Assembly: GCA_017559185.1 (NCBI GenBank)
Contig: JAFYSU010000051.1
Coordinates: 1 to 64,000, forward strand
DNA: 64,000 bases
Direction of reading: 5' to 3'
Source: Oscillospiraceae bacterium
GTDB lineage: Bacteria > Bacillota > Clostridia > Oscillospirales > Ruminococcaceae
A model generated the notes under the pieces. That model saw only the letters and a list, made by a program, of their open reading frames with translations. It was not told the origin of the DNA and did not search any database. The first letter of the stretch is position 1; every line of letters begins with the position of its first letter. Positions 1 to 64,000 of this stretch are shown one piece after another. The position numbers were made by a program, and so were the translations under genes.

Positions 1-23
1 AAAAAAGCCGATAACTAAGCCGT

Positions 24-890
24 TTATTTTGCGAACTCAAGCAGTTCTTCCTTGGTAAAGGAATATTTTTGGGTACAGAACTGGCAGCAAACCTCACACT
101 GTCCATCCTCATGAGCCATCTTTTCAAGCTCCTGTCTGCCAATGCTTATAAGTGCCTTTTCCACACGCTCCCTGCTGCAATCACAGCGGTATTCGACAGG
201 ATATTCATCCAGCAAACTTGGGTTAAGACCATCAAGCACCTGAAAAGCTATCTCCTGCGGTGTTTTTCCGCTTGCCAACAGTGAAGAAACAGGTGCCATA
301 CCTGCCAAATTTTGTTCAAGGCGTGTAATGGTATCCTCATCAACGCCTGGCATCAGCTGTACCAAATATCCGCCTGCTGCCTTAACGGTAAGGTCGGGAT
401 TAACAAGCACTCCCAAGCCGCATGCAGTTGGAGTTTGTTCGCTTGTTGCATAGTAGTTTGTAATGTCCTCGGCAATTTCACCTGTAACTATAGGTGTCTG
501 TCCAACATAAGGCTCACGCATTCCAAGGTCTTTTATTACATAAAGCATACCGGAGCCCACTGCACCGCCAACATCAAGCTTGCCCTTATCATTAAGCGGA
601 ATTTCTACAATTGGGTTTTCAACCCAACCCCTGACATTCCCCTCACCGTCGGAAACCGCTATCAAAGTACCTGCTGGGCCGTCACCTGCCAAACGAAGTG
701 TAATACTGTCTTTTGTATTTTTAAGCATTGTACCCATTATGGAAGCAGCTGTGAGCAGTCGTCCCAAAGCAGCAGTATTAACTGCCGAAGTCTGATGAAT
801 TTGCTCCGAGCAAGCAGCAATATCCGTACTGTCTATTGCACAGCACAAAATACCGCCGTCCTCTGTAATGGTACGAACGATTTTACCCAT
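24..890 (-). CDS. hslO: Hsp33 redox-regulated chaperone
   Basis: Cytosolic holdase that is switched on when oxidative stress releases zinc from its C-terminal redox switch. The 288-residue length is normal for the family. The C-terminal zinc site is visible as a CxC (residues about 236/238) and a CxxC (about 269/272) some 30 residues apart, preceded by the usual GVGG/LMPG-type core. The ATG at 890 is supported by AAAGGAG eight bases upstream. It lies 31 bases downstream of the methyltransferase gene and probably shares its transcript. Assignment is by family motif and length, and is secure. Confidence 0.96.
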   Translation of the reverse strand: MGKIVRTITEDGGILCCAIDSTDIAACSEQIHQTSAVNTAALGRLLTAASIMGTMLKNTKDSITLRLAGDGPAGTLIAVSDGEGNVRGWVENPIVEIPLNDKGKLDVGGAVGSGMLYVIKDLGMREPYVGQTPIVTGEIAEDITNYYATSEQTPTACGLGVLVNPDLTVKAAGGYLVQLMPGVDEDTITRLEQNLAGMAPVSSLLASGKTPQEIAFQVLDGLNPSLLDEYPVEYRCDCSRERVEKALISIGRQELEKMAHEDGQCEVCCQFCTQKYSFTKEELLEFAK

Positions 891-921
891 AATTTTCTCC
901 TTTTGAAGTATTCTTTAATTT

Positions 922-1662
922 TTATCGTTTTCGAGCCGCATAAATCAGCCTCTGGGCATCTTCGGCAGGCTTGTCGAAACAATCCTCACCGTAAACCGCC
1001 AGCTTTTCAAAACCTGTTTTTTCAAGCAGCTCATCAATTTCTTCGCAGGTGTATGCTCTTTCACAGAAGAACTCACTCTCACGGTAATACGCACCGTCTT
1101 CCTCAACAAAGAAGTCGAGCGTTATTTCCACAATGTGATTTTCTTCACTGTAGGAATTCTGCCACACACAGTAAACACTGTCGGTATCGTACACAAAAAC
1201 ATTGTTGCCCAAAACCTCACGGTGCTTGTACACTGTGTTTACATCGAAAACAAAAACTGCACCCGGTTCACTGAACAGGCTTACTCTTTCAAAAATTTTT
1301 TCCAGAGTCTTAATATCAGTAACATGGTTAAGGCTGTCCAATGCACATACAGTCGCATTTATTGTACCGTAAAGGTCAAGCTCCTCCATTTGCTGGCACA
1401 GGTACAACACATCCTGGCCGCTTTCGGCTTTTTTGCTCATCGCTTCCGAAAGCATTTCGCACGAACCGTCAACACCAATTACATCATACCCCAGCTTTGC
1501 CATTTCAACCGACAAGCTGCCTGTACCGCAAGCCAAATCAAGCAAAATTCCACTTTCGCATCCAAATTTTTTGAGCAGCTCATGAAAGTAAGCCGCCCGT
1601 TTGGGATATGACACATTTTGCGTCAATCCGTCGTAAAACTCCGCAAACGCCGAATACGCCAT
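922..1662 (-). CDS. Class I SAM-dependent methyltransferase
   Basis: Predicted cytosolic methyltransferase of 246 residues. The Rossmann SAM-binding motif I reads LLDLACGTGSLS near residue 42, followed by an acidic strand end (GVDGS) that would hold the SAM ribose. A CALDSLNH segment near residue 107 matches motif IV of small-molecule methyltransferases. The ATG at 1662 follows AGAGGAA. The substrate cannot be read from the sequence. It precedes hslO in the same direction with a short gap, which suggests co-transcription but not a shared function. Confidence 0.9.
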   Translation of the reverse strand: MAYSAFAEFYDGLTQNVSYPKRAAYFHELLKKFGCESGILLDLACGTGSLSVEMAKLGYDVIGVDGSCEMLSEAMSKKAESGQDVLYLCQQMEELDLYGTINATVCALDSLNHVTDIKTLEKIFERVSLFSEPGAVFVFDVNTVYKHREVLGNNVFVYDTDSVYCVWQNSYSEENHIVEITLDFFVEEDGAYYRESEFFCERAYTCEEIDELLEKTGFEKLAVYGEDCFDKPAEDAQRLIYAARKR

Positions 1663-1690
1663 TAGTTATTCCTCTTTTCATCAGAAAAAC

Positions 1691-1725
1691 GCCTCCCTCC
1701 CCGCTGTTTACACGGAGAGTGAGGC
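1691..1725 (-). terminator. Rho-independent terminator after the yerC-like gene
   Basis: On the minus strand a GC-rich stem (GCCTC-CTCTCCG against CGGGGAG-GAGGC) is followed by GTTTTT. It separates the yerC-like gene from the methyltransferase gene. Confidence 0.8.
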
Positions 1726-1740
1726 TTATTTTTCAGCAAA

Positions 1741-2037
1741 TCATTTCTTGTTTTTTTCCAAACGGTCAAAAACTATTCTGTAACCGTCAGAACCGTAATT
1801 AAGCGAACGGTTTACACGGCTTATTGTAGCAGTGCTTGCCCCTGTTTCACTTACAATGTCACTGTAAACCTTACGGTCATCAAGCATTTTTGCTACCTGA
1901 AAACGCTGCGACAAAGCCTTCAGCTCCGGAACTGTACACAAATCTTCAAAAAATTTGTAGCATTCATCCATCGTTTCCAATGTAAGAATAGCCTCAAACA
2001 AATAATCTACATTAAGCTCTTTCAATTTGGAATTCAT
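1741..2037 (-). CDS. YerC/YecD family TrpR-like DNA-binding protein
   Basis: Small protein of 98 residues resembling the YerC/YecD family, which shares the TrpR repressor fold. The helix-turn-helix region SDIVSETGASTATISRVNRSL (residues about 58-78, described in part) is typical, with the LNYGSDGY tail that follows it in family members. Its target is unknown. The GTP-binding gene engB lies upstream on the same strand 176 bases away, and a strong terminator lies just downstream, so it is probably its own transcription unit. SD candidate GGAGGA lies about 13 bases upstream, a little far. Confidence 0.85.
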   Translation of the reverse strand: MNSKLKELNVDYLFEAILTLETMDECYKFFEDLCTVPELKALSQRFQVAKMLDDRKVYSDIVSETGASTATISRVNRSLNYGSDGYRIVFDRLEKNKK

Positions 2038-2213
2038 CGTCCTGTCATTCCTCCCGCATTAATATCAATAATCCGCACACAGCAGTATTATTTTAACCAA
2101 ACAACTGCCTCTTCACTATTTCACTTTAAACAGCGAATATAGGATTGTGGTTATATATTAACATTTTAGAGTGCGAAAGTAAACAGGAAATTTAAAAACA
2201 TTTTTATTTTCCG

Positions 2214-2831
2214 TTAAATTTCTTCATTTTCTTCGCTATTGTTCAGTGCTTCTTCGGCAAGTTCATCAAAAATTGCTCTGAGCTCATCAACACCGTCACC
2301 TGTTTGCGACGAAAACGGTATCATCATAATATCTTCACCGCAAGGAATTTCACGCTTGAATGCTTCAAGTCGTTCCGCCTGCTGTTTTTTGCTGAGTTTA
2401 TCCTTTTTGGTAAGAACAACTATAAACGGAATTTCGTTATCAATCAAAAAGTTTACCATCATCACATCATCTTTTGTAGGCGGATGACGCATATCTATGA
2501 GCTGGCAAACAAGCTGAATGTTTCTTTCGCTGTTAAAATAATGCTCCATAAGGTCTGCCCAACGGCTTTTTTCGGTCTTTGCAACCTTTGCATAGCCATA
2601 ACCCGGCAGGTCGACAAAACGGACATTTTCCAAGCTGAAAAAGTTTATTGTGACCGTCTTTCCCGGCATAGAACTAACCCTTGCAAGCTGCTTGCGGTTG
2701 AATATCTTGTTTATAAGTGTGGATTTTCCCACATTTGAACGGCCGGAAAAAGCAATTTCCACCCACTCCGACTTTGGAAGCTGCGCCGAAACGCCGTATG
2801 ATGTTTCAAATTTAACCTTGTTGTAATTCAT
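2214..2831 (-). CDS. engB: EngB/YsxC ribosome-biogenesis GTPase
   Basis: Essential small GTPase needed for assembly of the large ribosomal subunit. At 205 residues it has standard length. G motifs are in order: GRSNVGKST (G1, about residue 30), DLPGYG (G3, about 75) and TKKDK (G4, about 141). The start at 2831 follows AAGGAAGGAAG. Its position directly downstream of lon matches the common Firmicutes order lon-engB. A hairpin lies between the two genes, so read-through may be partial. Confidence 0.96.
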   Translation of the reverse strand: MNYNKVKFETSYGVSAQLPKSEWVEIAFSGRSNVGKSTLINKIFNRKQLARVSSMPGKTVTINFFSLENVRFVDLPGYGYAKVAKTEKSRWADLMEHYFNSERNIQLVCQLIDMRHPPTKDDVMMVNFLIDNEIPFIVVLTKKDKLSKKQQAERLEAFKREIPCGEDIMMIPFSSQTGDGVDELRAIFDELAEEALNNSEENEEI

Positions 2832-2859
2832 CTGGTCTTCCTTCCTTAATGCACAAAAC

Positions 2860-2888
2860 GGACAGGGCGGGTTATTCCTGCCCTGCCC
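2860..2888 (-). terminator. Hairpin between lon and engB
   Basis: Inverted repeat GGGCAGGGC against GCCCTGTCC, with one G:U or mismatch position, followed on the minus strand by GTTTTG. It may act as a weak or partial terminator after lon. Confidence 0.5.
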
Positions 2889-2900
2889 GTTAATCGTTCG

Positions 2901-5315
2901 CTATTGGAACAGTCCTGTGTTTTCGGTTGTTTCGTGTTTTGTAAGCTCAATATCCGCAACCTGTTGTTCTTCCTTTGGTTTTACCAATGCACATTCAAGA
3001 ACAGTGGAAATATCCTCGGCAGGTACAAAGGTTATTGCATCACGCACCACAGGTGAAATGTCATGAAGGTCAGCAAGGTTGGCTTTTGGGATTATAACTG
3101 TTTTTATTCCCTGACGATATGCCGCCATGCTTTTTTCCTTAAGGCCACCAATTGCAAGAACTCTGCCCCTAAGCGTTACCTCACCTGTCATGGCAACCTT
3201 GCTGCTTACCGGAATATTGGTAAGTGCCGAAACCAGTGCAGTTGTTATGGTAACCCCCGCCGAAGGGCCGTCTTTAGGAACTGCACCCTCGGGGAAGTGG
3301 ATGTGAATATCCTTAGTTTTGTAAAATTCCTTGTCAATGCCGTATTTGTCAGCCAAGCCTCTTACGCAGGTAACCGCTGTTTTAGCCGACTCCTTCATAA
3401 CATCGCCAAGCGAACCTGTAAGCTCCAGTTTTCCGCTGCCCTCCAGCACCGCTATTTCCGCCTGAAGTATCTCTCCTCCAACCGAAGTCCAAGCCAAACC
3501 GTTTACAACACCAACGGTATCCTTGGTTTCCAGTTCGTCAGGCTTGTATTTCCATGGACCAAGCAAGCTTTGTACAGTTGCTTTATCTGCCTTGCAGGAG
3601 GTTATTTCCTCCGCTACAATCTGTTTTGCAGCTTTGCGGCAAACAGATGCAATACGGCGTTCAAGTGTACGAACACCTGCTTCACGGGTATAACCGTCAA
3701 TTAGTGCATACAAACCATCGGTTGTAAATTTCATCATCTTTTTATCAAGACCATGCTTTTTAAGTTGTTTTGGCACAAGATGATTTTTTGCGATGTTGAA
3801 TTTTTCTTCGCGTGTGTAGCTGGAAAGGTCGATTATTTCCATACGGTCATACAGCGGAGCAGGAATGGTTTGAGCGTTGTTTGCGGTTGCAATAAACAGC
3901 ACCTCGCTCAAATCGAACGGAAGCTCAATGTAATGGTCGCGGAACGCATAGTTTTGTTCAGCGTCCAATACCTCAAGCAGTGCAGACGATGGGTCCCCCT
4001 TAAAGTCACTGCCCAGCTTGTCTATCTCGTCAAGCAACAGCAGCGGATTACGGCTGCCTGCCTGCTTCATTGCGTTCATTATTCTGCCCGGCATAGCACC
4101 GATGTAGGTTTTACGGTGACCGCGAATGTCGGACTCGTCACGAACACCGCCAAGCGACAATCTTACATAATTGCGTCCGATTGCTTTTGCAATAGACCTT
4201 GCAACCGAAGTTTTACCAACACCCGGAGGCCCTACAAGACAGATTATCTGTCCCTTTACATCGGGGGCAAGCTTGCGTACTGCAAGTGACTCAATAATGC
4301 GTTCCTTTACCTTTTCCATACCGTAATGGTCTTTGTCCAGCTGTGCTTTTGCTTTCACAACATCAATTTTATCCTTGGTTACGGTGTTCCAAGGCAATTC
4401 CAAACAGGTATCAAGGTATCCTCTTATAACAGCTGCCTCATGTCCGTTAGACGGCATCTTTTTAAGACGGTCTACTTCCTTTTTCAGCTTTTCGGTGCAT
4501 TCTTCATTCAATTTGAGCTTTGCAATTTTTTCTTCGTAACGGCGAATTTCTTCGTCTATATCATCGTTATCGCCAAGCTCGTTGTTTATTACCTTTATTT
4601 GCTCACGCAGGTAATAATCACGATGGTTTTTATCCATCTGCGCTTTTACCTTATCGTAAATTTCGCGTTCAAGACCCATTACCTGATTTTCATTTTCCAG
4701 CATGTCGCAAATCATTTCCAAACGCTTTTTAACGGTGCTTTCGGCAAGTATCTGCTGTTTTTTGCTGTAATCAACAGGAATGTGCTGTGCAAGGTACTCG
4801 GCAAGGTAAGCCGGGTCTTCACAGGTCATAACACTGGAAACAAATTCCGGTGCCATTTTGGGCGCATATCCGCTGTATTCACCAAACAATTCCTTTACAG
4901 TTCTTGCAAGTGCTTCCAGCATAGCTGTCTGGTTTGCTCTTACAGGCTTCATTGGAAATTCTTCGGTAATAGCTTCAAGTGAGCTATTTTCGTTTTCTAC
5001 CACTTCTTTTAAGGTTGCACGGTATTTACCCTCTACAACCACACGCAGGTTATTGTCAGCAGTTTTAAGCACCTGCTTAACTACCGCCACAACACCCACC
5101 TTATGCAAATCCTCAATTTGAGGCACTTCGTCTCTCACTTCTTTTTGAGCGACCAAAAAAACCATACGGTCTTGCTTCATGGCTTTGTTCAAAGAAGAAA
5201 CCGAACGCTTGCGTGCCACATCAAAATGAAGCACCATTCGCGGGAAAACCACAAGTCCGCGCAGAGCTATCATCGGCATTCTCAAGCCGGTCATCTCTTC
5301 AAATTTTTCCTCCAT
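2901..5315 (-). CDS. lon: ATP-dependent protease LonA
   Basis: Cytosolic AAA+ serine protease that degrades misfolded and regulatory proteins. Three parts are visible: an N-terminal substrate-binding domain, a coiled helical stretch (residues about 190-300), and an AAA+ module with Walker [10 protein letters not shown] and a LLDEIDK Walker B. The C-terminal proteolytic domain has the catalytic serine in PKDGPSAGV and the lysine in [10 protein letters not shown] place the start at ATG 5315, eight bases after GGAGG, rather than a TTG two codons upstream, giving 804 residues. A terminator separates it from clpX. Confidence 0.97.
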
Positions 5316-5383
5316 CAGCAATACCTCCTTTAACTGCCTACCGCGGCAGGAATTTTAACATATTTCATTTGCTAAAAAACAAA

Positions 5384-5432
5384 ATAAGGAACACCCACAT
5401 CTCCCTTTTGGGACATATGGAGCGTTCCTTAT
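5384..5432 (-). terminator. Terminator between clpX and lon
   Basis: An imperfect hairpin with an AAGGAAC/GTTCCTT base and an inner CCC-TTTT-GGG tip is followed on the minus strand by ATTTTGTTTTTT. It ends the clpX transcript. No CtsR-type direct repeat was noticed nearby. Confidence 0.7.
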
Positions 5433-5496
5433 ATTTTATCACAGATTGATATAATACCGCAATAACCGTTTTGTAAACATTTTTTGCCGTAAAGTA

Positions 5497-6798
5497 CTAT
5501 GACAAAAGCTGTCTTCTGCCTGAAGCAGTATCGTAACGGTCAATAACTACCGCATTGGGGTCGGCAATTGTTTCACCGGTAATGGTAATTCTGTAAATTG
5601 ACGGGTCGGACGGAGCATCAAACATAAGCGGGTTGAGCACTTCTTCCATTATTGCACGAAGTCCCCTTGCCCCTGTTTTTCGCTCGATTGCCTTTTCAGC
5701 TACACCTTCAAGTGCTTCCTTTGTAAACACAAGTTCGATGTTATCTAGCTCAAACAGCTTTGTGTACTGTTTAAGCAGGCAGTTTTTAGGCTCGCTGAGT
5801 ATTCTTACCAAACCTTCAACATCCAAATCGTTCAAAGGTGCAATAACAGGAGTTCTGCCCACAAGCTCGGGAATAAGACCGAATTTAACCAAGTCGTGCG
5901 GTTCTATTTTTTGCAGAAGCGCACTCTTTTCCAGCTTGCTCTTGTCGGCAATTTCCGCACCGAAGCCAAGTGAACCTTTGCCCACACGGCGTTCGATTAT
6001 CTTTTCAATGCCTTCAAACGCACCGCCGCAAATAAACAGAATATTTGCAGTGTTTATCTGCACAAAATCCTGATGAGGATGCTTACGACCACCTTTGGGC
6101 GGAACATTTGCAACCGTTCCCTCAAGTATTTTAAGCAACGCCTGCTGAACACCTTCACCGCTTACATCACGGGTAATTGAACGGTTTTCGCTCTTACGGG
6201 CAATTTTATCGATTTCATCAATATAAATAATACCTGTTTGAGCGCGTTCAATATCGTAATCCGCAGCTTGAATAAGCTTGAGCAGGATATTTTCCACATC
6301 TTCGCCCACATAACCAGCCTCGGTAAGTGTGGTAGCATCGGCAATAGCAAAAGGCACATTAAGCATTTTCGCCAAGGTTTGTGCCAACAGTGTTTTACCT
6401 ACACCGGTAGGACCAATGAGCAGCACATTGCTCTTGGTAATTTCAATATCACCTTTATTTTCCTGCTTTTCACAGTGAATACGCTTGTAATGGTTGTAAA
6501 TTGCAACCGACAGTGCGCGTTTTGCATTTTCCTGTCCAATAACATATTCGTCCAAAGCAGCTTTAACTTCGGCAGGCTTCAAAACACGAACAGGCTGCTC
6601 ATCAGCTTTGTCCTGTTCGCCTCGTTTGCCGGAACGCTTTTTATCTTTGCCGTATTGATCATCCAAAACACTTTGGCACAGCTCAACACATTCGTTGCAG
6701 ATGCAAACCCCAACAGGGCCCGCTATCATACGCTCTACATCTTCCTGCAGTTTTCCGCAGAAGCTGCAGCGCAGCGTTTTTTTGTCACCACTTGCCAT
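5497..6798 (-). CDS. clpX: ClpX unfoldase, ATP-binding subunit of ClpXP
   Basis: Hexameric AAA+ unfoldase that feeds substrates into ClpP. It has an N-terminal zinc-binding domain (CSFC near residue 11 and CNEC near 35), Walker A GPTGVGKT, Walker [11 protein letters not shown], the pore loop GYVGED, and an arginine-rich sensor region [14 protein letters not shown]. At 433 residues its length is standard. The start follows a GGGGA site. It is 15 bases downstream of clpP and clearly in the same operon, which fits the joint action of the two products. Confidence 0.98.
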
Positions 6799-6813
6799 AA
6801 TTGTCCCCGTTTC

Positions 6814-7395
6814 CTATCTTGTGTAGATAACCTTGTCAACCAAGCCGTATTCTTTTGCTTCTTCCGCAGACATAAAATTATCACGCTCGGTATCACGAAT
6901 AATGGTTTCCAACGGCTGTCCCGTATTGCTTGCCAAAATCTTATTGAGGTTTTCCTTGATTTTAAGCAGACGGTCAGCATGAATTTTAATGTCGGTAACC
7001 TGACCTTTCATGCCGCCCAAGGGCTGGTGAATCATAATTTCGGCATTAGGCAAAGCCAAACGCTTGCCTTTTGCACCGCTGGACAGCAAAAATGCACCCA
7101 TGGATGCTGCCATACCTATGCAGATGGTGGAAACATCACATTTAATGTACTGCATGGTATCGTAAATAGCCATACCCGCAGTAACAGAACCGCCCGGACT
7201 GTTGATGTAAAGGCAGATATCCTTATCAGGGTCCTGACCTTCAAGATATAAAAGCTGTGCCACTACCAAGCTTGCGGTAGTATCGTTGACTTCGTCACAC
7301 AGCATGATTATTCTATCGTTAAGCAAGCGCGAAAAAATATCGTAGGAGCGCTCGCCTCTGCTGGTTTGTTCGACAACAACAGGTACCAAACTCAT
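6814..7395 (-). CDS. clpP: ClpP protease, proteolytic subunit
   Basis: Serine peptidase forming the tetradecameric barrel used by ClpX. The catalytic triad is visible: Ser in [10 protein letters not shown], His in [10 protein letters not shown], and Asp in [11 protein letters not shown] place the start at ATG 7395, eight bases after GGAGG, giving 193 residues, the normal length. The in-frame codons upstream are not needed. It is transcribed with clpX. A hairpin at 7465-7502 separates it from tig. Confidence 0.98.
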
Positions 7396-7464
7396 TAAAA
7401 ACACCTCCGTTTATTGTGCTTTTTTAAAACCACAATGGCTTAAAATTCAAAAATCTCTGAATAT

Positions 7465-7502
7465 GGTAAAACAAGTCCCTTTAATAATGGACTTGTTTTA
7501 CC
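7465..7502. terminator. Perfect 14-bp hairpin between tig and clpP
   Basis: Stem GGTAAAACAAGTCC paired with its complement around a 10-base loop. The run of six T follows it on the plus strand, whereas tig is read on the minus strand, where only the U-rich distal arm is available. It may terminate weakly after tig or act as an mRNA-stabilising stem. Confidence 0.5.
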
Positions 7503-7527
7503 TTTTTTAATCCGCTAATGCGAATTA

Positions 7528-8964
7528 TTATTTTTCTTCTGTTGCTTCTTCAGCAGCTTTTTTTGTTGTTCTTTTTCTGGTTGCAGGTTTTTTTGCTGGT
7601 TTTTCTTCGCCAGCTTCTTCACCTTCAGCAGCTGCTTTTTTGGTTGTTCTCTTTTTTGGAGCTGGTTTTTCTTCTTTTTCAGCTACAAATTTTGCATTTT
7701 CTTTTACAAATTCAAATGCTTTACGACGGCTGAGAATATCAACAACTTCTTCTTCAGGAATAGCCTGTTTCAGTTTTTCAATGGAAACGCCGTACATTGG
7801 AGCAAGTGTTTTGTACTCTTCTTCAATGTCTTCAGCGGTAGGAGCAAGACCTTCAGCTTTGCAAACAGCTTCCAGAGCCAGTTCAACCTGTACTCTGTAC
7901 AGTGCGCTTACTTCGAAGGTAGCACGCATAGCATCCATTGTCATGCCGGTGTATTTCAGGAAGGTTTCGAAGTTCATGCCCTGTGCGTACAGACGCTCAG
8001 CATATTCGTTAACCATCTGGTCAACAGCTCTTTCTACCATTTCTTTTGGAATTTCAGCTGTCATAAGGTCTACAAGAGCTTTGTAGATGTTCTGTTCTGT
8101 TTCAGCTTTTGCTTCAGCTTTTTTGCTGTCAGCAAGTCTTTCTTTAATTTTAGCTTTGAATTCTTCCAGAGTTTCAGCTTCGTCATCAACATCTTTTACG
8201 AATTCATCGTCAAGCTCTGGGAGCTGTTTTTCTTTGAGCTCTTTCAAAGCGGATTTGAATACAGCTGCTTTGTTAGCCAAGGACTGTTCGCCGTAGTCAC
8301 CAGGGAAGGTAACATTGATGTCGAATTCTTCGCCAACATTTTTGCCAACGATGCCTTCTTCAAAACCTGGGATGAAACGGCCTTCACCCAAAGTGATTTC
8401 AACATCGGTACCTTTACCGCCTTCGAATGCAACACCGTCAACAAAACCTTCAAAGTCAACAACAGCCATGTCACCCATCTGTGCGCCTCTGCCTTCAACA
8501 GTGATGGTTCTTGCATTTCTTTTCTGAACATTTTTCAGTTCTTCTGCAACATCTTCGTCGGTAACTTCTTCGGAAACCTGTACAACCTTCATACCTTTGT
8601 ATTTGCCCATGGTAACTTCAGGTTTAACGGTAACGGTAGCAACGATAACGCAGCCTTTGTCTTTACCGATTTCTTTGATTTCAACATCTGCAGGAGCAAC
8701 AGGTTCAATACCTGCTTCTTTAATAGCTGCAAGGTATGCATCAGGATATGCAAAGTTTACAGCTTCATCGTACAGAACTTCAACGCCGAACATTTTTTCA
8801 ACCATGTTTCTTGGTGCTTTGCCTTTACGGAAACCTGGAACATTCAGCTGTTTAACCATTTTTTTATAAGCTTTGTCAAGTGCTTTGCCAAAGCTTTCTG
8901 CATCAACACTGAACTCGAGCTGAACTCTGTTGGTTTCTACTTTGTTAGATGAAATCAGACTCAT
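7528..8964 (-). CDS. tig: Trigger factor with a lysine/alanine-rich C-terminal tail
   Basis: Ribosome-associated folding chaperone with peptidyl-prolyl isomerase activity. The ribosome-binding loop is seen in VPGFRKGKAPRNMVE (residues about 42-56), the FKBP-type domain follows (GDMAVVDFEGFVDG, about 165), and then the helical C-terminal domain. At 478 residues it is some 45-50 longer than usual. The surplus is a low-complexity tail with two copies of a KRTTKKAA motif separated by Glu/Ala-rich sequence. The order tig-clpP-clpX-lon matches other Firmicutes. The ATG at 8964 follows GAAAGGAATG at a long spacing. Confidence 0.96.
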   Translation of the reverse strand: MSLISSNKVETNRVQLEFSVDAESFGKALDKAYKKMVKQLNVPGFRKGKAPRNMVEKMFGVEVLYDEAVNFAYPDAYLAAIKEAGIEPVAPADVEIKEIGKDKGCVIVATVTVKPEVTMGKYKGMKVVQVSEEVTDEDVAEELKNVQKRNARTITVEGRGAQMGDMAVVDFEGFVDGVAFEGGKGTDVEITLGEGRFIPGFEEGIVGKNVGEEFDINVTFPGDYGEQSLANKAAVFKSALKELKEKQLPELDDEFVKDVDDEAETLEEFKAKIKERLADSKKAEAKAETEQNIYKALVDLMTAEIPKEMVERAVDQMVNEYAERLYAQGMNFETFLKYTGMTMDAMRATFEVSALYRVQVELALEAVCKAEGLAPTAEDIEEEYKTLAPMYGVSIEKLKQAIPEEEVVDILSRRKAFEFVKENAKFVAEKEEKPAPKKRTTKKAAAEGEEAGEEKPAKKPATRKRTTKKAAEEATEEK

Positions 8965-9156
8965 TTTGTAATAACATTCCTTTCAACTTCTGTCTGCCTC
9001 TTATCGGCAGACAATGGGTTATTGGTAAAAACACGGCAAAACCGTATTTTTCAAAATTTAGATGAACGACTATCCGCCGTCCCTTTTACCGCAGCATTAC
9101 GGCTGCGGTTTTATTGTGTTTACGGTCAAAAGACCATACCACGGGTCATTATATCA
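8965..9156 (-). promoter_or_regulatory. tig promoter and structured leader
   Basis: An extended minus-10 element TGATATAAT (minus strand, 9148-9156) lacks a good minus-35. It would start a leader of about 175 bases carrying two hairpins: 9088-9109 (ACCGCAGC stem) and 8992-9012 (GTCTGCC stem), the latter ending about 28 bases before the start codon. Neither is followed by a U-run on the minus strand, so they look like leader structure rather than terminators. The rest of this stretch shows nothing else. Confidence 0.5.
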
Positions 9157-9222
9157 TAGTTTTTTTAAAATTGCCACTTTTTCGTAAAAGTATTTTGCGG
9201 AAAAATGAAAATACTTTTTACC

Positions 9223-9906
9223 CTACACCTTAACGGGAGTAAAATCTACATAATCACAGGATATAAGGCGAAAATCAATCCCCATGTACTCCCCGTTCAG
9301 TGCAAATTTGCAGCCGTGCGAATGAATATGTCCGTAATAGCAGCGTTTTACCCCTGCCTCACGAATAACATCGACTATTTCGGGGCAAATTTCATCGCCG
9401 TACACAGGCGGATAATGCAGAAACACTACTCTTTCACCATCAAGCTTTTCGCCCTCCTGAAGTGACATTTTAAGTCTTCCTGCTTCACGCGCAACTATTT
9501 TTTGGTCATGCGGCTCGCCTTTTTCAAACATCCAGCCGCGTGTTCCGCAAACAACTATGCCGTCAGCCAAATATGCATTGTTGCTGAGTATGGAAATGCT
9601 GTGCAGTCCATGCTGCTGCAAAAATTTATCCATTTTGCTTTTGGTAGTCCACCAGTAGTCATGGTTGCCTTTTAAAAATATCTTTTTTCCGGGAAGCTCA
9701 TGAATAAATTTGAAATCCTCCAAAGCTTCTTCAAGAGATATCCCCCACGAAATATCCCCCGCAACCACCACAGTATCCTGCGGGGAAACGGTATTTCGCC
9801 AGCCTTCCTCCAAACGCTGCACATAATTGCCCCAACCCTTGAATATATCCATGGGTTTTTCGGTGCTGAACGAAAGATGCGGGTCACCAAGTACAAATAC
9901 CGCCAT
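9223..9906 (-). CDS. Calcineurin-like metallophosphoesterase
   Basis: Predicted cytosolic phosphoesterase of 227 residues. Metal-binding motifs are in order: GDPHLS (about residue 7, in place of GDxH), AGDISWG (about 49), KGNHDYW (about 78), HYPP (about 164) and YGHIHSHG (about 195). The ATG at 9906 follows AAAGGAGG. It lies 15 bases downstream of thrC in the same direction. The substrate is not evident; related proteins act on nucleotides or phosphodiesters. Confidence 0.92.
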   Translation of the reverse strand: MAVFVLGDPHLSFSTEKPMDIFKGWGNYVQRLEEGWRNTVSPQDTVVVAGDISWGISLEEALEDFKFIHELPGKKIFLKGNHDYWWTTKSKMDKFLQQHGLHSISILSNNAYLADGIVVCGTRGWMFEKGEPHDQKIVAREAGRLKMSLQEGEKLDGERVVFLHYPPVYGDEICPEIVDVIREAGVKRCYYGHIHSHGCKFALNGEYMGIDFRLISCDYVDFTPVKV

Positions 9907-9921
9907 TTGACCCTCCTTTAT

Positions 9922-11415
9922 TTACAGACCCAGAATGCCTTTTACATAGCTTTCCAAGCCGTCTTTTGCACAGCTGTCGGTAAAGCGTGCCGCTTTGCTT
10001 CTAAGAGATGCCAGATTTTCCGGCACAGGGCATTTTGTTGCCTGTTCAAGCATATCAACCAGTTCAAAATCACTGTCTGCCTTAACATCCTGTCCGCGTA
10101 CAGCGCTCAATACAGCACCCGAGAATTTATAAGGATTAGCTGTAGATGCAATAACGGTTTTTGTGCTGTCGCCGCTTTCTTTAACATAATCACGGTAAAC
10201 CTTCAGTGCAACCGCAGTATGTGTATCCATCAGGTAACCATAACGGTCGAAGCAATCTTTCAGCTCGTCGGCAGTTTCCTTGTCACTGCAGCAGCCACCC
10301 CAGAAGAATTCGTCGGCTTTTGCTTTAACAGCCTGCGAAACGGTGTAATTACCTTCGTTTTTAAGCTGTTCCATAAGCGCTGCAACTGCTTTATCATCAC
10401 ACTCGTAAAGGTCGAAAAGCAGACGCTCAAGGTTGCTGGAGATAAGAATGTCCATAGATGGCGACTTGGTTACATGGAAATCACGATTGCGGTCGTAGCT
10501 GCCTGTTTTAAAGAAATCTGTAAGAACACGGTTGCTGTTGGAAGCACAAATCAGCTTTCCTACCGGCAGACCCATCTTTTTGGCATAATATGCCGCAAGA
10601 ATGTTGCCAAAATTTCCTGTAGGCACAACAAAGTTTACTTTGTCGCCAAGTGCAATTTCTTCGTTGTTAAGCAAATCGCAGTATGCGGAAAAATAATATA
10701 CTATCTGCGGTGCAAGTCTGCCCCAGTTAATGGAGTTTGCACTGGAGTACATCATACCCTTTTGTGCAAGCTGGTTTTTCATGCTGCCTGTGAATATCTG
10801 TTTTACACCGCTTTGAGCATCGTCAAAGTTACCGTCGATACCGCAAACATGAACATTACCGCCCTCCTGCGAAACCATCTGCAGTTTCTGCATTGGGCTT
10901 ACACCCTTTTCAGGATAGAACACGATTATTTCGGTATTTTCAACATCCTTAAAGCCTTCAAGAGCCGCTTTTCCGGTGTCGCCGCTTGTTGCAACCAAAA
11001 TTACTATTTTTTTGCCGTCCGCAACCTTTTTTGCACTTGTGCTCATAAGGCGCGGAAGCAGCTGAAGTGCCATATCTTTAAAAGCCGCTGTAGGGCCGTG
11101 CCACAGCTCCAGCAGGTATGTGGTGTCGCTGAGCTTTACAGTAGGTGCAATATAGCGGGTGTCGAATGTTCTTTCATTATATGCACCGTTAACACACTCG
11201 TACAGCTCTGCGCGCGTGAAATCGGTCAAAAATTCGGAAAGGATGTACTCTGCTCTTTGCGGATAAGCCATCCCCGCAAGCTTGTCGAGCTGCTCAGCTG
11301 ATATCTGAGGAAATTTTTCGGGTACAAACAAACCGCCTTCTTCCGAAATACCCTGCACAATAGCCTGTGCGGCAGTTACTCTTTTTGATTTATCCCTTGT
11401 ACTGATAAATTCCAT
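9922..11415 (-). CDS. thrC: Threonine synthase
   Basis: PLP enzyme converting O-phosphohomoserine to threonine. The PLP lysine is in HGPTAAFKDMA (about residue 112), and the phosphate-binding segment reads ATSGDTGKAA. I place the start at ATG 11415, with GAAGGGACGGG upstream, rather than an earlier start that would overlap the dipeptidase gene; this gives 497 residues. Typical of the longer threonine synthase class. No other threonine genes are nearby. The adjacent dipeptidase gene ends 16 bases upstream. Confidence 0.96.
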   Translation of the reverse strand: MEFISTRDKSKRVTAAQAIVQGISEEGGLFVPEKFPQISAEQLDKLAGMAYPQRAEYILSEFLTDFTRAELYECVNGAYNERTFDTRYIAPTVKLSDTTYLLELWHGPTAAFKDMALQLLPRLMSTSAKKVADGKKIVILVATSGDTGKAALEGFKDVENTEIIVFYPEKGVSPMQKLQMVSQEGGNVHVCGIDGNFDDAQSGVKQIFTGSMKNQLAQKGMMYSSANSINWGRLAPQIVYYFSAYCDLLNNEEIALGDKVNFVVPTGNFGNILAAYYAKKMGLPVGKLICASNSNRVLTDFFKTGSYDRNRDFHVTKSPSMDILISSNLERLLFDLYECDDKAVAALMEQLKNEGNYTVSQAVKAKADEFFWGGCCSDKETADELKDCFDRYGYLMDTHTAVALKVYRDYVKESGDSTKTVIASTANPYKFSGAVLSAVRGQDVKADSDFELVDMLEQATKCPVPENLASLRSKAARFTDSCAKDGLESYVKGILGL

Positions 11416-11431
11416 ATCATTTCCCGTCCCT

Positions 11432-12358
11432 TCACAGATGAGATTGCAAGAACCTATAGGCATTGTTATAAAAAATATCCTCTGCCGTTTGTTCTTTAAG
11501 CCCTAATTTTAACATAGCTTCCCACAGATTAGCAAGTTTTTCGGCAGAATTTAATGATAAATCTATTTCAGCACCGTCAAAATCTGTACCAAGTGCAATA
11601 ATATGTTCACCACCCAAGGACAGCATGTGGTACACATGGCGCATCACCTCATCGGTACCGCCCTTTTTGTCATTAGAAAGAAAATCTATGTAAAGGTTCA
11701 GTCCAACCAGCCCGCCGCGGCGAACTATCTCCTTAAACTGCTCGTCGGTAAGGTTTCTGGGATGCGGACAAACCCTGCTGCTGTTTGAATGCGTACAGAT
11801 AAATGGCTTTTCAGAGGTTTCGCACAAATCCCAAAAGCTTTTTTGCGAAAGGTGCGAAGCATCCGCAATTATCCCAAGGCGTTCCATTTCCTTTACAGCT
11901 TGTTTTCCGAAAGCGGAAAGTCCTTTATCAGGCTGTGATGCCGCACCGCTGCCAAGCTCGTTTTCACCGTTCCATGTCAGCGTTATCATCCTGACACCTC
12001 GGTCATACACCATCTGCAAATTTTCAAGCCTGCCCGCTAAAGCTGCACCGCCTTCAATCGCCTTTATAAAGCCGCATTTGCCTTTAGGAACAGCTGACAG
12101 ATGTTCCGCAGCTGTAATCGGAAACAACAGGTCACTGTGCTTTTCCAGCAGCATATCGGCACAGTTCATTAGCTTTTCAAAATATTCAACAGCAGCCTGC
12201 CCCCTGTATTCGTCAGGAATGAACAACGCAAAAACCTGTGTCCATTGGTCAACTGTTCGCAAATCACGCAGGCAAACATTATTTTTGGAGTCAAGCAGGT
12301 CTCTGCCATGGTTAAAACATTCCGTAATTGTGTCACAATGCAAGTCAAGCAGCTTCAC
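11432..12358 (-). CDS. Membrane dipeptidase family (M19) peptidase
   Basis: Zinc dipeptidase of the renal dipeptidase family, 308 residues. Family signatures are the N-terminal LDLHCDTI metal motif (HxD, residues about 7-9), EGG near residue 105, SHLSQKSFWD near 167, CTHSNSR near 188, and GTDFDGAE near 257. No signal peptide is seen, so it is probably cytosolic despite the family name. The start is GTG at 12358, eight bases after AAAGGAG. It may hydrolyse short peptides, possibly with D-residues. Confidence 0.92.
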   Translation of the reverse strand: MKLLDLHCDTITECFNHGRDLLDSKNNVCLRDLRTVDQWTQVFALFIPDEYRGQAAVEYFEKLMNCADMLLEKHSDLLFPITAAEHLSAVPKGKCGFIKAIEGGAALAGRLENLQMVYDRGVRMITLTWNGENELGSGAASQPDKGLSAFGKQAVKEMERLGIIADASHLSQKSFWDLCETSEKPFICTHSNSSRVCPHPRNLTDEQFKEIVRRGGLVGLNLYIDFLSNDKKGGTDEVMRHVYHMLSLGGEHIIALGTDFDGAEIDLSLNSAEKLANLWEAMLKLGLKEQTAEDIFYNNAYRFLQSHL

Positions 12359-12382
12359 GAAATCATCTCCTTTGATTTAAAT

Positions 12383-12748
12383 CTAAAGAGTAAACGCATT
12401 TTCTATATGCTGATAACGGGCAACAGCAAAGCCATTGCCCGTTTTTAATTCAATTTCTATAACATCAAAGCGAGGATAAAGCTCGGTTTCGTACTGCATG
12501 AGATAGGTCTGCGCAGTTCGTATCAGCTTTTGCTGTTTTGTAAAGCCAACCGCATCGGCAGGACGGTACAACGGTGACGCACTTCTGGTTTTCACCTCTA
12601 CAAACGCCAGCACATCACCTTTAACAGCAACAATGTCTATTTCACCGTAGCGGCAGCGGTAGTTTCTTTCCTGTATGCTCCAGCCTTCACTTTTAAGGCG
12701 TTCGGCTGCATAATCTTCTCCCATTATGCCGATAGTTTTTTTATCCAT
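12383..12748 (-). CDS. YraN family (UPF0102) nuclease-fold protein
   Basis: Protein of 121 residues with the PD-(D/E)XK-like core of the YraN family: GEIDIVA (about residue 35) followed by FVEVKTR (about 49), the expected acidic and lysine residues. The biological role of the family is not settled. It follows rnhB by nine bases in the order rplS-rbgA-rnhB-yraN, a well-known conserved arrangement. The SD is weak, so translation may be coupled to rnhB. Confidence 0.92.
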   Translation of the reverse strand: MDKKTIGIMGEDYAAERLKSEGWSIQERNYRCRYGEIDIVAVKGDVLAFVEVKTRSASPLYRPADAVGFTKQQKLIRTAQTYLMQYETELYPRFDVIEIELKTGNGFAVARYQHIENAFTL

Positions 12749-12757
12749 ACATCATGC

Positions 12758-13390
12758 TCACTTTTCCGCAAGATTTTTCAAAAAGCTCAAACGATGCACA
12801 TCGGTTATTCCGCAGCTTTTTATTGCTTCATAATGAGCCTTGGTGGGATATCCTTTATGCTTTTCAAAACCGTATTCGGGATATTTTTCCGCAAGCTCCA
12901 GCATTGCACGGTCACGAGTAACCTTTGCCAGTATCGAAGCCGCACCTATTGAAGCGGAAAGCGAATCCCCTTTTACAAGCGTTATTACATTTCCGTCAAT
13001 CGGCGGTTTGCGGTTTCCGTCCACCATTATAAGTTCCGGATTAACCCCCATTGCTTCAACGGCACGGCGCATAGCCAAAAATGTTGCCTGCAAAATGTTA
13101 AGCTCGTCAATTTCCTTTTCGCTTGCCTGTCCAACACCCCAGTAAAGCGCTTTTTCCTTTATAACATCAAAAAGTGCTTCTCTTCGTTTTTCGGTAAGCT
13201 TTTTGGAATCATTAAGACCTTCTATGCACTCATCGGGATTAAGAATAACCGCAGCGGCAACAACAGGTCCAGCCAAAGGACCTCGGCCTGCTTCGTCCAC
13301 ACCGCATATAAGCTTTAAGCCTTGCTCCCAACCGTGTTTTTCAAATTGGTAGCGGTCAATAATTTCGTCGTTTTTATTCACAGCAAACAC
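12758..13390 (-). CDS. rnhB: Ribonuclease HII
   Basis: Removes RNA from RNA/DNA hybrids and misincorporated ribonucleotides. Active-site residues are in [13 protein letters not shown] (Asp-Glu, about residue 31), the central NDSKKL segment and the later MVDGN. The start is uncertain. A GTG at 13390 follows the rbgA stop almost directly, and a second GTG at 13381 has a better spaced AGGTG; either way the protein is 207-210 residues. It is in an operon with rbgA and yraN. Confidence 0.95.
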
Positions 13391-13392
13391 AC

Positions 13393-14280
13393 CTATTCAA
13401 AATCTTCCGGAGCTTCAAGCGATATTCTGCCTATTACAGCTCCGCGGAATTCATCCAAAATTGTAAGCGATGCGCGTTCGGTGTCTACCTCTCCGCCACT
13501 TACAAGCATTCCGCGTTTGCGGCCTACAAGCTTGAGCAGGTCAAACGGTTCAAGCCCGTCACCTTCGCCCGGTTTCATTTTATAGCGCTTTTCAACCATC
13601 TGCGGATAAGCTGCATAAAGGTGGGAAAGCAGTCTCATTCCCAGCCAGTGTGTATCCACAACATCGTCCTTAACCGCACCTGTGTACGCAAGGTATTCGC
13701 CAACTCTTTGGTCTTCAAACTTTGGCCAAAGAACACCCGGCATATCAAGCAGGTCAACACCGTTTTCAATTCTTACCCACTGTTTTCCGCGGGTAACACC
13801 CGGACGGTCCTCAACCTTTGCACGCTTGCTTCCTGCAAGACGGTTTATAAGCGAGGATTTTCCCGCATTTGGAATACCCACTATCATCATGCGTATTGGC
13901 TTGCTGGACATACCTCTTTCGGCACGCTTTTCCATTACCGGTTTAAGCACCTGTCTTACAGCAGGCAAAAAAGCCCCCAAGCCTTTGCCCGACTTACAAT
14001 CGGTAGGAATTGCGGTTATTCCCTGTTTTTTGTAATACTCAACCCAACGGGCTGTTGTATTTGGGTCGGCAGAATCGCATTTGTTCAAAAGAATAATACG
14101 CGGTTTATTTCCTACAAGAGAGTTTATTTCGGGATTGCGGCTGCTGTGAGCAATTCTTGCGTCTGTCAGTTCAACCACTATGTCAACAAGTCCAACACAT
14201 TCCTTTATCATTCGGCGGGTTTTCGCCATATGTCCCGGGAACCACTGAATATCGGGGGTTCTTTGTAAATACTCTTCCAT
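13393..14280 (-). CDS. rbgA: RbgA/YlqF ribosome-assembly GTPase
   Basis: Circularly permuted GTPase for late large-subunit assembly. The G motifs are in permuted order: NKCD (G4, about residue 65), then [10 protein letters not shown] (G1, about 127), then DMPG (G3, about 175). The N-terminal [10 protein letters not shown] is the family hallmark. I use the ATG at 14280, which has AGGAGG eight bases upstream, instead of a much longer open frame that would run into the rplS terminator. This gives 295 residues, the usual size. Confidence 0.96.
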
Positions 14281-14410
14281 TGTTGCAACCTCCTGTTCAG
14301 GCACTTTGCGGTATTTGCCAAACATATTTGTTAAGCCGACCGCACCGACAAAACAATGTTTATTATTAATTCTGCCGCATTTTTCAGCAGATAATATTAT
14401 TTTAAAATGC

Positions 14411-14440
14411 AAAAAAGGGACATTTTGCATGTCCCTTTTT
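14411..14440 (-). terminator. Terminator after rplS
   Basis: Hairpin GGGACAT against ATGTCCC followed on the minus strand by six T. It lies between rplS and rbgA, so rbgA probably depends on read-through or its own promoter. Confidence 0.85.
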
Positions 14441-14473
14441 CCGAACGCACGGACAGCCGTGCGCGATTCACAT

Positions 14474-14818
14474 TTAGCGGATAGCCTGTTTAACTTTAGC
14501 AGCTTTACCCACTCTGTCACGCAGGTAGTAGAGTTTGCTTCTGCGAACTTTACCTTCTCTAACAACTTCCACCTTAGCAACTTTTGGGGAATGGAGAGGG
14601 AAAACTCTTTCTACGCCGCAGCCGTGAGCAACACGACGAACGGTGAAAGTTTCAGCAACGCCACCATGTTTTCTTGCGATAACGGTACCTTCAAATACCT
14701 GAATTCTTTCTCTGTTACCTTCTTTGATCATAACGTGAACTTTTACAGTGTCACCGATACTGAACTGAGGAACTTCGGATTTCAGGCAGTCCTGGGAAAT
14801 GTGTTTCAGAGCATCCAT
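14474..14818 (-). CDS. rplS: Large-subunit ribosomal protein L19
   Basis: Ribosomal protein at the 30S-50S interface. The conserved stretch [20 protein letters not shown] and the C-terminal [11 protein letters not shown]-type motif ([16 protein letters not shown]) are typical. I place the start at ATG 14818 after AAGGAGG, giving 114 residues, the family length. It has its own promoter and a structured leader, and is followed by a terminator. The usual upstream partners trmD and rimM are absent here. Confidence 0.97.
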
Positions 14819-14964
14819 TGATACTTCCTCCTTAATATTGCGGTATTCATGCCAGGCACGACAGAGGAATACCAGATTCATGTGCAATTCCGCGTGCAGT
14901 TAAACTGTTTGTACGACCTGCACACCTTTAAAAAAGGGCATAAATCGACACGGAAATTACGTAC
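14819..14964 (-). promoter_or_regulatory. Structured rplS leader, probable L19-type autoregulatory element
   Basis: About 146 bases between the predicted transcription start and rplS. Two hairpins are clear: 14894-14923 (GTGCAG/CTGCAC) and 14842-14873 (GGTATTC/GAATACC, with an inner TGCC/GGCA). The second ends only a few bases before the ribosome binding site. Ribosomal protein L19 leaders are known in Firmicutes. I infer, but cannot prove by eye, that this is one of them. Confidence 0.5.
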
Positions 14965-14970
14965 CTGAAT

Positions 14971-14999
14971 ATAGTATCATAAGCTGCATTTAAAGTCAA
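14971..14999 (-). promoter_or_regulatory. Sigma-A promoter for rplS
   Basis: Minus-strand TTGACT, 17-base spacer, TACTAT, with TG just before the minus-10. Confidence 0.75.
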
Positions 15000-15016
15000 C
15001 ACGAAAAACGAATTTT

Positions 15017-16027
15017 TTAATCATGTTCGGTTTCTTGATTATCAAGCTTTACTCTTGCTTCGTCATGCATCAGCATATAGTCACGAAGACGCAGTATTTC
15101 CAAATCATTGCACAAATAATGCAGCTGACCGTCCATATCGCTCGACGAAATATAAAGCTCGTCACGATATCCAAACACATCATAACTTACCCCTGTGGAA
15201 AATTCCAGCTTTATTGTCCACAGACTGTATTTGTCCTGCGGTACAACTTTTTCGTCGCCTTTAAGCAGCTCACCAGGTCTAACATTAAGATTTTTCAAAA
15301 ATGCACTTGCATTTTCAAGCTGTTCCCTTTCGGTTATCTGTACATCAACCACAAAGGTATCTTCCTGATAGGAAAGACAATATCCATCGCCCGCCAAGCC
15401 GCTGAATGTAAGCCTGCTCAGGTTGGACGGTGTCATGTAAACCAACCACTGTGCTCCGCCCGCAGCACCTGCATTACATCTCTCCGAAAGTTCAACAAGC
15501 TGTGCATACATCGCATCAACATCCAATCTTTCGGCATCAAGGTAGCATGCATGCTTGCCTTTTTCGGTAAAAATCAGAAAACCAACCATATTGGCTGACG
15601 GATTATACTCCGGCTCGTAGCTTTCCAAAATTTCAGCAAGCTTTTTTACCACTCTTTCCTTTGTTACGGGATGATAACGATATCCATCTCCGTCAAGGCT
15701 GTACACCTCGGTAATAATATCATCTTTAAGGGTTATGGGATTTGTTTTGCTGTCGTAAACAGTATCTGCCTGTTTTTCCGGCAGCTGTTCTTTTTCGGAT
15801 AGCTTTTCGTTTTCCTGCTGCGCAGTGATTTCGGTTTTGTCCTTGGTGTCATCTTTAGTATTTTTAGAAGGTTCATCATCCTCGGACGGTTCCCAAGGCA
15901 GCACAGCTTCAAAGTTTCCCGCCTGTACTTCTTTTTCGTTGTCATCTTTGTTAACAAAGAAAAAGGTTATGCACACCGCCGCCAAAAGCATTACACCAAG
16001 CACCGCAGCTGTTTTTATACGATTCAT
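15017..16027 (-). CDS. Membrane-anchored protein of unknown function
   Basis: I do not recognise this family. The protein (336 residues from ATG 16027) has one N-terminal membrane segment (residues about 6-25) and a short positively charged start, so the bulk should lie outside the cell. An acidic and Lys-rich linker follows (about 30-85), then a globular region of roughly 250 residues without known motifs. The start at 16027 follows AAAGGAAG; an earlier in-frame ATG at 16057 would overlap the previous gene. It is the last gene of a unit with the DUF2344 and radical SAM genes. Confidence 0.75.
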   Translation of the reverse strand: MNRIKTAAVLGVMLLAAVCITFFFVNKDDNEKEVQAGNFEAVLPWEPSEDDEPSKNTKDDTKDKTEITAQQENEKLSEKEQLPEKQADTVYDSKTNPITLKDDIITEVYSLDGDGYRYHPVTKERVVKKLAEILESYEPEYNPSANMVGFLIFTEKGKHACYLDAERLDVDAMYAQLVELSERCNAGAAGGAQWLVYMTPSNLSRLTFSGLAGDGYCLSYQEDTFVVDVQITEREQLENASAFLKNLNVRPGELLKGDEKVVPQDKYSLWTIKLEFSTGVSYDVFGYRDELYISSSDMDGQLHYLCNDLEILRLRDYMLMHDEARVKLDNQETEHD

Positions 16028-16049
16028 TACCGTGAATACTTCCTTTCGG

Positions 16050-16703
16050 TTATTCAAAGTTGTTCAAATCCGCAGTAAGAACTGCTGTACGACGAACGGA
16101 TGTCTGCAATATTTCAGCATATACAGGGGAATTTTCCAAAAGCAGCATGGGGTTTACATTGGTTTCTACACCTGTTGCCAAACGCAGTTTAAGCAAAACG
16201 GAGGTTTCGTCAAAGCTGCTTTCAAGCACAGTGTAAAGACCGTTAAGCTCCATATCTTTAACGCCCTTTTTGGTGCGTTTTTCCACCACAATACTGTCAC
16301 GGTTCAAAAACTCGGTTAATTTTTCATGCACGGATTTTGGGTTTTCACATTCAAGACACAACTCGTAATCCGCCCATTTTATTTCCCTTGCATTCATCTT
16401 TTGGTCGGCAACACGGCTTATCTGCAAACCGGTCGGAAGAACTTGATTAAGTCTCTCTTTAACCTCATCAAGCGGAATGTCCGCAATAAGTCTTGCATCA
16501 AAGCTCTCGCACAAACCTTCAAATCCAAGTGAAAGCGGAAGTGCAAATGTCATGTACAAATGCGGGTTAAAACCTTCGGTATACCACATAGGAAGTCCCG
16601 CACGATTAAATGTACGAGTCCAACAGCGAGTCATGTCCAAATGGGAAATGTACTTAGCCCTTCCCGTTTTCTCGAAGAAAATCCTGATATTTCGCTGCAA
16701 CAC
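16050..16703 (-). CDS. DUF2344 / TIGR03936 radical SAM-linked protein
   Basis: Protein of 217 residues matching the family that accompanies, or is fused to, TIGR03960 radical SAM proteins. The N-terminal KYISHLDMTR (about residue 17) and the GFNPHLYMTFALPLSLG segment (about 45) are diagnostic. The start is GTG at 16703 after GGGGAG, and the gene overlaps the end of the radical SAM gene by 50 bases, which implies translational coupling. The joint role is unknown; tRNA or rRNA modification has been suggested for such pairs. Confidence 0.9.
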   Translation of the reverse strand: MLQRNIRIFFEKTGRAKYISHLDMTRCWTRTFNRAGLPMWYTEGFNPHLYMTFALPLSLGFEGLCESFDARLIADIPLDEVKERLNQVLPTGLQISRVADQKMNAREIKWADYELCLECENPKSVHEKLTEFLNRDSIVVEKRTKKGVKDMELNGLYTVLESSFDETSVLLKLRLATGVETNVNPMLLLENSPVYAEILQTSVRRTAVLTADLNNFE

Positions 16704-18537
16704 ATTTCTCCCCTTTCAACAGCTTATTTGCCGCACAAGCCGAGCATTTCTGCTTACAGTTAGGCGTTGTGGTGTCGGCATGTGCCAGTTTGTTTTCACG
16801 AATTAAAAATTCCTTGGAAACACCGTAATCCAAATGTTCCCATGGTTCAATTTCGTCGTAAGCACGGCGGCGGTTTGCGTAGAATGCCGCATCCAGTCCC
16901 AACTCTTTCATGGAGCCTGTCCAGCGTTCAATATCCAAATGTTCACTCCAACCATCCAAACGGCTGCCTTTTTTCCATGCCAGTTCAACAACATCACACA
17001 AGCGGCGGTCACCTTTTGCCAGTATTTCTTCCACAAAGCTGGTTGAAGCATCGTGGCAGCTAAGTGTAACCTTTCGTGTGGTAATGCTGCTGCGCAGCAA
17101 TTTTTGCTTGCGGTCGAACTCTTCCATTGTATCCTGAGGTTCAAACTGGAAAGGTGTAAATGGCTTTGGCACAAAGCATGCACAGCTTATTGAAACATTA
17201 ACACCCTTGCCCTTTGGACGATTTGGCATTGCGTAGAACATATCCACAATTTTCTGTGCCAATACGGCAATACCGCGAATATCATCATCGGTTTCGGTAG
17301 GAAGACCCATCATGAAGTAAAGCTTAACATTTGTGTAGCCACCCTCGAACGCAGTACGGCAGGTGTTCATGATTTCTTCTTCGCTTACATTTTTGTTTAT
17401 AACATCGCGTATTCTTTGAGTACCGCCCTCGGGAGCAAATGTAAGACCGCTTTTACGAACCTTTGCAATCTTTTCAAGCAGAGCTTCCGAAAAGTTGTCC
17501 ACCCTGAGCGATGGGAGCGACAGATTTATTTTTCTTTCCTGAGACCATGTAAGCATTTTGTCGAGCAGTGGTTCTATCTCGGAAAGGTCACTTGTGGAAA
17601 GGCTGGTAAGCGAAATTTCGTTGTAGCCTGTGGAGTCGCACAACGCCTTGCCGCATTTATCAATTGTTTCTGCCCTTTTTTCGCGGAACGGACGATAGAT
17701 AAAGCCCGCCTGACAAAAACGACAGCCACGAATGCAGCCTCGAAGCACCTCTACCATTGCACGGTCATGCACCGGCTCAACAAAAGGTACAACAAATTTG
17801 TCTGGATAGAAAACCTTGTCCATGTCAACGATAATTCGTTTTGTTATTTTTTCGGGAATATCATCATAAATCGGAGTTACAGCCTTGATAGTGCCGTCTT
17901 CGTGATATGTTACATCGTAAAGTGACGGAACATACACACCCGGTATCTTTGCAGCCTCGTGCAGATACTGCTCCTTGCTCCAGCCTTCGTTTTTCGCTTT
18001 AAGGTGAAGTTCGGTTATTTCAAGGTTTACCTCCTCGCCTTCACCAATAAGGAACAAGTCAACAAAAGCGGTAAGCGGTTCAGGATTGCATGCACAAGGA
18101 CCACCCGCAATAACAATTGGGCTAAGTTCTTTTCTTTCGGACGCACGAACAGGCAGCCCCGCAAGGTCAAGCATATTAAGAACGCCCGTATAACTCATTT
18201 CGTACTGGAGTGTAAACGCAATAAAATCAAAATCTTTTATTGGGTCAAAGCTTTCAAGACCGTACAGCAGTATTCCCTCGCTGCGCATTACATCTTCCAT
18301 GTCAACATCCGGTGCAAAAACCCTTTCACACCAGAAATTTTCCCTGCTATTATACAGAGAGTATAATATTTTCATACCAAGATGAGACATTCCCACCTCG
18401 TACATATCCGGAAAACAAAAAGCAATTCTTTCGTCAACTTTTGTTTTATCCTTATGAACGCTTCCCGGTTCTCCGCCAATATATCTTCCCGGCTTCTGCA
18501 CCTTAAGCAGATTCCGTTCCAGCTTTTTAGGTATCAT
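16654..18537 (-). CDS. TIGR03960 family B12-binding-like radical SAM protein
   Basis: Radical SAM enzyme of 627 residues from ATG 18537, which has GGAGG eight bases upstream; a longer frame lacks an SD. The 4Fe-4S motif is RGCIRGCRFCQ (CxxxCxxC, about residue 255). The N-terminal part has the B12-binding-like Rossmann region, and a Cys-rich C terminus (CKQKCSACA, about 595-603) could bind a second cluster. In many genomes it lies before rng and rplU; that context is missing here. Confidence 0.93.
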   Translation of the reverse strand: MIPKKLERNLLKVQKPGRYIGGEPGSVHKDKTKVDERIAFCFPDMYEVGMSHLGMKILYSLYNSRENFWCERVFAPDVDMEDVMRSEGILLYGLESFDPIKDFDFIAFTLQYEMSYTGVLNMLDLAGLPVRASERKELSPIVIAGGPCACNPEPLTAFVDLFLIGEGEEVNLEITELHLKAKNEGWSKEQYLHEAAKIPGVYVPSLYDVTYHEDGTIKAVTPIYDDIPEKITKRIIVDMDKVFYPDKFVVPFVEPVHDRAMVEVLRGCIRGCRFCQAGFIYRPFREKRAETIDKCGKALCDSTGYNEISLTSLSTSDLSEIEPLLDKMLTWSQERKINLSLPSLRVDNFSEALLEKIAKVRKSGLTFAPEGGTQRIRDVINKNVSEEEIMNTCRTAFEGGYTNVKLYFMMGLPTETDDDIRGIAVLAQKIVDMFYAMPNRPKGKGVNVSISCACFVPKPFTPFQFEPQDTMEEFDRKQKLLRSSITTRKVTLSCHDASTSFVEEILAKGDRRLCDVVELAWKKGSRLDGWSEHLDIERWTGSMKELGLDAAFYANRRRAYDEIEPWEHLDYGVSKEFLIRENKLAHADTTTPNCKQKCSACAANKLLKGEKCVAAKYQDFLRENGKG

Positions 18538-18610
18538 CGGCAACCTCCATAGCGGGCATATCAGCCCATTTTTTACAGCAGTTGTACTGCAAGTCAGCAT
18601 AAAACTAATT

Positions 18611-18634
18611 ATGACCGGATTGTTTTTCGGTCAT
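18611..18634 (-). terminator. Possible weak terminator after spoIVFB
   Basis: Stem ATGACCG/CGGTCAT with a 10-base loop. The downstream minus-strand sequence is AT-rich but has no long T run. Confidence 0.45.
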
Positions 18635-18683
18635 ATTTTATCTATTTTACTATACAACATATTTGCCTTTTATTCAACAAAAA

Positions 18684-19253
18684 TCACCGTTTTGATATAA
18701 CACCCCCCACAAGGAAAATAAGGGTTATAAGCAGCGAAAAATTCCCGCCGTTTTTTAAAAGCATAACAGCAGCACAGCTTAACGGTATTATTGCAGCTGC
18801 CGAAATAATCAACGATATTTTGTCAGCCGCCTCATCACTTAACCTGTTTTTAAGCAAAGCCAGCAGCGCCTGTCCGCCATCCAGCGGAGGTATTGGGATA
18901 AGATTAAACACCCCAATGGTAAAATTTACTGCTGAAAGCATTGGCGATATTTTTAATACAGCCGCCGCAAACAGTAAGCTGAAAACACAGCCTGCAATGC
19001 ATACCAATGCTTCTTTAATGTAGCTTGCTGTACCTTCGCCCCTTCTTATCTGCACCCCAAACGGATAAAAACCTATCTGAGCAATTGGTATTTCCAACAC
19101 TTTCATCACCGCTATATGCGCCGCTTCGTGACAAGCTATGGAAACCAAAAGCATCCAGCCTATCCCCGCCTTATCCATACACAACAGCGCAGCTGTCACC
19201 AATAAAAACGAAAATGTTATAACCACCCTTGTTTTTCTTATGTAAAAACTCAT
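18684..19253 (-). CDS. spoIVFB: SpoIVFB-type intramembrane metalloprotease (M50)
   Basis: Site-2 protease that in spore formers cleaves pro-sigma-K in the outer forespore membrane. Visible are HEAAH (the HExxH zinc motif, about residue 40) and NLIPIPPLDGGQ (about 116) carrying the third ligand, within five or six hydrophobic segments; 189 residues. I place the start at ATG 19253, whose ATGA overlaps the stop of the upstream gene and which has GGTGGAAG before it. The pairing with a SpoIVFA-like gene supports the sporulation role. Confidence 0.88.
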   Translation of the reverse strand: MSFYIRKTRVVITFSFLLVTAALLCMDKAGIGWMLLVSIACHEAAHIAVMKVLEIPIAQIGFYPFGVQIRRGEGTASYIKEALVCIAGCVFSLLFAAAVLKISPMLSAVNFTIGVFNLIPIPPLDGGQALLALLKNRLSDEAADKISLIISAAAIIPLSCAAVMLLKNGGNFSLLITLIFLVGGVISKR

Positions 19254-20062
19254 TCTTCCACCGTTTTCCCCGAAGTATATGCCGACCACCTGTATTCTTT
19301 AAGTTCTTCCAGTATCCAGATTGGGTTTACATGCTTTCCGTCCACTATAACATCAAAATGCAAATGCGGTCCCGTGGACATTCCCGTGCTGCCAACCTTT
19401 CCTATTCTTGCCCCTCGTCGAATATTATCCCCTATGCTTGGTACACTTTGGCTTAAATGGCAATAGCGGGTTTTAAAATTGCCCGCATGTTCCACCGTAA
19501 CATAGTTTCCGTAAATATCCGAAACACCTCTGTCCGTCACAGTACCGGGAAGTGCACTCAGCACCTCTGTACCTTCTTTTGCCGCTATGTCCATTCCCAT
19601 GTGAAAATCATGCTGTCCCGTAATAGGGTGTACCCTATACCCAAACAACGAAGTCACATACCCTTCAACAGGTAAAAGAGGAAAAGCATTGGTTACCACT
19701 GCCGCAAGCGATGCTTCGGCAGGTATTTGAAGTTTACCATCAATGACTTGGCTTCCGCCTTTTCCATCGGGTGTTCCTTTACTTATTTCGTACACGCTTG
19801 CGTTAACCTGCTCTGCCGCCCATTCAAACCGTTCTTGAGCCATCTGCAGGCTGTCAGCAGCAATTTCGGACACGGTCGGAACTGTTTCACAATACATAAG
19901 CTCGCTTGCCTGTTCCCTTATTGTTTGGTAATCACTGTCACCTTTTATCCAAATTGCTGCTGCCGTAAGAACAGCCGCTGCAAAAATTTGAAATTTCAGC
20001 GCACTGTAAAGACCGTCGGGTTCTTCGGCTGTCGCTCTCTGCGAAGTTTTCTTTGCGGTCAT
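19250..20062 (-). CDS. spoIVFA: SpoIVFA-like M23 peptidase-domain protein
   Basis: Protein of 270 residues with one membrane segment (about 25-45) and a C-terminal LytM/M23 domain. The metal and catalytic residues look intact: HMGMD, YCHLSQ and GPHLHFD. It lies immediately before and overlaps spoIVFB, the arrangement of the spoIVF operon, where SpoIVFA holds SpoIVFB inactive until SpoIVB cleaves it. I use ATG 20062, eight bases after GGAG. It could instead be an active murein hydrolase; the pairing favours SpoIVFA. Confidence 0.8.
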   Translation of the reverse strand: MTAKKTSQRATAEEPDGLYSALKFQIFAAAVLTAAAIWIKGDSDYQTIREQASELMYCETVPTVSEIAADSLQMAQERFEWAAEQVNASVYEISKGTPDGKGGSQVIDGKLQIPAEASLAAVVTNAFPLLPVEGYVTSLFGYRVHPITGQHDFHMGMDIAAKEGTEVLSALPGTVTDRGVSDIYGNYVTVEHAGNFKTRYCHLSQSVPSIGDNIRRGARIGKVGSTGMSTGPHLHFDVIVDGKHVNPIWILEELKEYRWSAYTSGKTVEE

Positions 20063-20147
20063 CTTCATCACTCCGAAAAAATGTTTTTTTACACTTTATT
20101 TCCGCCAATGCCAAAAAATACCCAAACAAATTTTTTACAAAAAAAAA

Positions 20148-20193
20148 TCCGAGCATGTCCACAGCCTTTAAAAGCTGTGAAAACATGCTCGGA
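20148..20193 (-). terminator. Strong terminator after carB-dapF
   Basis: Long hairpin TCCGAGCATG.../...CATGCTCGGA with inner CACAGC/GCTGTG, followed on the minus strand by nine T. Confidence 0.93.
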
Positions 20194-20206
20194 TAAATTA
20201 TTGATT

Positions 20207-23200
20207 TTAGATTTCAACGATACCTTCGTATACCAGTTCAGCTCTGCCGGTAAGCAGTACAGTCTGGTCTGTGTAACGAACTATCATGTCGCCGCCTTTG
20301 CTGCGAACTGTGATATCTTCACCTTTACGGCAGTATCCGTTTTCAACCGCTGCAACTACAGCTGCGCAAGCACCTGTACCGCAAGCAAGTGTTTCACCGT
20401 TGCCGCGTTCCCATGTACGCAGTTTGAGAGTGTTGCGGTCGATAACCGAAACAAACTCAGTATTAATGCGTTTAGGGAATATTGTTGCATTTTCAAATGC
20501 GGAACCGCGTTTTTGAATATCCATGGTTTCAACATTATCATGGAATACCACACAATGCGGATTACCCATAGATACACATGTAATGGAGTACAGCTTGCCG
20601 TCAATTTCAACCGGACGGTCAATAACCTTGTCACCGTCAAGTTTTACAGGCAGGTTTTTAGGATTGAAGTCAGGCTGTCCCATATCAACGGTTACAGAGT
20701 TAACTTTACCGCCGCGGGTATATACACGAACCTCACGAATACCGCTGAGGGTTTCAATGTGCATAACATCTTTTTTGCAGAAGCCGTTGTCGTAAAGGTA
20801 TTTAGCAACGCAGCGAATGCTGTTGCCTCCCATTTTTCCCTCGCTTCCGTCACGGTTAAATGTACGCATTTTTGCATCCGCAACATCGGAACGGCAGATA
20901 AGCACAAGACCGTCTGCACCAATTCCGTAATGCTGGTCGGTAAGTGTAACACTGAGAGATTCAGGGCTGGAAACTTCCTGATGCCAGCAATCGAAGTAGA
21001 TGTAGTCGTTACCGCAGCTCTGCATTTTTGTAAATTTAAGCTGCATTTTTTCCTTACGCATGCTGTTGATGTCAACAAGCTCGGTGTTGCTTTCGCTGTG
21101 ACGGCTGATAAGGCTGTTTGCCAAAGCATTTGCAGTATCAATGGAAGTAAGGCATGGGATGGCCAGCTCAACCGCTTTACGGCGAATTTTTACGCTGTCA
21201 CGGTTTGGCAGTCTGCCTTTGGAGGAAGTGGAAATGATGTACTGCACCTTTCCGCTTTCAAGCAGTGTAATTGGGTTGATGGAGGATTCATGAACCTTGC
21301 CGATTTCCTCAACATCAAGACCTGCTTTGCGAAGTATGCTTGCAGTACCTTTTGTGGAGTACAGCTTAAAGCCAAGTTCGGCATAGCGTTTTGCAGTATC
21401 AACGATTTCTTTTTTATCGCTGTCTTTAACTGTAATGAATACGCCGCCTTTTTTCTCCATTTTGTAGCCTGCGGCAATCATGCCCTTGTACATAGCTTCG
21501 CTGAGTGTTGTACCAATACCCAAAACCTCACCTGTGGACTTCATTTCAGGTCCGAGCTGAACATCCACATCAAGCAGTTTTTCAAAGGAGAATACAGGCA
21601 CTTTTACCGCTACATAAGGCGATGTTTTGTAAAGACCTGTACCCCAACCCATATCTTTGAGTTTTTCACCCAGCATAGCACGGGTTGCAAGGTCTACCAT
21701 TGGAACGCCTGTTACCTTGCTGATGTAAGGGATTGTACGGGAAGAACGAGGGTTAACCTCGATTACATAAATGGTGTTTGCATGGATAACATACTGAATG
21801 TTCACCAGACCCTTTGTGCCCAAGGAAAGTGCAAGGTTTTTGGTATGCTCAATGAGTTTTTCGGTAAGCTCACCTGTCAAATTCCATGCAGGGTAAACAG
21901 CAATCGAGTCACCGGAGTGAATACCTGCACGCTCAACATGCTCCATTACACCAGGAATAAGAATATCTTCACCGTCACAGATTGCGTCTACCTCAATTTC
22001 GGTACCCATGAGGTATTTATCAATCAGTACAGGGTTTTCAATGTTCTGTGCAAGAATAATTTTCATGTATTCACGAATATCATCATCACAGAACGCAATA
22101 ATCATATTCTGACCGCCAAGTACATAGGAAGGACGCAGCAGAACAGGATATTCCAATTCTTTTGCAGCTTTAAGCGCTTCATCCAATGTCATAACGGTGT
22201 GTCCGGAAGGACGAGCAATATCAAGCTTTTCAAGCAGAGCATCAAAGCGTTCTCTGTCCTCAGCCATGTCGATACATTCACCGGTTGTACCGATAATGCT
22301 AACATTCTGAGATTCAAGGAATTTTGTCAGCTTAATAGCAGTCTGACCACCGAATGCAACTACAACACCCACAGGTTTTTCTGTTTCGATGATGTTCATT
22401 ACATCTTCCGGAGTCAGTGGTTCAAAGTACAGACGGTCTGCTGTATCAAAGTCGGTGGAAACGGTTTCTGGGTTGTTGTTTATGATAACTACCTCGTAAC
22501 CTTTTTCCTGAAGTGCCCATACACAGTGAACGGAAGCGTAGTCAAACTCAATACCCTGACCGATACGAATTGGACCGGAACCAAGAACGATAACGGTTTC
22601 TTTTTTGTTTTCACGCTGGTCAAGGAACTGTTCAGCTTCGTTTACTTTGTCGTATGTGGAGTAGAAGTAAGGTGTCTGTGCATCAAATTCTGCTGCACAG
22701 GTATCAACCATTTTAAAGCCTGCGTGTACAGGTTTGGTAATTTCCTGTCCGGAAAGACGAGCAATTACCTTATCAGGGAAACCAAGCTTTTTAGCTTCAA
22801 GGTAAAGCTCATCGGTCAAGGTTTCTTCTGTCAGACAGCGTTCCATTTTAACAAGGTTATTAAGCTTGCTCAGGAACCATTTGTCAATCTTGGTAATATC
22901 GTAAATGTACTGTGCTTCAATACCGCGTTTAAGTGCTTCGTAAACCACAAACAAGCGCAGGTCGTTGCAGTCGGAAAGTTTTGCACGAATTTCATCATCG
23001 GTATATGCCTGCAAGGATTTAAGTGTCAGGCAGTCCATGGAAATTTCGGCACCGCGAACAGCTTTCATAATAGCAGACTCAAAGTTCTGAGCAATAGCCA
23101 TTACTTCACCTGTTGCTTTCATCTGTGTGCCAAGTTCTCTTTTAGCGTAAACAAATTTATCAAACGGCCATTTTGGGAACTTAACAACAACATAGTCAAT

Positions 23201-24247
23201 AGCAGGCTCGCAGCATGCGTATGTAGTGCCTGTAACGGCATTTTTAATTTCATCAAGGGTATAGCCGATAGCAATTTTTGCAGCAACCTTAGCAATTGGA
23301 TAACCTGTTGCTTTGGAAGCCAATGCAGAGGAACGGGAAACACGAGGGTTAACCTCGATTACAGCATATTCCATGCTTTCAGGATGCAGCGCAAACTGGC
23401 AGTTACAGCCGCCTTCAATGCCCAAAGCATTTACAATGCTGATAGCTGCTCCGCGGAGCATATCAAATTCTCTTGTGGAAAGTGTTACTGCAGGAGCAAG
23501 AACGATACTGTCGCCTGTATGTACGCCTACAGGGTCAAAGTTTTCCATGGAGCAGATGGAAATGGTATTTCCGTTGCTGTCGCGCATCATTTCAAACTCG
23601 ATTTCTTTCCAGCCGGCAATACATTTTTCAACAAGAATCTGATTAATTGGGGACTGGCGCAGACCACCTGTTGCAATTGTGTGGAATTCTTGGTCGTTAT
23701 GCGCAATACCGCCGCCGCTGCCGCCCAGTGTAAAAGCAGGACGAATAATTACAGGGAATCCTATCTGATGTGCAAATTCGGTAGCCGCCTCAATGTCGGT
23801 AACTACTTTGGATGGAATACATGGCTGATTAATGGACTCCATGCAATCCTTAAAGGACTGACGGTCCTCTGCCTTGTCAATTGTTTCAGGTCTTGCACCA
23901 AGCAAGGTTACACCGTGTTCTTCCAAAAAGCCTTCTTTAGCAAGCTGCATTGACAGGTTCAGACCTGTCTGACCGCCAAGTGTGGACAACAGACTGTCCG
24001 GTTTTTCTTTTATGATGATTCGTTTAACTGTTTCAATGGTAAGCGGCTCAATATAAACATGGTCAGCCATTGCATTGTCGGTCATAATGGTAGCAGGGTT
24101 GGAGTTAATAAGAACTACCTCAAGACCTTCTTCCTTCAATGCGCGGCAAGCCTGTGTTCCCGCATAGTCAAACTCTGCCGCCTGACCGATAACGATTGGA
24201 CCGGAGCCGATTACAAGTACCTTTTTAAGAGATTTATTCAACGGCAT
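20207..24247 (-). CDS. carB-dapF: Carbamoyl-phosphate synthase large subunit fused to diaminopimelate epimerase
   Basis: One open frame of 1346 residues. Residues 1 to about 1067 are a complete CarB: first ATP-grasp half (GSGPIVIGQAAEFDY, residue 14), second half (GSGPIRIGQGIEFDY, about 565) and a C-terminal MGS-like domain (about 935-1060). From Met1068 (base 21046) a full 279-residue DapF follows, which in other bacteria epimerises LL- to meso-diaminopimelate for lysine and cell wall. In the DapF part the second catalytic Cys (TLACGTGAC) is present, but the first is Gly in KMGGNSIRC. An AAGGA just before codon 1068 might allow internal initiation. Follows carA with one base between. Confidence 0.95.
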   Translation of the reverse strand: MPLNKSLKKVLVIGSGPIVIGQAAEFDYAGTQACRALKEEGLEVVLINSNPATIMTDNAMADHVYIEPLTIETVKRIIIKEKPDSLLSTLGGQTGLNLSMQLAKEGFLEEHGVTLLGARPETIDKAEDRQSFKDCMESINQPCIPSKVVTDIEAATEFAHQIGFPVIIRPAFTLGGSGGGIAHNDQEFHTIATGGLRQSPINQILVEKCIAGWKEIEFEMMRDSNGNTISICSMENFDPVGVHTGDSIVLAPAVTLSTREFDMLRGAAISIVNALGIEGGCNCQFALHPESMEYAVIEVNPRVSRSSALASKATGYPIAKVAAKIAIGYTLDEIKNAVTGTTYACCEPAIDYVVVKFPKWPFDKFVYAKRELGTQMKATGEVMAIAQNFESAIMKAVRGAEISMDCLTLKSLQAYTDDEIRAKLSDCNDLRLFVVYEALKRGIEAQYIYDITKIDKWFLSKLNNLVKMERCLTEETLTDELYLEAKKLGFPDKVIARLSGQEITKPVHAGFKMVDTCAAEFDAQTPYFYSTYDKVNEAEQFLDQRENKKETVIVLGSGPIRIGQGIEFDYASVHCVWALQEKGYEVVIINNNPETVSTDFDTADRLYFEPLTPEDVMNIIETEKPVGVVVAFGGQTAIKLTKFLESQNVSIIGTTGECIDMAEDRERFDALLEKLDIARPSGHTVMTLDEALKAAKELEYPVLLRPSYVLGGQNMIIAFCDDDIREYMKIILAQNIENPVLIDKYLMGTEIEVDAICDGEDILIPGVMEHVERAGIHSGDSIAVYPAWNLTGELTEKLIEHTKNLALSLGTKGLVNIQYVIHANTIYVIEVNPRSSRTIPYISKVTGVPMVDLATRAMLGEKLKDMGWGTGLYKTSPYVAVKVPVFSFEKLLDVDVQLGPEMKSTGEVLGIGTTLSEAMYKGMIAAGYKMEKKGGVFITVKDSDKKEIVDTAKRYAELGFKLYSTKGTASILRKAGLDVEEIGKVHESSINPITLLESGKVQYIISTSSKGRLPNRDSVKIRRKAVELAIPCLTSIDTANALANSLISRHSESNTELVDINSMRKEKMQLKFTKMQSCGNDYIYFDCWHQEVSSPESLSVTLTDQHYGIGADGLVLICRSDVADAKMRTFNRDGSEGKMGGNSIRCVAKYLYDNGFCKKDVMHIETLSGIREVRVYTRGGKVNSVTVDMGQPDFNPKNLPVKLDGDKVIDRPVEIDGKLYSITCVSMGNPHCVVFHDNVETMDIQKRGSAFENATIFPKRINTEFVSVIDRNTLKLRTWERGNGETLACGTGACAAVVAAVENGYCRKGEDITVRSKGGDMIVRYTDQTVLLTGRAELVYEGIVEI

Positions 24248-24248
24248 A

Positions 24249-25313
24249 TCAGTGTTCCCCCTCCATCAGGCTTACAAATTCGTCATAGCAATATCCGGCA
24301 AGACCTTCAGGATTGAACTGTACGGAAAATGCAGGAATATTGTTGTATTTAACACCCTCACAAGAGCCATCGTTCACATTTACATATGTAACCTCTGCAT
24401 TGCTTGGCAGAGTGTCAGCTTTAACAGCATAACCATGATTTTGTGCGGTAACAAATACTTTGTTGTTTTTAATGTCCTTAACAGGCTGGTTAGCACCACG
24501 ATGACCGTATTTAAGCTTGTATGTTTCAGCACCCTGAGCCAATGCCAGCAGCTGGTGACCCAAGCTAATGCCAAAAACAGGTACTCCCGCTTTGCAAAGC
24601 TGTGCTACCTGCTCGATAACCTGTTTGTTTTCGGCAGGGTCAGCAGGACCGTTGGACAGCACAACACCATTTGGTGCCATTGCCAAAATTTGTTCGGCTG
24701 TTGTGTTGTAAGGCACCTTAACCACTGTACATCCGCGGTTTACAAGCTCGTTTACAACGCAAGCTTTTGTACCGAAATCCATCATAACTACTTTGTGTTT
24801 TGCATCTTCTGCGCTGTATTCAGCAGCTTCTTTACAGCTTACAGCTTGTACCGCATCGCAAATTTTGCAGGCAGCAAGTTCGTTTGCAATTTCCTGTGCT
24901 TTTTCGGCACTGTCGGTAATTTTAGCGTTCATAACACCTTCGCGGCGAATAATTTTTGTAAGCTCACGAGTGTCTACATCGTAAAGACCGATAATGTTTT
25001 TTTCCTTCAAAAAAGCGTCAAGAGTTCCTTCACAGCGAAAATTTGAAGGTTCCTGACACCACTCTCTAACGATATACGCTTTTACATGGGAGGAATCGCT
25101 TTCAAAATCAGCCGAAATTACACCATAGTTACCAATAGCCGGAAATGTTTGAACTACCATTTGACCATAATAACTTGGGTCTGTCAAAGTTTCCAAGTAT
25201 CCTGTCATTGCAGTTGTAAACACGATCTCGCCGGTAATTTCTCCGTCAGCACCAAATCTTTTCCCCTGAAAGACCTGTCCGTTTTGCAGGACCAGATATG
25301 CCGTTTTTTCCAT
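24249..25313 (-). CDS. carA: Carbamoyl-phosphate synthase small subunit with degenerate glutaminase site
   Basis: CarA normally hydrolyses glutamine and passes ammonia to CarB for arginine and pyrimidine synthesis. The fold is clear over 354 residues, with the N-terminal CarA domain and a class I amidotransferase domain. The catalytic cysteine is serine (GISLGHQ, Ser250, codon AGC), the catalytic histidine is asparagine (QFNPEG, Asn334, codon AAT), and GPGDP reads GPADP. I infer it cannot hydrolyse glutamine, so the complex would use free ammonia. The ATG at 25313 follows AGGAGGG. The frame stays open 33 codons further upstream, but without support. Confidence 0.94.
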   Translation of the reverse strand: MEKTAYLVLQNGQVFQGKRFGADGEITGEIVFTTAMTGYLETLTDPSYYGQMVVQTFPAIGNYGVISADFESDSSHVKAYIVREWCQEPSNFRCEGTLDAFLKEKNIIGLYDVDTRELTKIIRREGVMNAKITDSAEKAQEIANELAACKICDAVQAVSCKEAAEYSAEDAKHKVVMMDFGTKACVVNELVNRGCTVVKVPYNTTAEQILAMAPNGVVLSNGPADPAENKQVIEQVAQLCKAGVPVFGISLGHQLLALAQGAETYKLKYGHRGANQPVKDIKNNKVFVTAQNHGYAVKADTLPSNAEVTYVNVNDGSCEGVKYNNIPAFSVQFNPEGLAGYCYDEFVSLMEGEH

Positions 25314-25472
25314 AACCGCCCTCCTGTTACTTCTTTGTAGTCGTATTTTGTTTTTAGCTGCGGCACAAAGCAAATTGCCGTTTTTCTTCATTTCGTAAAG
25401 CTTTTTTGACACAGCAAAAACTGTTTTTAAGCTGAATATTTCATTCTTACATCATGCATATTCTAACCTGAT

Positions 25473-25501
25473 ATTATATATTATATCTACCTCGTTTTCA
25501 A
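25473..25501 (-). promoter_or_regulatory. Sigma-A promoter for carA-carB-dapF
   Basis: Minus-strand TTGAAA, 17-base spacer, TATAAT. The predicted leader to the carA ATG is about 150 bases. A nearby AT-rich inverted repeat (CAACA.ATTATT / AATAAT.TTG) lies just upstream of the promoter. No PyrR-type or arginine-type attenuator was recognised. The remainder of 25502-25650 shows only AT-rich sequence. Confidence 0.8.
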
Positions 25502-25650
25502 CAGTAAATTCAACATTATTTTTACAAATAATGCTGTTGAAAATTTTTATTAAATAAAATTATAGTTTATGTTGCTGTACATTGTCAATATTTTCACCTT
25601 TTATTATTTTTGTTTTGCCAAACTTATTTAACTTTGCAAACACATAAAAT

Positions 25651-25682
25651 AAAGGCATTGCGGACTTTGCCGCAACGCCTTT
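25651..25682 (-). terminator. Terminator of the 141-residue membrane protein gene
   Basis: Stem AAAGGC.TTGCGG / CCGCAA.GCCTTT overlapping the stop codon, followed on the minus strand by ATTTTATG. Confidence 0.7.
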
Positions 25683-26106
25683 ATTTTACTGCTGTTTTTT
25701 GCTTTGAAGCTCTGGATTTTACAATAAATCTGGCTTTTCGCATCATTCTGTTGTAGGTCAGTACCGTAATGTAAAGCAAAAAAGCCGACACTACCGCATG
25801 AACCAGTGTTCCTATTATCATAGCTTCCCAAAAATTAATAGCCATTGGAAAATTCTTCATTATAAGCAGATTAACCACCGAAACAAAAATGACACCAATG
25901 TGATAAAGTGAAAGTTGGTACGCTCTTGAACCTTTTTTTACCATTCCGCTTACAGTAAGTAAAAGACCTGAAAAATTCAGCAACCCCGAAAGCAGTAAAA
26001 CCGGAATTGGAAGTATTACCCTTTCAAGTCTAATCAGCACAATAACCGAAATTAATGCCAAAAGTGTATTTATCGCCATAAAAGCATACATCAATTTTTT
26101 TTGCAT
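25681..26106 (-). CDS. Small four-helix membrane protein of unknown function
   Basis: I do not recognise a family. The 141-residue product has four hydrophobic segments (about 7-26, 34-56, 69-86 and 94-117) and a strongly basic C-terminal tail, expected in the cytoplasm. It stands alone between the carA promoter region and the terminator of the ABC-importer operon, with its own terminator. The ATG at 26106 is preceded by AGGTAGGGG. Confidence 0.7.
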   Translation of the reverse strand: MQKKLMYAFMAINTLLALISVIVLIRLERVILPIPVLLLSGLLNFSGLLLTVSGMVKKGSRAYQLSLYHIGVIFVSVVNLLIMKNFPMAINFWEAMIIGTLVHAVVSAFLLYITVLTYNRMMRKARFIVKSRASKQKTAVK

Positions 26107-26215
26107 TTTACCCCTACCTTTAAATTGTAGTTTTCATAGTATATCATACAATACCAAAAAAGTAAATTTTACAATTTCACTTTAATTATTGCCAATAAAA
26201 TCCACTGCCAAACAC

Positions 26216-26247
26216 AAAACCCGTCCGAAAAAATTCGGACGGGTTTT
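26216..26247 (-). terminator. Terminator of the ABC importer operon
   Basis: Perfect stem AAAACCCGTCCGAA / TTCGGACGGGTTTT with a four-base loop; the distal arm provides the T run on the minus strand. Confidence 0.9.
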
Positions 26248-26260
26248 AAAGCAATATTTA

Positions 26261-27520
26261 TTACTGAACTTTGTTCTTTTCTCTTGCCTGAACAGTTTTC
26301 TTCCAAGCATACAAAGCCAATGTAACAGCAATAATGCCGTAAGCGATAAATACACGGAAGTATTCACCAAGCTCGGCACTGCCGAAGATGTTTTTACCTG
26401 CCATTGGGGATACATTAAACAGTACATGGAACAGGATTGTACCCATGATAGCCTGTCCAACAGTAGCCTTGGAAACAGATGCACCACCAATGAGGAGTGC
26501 CGCTGCCGAGAACATACCAACATTTTCGTGAGCGCTGTATGTGCTCATGTTGCCCAAGTTCTGCAGGAAGATAATCTGACCAAAGGATGCCAAAACGGTG
26601 GAAATGCAAGTAGCAATGATACGGGTTTTGTCAACATCAATACCCGCAACGGATGCAACCTTCATGTCCTGACCAACAGCACGCATGTCCTGACCAAGCT
26701 TTGTTTTAAGGAAAGCAGGAACAAACATGCAAAGCAGTGCAATCAAACCAAATGTAACCATTGGAATTTGGCAGAGGGCTTTCATCTTCTTGCAAGCATC
26801 TGCATGGCTTGCCCAGAAGCAAATTACAAAGATTGCCGCAAACACTGCAATGTTAACAACTGTGCGAACCTTTGTTTTGTCAGTTCTTTTCAGCAGTTTT
26901 ACAGCGTTGATGATAAGGAAAATCAACGAGAAAATAATACCTGCTGTGAAGATGTCCATTTTCCAAATGTTATCAATGGCATATTTAAGATTGTTAAGGT
27001 TTACTGCACTTCTTACACCTATGCCGGAATCAAGCATGATACCCGGAGCATCGATTGGAATTATACCGCCCCAAACGAACAGCAGCAGGAACTGATAAAC
27101 CCCCGATGCAAAGAAGCCAAGAATCATACTGGTAATCATTTCACTGCCTTTGGTGTTGTTAAGCAGTTTACCTGTAAGCCAGCCAAGGAATACAGCCAGC
27201 GGAACAGAAAGTGCGCTTGCTGCAATTACAGCCGACAGACCGTTCATACCTGCAACACACACAATCAGCAAAGAAATCTGACCTGCCATTGCACCAAGAA
27301 CGATACCAAAGTTAAGACCCAAGCCTGTAAGAATTGGAATAATAAGGGAAATAACCAGAAATGCGTTTCGGCTAAAGCGGGAAATAACGTCCATCATAAT
27401 AATGGAAGGAGCAGAACCGGAAAACGCAACACCAATCATACAAACGATAATAAATACGATTGGAACTATGTTGGAAACCATAAAACCTTTGATTTTATTC
27501 ATTCCGTTGGATTTAGGCAT
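26261..27520 (-). CDS. ABC importer permease, nucleoside/BMP type (second permease)
   Basis: Integral membrane permease of 419 residues with about ten hydrophobic segments, of the branched-chain/ribose-type permease superfamily used by nucleoside importers such as NupQ. GLGLNFGIVLGAMAGQIS (about residue 75) and the GGASVSKATVGQAI segment near residue 330 are typical. I place the start at ATG 27520 after GGAGG; it overlaps the end of the first permease by eight bases. Expected to pair with the gene at 27513-28565 as a heterodimer. Confidence 0.88.
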   Translation of the reverse strand: MPKSNGMNKIKGFMVSNIVPIVFIIVCMIGVAFSGSAPSIIMMDVISRFSRNAFLVISLIIPILTGLGLNFGIVLGAMAGQISLLIVCVAGMNGLSAVIAASALSVPLAVFLGWLTGKLLNNTKGSEMITSMILGFFASGVYQFLLLFVWGGIIPIDAPGIMLDSGIGVRSAVNLNNLKYAIDNIWKMDIFTAGIIFSLIFLIINAVKLLKRTDKTKVRTVVNIAVFAAIFVICFWASHADACKKMKALCQIPMVTFGLIALLCMFVPAFLKTKLGQDMRAVGQDMKVASVAGIDVDKTRIIATCISTVLASFGQIIFLQNLGNMSTYSAHENVGMFSAAALLIGGASVSKATVGQAIMGTILFHVLFNVSPMAGKNIFGSAELGEYFRVFIAYGIIAVTLALYAWKKTVQAREKNKVQ

Positions 27521-28565
27521 CGCCTTCACCTCCAGACTGTGTCAACGCATACAAAATGATACCGTTGGACACTACAATACGAATTACTTCGGACAAGCCG
27601 CCTTCTGGCATAAGCTGGTTTGCAACCGGCAAAGCAATTGTCAGCAATGCTTGGAACAGGAATGTACCCAAAATTACATGAGAAATTTTGCACACTCTGC
27701 CTGTTGCACCACCCAAAAGAACAGCAGCAACCGGTGGGAATGCCATGTTCAAAGGAGCATTGTACAGCTGGTAAAAACCAAAGCTTTGTGCATAAACAAT
27801 AATACCTACAGCACCCAGAACAGTAGAAAGGATTGTACCAATCATTCTGGATTTTTTAACGCTGATACCGGAAGCTACTGCAAAGCGTGGGTTGTCACCT
27901 ACAGCTTTAAGGCAGATACCTGTTTTGCTGCGGGAGAACAAGTACACCAAACCGCATGCAATCAGACCGAACAGGATAAGACCTGTAGGAACTGTAACGC
28001 CGCCGATTTCGAAAGCAAAAAGATTGTTGAGGATACCGTCATAGTTATCACTCAAGGTAATTGTGGAACGCAGACCAGAGCCGGAACCACCGATAGGCCA
28101 TATCATTGCAGGGTCTTTAAATGGCAGAATAAGCCAACCCATACACATCAAGGATACAACAGCGTAACCAACATATGTTCCTACCATCATTTCGTCGCCC
28201 TGTACAGCATTGATAAGCTTACCGTAAAGGTAACCTGCAGCAATTGCCAAAGGAATGGCAATAACCATTGCCATAACAAGACCAACGCCGCCTCTAAAGC
28301 CAATTTCAATACTTACAAGACCACCCAAAATACCGCAAAGCAAACCAACAGGCAAACCGTAGTTCATGCCGGTACCTGCCATTACAGCAGGAAGCATTGC
28401 CAAGGACAGTACCATATTCATACCAAAACGAACAAGAACGTCACTTGCAAGAGTGCCCATGTTTTGCTGCTGAACAACAGCAAGGATAATCAAAACAAAC
28501 AGGAATGCAACGATGATTATACGAGGCAAACCAATAGCCTTAATATTTTTCTTCAGCTGTTCCAT
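27513..28565 (-). CDS. ABC importer permease, nucleoside/BMP type (first permease)
   Basis: Integral membrane permease of 350 residues with eight to ten hydrophobic segments, similar to the NupP/YufP side of nucleoside importers. A GTGMNYGLPVGLLCGI segment (about residue 65) and AVGDNPRFAVASGI (about 235), the cytoplasmic coupling loop, are visible. It starts three bases after the stop of the ATPase gene, and an AAGGA lies 13 bases before the ATG. Encoded as a unit with the other permease. Confidence 0.88.
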   Translation of the reverse strand: MEQLKKNIKAIGLPRIIIVAFLFVLIILAVVQQQNMGTLASDVLVRFGMNMVLSLAMLPAVMAGTGMNYGLPVGLLCGILGGLVSIEIGFRGGVGLVMAMVIAIPLAIAAGYLYGKLINAVQGDEMMVGTYVGYAVVSLMCMGWLILPFKDPAMIWPIGGSGSGLRSTITLSDNYDGILNNLFAFEIGGVTVPTGLILFGLIACGLVYLFSRSKTGICLKAVGDNPRFAVASGISVKKSRMIGTILSTVLGAVGIIVYAQSFGFYQLYNAPLNMAFPPVAAVLLGGATGRVCKISHVILGTFLFQALLTIALPVANQLMPEGGLSEVIRIVVSNGIILYALTQSGGEGDA

Positions 28566-28568
28566 GCC

Positions 28569-30161
28569 TTATTCACCGTCCTTTCCCGAAATACCGCTCA
28601 TTGCCATACCGAATTTAGCATCGGAATCATCCGGCTTAAGAATATCTGTAATTTTACCGCCTGTTACAATAGCGATACGGTCACAAATAAGACGCAGCTC
28701 TGCCAATTCGGAAGATGTCATGATAACAGTAAGTCCGTATTCTTTGTTAAGCTTAACAACTGTATCAAGAACCAGACTCTTCGCACCAACGTCAATGCCG
28801 CGGGTAGGCTCGGAAATGAGCAGTACATCAGGCTGAAGCAGCAGTGCTCTTGCAATGCACACTTTCTGCTGGTTACCACCGGACAAGCGTCTTACAGGCT
28901 GTGTTGGACCTGTGCAGCGAATATCAAGTTCTTTAATGTAATTTTCCGCATTTTTACGGATAGCATCGGCATCATACTGTGACATGAAGCCGAATTTTTT
29001 CAAAAATCTGTTCTGGTTTACAATCGCAGGGATAACCATATTCATTTCAATGGATGTATCCGGAATAAGACCAACGCCGCGTCTGTCTTCGGAAACAAAG
29101 CTCAGCTTAGCTTCAATGGAAGCCTTCGGATTGTTCAGAGTAAGTTTTTTGTCCCCAACCATGATTTCACCTTCGGTTGGATAAATACCCATCAAGCCGT
29201 TTGCAACGCCAATTTTACCCTGACCTGCCAAACCGCCCAAACCAAGAATTTCGCCTTTGTAAACATCAAGGTCAAGACCGCGAACAACTTCGCCCGGCAT
29301 TGCAACCTTCATATTTCTTATGGACAAAGCAACTTTGCTTGTGTCAATTTTAGCGGATTCTTCCTTCTGGGAAAGGTCAATTTTACGACCAACCATAAGT
29401 TCAGCAATGTGTTCCATGGTTGTGTCTTTTTTGTTCAGAGTGGTTATCCAAGTACCGTCACGCATGATAGTAACTTTATCCGCTGCATCGATAACTTCGT
29501 CCAGTCTGTGGGAAATAAACAGGATGCCAACGCCTTCAGCTGCAAGCTTTTTCATTGCAGCAAGCAGGCTGGCTGCTTCACTTTCGGTCAAAACAGCAGT
29601 AGGTTCGTCAAATACAAGTACTTTTACATTTTCCTTGTCAATTTCACGCGCAATTTCAATAAACTGCATGTAACCTACAGGAAGACCTGCAACAGGAATG
29701 TCCTCGTCAACATCAAGACCAAGCTTGTCCAATGCTGCACGGGAATCACTTTTCATTTTATCTTCGTCAAGCTTTTGAAGCTTTTTGCCAAAAATAGTAC
29801 TGAGCAGACCGTTTTTACGGGGTTCTCTGTTCAGCTTAATGTTTTCTGCAATGGAAAAACCGGGAATAAGCATAAATTCCTGATGCACCATGCCGATACC
29901 AAGTTTCATTGCATCGGATGGATGCTTAATGCTTACCTGTTCGCCATCCATAGATATAGTACCGGAAAAACCACCGGTATTGTGAATTACAGGCATACCG
30001 AACAAAATGTTCATAAGTGTGGACTTACCCGCACCGTTTTCACCGCATATAGCGTGAATTTCACCAGGCATAACTTCCAAGGAAACGCCCTTCAAAACCT
30101 TGTTGCCATAGTATGCCTTTTCGATGTTTTGCATCGAAAGTACAGGGGTGTTTTCGTTCAA
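28569..30161 (-). CDS. ABC importer ATPase with two nucleotide-binding domains
   Basis: Cytosolic energy-coupling subunit of 530 residues made of two ABC domains. The first has Walker A GENGAGKSTL (about residue 40) and a DEPTAVL Walker B. The second has a degenerate P-loop (GLAGQGKIG) but an intact LSGGNQQK signature and SEPTRGID, the usual asymmetry of sugar and nucleoside importers (NupO, RbsA). The start is TTG at 30161 after a GAGGCGG site. Transcribed with the two permeases. Confidence 0.93.
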   Translation of the reverse strand: MNENTPVLSMQNIEKAYYGNKVLKGVSLEVMPGEIHAICGENGAGKSTLMNILFGMPVIHNTGGFSGTISMDGEQVSIKHPSDAMKLGIGMVHQEFMLIPGFSIAENIKLNREPRKNGLLSTIFGKKLQKLDEDKMKSDSRAALDKLGLDVDEDIPVAGLPVGYMQFIEIAREIDKENVKVLVFDEPTAVLTESEAASLLAAMKKLAAEGVGILFISHRLDEVIDAADKVTIMRDGTWITTLNKKDTTMEHIAELMVGRKIDLSQKEESAKIDTSKVALSIRNMKVAMPGEVVRGLDLDVYKGEILGLGGLAGQGKIGVANGLMGIYPTEGEIMVGDKKLTLNNPKASIEAKLSFVSEDRRGVGLIPDTSIEMNMVIPAIVNQNRFLKKFGFMSQYDADAIRKNAENYIKELDIRCTGPTQPVRRLSGGNQQKVCIARALLLQPDVLLISEPTRGIDVGAKSLVLDTVVKLNKEYGLTVIMTSSELAELRLICDRIAIVTGGKITDILKPDDSDAKFGMAMSGISGKDGE

Positions 30162-30309
30162 AATAAATCGCCGCCTCGCTTAATGATTCAATAGATTACT
30201 AAAACGTGTTTTCTTTCTTCTTTACAGCTGCCCTTCCAAGTAAGCAGCTTTTTGCACAAATGCTCAGCGCAATAACACTCTTGTGTGTTAATCCTAAAAA
30301 CAAACATCA

Positions 30310-30337
30310 CGCCACAGGGAGTAAATCGCCTGTGGCG
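30310..30337 (-). terminator. Intra-operon hairpin between binding protein and ATPase genes
   Basis: Perfect nine-base stem CGCCACAGG / CCTGTGGCG followed on the minus strand by TGATGTTTGTTTTT. Placed to let the binding protein be made in excess over the ATPase and permeases. Confidence 0.7.
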
Positions 30338-30392
30338 CAATGGCTTAACGATGTTTTAAGCACCGTTTAAATTCAACTTTGTAATAAGCTGA

Positions 30393-31658
30393 TTATGCAG
30401 CAGCTTCTTCAGTTGCAGCAGCTTCTTCAGCTGGAGCTTCTTCAGCAGCAGCTTCTTCGGTTGCAGCAGCTTCTTCAGCTGGAGCTTCTTCTGCAGCAGC
30501 TTCGCCACCGAAGGTGTAGAAGTTGCCAAGCAGTACGAAGAAGTTGTCATAAGTTACGCCAGCTTCTTCAAGTTTCTGAACAACTACTGGACCGCCTGCG
30601 ATTTCAGCACAGATGTCAGTCATAGCAGCCATGTCAGCTCTTTCGGTAATCTGACCGTCGAGGTATGCCTGAGCGTATTTAACGCCAGCTTCAACGAACA
30701 GCATGTTTACAGGAACAGTCCATGTGGACATACGGCCTGCGTTGCCAGCTTCAACAACTTTTTTGGTTGTTTCAGCAAGGATGAATTCTACATCGCCAGC
30801 TTTGTCATCTGGAATTTCGATGCCGAGTGCACCTGGGTAGCCATGGTATGGGCTTGGGCAGCACTGCTGAGGCATGATAGCACCACAAGCGAGAACCTGT
30901 TTGATGAGTGGTTCCTGCATAGCGCAGTTTGTGGAGAAGAATGCGGTGTCTTTACCGTATTTGTCAACCATTTTTGGAACATCTTCCAGAATGAACTGCT
31001 GAGCACCTGGAACGCCTGCGTCACCTGTTGGGTCTGGAGCGTTAGCTTCAACGAACTCGATACCCAGTTCAGCACATTTTTCTTTCATCAGGTCACGACG
31101 GCCGGACAGCAGAGCTACGCCCATGTGACGTGGGAAAGAGTAGTGTACGAAAGTTTTAGCGCCCATTTTAGCAGCCTGTTCAACTACAGCGTAACCCATG
31201 CCGAGTTCGTCTGCGTTAAGAACGATGTCTGCTGCTGGGGAGATAAGGGATGGGTCTTCACCGGAAACACCAGCGATAACCAGCAGGTCAGGTTTGATTT
31301 CTTTTGCTTTTTCGATAGCAGCAGTTGCACCTGGAACAGCCTGAAGGAATACGAGAGCTTTTACAGCGTCATCGGAAACCAGGTTTACAGTGTTGGAAAT
31401 TGTTGTTTCCTGTTCTTTGGAGAAGTTATCTGGGTATGTTGCGGTAACAATCATATCCGGATAAGCTGCTTTCAGTTTTTCAGCAGCGCGGAATTCTTCC
31501 TCACCCTGAGAAACTGTGCCGGTGATGATAGCAATTTTGTAGTCTGCAGCAGCTGCGCCTTCAGCTGGTGCTTCAGCTGGAGCTTCAGCTTTGCCGCCGC
31601 AAGCAGCCATGGACAGAGCCATAGTCATGGACAGCATGAATGCCAATACTCTTTTCAT
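30393..31658 (-). CDS. DUF3798 substrate-binding lipoprotein
   Basis: Secreted lipoprotein of 421 residues from ATG 31658 (AGGAGG upstream). The signal peptide ends in a lipobox LSMAAC with Cys20 as the lipid site. The mature part resembles DUF3798 proteins, which have a periplasmic-binding-protein-like fold. It starts the operon of the ABC importer, so it probably captures the solute, perhaps a nucleoside by analogy with the permeases. Its C terminus is a low-complexity Ala/Glu/Pro tail of about 36 residues encoded by a 48-bp tandem repeat. Confidence 0.85.
   Translation of the reverse strand: MKRVLAFMLSMTMALSMAACGGKAEAPAEAPAEGAAAADYKIAIITGTVSQGEEEFRAAEKLKAAYPDMIVTATYPDNFSKEQETTISNTVNLVSDDAVKALVFLQAVPGATAAIEKAKEIKPDLLVIAGVSGEDPSLISPAADIVLNADELGMGYAVVEQAAKMGAKTFVHYSFPRHMGVALLSGRRDLMKEKCAELGIEFVEANAPDPTGDAGVPGAQQFILEDVPKMVDKYGKDTAFFSTNCAMQEPLIKQVLACGAIMPQQCCPSPYHGYPGALGIEIPDDKAGDVEFILAETTKKVVEAGNAGRMSTWTVPVNMLFVEAGVKYAQAYLDGQITERADMAAMTDICAEIAGGPVVVQKLEEAGVTYDNFFVLLGNFYTFGGEAAAEEAPAEEAAATEEAAAEEAPAEEAAATEEAAA
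30397..30492. repeat. Two 48-bp tandem repeats in the DUF3798 gene
   Basis: Units 30397-30444 and 30445-30492 differ at only two positions, with a partial third copy after them. Each encodes a 16-residue EEAPAEEAAATEEAAA-type unit at the C terminus. Confidence 0.95.
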
Positions 31659-31697
31659 TGCGAATCCTCCTAAAAATTTCTTTCTTTTGAACATTTC

Positions 31698-31714
31698 ATC
31701 ATGTTATACATGAT
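31698..31714. promoter_or_regulatory. 17-bp palindrome at the start of the importer transcript
   Basis: ATCATGT-TAT-ACATGAT, a perfect inverted repeat about 4-20 bases after the predicted transcription start. The position suits a repressor operator. The regulator is unknown. Confidence 0.5.
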
Positions 31715-31724
31715 AAACAGCTTG

Positions 31725-31753
31725 ATTATATCACACATTTTCTTTACTTGCAA
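31725..31753 (-). promoter_or_regulatory. Sigma-A promoter of the ABC importer operon
   Basis: Minus-strand TTGCAA, 17-base spacer, TATAAT, with TG one base before the minus-10. The 341-base gap 31659-31999 also holds the palindrome and, on the plus strand, an extended minus-10 (TGCTATCAT, 31911-31919) for the M23 gene; otherwise it is AT-rich. Confidence 0.85.
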
Positions 31754-31999
31754 CAAATTTGCGTTAAAAATGCTACGGTTTAAGCAAAATGCCGAATTTA
31801 TATTTAAAAACACCTTCTCAAAATCTAAAAACTGTGTTTATGCTTTAAAATAACTTTAAATAACTTTAAACTGTAAAATTATGCTGCATGTAGTTTATCT
31901 CCCGTAATTATGCTATCATTTATAAAACAGGCGTTTCAATATATATTAAGTCGTCTGAACAATTGCCCTATTGTTTGCAGAAATTGAAAGGAAGAAAAA

Positions 32000-33025
32000 A
32001 TGAAAAAACTTTTAATCATATTTTTTTGCAGTGCCGTATTTGCAGCATCAGCAACCGCTTGCAAATCACGCGTACAGCATGATAACAACATTCAAGACGA
32101 GGCTTCCGTAAGCGACAATGCTCCTTCCAAAAGCACCGATTTACCTGAAGCCACTGACAGCGATACTGACAGCAACACTGCTTCTCACGAAGATTTCGAT
32201 ATTTCCGACACCGCTTCTTCTCAAGAATCATCACACGAATCACCAGCTCCCGAAATAATACTTCCTACCGACACCCTTCCGCTTGGCGAAGTATTTACCA
32301 TTCATATTTTAAATGCCGCTTTGGAAGATGTTTCAGCCGAAACCGACCTCCCTTTCCAACCAAGGTTTTTTAATCACGGTGAGCAACTTACCGCATTTCT
32401 TCCCATTTCCTATTACAATTCCCCAGGAAATTACTCCTTGCGTATAAATATAAAGGATGAAGCTTTTGATTACACTGTTTGCGTTTCTGCCGCAAATTTC
32501 GAGGTTCAGCATCTCACCATAGACTCAGCCATAGTAAATTCCACAAACACCAATGAAGGCAACACCGAATGGGAAACCCGTATTGAACCGCTCAAGCTTA
32601 TTTCCGATACAGAGAGTCATTGGGAGGGGCAATTTATACAACCTGTATATGGAGAAATAACAACTCAGTTCGGCATGACACGATACACCAACGGCAGCAG
32701 TATTCCCACAATACACAGCGGAATTGACATTGCCGCCAAGCAAGGCTCACCAATAGCCGCCGCCAACAACGGCAGAATATTGTTTGCCGACTACCTTATA
32801 CTTACAGGTAATACGGTTATTATTGAACATGGCTTTGGACTAAAAAGCTTTTACTACCACATGGATTCGCTGAGCGTGAATGAAGGTCAATTCGTTAAAA
32901 AAGGAGACTTGGTCGGGACAGTAGGTTCCACAGGCTATTCCACAGGACCACACCTGCATTATTCGCTGCTTGTAAACGATGTATTTGTAAACCCTTGGAC
33001 AGCATTCGAAAAAGGCTTTGAATAA
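32000..33025 (+). CDS. M23 peptidase lipoprotein
   Basis: Exported protein of 341 residues. The signal peptide ends with a weak lipobox (SATAC, Cys21). A Ser/Asp/Thr-rich linker (about 25-80) leads to a beta-rich middle region, and a C-terminal LytM/M23 domain (about 225-340) has intact HSGID, YYHMD and GPHLHY motifs. It is expected to cleave peptidoglycan cross-bridges or stem peptides at the cell surface. GAAAGGAAG precedes the ATG. It faces the bactofilin gene across a shared terminator, a neighbourhood known for M23 peptidases and bactofilins. Confidence 0.88.
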   Translation: MKKLLIIFFCSAVFAASATACKSRVQHDNNIQDEASVSDNAPSKSTDLPEATDSDTDSNTASHEDFDISDTASSQESSHESPAPEIILPTDTLPLGEVFTIHILNAALEDVSAETDLPFQPRFFNHGEQLTAFLPISYYNSPGNYSLRINIKDEAFDYTVCVSAANFEVQHLTIDSAIVNSTNTNEGNTEWETRIEPLKLISDTESHWEGQFIQPVYGEITTQFGMTRYTNGSSIPTIHSGIDIAAKQGSPIAAANNGRILFADYLILTGNTVIIEHGFGLKSFYYHMDSLSVNEGQFVKKGDLVGTVGSTGYSTGPHLHYSLLVNDVFVNPWTAFEKGFE

Positions 33026-33049
33026 TCTTTACCCAATATATTTTACATC

Positions 33050-33083
33050 AAAAAACCGCTGCGAATTTTCGCAGCGGTTTTTT
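33050..33083. terminator. Bidirectional terminator between M23 and bactofilin genes
   Basis: Stem AACCGCTGCGA / TCGCAGCGGTT with flanking A and T runs, usable from both convergent genes. Confidence 0.92.
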
Positions 33084-33129
33084 GAATTTGCAGTTATTAT
33101 TTTTTTAAACGCACAGCACGCTTGCCTTT

Positions 33130-33741
33130 TCATTTAAAATCATTAAATGCCTGAGAAAGGTTTTCACTGGTTTTTGTTTTGATTTTACCCATAAAGGTTG
33201 CACCACGGTCAATGGAAACAGAACCTGTGTCCAAATCGCCCATAAGCAAGGCCTGCGAACGAATGCTGGTTTCTCCTTTAACCAAAGCATCACCTTGAAC
33301 CTTACCGTCCAAAATCAATTCTTCTGCTTCGATATTTCCAACAGATACGCTGTTAACATCAATGTCCAAACGACCTTTGCAGGTCATTTTGCCCATTACA
33401 CGAGCGCCTTCCATTCTGATTTCACCGGCAACAATGTCGCCTTCAATTTTTCCGCGAACGGTAAGCTTGCCTTCAACATCAACATTACCGTTAACACGTC
33501 CTGCCATAACAACATCGTTTTTGGAATGCAGAGAACCGTTAATAACAACATCCTCTGTCAAAACAGCACAAGGACGAACATCGGTTTTAAGCTGGTAGAT
33601 TTTGTTGTCGGAACCGTTGCTGTCGTTTGCGGCAGCATTGTAATCATCATTTGAAAGCTCTCTTGCTGCAGAACCATTTACAGATGAATCGGTATTCATG
33701 AGTTCACCAAACATTTGTCTTAATCCACTTTTCTTTTCCAT
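33130..33741 (-). CDS. Bactofilin
   Basis: Polymer-forming cytoskeletal protein of 203 residues. After a polar N-terminal stretch of about 65 residues comes the beta-helix core, recognised by repeated GxxxGxVxVEGxLTVRGKIEGDI-type strands (residues about 70-180) with Gly at regular spacing. Bactofilins scaffold local cell-wall synthesis. AAGGAGG-like GGAGGA precedes the ATG. The convergent M23 lipoprotein is a plausible partner. Confidence 0.9.
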   Translation of the reverse strand: MEKKSGLRQMFGELMNTDSSVNGSAARELSNDDYNAAANDSNGSDNKIYQLKTDVRPCAVLTEDVVINGSLHSKNDVVMAGRVNGNVDVEGKLTVRGKIEGDIVAGEIRMEGARVMGKMTCKGRLDIDVNSVSVGNIEAEELILDGKVQGDALVKGETSIRSQALLMGDLDTGSVSIDRGATFMGKIKTKTSENLSQAFNDFK

Positions 33742-33834
33742 TATGTCCTCCTTATTTGTTGGGCAATGTGAATTATTGTGTTTACTTTAAGTAAATCTAT
33801 TTATCCTATAAACAATATGTATTATTATTGCAAA

Positions 33835-33866
33835 AAGCCGCTCTGCGTGTTGCAGCAGAGCGGCTT
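33835..33866 (-). terminator. Terminator of the serine tRNA transcript
   Basis: Stem AAGCCGCTCTGC / GCAGAGCGGCTT followed on the minus strand by TTTTTGC. Confidence 0.9.
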
Positions 33867-33871
33867 TTCTT

Positions 33872-33962
33872 TGGCGGAGATGGAGGGACTCGAACCCTCG
33901 CGGCAGTTTCCCACCCTACGCCCTTAGCAGGGGCGCCTCGTCACCAACTTGAGTACATCTCC
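33872..33962 (-). tRNA. tRNA-Ser (anticodon GCT)
   Basis: Class II tRNA with a long variable arm. The acceptor stem GGAGATG/CATCTCC, the GGTTCGAGTCC T-arm and an encoded CCA end are visible. The anticodon loop CTGCTAA gives GCT, reading AGC and AGU. Confidence 0.95.
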
Positions 33963-34020
33963 GTATTGGCAACCGTCTTTAAGGTTATTAAGTTGTTTCT
34001 CTTTCATTTATTAAGAGAGT

Positions 34021-34109
34021 TGGCGGAGAGAGTGGGATTCGAACCCACGGTTCGTTGCCGAATCACTAGTTTTCAAGACTAGCTCCTTAAACCGCTCGGA
34101 CATCTCTCC
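34021..34109 (-). tRNA. tRNA-Ser (anticodon TGA)
   Basis: Class II tRNA with a long variable arm, acceptor GGAGAGA/TCTCTCC, GGTTCGAATCC T-arm and encoded CCA. The anticodon loop CTTGAAA gives TGA, reading UCN codons. It precedes the GCT tRNA by 58 bases on one transcript. Confidence 0.95.
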
Positions 34110-34127
34110 GTGCAGAGAACATAAGTT

Positions 34128-34156
34128 ATATTAGCATAAAATTTATCATATGTCAA
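34128..34156 (-). promoter_or_regulatory. Promoter of the two serine tRNA genes
   Basis: Minus-strand TTGACA, 17-base spacer, TAATAT, ending about 18 bases before the first tRNA. Confidence 0.8.
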
Positions 34157-34399
34157 CATCAAATTAATTTTAATATCCATTAAAATTCCTCTCTCCACTT
34201 TGTTTGCTAAATACCTAACAAGCCTTTTATTTATCGGATTTTTTGCAATTTTACCCTTTTCACGACGAATTTGATAACTTTTCGTCAATTTAACCAACTT
34301 TTAATCGGTACATTTCCACACAAAGCAGTTTTTTCGGTGATAAAATTATTGTAATTTACACAAACTTGTATATTTTATATAAAAATCGCAAATTTTCTA

Positions 34400-34428
34400 T
34401 TGACTATTGAAATTCTATCCAGTATAAT
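34400..34428 (+). promoter_or_regulatory. Orphan sigma-A promoter
   Basis: TTGACT, 17-base spacer, TATAAT on the plus strand. No plus-strand gene follows before 38 kb; a terminator-like hairpin lies about 80 bases downstream. Confidence 0.85.
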
Positions 34429-34434
34429 AAAGCC

Positions 34435-34555
34435 ATAGAAAATAAGTGAAACAAATGAAATCTCTCTCCTAGAAAATTATACATCTTTTCCGTTATTACC
34501 TATGACACAATGACGCCCGTTTTCGCTGACCACGAAAACGGGCGTTGTTGCGTTT
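34435..34555 (+). ncRNA. Candidate small RNA between tRNA-Ser and the cNMP/DUF2225 gene
   Basis: The orphan promoter at 34400-34428 and a 13-base perfect GC-rich hairpin (34513-34545, ACGCCCGTTTTCG arm) followed by TGTTGCGTTT bound a transcript of about 120 bases. It has no credible reading frame (only a five-codon ATG). An AU-rich, mostly unpaired stretch contains CTCTCTCCT (34463-34471 region), complementary to Shine-Dalgarno sequences, as in many Firmicutes regulatory RNAs. It matches no RNA family that I recognise. The rest of the 538-base gap 34110-34647 holds the tRNA promoter and the next terminator. Confidence 0.6.
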
Positions 34556-34590
34556 GCGATTAATTTAAAAACTTTTTCAAACACACACTA

Positions 34591-34624
34591 AGGGGCACAA
34601 CATTCAAAAACAGTTGTGCCCCTT
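34591..34624 (-). terminator. Terminator of the cNMP/DUF2225 gene
   Basis: Stem AGGGGCACAAC / GTTGTGCCCCT. The minus strand continues with TAGTGTGTGTTTG, so the T run is imperfect. Confidence 0.75.
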
Positions 34625-34647
34625 TTGCTTTATATCATCTTAATTAT

Positions 34648-35832
34648 TTAAGTTTTTCCGTTGTATATCTTTCTTACCATATCCTTATAAGCCGCTTTAC
34701 CATCACGCTTGTACAAAATTTTAAGAGCCATTTCTTTCACGATATCCTCTTTGCCCAATTTGGATGCCATACTTGCAGCAACAAGGCACAATTTATCCTG
34801 ATCATCAACACTCATGTTGCTGTTTCCGCAAGCCTCACGACAAGCCTCAATTGCTTTTGTCGCTACAATGTTGAATAAACGCTCATTTTGTGCATCCTCG
34901 TACAGCCACGCAAGATTAGCCCAAATTCTTGCGCTTGCAATGCGACTGTCCACCGAACCTTTCATACATACCAATGCAAGGAAATACTGAGCTATAACAA
35001 AGTTTAAATTGCGCTCTCTTTTAAAATTAAGGTCAAGTCTTCCACGAAGAATTTCAAGCTGTTCTTCGTACTGCTCCTTTTTCATTATTTTGTTTTTAGC
35101 GAAGTTCTGTCTGAAAGAAGTGTAATAACAATGCGGACAAGTTTCCAATGCATGCCATTCCACAATAAAGTCCACATATCTTTTGCGCATATCCAAGCTT
35201 TCTTCTGTTTCAAGCAGAAGCAGCTGCTCAATAATTCTTGTGCCTTCAAAATCCTGTTTGCAGTGCGGACAGCTGTACTGGGCTTTAGCTAAGAATTTTT
35301 TATGTTCCGGATGAATAATGTTGCTGTAGTCGGCACTGTCCTCAAGCAGCATTGCTTCAAGAGTTTTTTCTTCCTTTACACCGTCTTTGCTAATAAAGGT
35401 GTGCTTTTCAAGAAGCTCTTTAAGCGCAACTACATCAACAGTTTGACGAGTGGTAAAGTCATTAAGCTCTTCCAACAGCATGTTCATATTCATTGAAAGC
35501 AGCTGGAAGTTCTTCGCCATTGTCTGCATTATAACCATTGCATTCTGATAATTGTTTTGAATAAAGCTTTCAAAAGAATCTTCATGCACTTCCATTACAA
35601 CTACATTGTTCTGTGCTATTACGGTAAAAATGCTTGGTCTTCCTGTAAGGACGGTCATCTCGCCAAAACACTGCGGAAAAGAAAGTATCCCCACAAGGTA
35701 TTCGCCAGGTGTACCATAATTAAGATAGAGTGCAACATTCCCCGATAAAATCTTGTATAAACATCTCTTTTTGTCGCCCTGTTCTACAATGACTTCATCC
35801 TCTTTATATTTGGTAATTGATGTTCCGCTCAT
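34648..35832 (-). CDS. Cyclic-nucleotide-binding domain fused to DUF2225
   Basis: Protein of 394 residues from ATG 35832 (AAAGGGG upstream). Residues about 5-120 form a cNMP-binding beta-roll (GDKKRCLYKILSG, FGEMTVLTG). There is no Crp-type helix-turn-helix; instead a DUF2225 domain follows, with two CPHC zinc knuckles (about residues 190 and 235) and a helical, TPR-like tail. DUF2225 proteins are common in Clostridia but of unknown function. I infer a cytosolic sensor whose ligand and output are unknown. It is monocistronic, with its own terminator. Confidence 0.8.
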   Translation of the reverse strand: MSGTSITKYKEDEVIVEQGDKKRCLYKILSGNVALYLNYGTPGEYLVGILSFPQCFGEMTVLTGRPSIFTVIAQNNVVVMEVHEDSFESFIQNNYQNAMVIMQTMAKNFQLLSMNMNMLLEELNDFTTRQTVDVVALKELLEKHTFISKDGVKEEKTLEAMLLEDSADYSNIIHPEHKKFLAKAQYSCPHCKQDFEGTRIIEQLLLLETEESLDMRKRYVDFIVEWHALETCPHCYYTSFRQNFAKNKIMKKEQYEEQLEILRGRLDLNFKRERNLNFVIAQYFLALVCMKGSVDSRIASARIWANLAWLYEDAQNERLFNIVATKAIEACREACGNSNMSVDDQDKLCLVAASMASKLGKEDIVKEMALKILYKRDGKAAYKDMVRKIYNGKT

Positions 35833-36034
35833 TATCAAAATCCCCTTTCTGTTTATATACCCAATAGCTTATATTGTATCTTTAAATAATTCGTTTAAGT
35901 GCTTCGTTGGTTGTTTCAACATACCGCACCTTGCAATCCAATTATAATTAATATAATATTACTAGATTGTTTATTTTTTGTCTATTATAAACATTTGCTA
36001 AAACTTGTCATTTTTCTTATTTTACTAAAAATAA

Positions 36035-36068
36035 AAACTGCCCCAAATACAAAGATTCGGAGCAGTTT
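36035..36068 (-). terminator. Terminator of the ABC-F gene
   Basis: Stem AAACTGCCCC / GGAGCAGTTT, minus-strand tail TTTTTATTTTTAG. Confidence 0.85.
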
Positions 36069-36099
36069 GATGCAATTTTTTAGTTTTAAGTAAATTGTA

Positions 36100-37698
36100 T
36101 TATTCTTTCACACCTTTAAACTGTGCCAGATATTCATCGTATGTTGTCATACGGTCAATCAAGCCATCGGGTGTAAGCTCAATAATACGGTTTGCAATTG
36201 TCTGAATAAACTGATGGTCGTGAGATGCAAACAGCACAACCCCTTTAAAGTCCATAACACCGTTGTTAAGTGCGGTAATGGATTCCAAGTCAAGGTGGTT
36301 GGTTGGCTGGTCAAGCATGATAACATTGGAACCTGCAAGCATCATTCTGGAAAGCATGCAGCGAACCTTTTCCCCACCCGAAAGAACCTTAACAGGTTTC
36401 AATGGGTCATCGCCGGAGAACAGCATTCTTCCAAGGAAACCGCGAACATAGCTTTCATGCTCATCGGTGGAATACTGGCGCATCCAGTCGATAAGATTAA
36501 GGTCGCAGTCATTAAAGTATTCAGAGTTATCTTTTGGGAAATAGGACTGGCTTGTGCTTACTCCCCATTTAAATGTACCTTCGTCAGGTTCAATTTCATC
36601 CGCAAGAATTTGGAATAATGTAGTTTGCGCCAAGTCGTTGTCTGAAATAAATGCTACCTTGTCCTCACGATTCAAACGGAAGCTTACATTGTTAAGAACC
36701 TTTACGCCATCAACAGTTTTGGAAAGATTTTCAACCTGCAGCACTTCTTTACCAACTTCACGGTCAGGCTTGAACGCTACATAAGGATATTTTCTTGAGG
36801 AAGCAGGCATTTCTTCAACACTCAGCTTATCAAGCAGCTTTTTACGGGATGTAGCCTGCTTGGACTTGGATTTATTTGCAGAAAAGCGTTCAATAAAGCT
36901 TTGCAGCTCTTTAATTTTGTCCTCGCGGCGTTTGTTCTGGTCACGCAGAACCTGCTGAACCAGTTTACTGGATTCATACCAGAAATCGTAGTTACCAACA
37001 TAAAGCTTGATTTGATTGTAGTCGATATCAACAATGTGTGTGCACACTACATTCAGGAAGTGACGGTCGTGGGATACAATTATAAGTGTACCCGGAAAAT
37101 CCAGCAGGAAGTCTTCCAGCCAGTTAATGGACTGAATGTCCAAATGGTTGGTAGGCTCGTCAAGAAGGATTATCTGCGGCTGACCAAACAATGCCTGTGC
37201 CAGCAGTACTTTTACCTTTTCGCCGCCCTGCAATGTGTGCATTTCGTTGTAAAGCATATCGGAGCCAATACCAAGCCCCTGAAGAATTTGAGTTGCCTCG
37301 GTTTCGGCATCCCAGCCGTTCATTTCAGCAAATTCACCTTCAAGCTGCGAAGCCAGCTCGCCGTCTTCGTCGGTAAAATCTTCCTTTGCGTAAAGAGCTT
37401 CCTTTTGCTTCATTATGTCATACAAACGCTGGTTGCCCATAATAACGGTATCCAGTACAGTGTACTGGTCATACCGGAAGTGGTCCTGTTTAAGTACCGA
37501 CATACGGGTCTTTGGAGGAATATCAACAGTTCCGGTGTAGTTGTCGATATCGCCGGAAAGAATTTTCAAAAATGTGGATTTTCCCGCGCCATTCGCACCA
37601 ATAACACCATAGCAGTTGCCCGGAGTAAACTTCAGGTCAACATTGTCGAACAGTTTGCTGCCGCCAAAGCTCAAGCCAAGATTGCTAACAGTAATCAA
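36100..37698 (-). CDS. ABC-F family ATPase (YkpA/YbiT-like)
   Basis: Soluble twin-ABC protein of 532 residues without membrane segments; ABC-F proteins act on the ribosome as translation factors or antibiotic-protection proteins. The first domain has Walker A GANGAGKSTF, signature LQGGEK and DEPTNHLD. The second has a degraded Walker A (ISDNDLAQTT, Lys replaced by Gln) with LSGGEK and DQPTNHLD, as seen in the YkpA/YbiT branch. The inter-domain linker (about 250-300) is Lys/Arg-rich. The start is TTG at 37698 after AAAGGA. A structured leader precedes it. Confidence 0.92.
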   Translation of the reverse strand: MITVSNLGLSFGGSKLFDNVDLKFTPGNCYGVIGANGAGKSTFLKILSGDIDNYTGTVDIPPKTRMSVLKQDHFRYDQYTVLDTVIMGNQRLYDIMKQKEALYAKEDFTDEDGELASQLEGEFAEMNGWDAETEATQILQGLGIGSDMLYNEMHTLQGGEKVKVLLAQALFGQPQIILLDEPTNHLDIQSINWLEDFLLDFPGTLIIVSHDRHFLNVVCTHIVDIDYNQIKLYVGNYDFWYESSKLVQQVLRDQNKRREDKIKELQSFIERFSANKSKSKQATSRKKLLDKLSVEEMPASSRKYPYVAFKPDREVGKEVLQVENLSKTVDGVKVLNNVSFRLNREDKVAFISDNDLAQTTLFQILADEIEPDEGTFKWGVSTSQSYFPKDNSEYFNDCDLNLIDWMRQYSTDEHESYVRGFLGRMLFSGDDPLKPVKVLSGGEKVRCMLSRMMLAGSNVIMLDQPTNHLDLESITALNNGVMDFKGVVLFASHDHQFIQTIANRIIELTPDGLIDRMTTYDEYLAQFKGVKE

Positions 37699-37734
37699 AA
37701 TTTCATCATCCTTTTATTAATCATCGGGTTAGTC

Positions 37735-37786
37735 GGGCAGAATTCAAACAGCTCCGTTACCTTTTGGAAAACTGCTTATTCTACCC
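37735..37786 (-). promoter_or_regulatory. Long leader hairpin upstream of the ABC-F gene
   Basis: GGGTAGAAT pairs with ATTCTGCCC (one G:U), inside it AAGCAG pairs with CTGTTT, and a CCAAAAGG tip remains. An extended minus-10 TGATATAAT lies just upstream (minus strand, about 37810-37820). ABC-F genes are often controlled by leader attenuation, but no leader peptide or terminator form was identified here. Confidence 0.4.
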
Positions 37787-37957
37787 TGCAAGCACATACG
37801 AAATAAATTATATCACAGCTTAAAGCTAATTTCACTACTGTTTTAAAATATTATTTTGCTTAATTTACAATATATATTCAATAAGAAAACTGCAATTAAT
37901 TAAATCGCATTTACTTTGTGTTATTTTAACAAATTAAACGAAATAGCCAAAGTTAAG

Positions 37958-37986
37958 TTGACTTTTTCGTGCTAAAGTGTGATAAT
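37958..37986 (+). promoter_or_regulatory. Sigma-A promoter for the cytidylate-kinase-like pair
   Basis: TTGACT, 17-base spacer, GATAAT with TG before it, about 50 bases upstream of the first ATG. The 336-base gap 37699-38034 otherwise holds the divergent ABC-F leader. Confidence 0.85.
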
Positions 37987-38034
37987 TGTATTGGAAAATT
38001 GTATATTAATTTCAACTTGAAAGGTTGTGTTTCT

Positions 38035-38679
38035 ATGAATAAATACCCCATTATCACCATAAGCCGCGAATACGGATGCGGCGGTCGTGAAATAGGCAGA
38101 AAATTAGCGGAAAAACTTGGGCTTCCATATTATGATTACGAAAAAATTTCCAACATTGCTTCCCGTGACAGCGGATATTCCGAAGAGCTGTTTGAAAATG
38201 CTGACAAAAAAGCCAGCAACAGCCTTATGTATTCAATGTCTCTTATTGGTACCGGCGGTCCTTACAATATGCCTTTGAATGACCGTCTTTTCCTTATTCA
38301 ATCAGGTATCATCCGCACTATTGCCGACCAGGGACCGGCTGTTATTGTAGGCCGCTGTGCAGACTATGTTCTTATGGACTATACCAAATGTGTAAACATT
38401 TTCTTGTTTGCTGACATTGAATCTAAAATTAAACGCGTTATGCAGCGTAAAGATGTTTCCGAAAAAGAAGCTGCTCAGCTTGCACTTGTTTCCGACAAAC
38501 GCCGTGCTACATATTATAACTATTACTCCGACCGCAGATGGGGCAAAATGGAAAATTACGACATTAGTGTAAATACCTCCAATACCGATTTGGACAGCGT
38601 TGTTGATGTTCTTACCGCTTATGTTAAAACTACTTTGGGTGACGAACTTACAAACGCAAAAAAAGAAGCTGGTCTTTAA
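38035..38679 (+). CDS. Cytidylate-kinase-like protein, first copy
   Basis: Predicted nucleotide or nucleoside kinase of 214 residues of the cytidylate kinase-like family. The P-loop reads REYGCGGREIGRKLA (about residue 11), with Arg in place of the usual Lys as is common in this family. A VIVGRCADY strand (about 108) and DKRRATYYNYYSDRRWG lid segment (about 160) follow. I place the start at ATG 38035 (GAAAGG upstream) instead of an earlier in-frame start inside the leader. The substrate is unknown; true CMP kinase is a separate, shorter-motif family. Confidence 0.85.
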   Translation: MNKYPIITISREYGCGGREIGRKLAEKLGLPYYDYEKISNIASRDSGYSEELFENADKKASNSLMYSMSLIGTGGPYNMPLNDRLFLIQSGIIRTIADQGPAVIVGRCADYVLMDYTKCVNIFLFADIESKIKRVMQRKDVSEKEAAQLALVSDKRRATYYNYYSDRRWGKMENYDISVNTSNTDLDSVVDVLTAYVKTTLGDELTNAKKEAGL

Positions 38680-38725
38680 TGATTGGCTTTCCCTCAATTT
38701 ATAAATTGAAGGCAGGAATTAAATT

Positions 38726-39340
38726 ATGAGTAAACACAAAATCATTACCATCAGCCGTCAATACGGAAGCGGTGGTCGTGAAATAGGAAAAAAACTTGCT
38801 GAAGAACTTAACATTCCGTTTTATGATTACAAGCTTATCTCCCTTGCCGCAAAAGAAAGCGGATATTCCGAAGAGCTGTTTACAAATGTTGAAAGCAAAA
38901 AAACAACAAACAGCCTTTTGTTTTCGCTTTCGTCCGCAGCAAACGCTCGCGGGATATTTGGAAAATCCCTTGATGACGAGCTTTTCGCAATTCAAACCGA
39001 AATTGTACGCAAAGTAGCTTCCGAAGGCTCCTGCGTTATCGTAGGTCGCTGCGCCGACTACCTGCTGCAAGAGGATTTCGACACCATTGATGTTTTCATA
39101 TATGCAGACAGCGAAAGCAAAGTCCGCAATATTATGGAACGCAAAAAGCTTTCGGAAAAAGAAGCTGCCGAGCTTGTTCTTCTTACCGACAAACGCCGTG
39201 CAGCCTACTACAACTACTACACCGACCGCAAATGGGGCAGGGTTGAAAATTACGACATCGCAATTAACAACAGCTCCGGTGATGCCGATTTGGCAGTTCA
39301 AATCATAAAAAGCATGGTCGAACACAAATGGCGTGACTGA
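38726..39340 (+). CDS. Cytidylate-kinase-like protein, second copy
   Basis: Paralogue of the preceding gene, 204 residues, with the same P-loop (RQYGSGGREIGKKLA), VIVGRCADY and DKRRAAYYNYYTDRKWG segments. Here the P-loop has Lys in the following helix. Separated by 46 bases, including a 16-base AT palindrome, and ending at a good terminator, so the two form one operon. They arose by tandem duplication and have since diverged clearly in the middle third. Confidence 0.85.
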   Translation: MSKHKIITISRQYGSGGREIGKKLAEELNIPFYDYKLISLAAKESGYSEELFTNVESKKTTNSLLFSLSSAANARGIFGKSLDDELFAIQTEIVRKVASEGSCVIVGRCADYLLQEDFDTIDVFIYADSESKVRNIMERKKLSEKEAAELVLLTDKRRAAYYNYYTDRKWGRVENYDIAINNSSGDADLAVQIIKSMVEHKWRD

Positions 39341-39363
39341 CAAACAAAATATTAAAACAAAAG

Positions 39364-39410
39364 GACAGAGAGCCTCAGCCAAAGCTGAAAGCTCTCTGTC
39401 TACTTTTTTA
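39364..39410 (+). terminator. Terminator of the cytidylate-kinase-like operon
   Basis: Stem GACAGAGAGC / GCTCTCTGTC with inner CAGC/GCTG, followed by TACTTTTTTA. Confidence 0.88.
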
Positions 39411-39437
39411 TTTTGGGGTAATGTTGGGGCAAAATTA

Positions 39438-40835
39438 TTAGCGCTTGCGTGCAGGTGCAATATGAATTGCTCTGCCTACTGCATTTTCGGCAGCTTCGGT
39501 AATACCTTCGCTGAATGTTGGATGTGAACGAATTACCGATGCAAGCTGCTCACGGGTAGTACCGTTAGCAATTGCGGAAGCAAGCTCCGATATCATGTCG
39601 GTTGCTCTGCCGCACATAAGCTGTGCACCAAGCAAAGCTTCGGTTTCTTTGTCGAATATCAGCTTAACAAAGCCTCTGTCCTGTTCGTCAATTATAGATT
39701 TACCGTTAGCCGACATTATAAATTTACCTGTAATAACTTCCTTACCATCCCTTTTTGCATCATCAGCGGTAATGCCGACGGTAGCAATTTCAGGATTTGT
39801 GTAAACACATGCAGGAACAAGGTCCAAACGAACACTTGGTTTTTCACCTGCAATTATTTCTGCAGCGTAAGCACCTTCAGCGGCAGCCTGATGTGCAAGA
39901 GCACCGCCTGATGAGTCCCCAATTGCGTAAATGTTTGGTACTGTGGTTTGCTTTTTATCGTTTACAACCAAAGCACCACGCTGCATTTCAAGACCTAAGC
40001 TTTCATCAAACAAGCCTGCTGTGTTGGATTTACGGCCAACAGCAATCAGTATTCCGTCAGCTTCAACCGACATCTGCTCATCTTTTTTGGTAAAGTAGCA
40101 GGTCAGACCGTTTTCTTCGGTAATTTTGTCAACAACAGCACCTGTATGTACGGTTACTCCGCGTTTTTTCAAAATCATACCGAGGTTTTGAGAAATTTCT
40201 TTATCCATACGAGGCAGCAGACGGTCTGCACCCTCCAGAATAGTAATTTCACAACCCAAGGAAGCGTAAACACTGCCCAGTTCAACGCCTATAACACCAC
40301 CGCCAACTACAACAAGGCGTTTGAAAACCTTATCGTTAACAGCAAGGAACTGTTCGCTGTTCAAAACATTTGGCAGGTTTATACCTTCGATAGGAAGTGC
40401 TGCAGGACTTCCGCCAACTGCAATAATAATGTTTTCCGCTTCAATTTCGATATTTTCTTCACCGCTGATGCAAATTTTGTGTGCATCAGCAATATGTGCA
40501 GTACCTTTAATAAGGTCAACTTTATTAGCTTTAAGCAATCCTTCAACGCCTGTTCTGAGCTGTTCGGAAACAGCCTCCTTGCGCTGGTGGATTTTTTCTA
40601 TATCATACGATACTCCCTCAACACTAACGCCAAGCGAGTCCATTTTTTTTGCATGTTCATACGCAGTTGCGCTGTGCAGGAGTGTTTTTGTTGGAATACA
40701 GCCTCTGTTAAGGCATGTACCGCCAACTTCACGATTTTCTATAACGGCTGTTTTAAGTCCGAGCTGTGCTGCACGAATAGCTGCTGTATAACCACCCGGG
40801 CCTGCGCCTATTACCGCCACCTGATAGGATTCCAT
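39438..40835 (-). CDS. lpdA: Dihydrolipoyl dehydrogenase
   Basis: FAD enzyme (L-protein of the glycine cleavage system) that reoxidises the lipoyl arm of GcvH and reduces NAD+. At 465 residues, with FAD motif GAGPGGYTAA (residue 10), redox-active disulfide GGTCLNRGCIPTK (about 37-49), NAD motif GGGVIGVE (about 178) and C-terminal His-Pro-Thr (HPTFSE, about 440). There is no N-terminal lipoyl domain. The ATG at 40835 follows AAAGGAGG. The only lipoate users in the window are the adjacent gcv genes. Confidence 0.97.
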   Translation of the reverse strand: MESYQVAVIGAGPGGYTAAIRAAQLGLKTAVIENREVGGTCLNRGCIPTKTLLHSATAYEHAKKMDSLGVSVEGVSYDIEKIHQRKEAVSEQLRTGVEGLLKANKVDLIKGTAHIADAHKICISGEENIEIEAENIIIAVGGSPAALPIEGINLPNVLNSEQFLAVNDKVFKRLVVVGGGVIGVELGSVYASLGCEITILEGADRLLPRMDKEISQNLGMILKKRGVTVHTGAVVDKITEENGLTCYFTKKDEQMSVEADGILIAVGRKSNTAGLFDESLGLEMQRGALVVNDKKQTTVPNIYAIGDSSGGALAHQAAAEGAYAAEIIAGEKPSVRLDLVPACVYTNPEIATVGITADDAKRDGKEVITGKFIMSANGKSIIDEQDRGFVKLIFDKETEALLGAQLMCGRATDMISELASAIANGTTREQLASVIRSHPTFSEGITEAAENAVGRAIHIAPARKR

Positions 40836-40859
40836 TTGGAATTTCCTCCTTTTTTGTAA

Positions 40860-41864
40860 TTAAAAATCTTCCTGCAATATTCTTTCTTTTAAGTCATTCA
40901 AAATTGCAAGTCTGTGTTTATCGTCAATGCCGTTGGCAATGCTTTGCAAACATTCTGCCACAGCTTTTGCCGAAAACTCGCAACCTTTAAGCTTCTCGGC
41001 AATTTCCGAAAATCCTCGCCATTCCATTGCATCGGAATACAATGCGGCATTTTTAATTTTTCCACCGTCAACGGCAAGCTGTAATTCCGCTTCTCCCCAA
41101 GAAAAACGGTGCTCAATCCGATAATCGAACGGTATTTTTCTTCCGAAACACCAGTCCCACGAAGAAAATTTTTCTTTTAAAACGGCTATTTCCTTTTCGT
41201 CCAGTCTTTCACTTGGAAAAGCCTCTACGCTAAAACCGTATTCTTCACCAAATGCCTTTTTAAGTGCCGATTTTATTGTTTCTATTGTTATATCACCACA
41301 CAAGGCATTAAGGTTTGTTACTCGTGATTTTACCGAATCAACACCTTTGCCCGAAAGCTTGGATGCCGAAACATTCAAATATGCGGACAATTTTTCCATA
41401 TCCGCATTAACAAGCAGCGTACCGTGATGGTACGAATTTGTTCCGTTGTTGTAAAACGCATTACCCGAGAATTTTTTACCATCGGCTGTAATGTCGTTTC
41501 GTCCCGAAAGCTCAGCATTAACACCAAACGACTGCACTGCCTTTAAAACAACCTGCATTTGTTTTGGTATGCTGTAATTTTCATTTGCTGCAATAAATGT
41601 GAAGTTCAGGTTTCCCATATCATGAAAAACTGCACCGCCGCCCGACAGTCTTCTGGAAAGCACTCCCGAATTCTGTTCAAGTTCACGGAGACGGCATTCC
41701 TTCCACGGATTTTGGTTTTTCCCTATTACAACCGTGTTTTTGTTCTGCCACAAGTACAAAATAACTTCATTTGGCTGAACATTAGATGTAAAAAAAGCCT
41801 CTAACGCAAGGTTCTCATACGGATTAACAGATTTTTGCACATAACAATACAAACGGTCAACCAT
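40860..41864 (-). CDS. lplA: Lipoate-protein ligase
   Basis: Attaches scavenged lipoate to the GcvH lysine by way of lipoyl-AMP. It has 334 residues, with RRLSGGGAVFHDMGNLNF (about residue 70) and the KFSGNAFYNNG segment (about 133) forming the active site, plus a C-terminal accessory domain. Placed between gcvPB and lpdA, from which it is separated by a strong terminator upstream and a 24-base gap downstream. GTGAGG lies seven bases before the ATG. Confidence 0.93.
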   Translation of the reverse strand: MVDRLYCYVQKSVNPYENLALEAFFTSNVQPNEVILYLWQNKNTVVIGKNQNPWKECRLRELEQNSGVLSRRLSGGGAVFHDMGNLNFTFIAANENYSIPKQMQVVLKAVQSFGVNAELSGRNDITADGKKFSGNAFYNNGTNSYHHGTLLVNADMEKLSAYLNVSASKLSGKGVDSVKSRVTNLNALCGDITIETIKSALKKAFGEEYGFSVEAFPSERLDEKEIAVLKEKFSSWDWCFGRKIPFDYRIEHRFSWGEAELQLAVDGGKIKNAALYSDAMEWRGFSEIAEKLKGCEFSAKAVAECLQSIANGIDDKHRLAILNDLKERILQEDF

Positions 41865-41899
41865 TTGTAAACCTCACTTTACTACAGCGGTAAAAAAAC

Positions 41900-41922
41900 G
41901 GGGCGGCTGAGCTTGCCGCCCC
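41900..41922 (-). terminator. Terminator between gcvPB and lplA
   Basis: Stem GGGGCGGC / GCCGCCCC followed on the minus strand by GTTTTTTTA. Confidence 0.92.
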
Positions 41923-41932
41923 ATAAAATCAA

Positions 41933-43363
41933 TTAAAATTTGTAACGCAGGCGTGGATTTCTTGCCGCACCAACTTCGTCAAGACGACGAACAGGAGTAG
42001 TCACAGGAGCATCATGCAATGCCTGTGCATTTTCGTATGCCATCTTGTACAGGCTGCGGTATACTTCTGCAGCTTCGTCCAATGTTTCTTTGGACTCGGT
42101 TTCGGTAGGTTCAATCATCAATGCCTCATGTACGATGAGTGGGAAGTACATTGTTGGCGGATGCATACCGTTATCCAGCAAGCCTTTCGCAATATCCATT
42201 GCGGAAACGCCTGTTTCTTTTTTAAGTCTTTCCAGACACATAACAAACTCATGCATGCAGCGCTGGTCGTAAGCCATGTCATACAGGTCGGACAGTCTGC
42301 TCATCATGTAGTTTGCATTCAAAACTGCGTTGTATGCAGCTTCCGGAATACCTTCTTTACCCAATGTTACAACATAGGTCAAAGCTTTCAGTACTACAAG
42401 GAAGTTGCCGCAGAATGTTTTAACCTTACCAACGGAATGTTCTGGAACAGCATAACCGTAACCGCCGTCACATTCAACAGGTGTTGGACCTGGCAGGTAA
42501 GGAGCCAAGAACGCTTTGCATCCAACAGGACCTGCGCCAGGGCCGCCGCCGCCGTGAGGTGTGGAGAAGGTTTTGTGCAGGTTAAGGTGTACTACATCAA
42601 AGCCCATATCACCAGGACGAACAATACCCATAACAGCATTCAGGTTAGCACCGTCGTAGTAGTTAAGACCACCTGCATCGTGAATGATTTTGGTGATTTC
42701 AAGAATGTTTTTGTCAAACAAACCAACTGTGTTAGGGTTGGTGAGCATAAGACCTGCGGTATCATCGCCAACAGCAGCTTTAAGTTTTTCAAGGTCAACA
42801 CAGCCGTCCGGACCGGATGGAATGTTAACAATGGTAAGACCTGCCATTGTTGCAGAAGCAGGGTTTGTACCGTGTGCAGAGTCAGGAACGATGATTTTTG
42901 TACGCTTTGTATCACCACGATGCTCATGATAAGCTTTAATGAGCAGCAGACCGGTGAACTCACCGTGTGCACCTGCAGCAGGCTGGAAGGACATTCTGTC
43001 CATACCGGTAATTTCGCCGAAAAGCTTTTCAGCTGTTACCAGTGCTTCCAAGCAGCCCTGTACTGTTTCAACAGGCTGCAGTGGATGAACCTTTGCAAAG
43101 CCTGCCAGAGCAGCAGCGTCTTCGTTGATTTTTGGATTGTATTTCATGGTGCAGGAACCGAGTGGATAGAAACCATCGTTAACACCATGTGTACGTTTCA
43201 TAAGTCCTGTGTAATGACGGCTGATGTCTGTTTCGGAAAGCTGTGGCAGTTTTGGTGCTTCAGCTCTAAGAAGACCGCCGGACAGGCTAACTTCAGGAAC
43301 ATCGCAGGCAGGCAGAATCGTGCAGCCTCTGCCTTCGCGGCTGGATTCAAACAGCAAATTCAT
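41933..43363 (-). CDS. gcvPB: Glycine dehydrogenase (decarboxylating) subunit 2
   Basis: C-terminal half of the P-protein, which decarboxylates glycine and transfers the aminomethyl group to lipoyl-GcvH. It has 476 residues and carries the PLP lysine in HLNLHKTFSTPHGGGGPG (about residue 260). The family start LIFE/LLFE and PLGSCTMKYNP (about 70) are present. It starts one base after the gcvPA stop, with AAGGAGG inside the end of that gene. Works only with gcvPA. Confidence 0.97.
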   Translation of the reverse strand: MNLLFESSREGRGCTILPACDVPEVSLSGGLLRAEAPKLPQLSETDISRHYTGLMKRTHGVNDGFYPLGSCTMKYNPKINEDAAALAGFAKVHPLQPVETVQGCLEALVTAEKLFGEITGMDRMSFQPAAGAHGEFTGLLLIKAYHEHRGDTKRTKIIVPDSAHGTNPASATMAGLTIVNIPSGPDGCVDLEKLKAAVGDDTAGLMLTNPNTVGLFDKNILEITKIIHDAGGLNYYDGANLNAVMGIVRPGDMGFDVVHLNLHKTFSTPHGGGGPGAGPVGCKAFLAPYLPGPTPVECDGGYGYAVPEHSVGKVKTFCGNFLVVLKALTYVVTLGKEGIPEAAYNAVLNANYMMSRLSDLYDMAYDQRCMHEFVMCLERLKKETGVSAMDIAKGLLDNGMHPPTMYFPLIVHEALMIEPTETESKETLDEAAEVYRSLYKMAYENAQALHDAPVTTPVRRLDEVGAARNPRLRYKF

Positions 43364-43364
43364 T

Positions 43365-44687
43365 TTAGCCCACCTCCTTAAGAATGCTTACAAGTTTGTC
43401 CATTTCGGCTTTGGTGTTCTGTTCGGTGCAGCACCACAGGATGCAGCCGTCAAGCTCACCGCCCAAAGGATAACCGCCCAAAATGCCTGCTTCCTGCAAT
43501 GCAGCCAGTGCTTTATCAGCACCTGCAGGGCATTCGGTAACGAATTCATGGAAATATTCACCGGTAAATTTAAGTTTGTAGCCAATAGCTTCCAGCTCTT
43601 TTGCAAGGTAATGAGCTTTGGACATGCTAAGCTGAGCAGCCTGACGCAGACCTTCAGCACCCATAGCAGCCATGTAAACGGAAGCAGTCATTGCACACAA
43701 AGCTTGGTTGGAGCAGATGTTGCTGGAGGATTTTTCACGACGGATGTGCTGTTCTCTTGCCTGCAAGGTCAAAACGAAAGCGCGTTTGCCTTCGAGGTCG
43801 GTGGTTTCACCAACAATTCTGCCCGGCAGCTTACGAACCATTGCACCTGTGCTTGCCATGAAGCCAAGGTATGGGCCGCCGAAAGAAAGAGGCATACCCA
43901 AAGGCTGACCGTCGCCAACAGCAATGTCAGCACCGTATTCAGCAGGAGTTTTAAGCAGACCCATGGAAATTGGGTTAACGCCCATGATGTATTTAGCACC
44001 AGCTTCGTGAGCCAATGCACCCAGTGCATCGCAGTCTTCAATCTGACCGTAGAAGTTTGGCTGCTGTACATACAGGCAAGCAGTATCATCGGTCAGGAGT
44101 TCTTTGAGTGCTTCAATATCGGTTTTACCGTCCTTCATAGGAGCAACTACAACTTCGCTGCCGTAACCCCAGCAGTAAGTTTTAATGGTCGCCAGAACAT
44201 CAGGATGTACAGCAGCAGAAACAACTGCCTTGTTGCGTTTGCGGTCACGGCACATTGCAACAGCTTTAGCCGCAGCGGTAGCACCGTCGTAAACAGACGC
44301 ATTGGAAGCTTCCATGCCTGTAAGTTCGCAAATCATTGTCTGATATTCAAAAATGGACTGAAGAATACCCTGACTGATTTCAGCCTGATAAGGGGTGTAT
44401 GCGGTAACAAATTCTTCTTTGTTAACAACGCTGCCAACAATAGCAGGAATGTAGTGGTTGTACGCACCTGCACCGCGGAAGATGGAATTAAACACAACAT
44501 TTTTAGCAGCCATATCTTCCATAATGCGGCGAACTTCCATTTCGGATTTGCCTTCCGGAATGTTCAGCGGACGAGCAAGTTTTACTTCATCCGGAACATG
44601 GCTGAAGAGTTCCTCCATTTTGGAGCAACCCACAGCAGCAAGCATCTCTTGACGCTCGCCAAGGGTTGACGGAATGTAGTTACCCAT
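43365..44687 (-). CDS. gcvPA: Glycine dehydrogenase (decarboxylating) subunit 1
   Basis: N-terminal half of the P-protein, 440 residues, normal for the two-subunit form found in Firmicutes. The FRGAGAYNHYIPA motif (about residue 71) and TPYQAEISQGILQ (about 95) are clear. Translation is likely coupled: the GAGGAGGAA ribosome site is formed by the last Glu codons of gcvH, and the ATG lies two bases after the gcvH stop. Part of the riboswitch-controlled operon. Confidence 0.97.
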   Translation of the reverse strand: MGNYIPSTLGERQEMLAAVGCSKMEELFSHVPDEVKLARPLNIPEGKSEMEVRRIMEDMAAKNVVFNSIFRGAGAYNHYIPAIVGSVVNKEEFVTAYTPYQAEISQGILQSIFEYQTMICELTGMEASNASVYDGATAAAKAVAMCRDRKRNKAVVSAAVHPDVLATIKTYCWGYGSEVVVAPMKDGKTDIEALKELLTDDTACLYVQQPNFYGQIEDCDALGALAHEAGAKYIMGVNPISMGLLKTPAEYGADIAVGDGQPLGMPLSFGGPYLGFMASTGAMVRKLPGRIVGETTDLEGKRAFVLTLQAREQHIRREKSSSNICSNQALCAMTASVYMAAMGAEGLRQAAQLSMSKAHYLAKELEAIGYKLKFTGEYFHEFVTECPAGADKALAALQEAGILGGYPLGGELDGCILWCCTEQNTKAEMDKLVSILKEVG

Positions 44688-44689
44688 TA

Positions 44690-45070
44690 TTATTCCTCCT
44701 CAGCAACGAGAGCTTCGTACTGTTCAGCTGTGAGCAGTTCTTCTTTATCGGTAACATCGGAAATTTCGCACATCCATGCAGCGTATGGGTCTTCGTTGAT
44801 TTTTTCTGGAGCATCAAGCAGTTCTTCGTTGATTTTGCTTACAGTACCTGTTACTGGGCAGAAAACATCAGAAACAGCTTTTACGGATTCAACGTCAGCT
44901 ACTGGTTCGCCAGCTGTGCAGCCGTCGCCAACTTCTGGCAGGTTAACAAATACCAAGTCACCCAGTGCATGCTGAGCATAGTCGGTAATACCCATAACAA
45001 CAGTTGTGTCGTCAATGAATTTTACCCATTCGTGGTCTTTTGTGTACATAAGTTCTTTTGGTGTGTTCAT
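44690..45070 (-). CDS. gcvH: Glycine cleavage system H protein
   Basis: Small lipoyl carrier protein of 126 residues that shuttles the aminomethyl group among P, T and L proteins. The lipoylated lysine lies in [11 protein letters not shown] (about residue 64), and the N-terminal YTKDHEWVK is typical. The ATG at 45070 has GGAG upstream. It sits between gcvT and gcvPA. Its lysine is the substrate of the lipoate ligase in this window. Confidence 0.97.
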
Positions 45071-45121
45071 GATAAATTACTCCTTTACCCCATTAAAAAT
45101 TTTTTAGTTTTTTTATATTAA

Positions 45122-46213
45122 TTATTTTTCTCTTTTGTAGAAAGGTGTTTTAACTACTTCAACAGGAACTCTGCGTCCTCTTACATCAACTTCCAAAGCA
45201 GTGCCTACAACAGCTTTGTCTTTTTCAATCATAGCCATTGCAATAGCTTTGCCCACATGAGGAGCATGTGTACCGGAGGTTGTGATACCTACTTTAACAC
45301 CGTCAGCGTAAACATCGGAATGTTCACGAACAATGCCGCGGCCTGTAACAACCAAGCCAACGCGTTTTTTGCTAACGCCTTCTGCTTTCTGTTTTGCAAG
45401 AACATCTTTACCGATAAATGCAGGCTTATCCAGTTTAGCAAAGAAGCCAAGCACACATTCGATTGGAGTCCATTCATCGTTCAGCTCATGACCGTAAAGA
45501 GGCATACCTGCTTCCAGACGCAGGGTATCTCTTGCGCCAAGACCACAAGGAATAAGACCATCTTCTTTACCAAGTTCAAGAACTGCTTTCCACAGCTGAA
45601 CGGTATCTTTAGCTGCACAGTACAGCTCAAAACCGTCTTCACCGGTGTAACCAGTACGGGAGATAATACATGGAACTCCGCAAACAACGCCTTTTTCAAC
45701 AAAGTGGTAACCCTGAGTTGGGATGAGTGCTTCGTCGGTTCCTTTTTTAAGGATAGCTTCAGCCAAAGGACCCTGAAGTGCCAGCAGACCGATGTCATCG
45801 GATCTGTCAACAAAAACTGCATCGCCGCTGCTGTGTTCTTTCATCCAGTTAAAGTCTTTTTCTCTGTTAGATGCGTTCACAACAACAAGGTAGCTTTCTT
45901 CGCCCAGCTTGTAAACGATGAGGTCGTCAACAACGCCGCCGTTTTCGTTACACATAAGGCTGTAGCGAGCCTGACCAACTGTCATGTCTGTAAAGTCATT
46001 AGTCATAAGGTTGTTAAGGTTAGCCAAAGCGTCCTTACCGCTTACAAAAACCTCGCCCATGTGCGAAACGTCGAAAAGTCCCGCTTTAGATCTTACAGCT
46101 GTGTGCTCAGCAATAACCCCTGAATACTGTACAGGCAGCAGATATCCCCCGAAAGGAACAATTTTTCCGCCCATTTCAACATGGCAATCGTAAAGTGGTG
46201 TTTTCAATTCCAT
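45122..46213 (-). CDS. gcvT: Aminomethyltransferase (glycine cleavage T protein)
   Basis: Transfers the one-carbon unit to tetrahydrofolate and releases ammonia. It has 363 residues with the usual features: GKIVPFGGYLLPVQYSG at the start, DVSHMGE (about residue 49), and RTGYTGEDGFE (about 190) with the folate-contacting region. First gene of the operon. The GGAATGGAG site before the ATG lies just past the riboswitch terminator, so expression depends on read-through. Confidence 0.97.
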   Translation of the reverse strand: MELKTPLYDCHVEMGGKIVPFGGYLLPVQYSGVIAEHTAVRSKAGLFDVSHMGEVFVSGKDALANLNNLMTNDFTDMTVGQARYSLMCNENGGVVDDLIVYKLGEESYLVVVNASNREKDFNWMKEHSSGDAVFVDRSDDIGLLALQGPLAEAILKKGTDEALIPTQGYHFVEKGVVCGVPCIISRTGYTGEDGFELYCAAKDTVQLWKAVLELGKEDGLIPCGLGARDTLRLEAGMPLYGHELNDEWTPIECVLGFFAKLDKPAFIGKDVLAKQKAEGVSKKRVGLVVTGRGIVREHSDVYADGVKVGITTSGTHAPHVGKAIAMAMIEKDKAVVGTALEVDVRGRRVPVEVVKTPFYKREK

Positions 46214-46257
46214 TTTAATAACTCCATTCCGCCCGTAAGGGCTTGTTTTTAAGCTGC

Positions 46258-46288
46258 AAAAAAGGGCGTGCCAACCATTGGCACGCCC
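46258..46288 (-). terminator. Riboswitch-controlled terminator before gcvT
   Basis: Eleven-base perfect stem GGGCGTGCCAA / TTGGCACGCCC with a three-base loop and six T on the minus strand. Placed directly after the second glycine aptamer, as expected for a transcriptional ON switch. Confidence 0.93.
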
Positions 46289-46290
46289 TG

Positions 46291-46465
46291 TATACTACCT
46301 GAAAGATTCTCCCGCTTTTAACGGGATTGCTTCTTCGGCGCATTCCTTACGGCTGATGCCAATGGAATGACTTTCCAGAGTTTCGTCCAGATTCGGTCCT
46401 TTTGCCTGAGAGTTTATTGCGTTTACACCTTCGGCGCTGCACCAGCAGTCTCTCCCGAATCCTTC
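46291..46465 (-). promoter_or_regulatory. Tandem glycine riboswitch
   Basis: Two glycine aptamers in series on the minus strand. Aptamer 1 (about 46391-46465) has GGGAGAGA, GCGCCGAAGG and CTCTCAGGCAAAAGGACC. Aptamer 2 (about 46293-46388) has TCTGGA, GCGCCGAAGAAGCAA and TCTTTCAGGT. These are the conserved cores of the class. Glycine binding should prevent the following terminator and switch on its own degradation pathway. Confidence 0.95.
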
Positions 46466-46496
46466 AATCGAAAAAATTATGTAGCTTATATCAAAA

Positions 46497-46526
46497 AGTA
46501 TAGCTTAATCTTGATTATTCCGTCAA
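46497..46526 (-). promoter_or_regulatory. Promoter of the gcv operon
   Basis: Minus-strand TTGACG, 18-base spacer, TATACT, about 30 bases upstream of the first aptamer. The rest of the 532-base gap 46214-46745 contains the riboswitch and the spo0A terminator; nothing else is seen in 46530-46700. Confidence 0.75.
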
Positions 46527-46703
46527 TGTTGATAGTATACAAATTTTCAAATCCCTCATGCACTTTTATTTTCCCATATAGCAAAATTTCATGAAAAAAT
46601 TTTCTTGTGTTTTGCATTTTATTCCGTTTATCCGCCGCAAGCTGAATTTTATGTTTTTTAACAAATCATACTTAAACAGTATGCGGTAAGCTTAAAGCAA
46701 CAA

Positions 46704-46740
46704 AAAAGTCCTTCCTCAATTAAATTGAAAAAGGACTTTT
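46704..46740 (-). terminator. Terminator of spo0A
   Basis: Stem AAAAGTCCTT / AAGGACTTTT with inner TCAATT/AATTGA, followed by TTTTTTG on the minus strand. Confidence 0.9.
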
Positions 46741-46745
46741 ATTTA

Positions 46746-47537
46746 TTATCTTGCTTCGCGCTCCTGTCCCATCATCTTCAGGCGGAGTCTTAATTTATCG
46801 GATATCATGGCAATAAATTCCGAGTTGGTTGGCTTACCGCGGGAATTGTGGATGGTATAGCCAAAATAGGAATTAAGCACATCCATGTCACCGCGGTCCC
46901 ATGCCACTTCAATTGCATGACGAATAGCCCTTTCAACACGGCTGCTTGTGGTATTGTTCTTCTTTGCTACAGTTGGGTAAAGTATTTTTGTTACAGCATT
47001 TATAATATTGCCGTCTTTCACAGCCAAGGTTATTGCATCACGCAGGTAATGGTATCCCTTAATGTGCGCAGGAACACCAATCTGCTGTATAATTTCGGTT
47101 ATCATAAGCTCAAGGTCAACCTCGGGACGAATACCTGTATCGCTTCTTTCAACAGATGCGCGTCTTCCCGAAAGCTGTACAATACGCTCAACCAAAGTTT
47201 CAATTTCAAACGGTTTAATAAAGTAATAGTCAACACCTGCGCTAATAAGCTCTTTTTCAAGTGTAGGATTACTGCAAACCAAAGCTACCATGAACATTGG
47301 GCGCGGAATGTTTTCCATTTCGTTTACAGCTTTCACTACTCCAAGTGCATCTTTACCTGCCATGAACATATCCATTAAAACCACCGCAGGACGCACTTCC
47401 TTGATTTTCTGGATAACCTCCGCACCGTCCTTGGAGCAATAAACAGGCTCGTAACCGTATGCCTTCAGTATTGAACCGCAGTTCATCCGAAAGCTCTGCT
47501 CTTCCTCGGAAACTAATACTTTCATTCTAATTTCCAT
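46746..47537 (-). CDS. spo0A: Sporulation master regulator Spo0A
   Basis: Phosphorylation-activated transcription factor that commits the cell to sporulation. It has 263 residues: receiver domain (about 5-125) with the phosphoaccepting Asp in VLMDMFMAG and Lys in YFIKPFE, then the Spo0A DNA-binding domain (about 150-263) with [17 protein letters not shown] and [12 protein letters not shown]. The receiver is atypical: the acidic pair is Glu-Glu (SEEEQS), and the usual Thr after strand 4 is absent. AAGGGG precedes the ATG at 47537. spoIVB, normally adjacent, lies 4.2 kb upstream. Confidence 0.95.
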
Positions 47538-47796
47538 ACTTTACCCCTTTTCTGCCGCCAGCTCGGCTTTTATTGTAATTATGCTTTTCTCACTTCGTTT
47601 TCCGTTTTATTCCCAAATAATAAATACCACATTTCCTGCTTTTTCGGAAAACAGCTGGAATATTTTGTAAACTGCAATAGATAGATTACCATATTTTGGA
47701 AGTAGTTGCAAGAGCTTTTGACCGCTTTTTGTAAAATTTTTACATTTACTGGAAATTCTTCCATATAGTAATAATCGTTACAGTTTTATACCTTAT

Positions 47797-48156
47797 TTAT
47801 ACTTCTCTCCATTTAGTAAGCTCTATTGTTCTTACAAAAATATCTGTCATTTCCAACAGCAAATCAAATTCTTCATTACTCAAGGCTTTACATCTTTCCC
47901 CAATGGCATTTATTCTTGACTCTGCGGTTTTACCAAACAATATCTGGTCACTTGACACCCCAAGCACAACACAAGCTCGCTTTAAGGTTGCCAGTGATGC
48001 ACCAACAACACCTCTTTCCAAATCCGACACATACAGCGGGGAAACATCTATTCGTTCGGCAAATTGTTCCTGTGTAAGCTTGGCTTTTTCCCTTGCGTGT
48101 TTTATCTGCTCGCCACTTTCAATATTTATCTCTTTCTTTGTACGCATTGTACTCAC
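47797..48156 (-). CDS. XRE-family helix-turn-helix regulator
   Basis: DNA-binding protein of 119 residues (GTG at 48156; 116 if the ATG at 48147 is used). The HTH domain spans about 15-75: IKHAREKAKLTQEQFAERI followed by SPLYVSDLERG. The C-terminal 40 residues are helical and may dimerise. It lies with a second small XRE gene between spo0A and the acetyltransferase gene. Its target is unknown; chromosomal XRE pairs may control a neighbouring stress or mobile function. Confidence 0.85.
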   Translation of the reverse strand: MSTMRTKKEINIESGEQIKHAREKAKLTQEQFAERIDVSPLYVSDLERGVVGASLATLKRACVVLGVSSDQILFGKTAESRINAIGERCKALSNEEFDLLLEMTDIFVRTIELTKWREV

Positions 48157-48182
48157 TATTCACCATCAACTCTGCTAAAAAA

Positions 48183-48210
48183 AACAGCAGGAGCTTCAGT
48201 TCCTGCTGTT
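48183..48210 (-). terminator. Terminator of the small XRE gene
   Basis: Stem AACAGCAGGA / TCCTGCTGTT with loop GCTTCAGT, followed by eight T on the minus strand. Confidence 0.9.
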
Positions 48211-48242
48211 TTTGTTCTTAACTTTATCATTAAAATTGCTGT

Positions 48243-48476
48243 CTATTTTTTCACTTCCGGACAATTAGTCCTATTTAGCAAGTAATCAACCGACACATTA
48301 TGGAAATCAGCAATCTTAATCAGTACAGCAGTAGGAATGTCAACATCTCCACACTCATAATTACTATATACTCGTTGACTGCACGATAATATTTTCCCCA
48401 TTTGTGCTTGAGTTAAATCTTTATCCTCACGCAAATCCCTAATTCTTCGGTAAAGCGGCACACATTTCACTTCCAA
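48243..48476 (-). CDS. Small XRE-family helix-turn-helix protein
   Basis: Protein of 77 residues that is almost entirely one Cro/CI-type HTH domain: RIRDLREDKDLTQAQMGKIL (about 12-31), then SQRVYSNYECGD and the C-terminal VSVDYLLNRT. Single-domain proteins of this type bind operators as dimers. It ends at a strong terminator, so it is transcribed separately from the other XRE gene. No clear SD is seen before the ATG at 48476; GTG or other starts are possible. Confidence 0.8.
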   Translation of the reverse strand: MEVKCVPLYRRIRDLREDKDLTQAQMGKILSCSQRVYSNYECGDVDIPTAVLIKIADFHNVSVDYLLNRTNCPEVKK

Positions 48477-48571
48477 ATATAATACTAAGTACTATTATAT
48501 GTAGGAATTTTTCAGCCATTGGTTTTTAGCGATAATCTCGCTAAGACTATGTTTACTAGTATAACCCAAAC

Positions 48572-48602
48572 AAAAAGCCGTGTCATAATAACACGGCTTT
48601 TT
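48572..48602 (-). terminator. Terminator of the acetyltransferase gene
   Basis: Stem AAAAAGCCGTGT / ACACGGCTTTTT with a seven-base loop. Confidence 0.9.
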
Positions 48603-48616
48603 GCATTATCCACTGT

Positions 48617-49243
48617 TTAGAAAATTTGTCCCTCAAGCTTCAGCTTGACTTTATGCGGAAATGCTTTGTCAAACTCCTCGGCATCTTTTTCATCCACAAA
48701 ATACCCTTGCGGTGTTTTGTATTCTCCCGTAATGCCGTCAAGGTATCCCTCTGTCAATTCTTTACACAAAAAGAACGATGCATCTGCACCCTCGGGCAAT
48801 CCATGATACCGTATTCCATACTCGCTTGCATAGGTAAAACCGCTTTTTCCGTAAAAAGCAATATTACCCTCAAAGCAAACTGCTCCGCAGCCAAGCTGTG
48901 CAGCTTTTTCCAAAGAATAATCAAGCAGAATTTTACCGTAGCCTTTCCTTTGCATTTCGGGTGATATGCAAATAGGACCCATTGTCATAATAGGGATTTC
49001 TCTGCCGTCATCACTTTTAATGACAGCATGCATAAACATATTTTGTCCTATTACCCTGCCGTCCTTTTCCATTACAAAATCCAATTTCGAAACAAAGGCT
49101 TTGTCGTTTCGCAGTTGGTTTAAAACATAATGCTCCAAACAGCCCGGACGATAAACATTCCAAAACGCTTCTCTTACAAGGCTTTCGACTTCGCGGTATT
49201 CTTCTTTTCTTTCCAAACGGATAATATAGTCATTTTTACTCAT
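48617..49243 (-). CDS. GNAT family N-acetyltransferase (YhbS-like)
   Basis: Acetyl-CoA-dependent N-acetyltransferase of 208 residues. The acetyl-CoA loop QRKGYGKILL (about residue 93) follows the GPICISPE strand, and FYGKSGF (about 128) is the usual C-terminal signature. I place the start at ATG 49243, seven bases after AGGAGG; the longer frame would pass through the structured leader. The substrate is unknown. Accessory gene between spo0A and spoIVB. Confidence 0.88.
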   Translation of the reverse strand: MSKNDYIIRLERKEEYREVESLVREAFWNVYRPGCLEHYVLNQLRNDKAFVSKLDFVMEKDGRVIGQNMFMHAVIKSDDGREIPIMTMGPICISPEMQRKGYGKILLDYSLEKAAQLGCGAVCFEGNIAFYGKSGFTYASEYGIRYHGLPEGADASFFLCKELTEGYLDGITGEYKTPQGYFVDEKDAEEFDKAFPHKVKLKLEGQIF

Positions 49244-49265
49244 TGTTTTTCCTCCTGATGATTGT

Positions 49266-49336
49266 TGACCGCAATACAGGGAGGCTTGTGCGAGATTGTG
49301 TTTTTTGCGCAAACCTCCCGGTCAGCCCACAATCTC
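49266..49336 (-). promoter_or_regulatory. Structured leader with pseudoknot potential upstream of the acetyltransferase gene
   Basis: Three long complementary pairs lie in about 70 bases: TGACCG 49266-49271 with 49319-49324, GGGAGG..TTGTGCG 49279-49292 with 49307-49319, and GAGATTGTG 49292-49300 with 49328-49336. The first two stack into one stem. The third interlaces with them, so it either forms an H-type pseudoknot or competes. It ends 23 bases before the start codon. Not a riboswitch class that I recognise. Confidence 0.5.
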
Positions 49337-49433
49337 CGGTGTTTTGATTGTTTTTTTCAAAAAGCAATCTCCTTTTTAAATTTTTAAGTCATGCATAAAG
49401 CATTTTTTAATTATAACACAATTGTATTTCCAA

Positions 49434-50066
49434 TTATTCTTCCCTTGCACCAATTTTGTAAGCACGAGCCTTATCCAAAGGGAATACTTTTTCATGCACT
49501 TCCTGCTTGTGTTCGGCAGAAAAGCCTGCCATGTTGTACTTGGAGTAGTCCTCTACCTGCAATGTATCGCATGCTGCAAATATTCTAACATTACCGTTCA
49601 AAAAGCGCAGCGGTGCAAAATATTCATGAAAACGCTTTTCGTAATCTTTTTTGTAAAACTCCTCGTTCACATTCATGGTAAGAATTACATCTACATCAAT
49701 TTTACCGCCAAAGGTACTGGAATAATTGTTGTAGGACAGTGCAGGAAAAGCCAATCTTTCCATAAATGCACGCAGGTGGCTTGATGGCTCACTAAAATAA
49801 ATTGGTGAACCAATAATAAGCCTGTCTGCCTTATGTATTTTCTCCAAAACAGGGGACAGGTCATCTTTCATGGAACATTTCCAAGGCTCGGCTGCATCTT
49901 TTCTTTTGCAGGTAAGACAGCTGCGGCAGCCTGTAAAAGATACATCATAAAGGTCAATATACTCTGCTTCCTCACCTATGCCCTTAACCCCACGCATTGC
50001 CTCCTGCAAAAGCTGTGCGGTATTCCAATTTTTTCGGGGACTTGAGTTAATAATAATTGTTTTCAT
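49434..50066 (-). CDS. Flavodoxin-fold iron-sulfur flavoprotein / NADPH-dependent FMN reductase
   Basis: Flavoprotein of 210 residues from ATG 50066 (GGAAGGAG nine bases upstream). It has an N-terminal NSSPRKNWNTAQLL FMN-phosphate loop (about residue 7), then CRSCLTC and a later Cys (about 47-63), the compact cysteine motif of archaeal and clostridial iron-sulfur flavoproteins that binds a 4Fe-4S cluster, and GSPIYF (about 84). Probably a cytosolic electron-transfer protein for oxidant or quinone reduction. Specific partners are unknown. Confidence 0.88.
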   Translation of the reverse strand: MKTIIINSSPRKNWNTAQLLQEAMRGVKGIGEEAEYIDLYDVSFTGCRSCLTCKRKDAAEPWKCSMKDDLSPVLEKIHKADRLIIGSPIYFSEPSSHLRAFMERLAFPALSYNNYSSTFGGKIDVDVILTMNVNEEFYKKDYEKRFHEYFAPLRFLNGNVRIFAACDTLQVEDYSKYNMAGFSAEHKQEVHEKVFPLDKARAYKIGAREE

Positions 50067-50340
50067 GTGCTTCGTCTCCTTCCTTATTTCCAAAATTTAT
50101 TTGTATCTCTCCCTTTGCAGTTATCTGACGACTATATGCAGGCCAGCACAATAGTTATTCCTATTGCTTTTTATTGTAGCATATACCACAGCAAAACACC
50201 TATGCATTTCACATAATTCATGTCAATTTTGTAAAATTATATAATAAGGTTCAATGTGTTATCATTTCATAAAATACGAAAAACCAATAAAAAGGCTGCC
50301 GAAATTTCTGTCTTTCATAAAAGTTTATCATCACAATGGA

Positions 50341-50369
50341 TTGACGAAATATGTCGAAAAATATATCCT
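50341..50369 (+). promoter_or_regulatory. Probable promoter of the PfkB kinase gene
   Basis: TTGACG, 17-base spacer, TATCCT, giving a leader of about 42 bases. A second candidate TATAAT at about 50240-50245 lacks a good minus-35. The remainder of the 351-base gap 50067-50417 is AT-rich and shows nothing else. Confidence 0.55.
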
Positions 50370-50417
50370 ATTCATAAAGATATTCGAAAGCTAAAACACA
50401 CAGGAGACATAACAAAT

Positions 50418-51347
50418 ATGGGGATTGTAGTAATAGGAACATCTTTTATGGATGTAAAAGGGTTTCCTCATGATGTTTACCTGCCAACCGGCCGTAATGT
50501 AGGACGAGTAGAGTATGTACATGGTGGTGTTGCACGAAATGTAGTGGAAGATATTGCAAATGTAGAGCTGCGGCCTACTTATGTAAGCATTGTTGATGAC
50601 ACCCCTTTAGGTACAGCAGTATATAAAAAATTGGAAAAGCACAAAGTTAATATGGACTATGTTTTAACACTTCCAAACGGCATGGGTACATGGCTTGCTG
50701 TTTTTGACAACAATGGTGATGTTGCAGGTTCTATTTCCAGCCGTCCGAATTTTATGCCTATATTGGATTTGCTCGAAAAAAAAGGTGATGAGATTATTTC
50801 CAATGCAGATTCAGTAGTACTTCAGATTGACCTTGCAAAAGAAATTGTAAAAAAAGTAATTGATTTAGCCGAAAAACATAAAAAGAAATTATTTGCTTTG
50901 GTTTCAAACATGAGCATCGCAGCAGAAAGACGAGATTTTTTGAAGAAATTCGATTGTTTTATCTGTAATGAGTTGGAAGCAGGCATTTTATTTGTAAATG
51001 ACTACTCAGATAAAACACCCGAAGAATTATGCGATATTATCAGCACCAATGTACTCAAAGCAAATATTCCTGCCATGATTGTCACCCTTGGCGAAAAAGG
51101 TTCCGTTTATGCAACCATAAGCGGTGAAAAGGGTGTCTACCCTGCTCGCAAAGTACAAGTAAAAGATACAACCGGTGCAGGCGATGCATTCTGTGCAGGT
51201 GTTGCTATCGGTCTGACCTACGGTAAAAATATGGCTGACTCCATTGAAATTGGTACACATTTAGCCGCAAGTGTAATTACATCTTCAGAAAATGTTTGCC
51301 CCAGATTTTTACCTGAGGAATTAGGATTGGATATCAAAATAGATTAA
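50418..51347 (+). CDS. PfkB family carbohydrate/nucleoside kinase
   Basis: Ribokinase-type sugar kinase of 309 residues. The N-terminal IGTSFMDVKG and GGVARNVVEDIA (about 33-45) resemble the substrate-binding part, and DTTGAGDAFCAGVA (about 250) is the PfkB signature with the catalytic Asp. The GGVARNV form is closest to pseudouridine or nucleoside kinases, but the substrate is not certain. I place the start at ATG 50418 (CAGGAG upstream); the frame is open earlier without support. It is encoded opposite to the neighbouring sporulation genes. Confidence 0.88.
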   Translation: MGIVVIGTSFMDVKGFPHDVYLPTGRNVGRVEYVHGGVARNVVEDIANVELRPTYVSIVDDTPLGTAVYKKLEKHKVNMDYVLTLPNGMGTWLAVFDNNGDVAGSISSRPNFMPILDLLEKKGDEIISNADSVVLQIDLAKEIVKKVIDLAEKHKKKLFALVSNMSIAAERRDFLKKFDCFICNELEAGILFVNDYSDKTPEELCDIISTNVLKANIPAMIVTLGEKGSVYATISGEKGVYPARKVQVKDTTGAGDAFCAGVAIGLTYGKNMADSIEIGTHLAASVITSSENVCPRFLPEELGLDIKID

Positions 51348-51383
51348 ATAAAATTAACATCAAAAATAATAATGTTAAAGCAT

Positions 51384-51421
51384 AAAGCAGCCATACATCG
51401 CTATAATGTAAGGCTGCTTTT
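51384..51421. terminator. Terminator between the PfkB gene and the small ORF
   Basis: Stem AAAGCAGCC / GGCTGCTTT with an inner ATACAT/ATGTA pair; T run on the plus strand. Convergent genes lie on both sides. Confidence 0.85.
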
Positions 51422-51447
51422 CGTTGTATTTATTCAGTTTAATAAAA

Positions 51448-51576
51448 TTAGTGTGTTTGGGTACCAATCAGGCACTCTGTTTTTTGCCCTCCAATTGTGA
51501 CAATAAAATTGCGGTAAAGCCTACTACCATACGGGGAGTATTCCTTCGCTGTCTTCGCAATCATTGATTTTTTCAT
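51448..51576 (-). CDS. Candidate 42-residue small protein
   Basis: Short minus-strand frame starting MKKSMIAKTAKEY and ending CLIGTQTH, with AAGGAG eleven bases before its ATG and a terminator after its stop. It is basic, with one Cys near the end. I do not recognise it. It lies between the PfkB gene and spoIVB in a stretch (51348-51715) with no other gene. The ribosome site and terminator argue for a real gene; the short length argues for caution. Confidence 0.5.
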   Translation of the reverse strand: MKKSMIAKTAKEYSPYGSRLYRNFIVTIGGQKTECLIGTQTH

Positions 51577-51679
51577 TTAATGCAAATCTCCTTACAAACA
51601 ACTCCTGACATTGCAGCCTATCCAAATAAAAATAACACGATTGCATTATTTTATTAATTAGTACAGATTATAGTAAAAA

Positions 51680-51708
51680 AACGGAAGCTGCAATTCACAG
51701 CTTCCGTT
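51680..51708 (-). terminator. Terminator of spoIVB
   Basis: Stem AACGGAAGCTG / CAGCTTCCGTT followed on the minus strand by TTTTTTTAC. Confidence 0.92.
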
Positions 51709-51715
51709 TAAACTA

Positions 51716-52939
51716 TTACGCTGCCGCTTCAATCATATTTTCGGCAAATATGCCGTAGCCTTTAGTTGGGTCATGCACAAACACATGTGTCACAGCACCC
51801 ACAAGTCTGCCGTTTTGCATTATTGGGCTGCCGCTCATTCCCTGCACAATTCCGCCCGTTTTATCAATAAGTTCATCGTCCACTATACGAACTATCATGT
51901 TTTTTGCAGGCTCAATTTGACCATGATTTATCTTTTCAATCATTACATCGTACTCTTGCGGCTGTGTGCCGTATACGGTAGTTAATATGGTAGCGGGACC
52001 TTCGCGAACCTCGTACGCAAAGGCTACTGGTACAGCCAGCTCCGCTGTGCCTTCGGGAAGCTTTTCCAGTATTCCGTAAACACCGCTGACATTATTGGCA
52101 TACAATGTACCAAGCTGCCCCTTGTGGGTAAAAATTCCCCTTAACTCACCTGGAGTTCCTGCTTCGCCGCGGCGAATACCCGTAATGCTTGCACACACAG
52201 CCTCCCCTTGCGACAACGGCATTACCGCTTGAGCATCCGCATCGCAAATTGCATGACCTAAGCCACCGAATACACCGCTGCTTTGCTCGTAAAAGGTCAT
52301 TGTGCCAATTCCTGCCGAGCTGTCCCTTACCCACATACCAATCTTGTAGCTGCCGTCAACACTGCTTTTAACAGGCTTCAGCAGTGATTTGCGCAAGCAG
52401 CCGTCACGCTGAACCGTTACCGTTATTGGTTTACCGCCGCTTTGCGATACAATTTTAGAAATTTCCTTGTTGCTTAATTCTTTTTTGCCGTTCATTTCAA
52501 CTACAACATCGCCAATTTTAATTCCTGCATCTTCGGCAGGATTTTGTGTCTTTCCCTCGCAGGCAATATCTCCCATGCCTACAACCATTACACCGTCGGT
52601 AAACATTTTAATTCCAAACGGTATACCGCAAGGCACAACATTATGCCTGTCCACAACCTGAACACTTACATCCTTAACAGGAACTGCTCCCATAAGCTTG
52701 ACCGACATTCTGTAGCTGTTGCCCTTTGCCCTGTAAACATCTATTGGAAATTCATCCGAAGCCAAACTGCAGCTAAGGTATTTTCCGTAATGCTCCAAGC
52801 GCAGCCGTCCGCCTTGCTCCACATTAAAATACTCAGGCAATGCCTGTTGTAGATATGCGGTATATAAAAGCAGCACAGCCATGCCAAGCGAAAGCAAAGC
52901 CGCAAAATGACGATAAATTCGCTTTATCAAAAAAATCAC
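51716..52939 (-). CDS. spoIVB: SpoIVB signalling serine peptidase
   Basis: Forespore-secreted S55 peptidase that cuts SpoIVFA to trigger pro-sigma-K processing. Visible are an N-terminal membrane segment (about 12-32), a PDZ domain (about 95-185) and the peptidase domain with His in GGLGHAI and Ser in QGMSGSPI. I prefer the GTG at 52939, six bases after GGGAG (407 residues); the frame continues to an ATG at 52990 without an SD. spo0A, normally next downstream, is displaced by accessory genes. Confidence 0.92.
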   Translation of the reverse strand: MIFLIKRIYRHFAALLSLGMAVLLLYTAYLQQALPEYFNVEQGGRLRLEHYGKYLSCSLASDEFPIDVYRAKGNSYRMSVKLMGAVPVKDVSVQVVDRHNVVPCGIPFGIKMFTDGVMVVGMGDIACEGKTQNPAEDAGIKIGDVVVEMNGKKELSNKEISKIVSQSGGKPITVTVQRDGCLRKSLLKPVKSSVDGSYKIGMWVRDSSAGIGTMTFYEQSSGVFGGLGHAICDADAQAVMPLSQGEAVCASITGIRRGEAGTPGELRGIFTHKGQLGTLYANNVSGVYGILEKLPEGTAELAVPVAFAYEVREGPATILTTVYGTQPQEYDVMIEKINHGQIEPAKNMIVRIVDDELIDKTGGIVQGMSGSPIMQNGRLVGAVTHVFVHDPTKGYGIFAENMIEAAA

Positions 52940-53231
52940 TGTCCTCTCCCGCAAATTTTTTTGTCCCTTATAATTTTTGCGGAACAGCATGATTTTATTT
53001 CAGGCAAATCGTATTAAATAACATTGACCCTTCATGGCAAAACAACCGCCATACCTTTTTATAAAAGACTTTTTAACAAGAATTTTTTTCATCTGTACGA
53101 TGATTTTTAAAATGCTGCTTACTGTTTTTCACAGTCAAAAAATGATTTTGAAAAAATGGATTTTTCACTCGTCATTTTCGTGATATAATTACCGTATCAT
53201 TTTTTAATTCAAAAATAGGGAGTGCAGCAAA

Positions 53232-53597
53232 ATGACGGTAGGAATAATTGGCAGCCGCAGTTTAACCGACTGCTCGTTGGAATATATTATTTCGTTCATT
53301 CCTTTAAACTGCACTCATATTGTTTCTGGCGGTGCAGTTGGAATAGATACCCTTGCGGCACAGGCTGCCGAAACACTCGGCACAAATCTTACCGAACTGC
53401 TACCCGATTACAATAAATACGGCAAGCGTGCACCAATAGTGCGCAATCATCTTATTGCCGACCAATGCGACTATCTGCTGGCATTTTGGGACGGAAGCTC
53501 CGCAGGTACTCGCTCGGTTCTGCTGTACTGCATTGAAAAAAGCATTCCCTTTAGGGTAATTCTTCCCCATCGCAGCCAGCAAGATACCTGCATTTAA
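53232..53597 (+). CDS. SLOG/DprA-like Rossmann-fold protein
   Basis: Protein of 121 residues with a short SLOG-type nucleotide-binding fold: VGIIGSRSLTD at the start, VSGGAVGIDTLAAQAAE (about residues 30-46), and the acidic FWDGSSAGTRSVL (about 84-97). Related single-domain proteins are thought to bind nucleotides or nucleotide-derived signals. GGGAGTG lies before the ATG, and an extended minus-10 TGATATAAT sits at 53181-53189. Function unknown. Confidence 0.8.
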   Translation: MTVGIIGSRSLTDCSLEYIISFIPLNCTHIVSGGAVGIDTLAAQAAETLGTNLTELLPDYNKYGKRAPIVRNHLIADQCDYLLAFWDGSSAGTRSVLLYCIEKSIPFRVILPHRSQQDTCI

Positions 53598-53645
53598 TTT
53601 TTGACCTCTGTTTTTTTATTAAATCTTTCGATTTTGGAGGCACCA

Positions 53646-54437
53646 ATGAATATAGGAATTTCCACCTCTTGCCTTTACCCCATGCAAACCGAAGAAGCGT
53701 TTGAAATATTCTGCAAAGCCAACATTCCGTTTTGCGAAATATTCTTTAATGCGGATTGCGAGCTTAACGACAGCTTTACTAAATCGCTTAAAAACATGGC
53801 AGACACCTACGGTGTACAAATTCCCGCTATACACCCATTTACAGCCATGCTTGAAACTGTGTTCTTTTTTTCGGGCTATAACAGGCGCACACAGGAGGGT
53901 TTTGACCAATACAAACGCTACTTCCACGCAATGAATGTTCTTGGTGCAAAACACCTTGTTTTTCATGGTGACGGCAAGGGCAATTTGTTTTCACACTGCT
54001 GTGGGTTGGAAAATCTTGCCCGTCTTTGTGAAATTGCAAAAGAATATGATGTGGTTATTGCTCACGAAAATGTTTCGCGCTGCAAAGGTGGTAATCCCGA
54101 ATACCTGTTTGAGGCTGCAAGGCAAATTCCCAACCTGCGTTTTGTTTTGGATATAAAGCAAACTGTTCGTGCAGGTGAAGACCCTTACACATTTATTGAC
54201 GGTTTGGGCAGCAAAATAGTACATTATCACCTCAGTGACCATACAAGCACACACGACTGCCTTGCACCCGGAAAAGGCAGCTTTGATTTTGACAAACTGT
54301 TCACCCGACTTGGCGAAATGAACTATTCGGGAGCCATGATGGTAGAACTTTATCGCCATAACTTCGGCGAACTTTCCGAGCTTTTTGACGGCTATAACCA
54401 CCTTGTCAAAAAGCTTGGTTCTGGCAGTTTTCTGTAA
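53646..54437 (+). CDS. Sugar phosphate isomerase/epimerase-like TIM barrel protein
   Basis: Xylose isomerase-like TIM barrel (AP endonuclease 2 superfamily) of 263 residues. Metal-binding residues are plausible in HPFT (about 61), HGDGKG (about 104), HENVSR (about 140) and LDIKQT (about 170), with GKGSFDFDKLF near residue 214 as in family members. ATG 53646 follows GGAGG. The substrate is unknown. Probably co-transcribed with the SLOG gene, 48 bases upstream. Confidence 0.85.
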   Translation: MNIGISTSCLYPMQTEEAFEIFCKANIPFCEIFFNADCELNDSFTKSLKNMADTYGVQIPAIHPFTAMLETVFFFSGYNRRTQEGFDQYKRYFHAMNVLGAKHLVFHGDGKGNLFSHCCGLENLARLCEIAKEYDVVIAHENVSRCKGGNPEYLFEAARQIPNLRFVLDIKQTVRAGEDPYTFIDGLGSKIVHYHLSDHTSTHDCLAPGKGSFDFDKLFTRLGEMNYSGAMMVELYRHNFGELSELFDGYNHLVKKLGSGSFL

Positions 54438-54610
54438 AACAGGCACCGCTTTTTACCTGTATATTTTTAATCCTCGGCATTGTATAATAAAAGCCGTACC
54501 AAGCATATCAAACACCGTAAACGGTATTGTTGTATGCCTGCTGCAAAATGCTTTGAAAGCACCGCTGTTATGCCAAAAGTACACTGTGCTTTCACCGAGG
54601 AGGAAACAAA

Positions 54611-54841
54611 ATGATTAGCACCGATATCAGCTACTACTTGTACGAAACACAGGAAAGTGACAGCATGTTGGGGCAATATCTTACATACGGTATACGCGTA
54701 AATCAAGGTGAAGAGCTGTATGCCTTGTACCGCGATGTAAGCACCGACCGAAAAAAGGTGCTTAACTTGGTTAATAGGCTTAATCGTGAACAGGCCGCAC
54801 CTTACCAGCTGCCGGAACTGCTGGAGGATTTGCTTCCTTGA
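54611..54841 (+). CDS. Small conserved protein, DUF6514-like
   Basis: Protein of 76 residues whose central YLTYGIRVNQGEELYALYRDVSTDRKKV resembles small clostridial proteins of the DUF6514 type; the family link is from memory and uncertain. It has no signal or membrane segment. GAGGAGGAAAC lies before the ATG. It sits upstream of nrdR with an 80-base gap. No function can be given. Confidence 0.7.
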   Translation: MISTDISYYLYETQESDSMLGQYLTYGIRVNQGEELYALYRDVSTDRKKVLNLVNRLNREQAAPYQLPELLEDLLP

Positions 54842-54921
54842 TTATGTGTTTTTAAAGTGGTATAATTATTATTAGCTTAAATGCGGCTGTTATCCCACTA
54901 AAAACAATGGAGGTTTGCAAA

Positions 54922-55386
54922 ATGAAATGTCCTTTCTGCGGCTTTTCCGAAAGCAAGGTAGTGGATTCGCGCCCTGCCGATGACGGCGAAAAAATACGCC
55001 GCCGCCGCGAGTGTCTTTCCTGTTCAAAGCGTTTTACAACATACGAAATTATTGAAAGCACACCTCTGCTTGTTATTAAAAAAGACGGTTCAATTGAACA
55101 GTACGACCGCAGCAAGCTGCTGCGCGGCATTTTAAAATCCTGCGAAAAGCGTCCTGTTTCATACGAAGCTGTCGAACAAATTGTAAACAAGGTAGAAGGT
55201 CACCTTAACTCCGACTTTGACAAGGAAGTGCCCTCGCACGAAATTGGTTCGTATGTTATGGACTACCTTCGCGAGCTTGACGAAGTATCTTATGTTCGTT
55301 TTGCTTCCGTTTACCGTGAATTTAAGGACATAAACACCTTCATGAATGAGCTTAGCAAGCTCATGTCCGAACGAAATAAAAAATAA
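54922..55386 (+). CDS. nrdR: NrdR transcriptional repressor of ribonucleotide reductase
   Basis: ATP/dATP-sensing repressor of 154 residues. The N-terminal zinc ribbon is MKCPFC ... CLSC (residues 3-6 and about 31-34), followed by the ATP-cone (about 48-138), which starts VIKKDGSIEQYDRSKLL. I place the start at ATG 54922, with ATGGAGG upstream, giving the standard length. No nrd genes are in the window, so it acts in trans. It ends at a strong terminator. Confidence 0.97.
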   Translation: MKCPFCGFSESKVVDSRPADDGEKIRRRRECLSCSKRFTTYEIIESTPLLVIKKDGSIEQYDRSKLLRGILKSCEKRPVSYEAVEQIVNKVEGHLNSDFDKEVPSHEIGSYVMDYLRELDEVSYVRFASVYREFKDINTFMNELSKLMSERNKK

Positions 55387-55392
55387 AAATTT

Positions 55393-55418
55393 TCCTGTGA
55401 ACCGTACAGTTCACAGGA
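55393..55418. terminator. Bidirectional terminator between nrdR and the DUF4363 gene
   Basis: Stem TCCTGTGAAC / GTTCACAGGA, followed by TTTTTTG on the plus strand and AAAATTTTTA-type sequence on the minus strand. Confidence 0.88.
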
Positions 55419-55427
55419 TTTTTTGTT

Positions 55428-55808
55428 TTAAAGAATATTAAGCGGGTTAGGACATTCCTCCTCCCACAAATGCCGCATTCCTTCTTCAAGTTGGTCAACG
55501 GTAGCAAGCAGCATTATTTTTTCTTCATGTTCAGCAAAGGTTTCAAGCTGTGCCGAAAGCTGATTTATCCCGTCAATGGGATGATGCCGCAAAAGCCGCG
55601 ACAGTATTCGTTCCCGTTTTTGCCACTCAGCGTTATATTCACCGCAAAGCTTTGCTGTGTATTTTTCATCCTCTGCCATGGCAGAAGTCCTTATCTGCTC
55701 GAGCATATCGGTCATAAGTGCTGCGGTGTTGTAGGTATAAACAACCGAAAAGCTGCCCACAAACAAAATTACAGCTATTATACATACTGCAAGCTTTACC
55801 CTTTTCAT
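55428..55808 (-). CDS. DUF4363 membrane-anchored protein
   Basis: Protein of 126 residues from ATG 55808 (AAAGGGA upstream) with one N-terminal membrane segment (about 5-25) and a helical, charged extracytoplasmic part that ends ECPNPLNIL. It fits DUF4363, which in spore-forming Clostridia commonly follows a DUF421 gene. The gene starts one base after the DUF421 stop, so the two are co-translated and likely act together in the membrane. Function unknown. Confidence 0.82.
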   Translation of the reverse strand: MKRVKLAVCIIAVILFVGSFSVVYTYNTAALMTDMLEQIRTSAMAEDEKYTAKLCGEYNAEWQKRERILSRLLRHHPIDGINQLSAQLETFAEHEEKIMLLATVDQLEEGMRHLWEEECPNPLNIL

Positions 55809-55809
55809 T

Positions 55810-56484
55810 TTATTCCCTTTCCACAATGTAATACTGCTTGTTTCGGTCACAGGTCATTAAAAACACCTGCTGCGGAACAAGCTTTTTTTCTTTTAAAACC
55901 GACTTTATCCATTCCTCATCAATTCCCATGCTTTCCAAAACCTCGGTAACTATGTCGCCGTCATTCACAACTATAAAAGGCGGACCGGACATATTTTCCT
56001 TCTGTTTAATTCCAAGCATTTGCGCCGTAGCCTCCTGTGCTGCAAACCGCTTGTACACCGTAAGCTGTCCTGTGGTTTCCACTATGGCACAATCCACATC
56101 GCAAATATCAAATATACCGTTTTGCCTTAACTGCCCCATAAGGTCATCCACCGAAAAACGAAGATTTTGCATCTCCTGTTGGTCAAGCTTTCCGTCCCTT
56201 ATAACCACACGCGGATTTCCGCTTATAATTCGTCTTGCTCTGCGGCTTTTTAACGATATTGCCGACATTATCACCTCGAACGACACCAATGTCATTATCG
56301 GTACTATTCCCCCAAGCAAAGGAATGTCCGTATCCTCAATCGGAAGTGTTGCAATGTTGGAAATTAATATGGTTATAACAAGCTCTGCCGGCTGAAGCTC
56401 ACCCAGTTGGCGTTTTCCCATTACCCTTATTCCAAAAATTACAACTATATAAAGCAATATTGCTCTAAAAAAAATTATTATCAA
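55810..56484 (-). CDS. DUF421 (YetF-like) membrane protein
   Basis: Protein of 224 residues with three N-terminal membrane segments (about 1-20, 38-52, 58-78) and a cytosolic DUF421 domain containing GKRQLGELQPAELV (about 23), GNPRVVIRDGKLD (about 89) and a C-terminal beta domain. Family members are linked to spore membranes in Bacillus but lack a known activity. The start is TTG at 56484, eight bases after GGGAG. Divergent from the ger operon, sharing a 117-base control region. Confidence 0.88.
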   Translation of the reverse strand: MIIIFFRAILLYIVVIFGIRVMGKRQLGELQPAELVITILISNIATLPIEDTDIPLLGGIVPIMTLVSFEVIMSAISLKSRRARRIISGNPRVVIRDGKLDQQEMQNLRFSVDDLMGQLRQNGIFDICDVDCAIVETTGQLTVYKRFAAQEATAQMLGIKQKENMSGPPFIVVNDGDIVTEVLESMGIDEEWIKSVLKEKKLVPQQVFLMTCDRNKQYYIVERE

Positions 56485-56535
56485 AACAGTTCTCCCATCG
56501 CAGCAGCAAGGATTTTAAAATTATTATCACTCGCA

Positions 56536-56563
56536 GGATAAATTTTATACTTTGACACATACT
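56536..56563 (+). promoter_or_regulatory. Possible sigma-G-type promoter of the ger operon
   Basis: GGATA, 17-base spacer, CATACT ahead of the germination genes resembles the forespore sigma-G pattern but does not match it perfectly. Confidence 0.35.
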
Positions 56564-56601
56564 GTTAGCAAAACATTATTTATCCATGCGGAGGCAGCCT
56601 T

Positions 56602-58113
56602 ATGTCAAACAATCAAAATTCCGATAAATCAAGCAGCAATACATCTGCCGATATTCTTCTTTACAGTGAGCTTGAAAAAAACATTTTAAAAATCCGTCAG
56701 CTGTTTGGAAATTCCTCCGACTTTCTTGACCGTCAAATTGAAATATGCGGTACAAAAGCAGCTTTAATAATGTGCGAAGGAATGGTAAGCTCGCAGGTGT
56801 ATTCCGAAATGCTTGCAGAACCGCTAACCAACCTTAAACTTGAAAAGAACGGTGCCGAAGCCCTTGCCGAATGGATACGCAGCCGTTCGATACTTGCAGC
56901 TGAACAGCGTGAATTTTCAACCTTTAACGAGCTGTTCAGATACATTATGTCCGGCTTTGTTGTAATACTTATAGACGGTATAAACTACGGAACAGCCTGC
57001 GGCTTACAAGGCTTTCAATACCGTTCGGTAAGTGAACCAAGCTCCGAAATGAACCTGCGCGGCTCGCGCGAAGCCTTTGCCGAGCCAATTCGTATAAACC
57101 AGTCACTCATTCGCCGCCGTATAAAATCTCCCACACTGCGTTTTGAGCTTTTCCCCATCGGTCAAAAAAGCCAAACCGACATCAGCCTTATTTACCTTAG
57201 TGACCGCGTTTCGCCAAAGCTTCTGCGAGAAGTAAAATATCGCCTTAGCAAGGTAACCCCCGATGTAATTTTAAACGCAGGCTATATTCAGCCGTTCTTG
57301 GAGGAACGCCCATTTTCGTTTTTTTCCGAAATAAATGTTACCGAACGCCCCGACACCCTGTGTGCCAAAATCAACGAGGGCAGAATTGGCATACTTGTTG
57401 ACGGTACACCCTTTGCGCTTATAGTTCCTTACTTTTTTTCGGAAAATTTTCAAAGCATGGACGACTATGCATATCATCCTTTTTATGCCGCTTTTATACG
57501 CTGTTTAAAATATCTTTCGTTTATTATTTCAATAATGCTTCCGGGAATATATGTTGCGGTTGCAACATTTCATCCCGAGCTTTTGCCGTCTGCACTCATG
57601 TTTAACATTGCAGTTTCCGAAGAAACTGCCCCCTTTCCGCTTATTGCCGAAGCCTTGATAATTCACCTTATATACGAAATAATGCGTGAAGCAGGCTTGC
57701 GCCTTCCCAAAGGAATAGGCCACGCAGTAGGTATTGTAGGCGGTCTTGTTATTGGCGATGCTGCCGTAACCTCGGGGCTTATTGGTGCACCCATGGTAAT
57801 GGTGGTAGCACTTACCGCAATAAGCTCGTTTGTTATCCCCACACTTTATGAAACAGTCGCCATACTAAAATTTTTATTTATCCTTATTGGCGGCTCACTT
57901 GGCTTATTTGGGATTTCGCTTGGGTTTGCCGCTGTTTTAATGAACATCTGCTCGGTAAACTATTTCGGTATACCTTATTCCGCACCAATAAGCCCGTTTT
58001 CTGCTGCTGCAATGCGCGATGTAATTTACCGTGAAAGCTGGAAAAATCTTGGTAAAAAGGTTTTTCGTGTTCAGGATGCCCCCGGTTCCGACATGAAGTA
58101 CAAAGGTGTGTAA
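56602..58113 (+). CDS. GerA-type germinant receptor A subunit
   Basis: Spore inner-membrane receptor subunit of 503 residues. A hydrophilic N-terminal half (about 1-290) is followed by four to five membrane segments (about 300-460), with the family motifs RRRIKSPTLRFE (about 174) and LPKGIGHAVGIVGGLVIGDAAV (about 369-390, described in part). GCGGAGG precedes the ATG. First gene of an A-B-C operon. The germinant cannot be predicted. Confidence 0.93.
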   Translation: MSNNQNSDKSSSNTSADILLYSELEKNILKIRQLFGNSSDFLDRQIEICGTKAALIMCEGMVSSQVYSEMLAEPLTNLKLEKNGAEALAEWIRSRSILAAEQREFSTFNELFRYIMSGFVVILIDGINYGTACGLQGFQYRSVSEPSSEMNLRGSREAFAEPIRINQSLIRRRIKSPTLRFELFPIGQKSQTDISLIYLSDRVSPKLLREVKYRLSKVTPDVILNAGYIQPFLEERPFSFFSEINVTERPDTLCAKINEGRIGILVDGTPFALIVPYFFSENFQSMDDYAYHPFYAAFIRCLKYLSFIISIMLPGIYVAVATFHPELLPSALMFNIAVSEETAPFPLIAEALIIHLIYEIMREAGLRLPKGIGHAVGIVGGLVIGDAAVTSGLIGAPMVMVVALTAISSFVIPTLYETVAILKFLFILIGGSLGLFGISLGFAAVLMNICSVNYFGIPYSAPISPFSAAAMRDVIYRESWKNLGKKVFRVQDAPGSDMKYKGV

Positions 58114-58117
58114 TGTA

Positions 58118-59209
58118 ATGATTAGAACACAAAAAATAAATGCCGCCCAACTAACAGCGCTGCTTGTGCTTAGCCGTATATACAGTATTTTTTCCTATTC
58201 ACCGTCAATCAGCAAAAATTTTGACGGTTCAGTGCTTCTTCTTGCGTTGCCAATAAGTTTTGTACTGACCTGCCTTATTGCAGTTCCTTGCTTTTATTTC
58301 ACCAAGAACCGCACCGACCTTTGCCTGTATCAGCAGCTGCATACAGCTTTCCCAAAGTTCGGAAAAGCCTTTGGAATATTTATGGGGCTTGTTTTTTTAT
58401 ACATCTGCTGCGAAACGGTAAGCCAATTCGAATATTTCATGACAACGGTTGCATTTCCGTCAAAAGGAAATCTTATCTTCCTAATACTGCTTACCGTTAC
58501 GGCATGCTACTTTGCTTTAATGGGAATTGAACCAATAGCACGAAGCTGCTGGATACTCGCCTTTTTTGTTGGTGCATCACTTGTGTTTTTAGCCTTGTGT
58601 CTTGTTCGGGATATTGACCTTGTTAACATCTGCTCACCGTTTTTAAATGGTGTAAAACCCGTTTTTTCCTCCGCTTGTATTATATGCTTTCACAACTTGG
58701 AGCTTATTGCACTGTTTTCACTTCTGCCAAATTTAAATACAGATGTTAAAAAAACTGTTTTAGGCTATAACCTGATTTCTCTTATTATTTTTGAGATTAT
58801 GGACATTTTAATTTTATGCGTACTTTCCGACTATGCCCACACCCGAACACTGCCCGTTTTCACACTGGCAAATGCGGCTTCGGTAAGCTTTATGCAAAGC
58901 ATGGATGCCTTTTACAATTCACTTTGGACTTTTATTGCACTAACCCGAACCTCACTTTACCTGTTCTTGGCTGCAAAAACCTTTTCACTTTGCTTGGGGT
59001 GGCATTACAAAAAGGTAAGTGTACCTGTTTGCAGCATATCTGCCGCTGTATTGGGAATTTTGCTTGCAAAATACATCGAGCTGTTCAGCTTTACCTACTC
59101 GCTCATAGCAAGCGGTGTATTCACAGCCATTATATTGTTGGTATTGCCTACATTTGCGGCAACTGCAAACACCTTGCAAAGAATACGCCAAGGGAGGACT
59201 GAAGCATGA
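58118..59209 (+). CDS. GerB-type germinant receptor B subunit
   Basis: Membrane protein of 363 residues with about ten hydrophobic segments, of the amino-acid permease-like spore germination family. It is thought to form the ligand-sensing or channel part of the receptor. I place the start at ATG 58118, four bases after the GerA stop; AAAGGTG precedes it. An earlier in-frame GTG lies inside the GerA stop region and is less likely. Confidence 0.9.
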   Translation: MIRTQKINAAQLTALLVLSRIYSIFSYSPSISKNFDGSVLLLALPISFVLTCLIAVPCFYFTKNRTDLCLYQQLHTAFPKFGKAFGIFMGLVFLYICCETVSQFEYFMTTVAFPSKGNLIFLILLTVTACYFALMGIEPIARSCWILAFFVGASLVFLALCLVRDIDLVNICSPFLNGVKPVFSSACIICFHNLELIALFSLLPNLNTDVKKTVLGYNLISLIIFEIMDILILCVLSDYAHTRTLPVFTLANAASVSFMQSMDAFYNSLWTFIALTRTSLYLFLAAKTFSLCLGWHYKKVSVPVCSISAAVLGILLAKYIELFSFTYSLIASGVFTAIILLVLPTFAATANTLQRIRQGRTEA

Positions 59210-60360
59210 AAAAATTCCTTTGCGGTGCATTGTGCTTTTTGCTGTGCAGCATTCTTGGCGGTTGCCTGCGCCGAACCGAAATTGCCGACACTGCAATAAT
59301 CCAAGCTGTTGGTATAGACATTGAAAACGACGAATACATCGTCACACTGCAAAAATTTTCGTCGGGCGGTTCAGGCGGACAAACTCCCGTAGACATTGGA
59401 AAAAACAACCGAACAATTTTGCAGGAGCGCGGCAAAAGTATTTCGGAGGCTATTGAAAAAATAGGACTGCAAACAGGGCGCGAGCTTTTTTTAAGCGCGA
59501 ACCATGTAATAGTTATCGGCAAAACAACAGCCGAACAAGGTATACAGCCAATAATCAGCTTTTTTAACTCCAACCATCAAACCAAACCCGACACACATCT
59601 TCTTATCTCCAAAACCACAGCTGCCGATATAGTAACCTTGAATTTACAGCAAGGCATAGTGCCTGCCGACAACATTAACCGCCTTTTAAAACACAACAGC
59701 TTTAATTCACGCATTATCTCCACTTCGCTCATGGATGTTGTAAGCGCACTTAACAACGGACTTACAGACCCATACATCCCAATAGCGGAAATACTAACCG
59801 ATGTCGACGGAAATTCTGCACTGAAGCTTGACGGAACTGCCATATTCAACGGTGATAAAATGACCGACTCCCTCTCGCCCATAGAAACTGTAGGCCTTAT
59901 CTTCCTTAACGATAATGTGGATATGCTGCTGATTGATATTTCTACCCCCGATACTGGTACTGTATCGCTCAGGCTTAACAGCTCCGACACACGCTTTAAG
60001 GTGCGTATTGAAAACGGACTGCCTGTTTATACCGTCATTGTGAAATGCGAAGCCGCAATAAATCAGGTAGTTCCCACAAATGGCAGCGGCACATCAATCT
60101 CGCAGCTGCCGCTGCTTGAAAAAGCTGCAAACCTTAAAATTGCACAGCTCATGAAAAACACCATTCAAAAAAGTGTATACAAACAAAATTGCGATGTATT
60201 TAAGCTCACAAAGCACCTTAAACAAAAACAACCAGATTATTGGAAAACTCACCTTGAACAGCTTGACGGAATAAATTCGCAAAGTCGTTTTGAATTTATT
60301 GTCGAGTGCAACATAAACCGCATCGGCAAGGAATCCCGCTACAGCTTTACCGAATTTTAG
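59206..60360 (+). CDS. GerC-type germinant receptor lipoprotein
   Basis: Ger(x)C family lipoprotein of 384 residues. The signal peptide ends at lipobox SILGGC (Cys20), followed by a charged start (LRRTEIADTAIIQAVGID) typical of the family and three mixed domains. Its ATGA overlaps the GerB stop. Completes the receptor; lipidation should anchor it to the outer face of the inner spore membrane. Confidence 0.92.
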   Translation: MKKFLCGALCFLLCSILGGCLRRTEIADTAIIQAVGIDIENDEYIVTLQKFSSGGSGGQTPVDIGKNNRTILQERGKSISEAIEKIGLQTGRELFLSANHVIVIGKTTAEQGIQPIISFFNSNHQTKPDTHLLISKTTAADIVTLNLQQGIVPADNINRLLKHNSFNSRIISTSLMDVVSALNNGLTDPYIPIAEILTDVDGNSALKLDGTAIFNGDKMTDSLSPIETVGLIFLNDNVDMLLIDISTPDTGTVSLRLNSSDTRFKVRIENGLPVYTVIVKCEAAINQVVPTNGSGTSISQLPLLEKAANLKIAQLMKNTIQKSVYKQNCDVFKLTKHLKQKQPDYWKTHLEQLDGINSQSRFEFIVECNINRIGKESRYSFTEF

Positions 60361-60549
60361 CTAAATTTCATAAACTTTAAGTATAATATCAAGCATTTTA
60401 AACTTATAGTCTGCATTTTGCTTGTAATTGACCCTAAAAAAGCCAATTATAAGCAAAATACCTGTCGTCAAGACCCTGTAAATTTATTTGCACTAATCGT
60501 AAAACCAACCACAAGCATTACAATTTGTATATAAAGCAAGCAAAAAAAC

Positions 60550-60580
60550 AACCGTCCTACAGCTTTGCTGTAAGACGGTT
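60550..60580 (-). terminator. Terminator of the P1B-ATPase-like gene
   Basis: Stem AACCGTCTTACAGC-type arm against CTGTAGGACGGTT, with seven T following on the minus strand. It may also stop the convergent ger transcript. Confidence 0.88.
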
Positions 60581-60584
60581 AGTT

Positions 60585-62951
60585 TTAATTTTCTTCAGTT
60601 TTTTCTTCGATTTGCGGTTGGTCGTCAAAGCCCATATCCGGAAGCTGTTCATCATCATCGGTTGGTGCTGATGCTGCTTCCTGCAAATCAGCAGTATCTT
60701 GGACTGCTTCCTCAGCCGCCTGCTCCTGTGCGGTTTGCTTGAACCTATCCGCCAACAGCGGTGTTGCCGAAACCGCATATATCAGTGCAGCCAGCAGTGC
60801 ATTCATAATCATAACGCCAAACAGCGATATTTCCCAATGCACTATCGAAATAAATATAAAGGTTTTGCCAATTACAAACATCCACAAGCAAAGCGACACC
60901 ATGTCGTTTATAAATTTACTCATGGACAATAATCTTTCCAATGCCTGCGGTGTATTGTGAACCGAAAGTATATCCATTACACCCGGAAGTGTATCAGGGT
61001 CTTCCACACCCATATCAACACAAATACATTCACCTTTTACACGCTCTGCCTGATGCGAAAGCCCCGCAAACAGCAGTTCATCCTTTTTGCCGCCGTGTAC
61101 CGACTCAACTGTCTTTATCCATTCGGGAGTAGTTGGTGCTGAATATGCCATGTTTGCATTAAGCTCCACGGCTGCCGCACGAACTACCGACGGGTCGTTG
61201 GTGCTTAACAGCCCTACTTTGTAGCTTCGCCACTGTTTAAGCTTGTTGAAAAGATGCCTTGTACCCGGATAAATTTTATTGGACAGTACAAATATACCAA
61301 CTATTTCATTAAGAATAGTAACATAAACACGCGGTCTTCCGTCGGGGTTTGGCGGACAGGTTATCTGCATTTCTTCCATAAGCTTTTCACTGCCAATTAA
61401 AACCGACTTGTGATTATAGCTTGTGTGTATGCCGTAGCCTTCTATCAAATCAACATAATCAAGAATTTCGGTGTTTACAGCTCTGCCCAAATTTGAAACA
61501 CATTCATTTGCTATTTTTTTACCTATAGGGTCTTCGGTAGAAGCAAAGGCACAGCCCGCTATGTCAAGAAATTCTTCAATATCAATATCCTCAACAAGCT
61601 GAATTTCGTCAACATTGTAATTGTCATCGCTCAAAAAGCCTGTGTATGACAACAAAATGTGTTTAACCCGTGCCAGCTGTGCAAGCACCTTTGCCGAACC
61701 GGGCAAAAATCCCTGTCGTATGCTTTTTATAACTCCACACTGCTGTATTACCGATGCTGATGAAGAAAGTCCGCACGGGAACAGTATTGCTGCAAAGAAT
61801 CGGGTAAACATTAAAAACCAACCCGAACCGTACTGCATACCGTAAAACAAATGCGGTAAAAGAATAGCTGCCAAACATCCGCCCAAAAGCACCAAGTGTC
61901 TTTTGTTTTGAACTTCAATTGAAAGCGGAGTATTGTCAAACGAACCCTGTGCCACATTTTCATTAACATAAGCCACTGCTGATGCGGGGTAGTTTAAATT
62001 TACTCTAAGCAAAAGCTGTCCCGAAAGGTTTTGGTCACCGCAGCGCAAAATTCCGCTCGGTTCAACCTCACGCGGTTCCTGTGATGAAAAATACGAACGA
62101 ACCATCGCCGCATTTTCCTGATGAAGCACCCCTGTAAAAGGAATTACATCACCTTCGTTTATTACCAGAATATCTCCCACCGAAACCATGTTTAAGTGGA
62201 CTTTTTCGGTATCTTCATTTTCTTTCATGCGAATTACTGTGTCGGGACATATGTCACTTGTAACATTGTGTGCCGCTTCACGCAGTTTGAAAAGAAGATT
62301 TCTTGCCGCCAAAACACTGGCAAGATAAATTATCAGAGCCAAAACCACCCAATGCGGCTGCTCAAGGAAGAACGACAAAGTCAGCACACCAATAAGCGGG
62401 TAGTGTAAAATACCCGGATTTGTGCGTTCATCTGTTCCTGCTGCAATATTGGCAGCTACCGCCAAACAAAACGAAAGGCATGAAAACAACATTCTTGAAT
62501 TGTGGTTGCCGCCCATTAAATACATAAGCAGCACACACACCACAGCAAGACCACCTACAACAAGTGTAAGCCGCATTCTTTCGGGCAGTTCATGTTCCGG
62601 AATATCTTCGTCAATAACCAAGCTTTCCGCTTTTTCGGGAAGCATGGTTTCAAGTTCTTCGCGAACATCCGCCCTTTTTCGTTTCATTGCCGCTTCGGCA
62701 GCTTTTTTCTTTTTTTCCTCCGCCGTATCGGTCAAACGAACCGATACATGAGGTATGCTTTGTCGGACTAATTCTATGGCTTTATCAATAGCCTGCTTGT
62801 TGTTTTCATCAGTAACCGTAAGTGTAAGCTTTTGCGACAAAAATTCAATGTGTGCATCTTCAATACCCGGAACGGTACACAAAAGTTCTTCAACCAGCCT
62901 GCACAATTTAATATCGGCCAGTCCGTCCAAAGCAAGGATTTTAATAGCCAT
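60585..62951 (-). CDS. Catalytically degenerate P1B-type ATPase homologue
   Basis: Protein of 788 residues with the overall plan of a metal-exporting P1B ATPase: an HMA-like N domain (1-75) without CxxC, six to eight membrane segments (about 126-215, 351-400, 680-732), an actuator region (VSVGDILVINEGDVIP, 257-271) and large cytosolic domains. All active motifs are changed: DKTGT is SYTGF (435-439), TGE is lost (SSQEP near 289), CPC is FPC (391-393), HP is DP (474-475), and GDGxND is missing. It cannot form the phosphoaspartate. An acidic tail (740-788) ends it. AGGAGG precedes the ATG. Confidence 0.85.
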   Translation of the reverse strand: MAIKILALDGLADIKLCRLVEELLCTVPGIEDAHIEFLSQKLTLTVTDENNKQAIDKAIELVRQSIPHVSVRLTDTAEEKKKKAAEAAMKRKRADVREELETMLPEKAESLVIDEDIPEHELPERMRLTLVVGGLAVVCVLLMYLMGGNHNSRMLFSCLSFCLAVAANIAAGTDERTNPGILHYPLIGVLTLSFFLEQPHWVVLALIIYLASVLAARNLLFKLREAAHNVTSDICPDTVIRMKENEDTEKVHLNMVSVGDILVINEGDVIPFTGVLHQENAAMVRSYFSSQEPREVEPSGILRCGDQNLSGQLLLRVNLNYPASAVAYVNENVAQGSFDNTPLSIEVQNKRHLVLLGGCLAAILLPHLFYGMQYGSGWFLMFTRFFAAILFPCGLSSSASVIQQCGVIKSIRQGFLPGSAKVLAQLARVKHILLSYTGFLSDDNYNVDEIQLVEDIDIEEFLDIAGCAFASTEDPIGKKIANECVSNLGRAVNTEILDYVDLIEGYGIHTSYNHKSVLIGSEKLMEEMQITCPPNPDGRPRVYVTILNEIVGIFVLSNKIYPGTRHLFNKLKQWRSYKVGLLSTNDPSVVRAAAVELNANMAYSAPTTPEWIKTVESVHGGKKDELLFAGLSHQAERVKGECICVDMGVEDPDTLPGVMDILSVHNTPQALERLLSMSKFINDMVSLCLWMFVIGKTFIFISIVHWEISLFGVMIMNALLAALIYAVSATPLLADRFKQTAQEQAAEEAVQDTADLQEAASAPTDDDEQLPDMGFDDQPQIEEKTEEN

Positions 62952-63019
62952 TAGAGGACTTCCTCCTTTAAAATCCAGACTTGGTTATTTTATATTTGAA
63001 TTACGCTGCTAAATATTCA

Positions 63020-64000
63020 TCAGTCGTTAAGATAAACTGTAATGTAGTCGGTAACTCTGCGGTAATCCTTATCATCGGGGATAAAGCGGAATTTGTATTC
63101 TTTTCCGTCTTTAACCTTGGTTTCACCGTTGCTTACCCATTCAAACTCACCGTCAATTTCGTCATCGTCTTCGTCATAAGCGGTAATGTAATCTTCCAGT
63201 TCGTCTTCAATGTCTTCAAGGCGAATTGTTCCGCTGTAATCGTCCTCATCAATTTCCATATCGTCAATTTCAAGTTCGATATCGTCATCGTCACGGTCAC
63301 CGTCAACATAAATCTTAATTTCGGAACGCACTACTTCATAACGACTGCTGCTTGGAATGAAGCGGAATTTGTACCAGCCTGTTCTGCGAACACGCTCGTC
63401 CTCGTCAACCCATTCAACACGACCGCGAACTTCGTCGTCATCATCGTTGAATGCTTCAACGCTGTCTTCCAGTTCGTCTTCGTAATCTTCCAATGTGCCG
63501 TCATCATCGTCAACTTCAAAGCTGTCAATTTCAAGCTCGATATCGTCACCGTCACGGTCATAATCATCATCATCGTCAACAACAACACGCACCTTGCCGT
63601 ACGCTGTGGTATAACGGCTGCTGTCGGGGTCAAAACGGAATTCGTAGGTGCCGTTTCTGCGCAGAGTAGTACTGCGTGAATCATCCCATTCAAAGTCACC
63701 GTAAATGCGAGTACCGTTTGAATCGTATGCTTTTACATGGTTTTCCAAATCGTCCTCAATATCACGCAGGGTGTCCTTGTATTCTGCTTCCATTTCCAAT
63801 GCACGGAATGTTATTCTGTTGGATTTTGTAACCATAACATCCTTACTGGAAGAAGTACCCTTGGAACCCGAACCGTTTTGAACATACTCAGCACCGCTTA
63901 CAACGCTGCGCTGACCAATGTCGGCATTAACCGAAGCTGTAACCTTGGATTTGTTTGTTGCTGTAAGGGTATCCACCTGACCATATATTGTTACATCAAC
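63020..64000 (-). CDS. Hyperacidic Ig-like repeat protein, partial at window edge
   Basis: The frame stays open to the window end, so the N terminus is missing; 326 residues are visible. Three tandem repeats of about 85 residues each begin with IELEID-type strands and a DIEDELEDxxxAY helix. They continue through VEW/FEW and finish with a YKFRFxPxxxxY strand followed by a V/I-rich strand, as in bacterial Ig-like wall-protein repeats. Asp and Glu dominate, with runs such as DDDDD. Possibly a Ca2+-binding surface or coat protein. Sixty-eight bases upstream of the P1B-ATPase-like gene, probably co-transcribed. Confidence 0.75.
   Translation of the reverse strand, partial: VDVTIYGQVDTLTATNKSKVTASVNADIGQRSVVSGAEYVQNGSGSKGTSSSKDVMVTKSNRITFRALEMEAEYKDTLRDIEDDLENHVKAYDSNGTRIYGDFEWDDSRSTTLRRNGTYEFRFDPDSSRYTTAYGKVRVVVDDDDDYDRDGDDIELEIDSFEVDDDDGTLEDYEDELEDSVEAFNDDDDEVRGRVEWVDEDERVRRTGWYKFRFIPSSSRYEVVRSEIKIYVDGDRDDDDIELEIDDMEIDEDDYSGTIRLEDIEDELEDYITAYDEDDDEIDGEFEWVSNGETKVKDGKEYKFRFIPDDKDYRRVTDYITVYLND

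Follow-up and report, generated by a model that had tools for sequence, protein, structure and literature searches.

In E. coli carbamoyl-phosphate synthase (CPS), Cys269 and His353 of the small subunit CarA are essential for glutamine hydrolysis. Ammonia serves this enzyme only when its concentration is high, probably beyond the physiological range, and reviews name glutamine as the nitrogen source of E. coli CPS, a statement extended to all bacterial CPSases (PMC6245113). Vertebrate CPS I retains an inactive glutaminase fold in which Ser stands for the catalytic Cys: in human CPS1 (PDB 5dot and 5dou), Ser294 occupies this position, glutamine is unusable, and ammonia is taken from solution, probably via an alternative path (PMC4655335). 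A likeness among gut prokaryotes is the 41-kDa CPS of Methanobrevibacter smithii, described as having two synthetase domains and no glutaminase subunit (Popa et al. 2012, cited in PMC6022934); it differs from a full-length CarB, whether paired with a dead CarA or alone, in being one small archaeal ATP-grasp chain that works as a dimer. The full-text literature that we searched, which left subscription papers mostly out of scope, contains no description of a naturally occurring bacterial CarA whose triad is lost and none of a full-length bacterial CarB lacking CarA.

The locus described here lies in a stretch of 64,000 nucleotides (hereafter the window) of contig JAFYSU010000051.1 from an Oscillospiraceae bacterium (assembly GCA_017559185.1). 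Its carA gene (24249..25313, minus strand, with ATG at 25313 and stop at 24249), called by profile and model, encodes a CPS small subunit of 354 amino acids with a dead glutaminase site. Alignment to E. coli CarA revealed that codon 250 (AGC, 24564..24566, minus strand) places Ser at the position of the catalytic Cys (E. coli C269), and that codon 334 (AAT, 24312..24314, minus strand) places Asn at that of the catalytic His (E. coli H353). Codon 224 (GCT, 24642..24644, minus strand) puts Ala where GPGDP has an invariant Gly (E. coli G243), and codon 336 (GAA, 24306..24308, minus strand) keeps Glu, the third triad residue (E. coli E355). The window motifs read GISLGHQ, FNPEG and SNGPADP, versus the canonical GICLGHQ, FHPEA and SNGPGDP. 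These observations confirm the three substitutions and the codons given in a preliminary description of the locus; its claim that the triad was lost held only in part, as two of the three residues (Cys and His) are gone while Glu336 is present, and the GPADP change affects the second Gly of the motif, which is not a triad residue. This Gly is nevertheless invariant in 106 of 106 distinct canonical CarA relatives, defined as those having Cys, His and Glu together (Cys being thus present by definition), which argues against Ala224 being drift at a loose position. Other residues of the glutamine site (S47, G222, L251, H253, Q254, N292, H293 and G294) are kept.

Membership of the CarA family is met by score, with a full-length match of 426.4 bits to TIGR01368 (curated cut-off of 307.35) and 437.6 bits to NF009475, and the Pfam domains CPSase_sm_chain and GATase were both found across the full protein. 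When the residue tests of the TIGR01368 family are applied, the catalytic Cys and His fail and the triad Glu passes. The AlphaFold model (pLDDT of 90.6) superimposes on E. coli CarA 1cs0_B with a TM score of 0.95 and on human CPS1 with TM scores of 0.86-0.88, and the closest PDB match is the E. coli C269S mutant 1c30. The window protein keeps 98.1% of conserved columns in its N domain and 82.9% in its GATase domain.

Window CarA is 41-42% identical to its E. coli counterpart and shares its fold. Ser250 and Asn334 correspond to the laboratory mutants C269S (1c30/1c3o) and H353N (1a9x), the His to Asn change being identical to that in chain B of 1a9x. In contrast to wild-type E. coli CarA, which is an active glutaminase, the window protein combines both changes with the Ala in GPGDP. 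The parallel with CPS I drawn in the preliminary description also held, given Ser294 of human CPS1 (PMC4655335), yet the two enzymes differ in several respects. CPS1 consists of a single fused polypeptide that N-acetylglutamate activates, whereas the window enzyme has separate subunits and does not share this fused organization. Unlike CPS1, window CarA has lost the His as well as the Cys, and use of ammonia by the window enzyme is unproven. Gln318 of CPS1 blocks the old ammonia tunnel, whereas the window has Ala274 at that position (E. coli G293), like 90 of the 106 canonical relatives; a CPS1-like block by a bulky residue at this site was tested in window CarA and is absent. We assume that the window enzyme and CPS1 arose independently.

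In line with the operon named in the preliminary description, carA is followed immediately by carB, the TGA stop of carA lying 1 base before the carB ATG, and the two are separate ORFs. The carB portion (21050..24247, minus strand; 1447 bits against TIGR01369) encodes a complete synthase subunit as part of a fused ORF. It keeps 99.1% of 442 conserved columns, with four deviations (T230S, Q262D, F346C and L923M). We checked 16 residues that we take to be catalytic on the basis of the E. coli literature; all are present in window CarB, both ATP-grasp active sites are intact, and the same 16 residues are invariant across CarBs associated with a canonical, a dead or no CarA. In another difference from E. 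coli CarAB, CarB is fused in frame at its C-terminus to DapF, a diaminopimelate epimerase (20207..21046, minus strand; 268.8 bits against TIGR00652), the product being a single ORF of 1346 amino acids (20207-24247, minus strand). Among loci with full CarB, the fusion is present in 50 of the 61 that have a canonical CarA and in 23 of the 35 that have a dead one. Since dapF retains its own ATG with AAGGA upstream, separate initiation of DapF is possible. Upstream of carA lie ABC transporter genes (26261-31694, minus strand) for two permeases, a duplicated ATPase and a binding lipoprotein; nucleosides are a possible substrate, suggested by resemblance alone. Elsewhere in the window (46282-46467, minus strand) we found two glycine riboswitch aptamers in tandem (RF00504; 66.9 and 36.5 bits).

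The window genome is a 1.58-Mb draft metagenome assembly, 86% complete, and no relative of the same genus is available in our comparison set. Our search detected one CarA and one CarB in it. The second, intact carA that the preliminary description proposed to look for was not found in this 86% complete genome, from which an intact copy could have been missed. The genome has a PyrE-like gene and two genes for carbamoyl transferases, so the cell probably needs carbamoyl phosphate. A PF00117 search matched CarA, GuaA and HisH only, and the last two retain the Cys motif, indicating that the loss is specific to CarA in this genome; a genome-wide decay of glutaminase sites was rejected on these grounds.

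Loss of the catalytic residues extends well beyond the window. The Cys, the His or both are missing from 11 further CarAs among the 80 closest loci of named genomes; nine of the corresponding genomes carry a dead CarA only, and two (L052 and L077) also have a canonical CarA. We then turned to the window's order, sampled by 394 genomes. A non-Cys pattern followed by blastp verification yielded 20 degenerate CarAs, window included, and the canonical Cys-motif pattern matched 225 genomes, although these matches were not individually read. Of 80 order genomes without a canonical match, 40 have a CarA, nearly all of them degenerate; two are canonical variants that the motif pattern missed. The tally for the order, in which the remaining genomes were only partly tested, amounts to about 40 genomes with a dead CarA only, three with both dead and canonical CarAs and 37 with CarB and no CarA. 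Several of the dead-CarA-only genomes are 95-99% complete. A class-wide scan detected, in other families, more CarAs in which Gly or Asp replaces the Cys. Relatives sharing the loss, which the preliminary description had suggested might form a clade, are thus spread far wider than one clade, the loss being repeated in the order and the class. In 69 distinct degenerate CarAs, the Cys is lost in 66, the His in 56 and both in 53, and the residue replacing the Cys is Gly in 54 cases, Ser in 8, Ala in 2, Asn in 1 and Asp in 1. Matches to GVGLGHQF in family f24 were rejected upon reading of the ORFs, which encode the GTPase Obg and not CarA, and several further pattern matches were discarded as unrelated reading frames.

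The 37 order genomes with a complete CarB have no CarA detectable by PF00988, a search that recovered CarA in 14 of 14 controls. Like the window, they have a complete CarB and no working CarA; unlike the window, CarA is wholly absent, and the CarBs of their pyrC-carB-pyrK operons form a separate clade, about 49% identical to window CarB. Where CarA-less loci offer enough sequence, carB often follows a dihydroorotase gene directly and precedes a pyrK-like gene, and we read this pyrC-carB-pyrK neighborhood in several genomes. CarA-less loci include L277-L281, L286, L288, L290, L294 and L296, in genomes G642, G749, G670, G593, G701, G765, G743, G570, G661 and G580; those among them with neighbors read have carB adjoining a dihydroorotase gene and, in most cases, a pyrK-like gene. 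No carA or amidotransferase gene was found beside carB in the CarA-less loci read, one of which (L283) has argF and other arginine genes around carB instead. The CarA-less CarBs cluster together with six dead-CarA CarBs, a canonical CarB standing at the side of the clade; this composition agrees with a succession from canonical to dead to absent CarA within it. Carbamoyl-transferase genes are present in 26 of 26 genomes tested, and some relatives have neither CarA nor CarB.

Two lines of analysis bear on how dead CarAs evolve. Canonical CarAs keep 97.6% of conserved columns in both domains, and dead CarAs 83.9% in the N domain and 70.8% in the GATase domain. The median pairwise dN/dS of dead CarAs is 0.079 for the N domain and 0.128 for the GATase domain, compared with 0.048 and 0.068 for canonical CarAs. 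Relaxation is thus mild and purifying selection is clear at the sequence level. When canonical versus dead-or-absent CarA is mapped on a CarB tree (FastTree), 13 state changes are needed, at least 8 of which are forced by supported branches; shuffled CarA states require 38.6. A quick CarA tree needs 7 changes, at least 4 of them forced. Because regain of a full triad is unlikely, we read most state changes as independent losses. Non-functional CarA has therefore originated repeatedly and independently in the order, as judged by sequence.

We also looked for matching changes in CarB. The divergent pyrimidine-operon clade confounds a scan for association between CarB columns and CarA state; we retained only positions 262 and 346, which vary in separate lineages that neighbor canonical ones. 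CarBs with a canonical CarA have Q262 in 60 of 61 cases and F346 in 61 of 61, and varied residues replace both in several separate dead-CarA lineages, including the window; Lys262 is found in 16 of 18 CarA-less CarBs. In the E. coli structure, positions 262 and 346 lie near the ammonia gate (C232 and A251), whose residues are almost unchanged. An adaptive role of these two positions is a possibility that we offer as a lead only, since the association is partly confounded by kinship.

The residue losses, the single copy in searched genomes, the intact CarB and the CarB-only genomes are established by sequence. The likely interpretation, for which activity is inferred in the absence of biochemistry, is a recurrent conversion of bacterial CPS to ammonia dependence, CarA becoming non-catalytic and sometimes being lost. 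In this model, the CPS of the window operon would be unable to hydrolyze glutamine, the Cys nucleophile and the His base of CarA being gone. CarA is predicted still to fold; translated from a ribosome-binding site of its own immediately before CarB, it would probably still dock on CarB as a structural and conformational subunit. This structural role is inferred, although the earlier suggestion that the small subunit is kept for structure gains support from purifying selection and from the well-predicted CarA fold. CarB would supply the arginine and pyrimidine pathways with carbamoyl phosphate, drawing on bicarbonate, 2 ATP and free ammonia entering from solution; as the donor in vivo, ammonia is inferred, and the ammonia-dependent synthase claimed by the preliminary description is supported as a reading but not shown. 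Given that E. coli CPS performs poorly with ammonia, either the kinetics must have improved here or the supply of ammonia must be ample. Among these Clostridia-like bacteria, in the order and its class, the route would lead from canonical CarAB to a pseudo-glutaminase CarA, and elsewhere to CarB without CarA. Adaptation to ammonia-rich niches is likewise an inference: a gut-ammonia link is plausible, but the proposed connection with an ammonia-rich gut and glycine cleavage is not shown, the tandem glycine riboswitch being only circumstantial, and the record titles of dead-CarA genomes do not all name a gut source.

A bolder reading, which we also consider likely, is that the order, with cases elsewhere in the class, repeatedly made its CPS ammonia-dependent with matching changes at CarB 262 and 346, CarA either turning into a pseudo-glutaminase or being deleted to leave CarB alone in a pyrimidine operon. 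If true, this would constitute a bacterial parallel to the vertebrate transition from CPS II to CPS I, with all stages still present. The enzyme itself is known, and so is this type of switch from vertebrates; in bacteria it is new as far as can be checked, and recurrent.

Several other explanations could be put forward. Ammonia might be made in trans by another glutaminase or amidotransferase and handed to CarB, glutamine then feeding the enzyme indirectly. GuaA and HisH of the same genome are indeed intact glutaminases, and a free glutaminase is not excluded. However, no amidotransferase gene adjoins carAB in the window or lies beside the CarA-less carB in the loci read, and PF00117, the only glutaminase family searched, gives nothing but CarA, GuaA and HisH in the window genome, which makes this supply unlikely. 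Retention of a serine nucleophile, Ser250 hydrolyzing glutamine by a rearranged mechanism, has in its favor that Ser is chemically possible and that Glu336, Gln254 and most glutamine contacts are kept. We find it very unlikely given that the His is replaced too, that most dead relatives carry at this position Gly, which cannot act as a nucleophile, that Cys269 and His353 are held essential in the E. coli literature (PMC6245113), and that CPS1 with Ser does not use glutamine (PMC4655335).

It is also conceivable that the dead CarA is an early pseudogene in a pathway decaying towards arginine and pyrimidine auxotrophy, considering that some relatives lack both CarA and CarB and that the evolutionary rate of dead CarAs is about double that of canonical CarAs. 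Such decay is very improbable: frames are open without internal stops in every search row reporting it, dN/dS of dead CarAs is well below 1, the window N domain keeps 98% of conserved columns, the CarB catalytic residues are invariant, and carbamoyl-transferase genes occur in all 26 genomes tested. Finally, an error of sequencing, binning or strain mixture at the Cys and His codons could be suspected in a draft genome that is 86% complete and has no same-genus relative for comparison. There is very little to recommend this view, as two catalytic codons and a third, invariant Gly are changed while the N domain remains 98% conserved, and the same kind of loss is seen in dozens of other genomes.

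Recurrent conversion to ammonia dependence thus remains our preferred reading. In roughly a fifth of the 394 order genomes (about 40 dead-only and 37 CarA-less), no glutaminase-competent CarA was detected. Automatic annotation still names such genes "glutamine-hydrolysing", and nitrogen flow would therefore be wrongly drawn in metabolic models of these bacteria. The repeated independent losses provide natural replicates for asking which changes in CPS allow good use of ammonia, and why a dead small subunit is retained or dropped.

Two minor observations were made in dead-CarA genomes. Besides another dead CarA, genomes G490, G514 and G563 (loci L248, L250 and L251) each encode a second, highly divergent CarA-like protein, with 24-29% identity to window CarA and likewise without the Cys and the His. 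In two other dead-CarA genomes (G399 and G397, loci L144 and L146), the CTP synthase reads GICLGMH versus the usual GICLGMQ, a change from Gln to His near the catalytic Cys.
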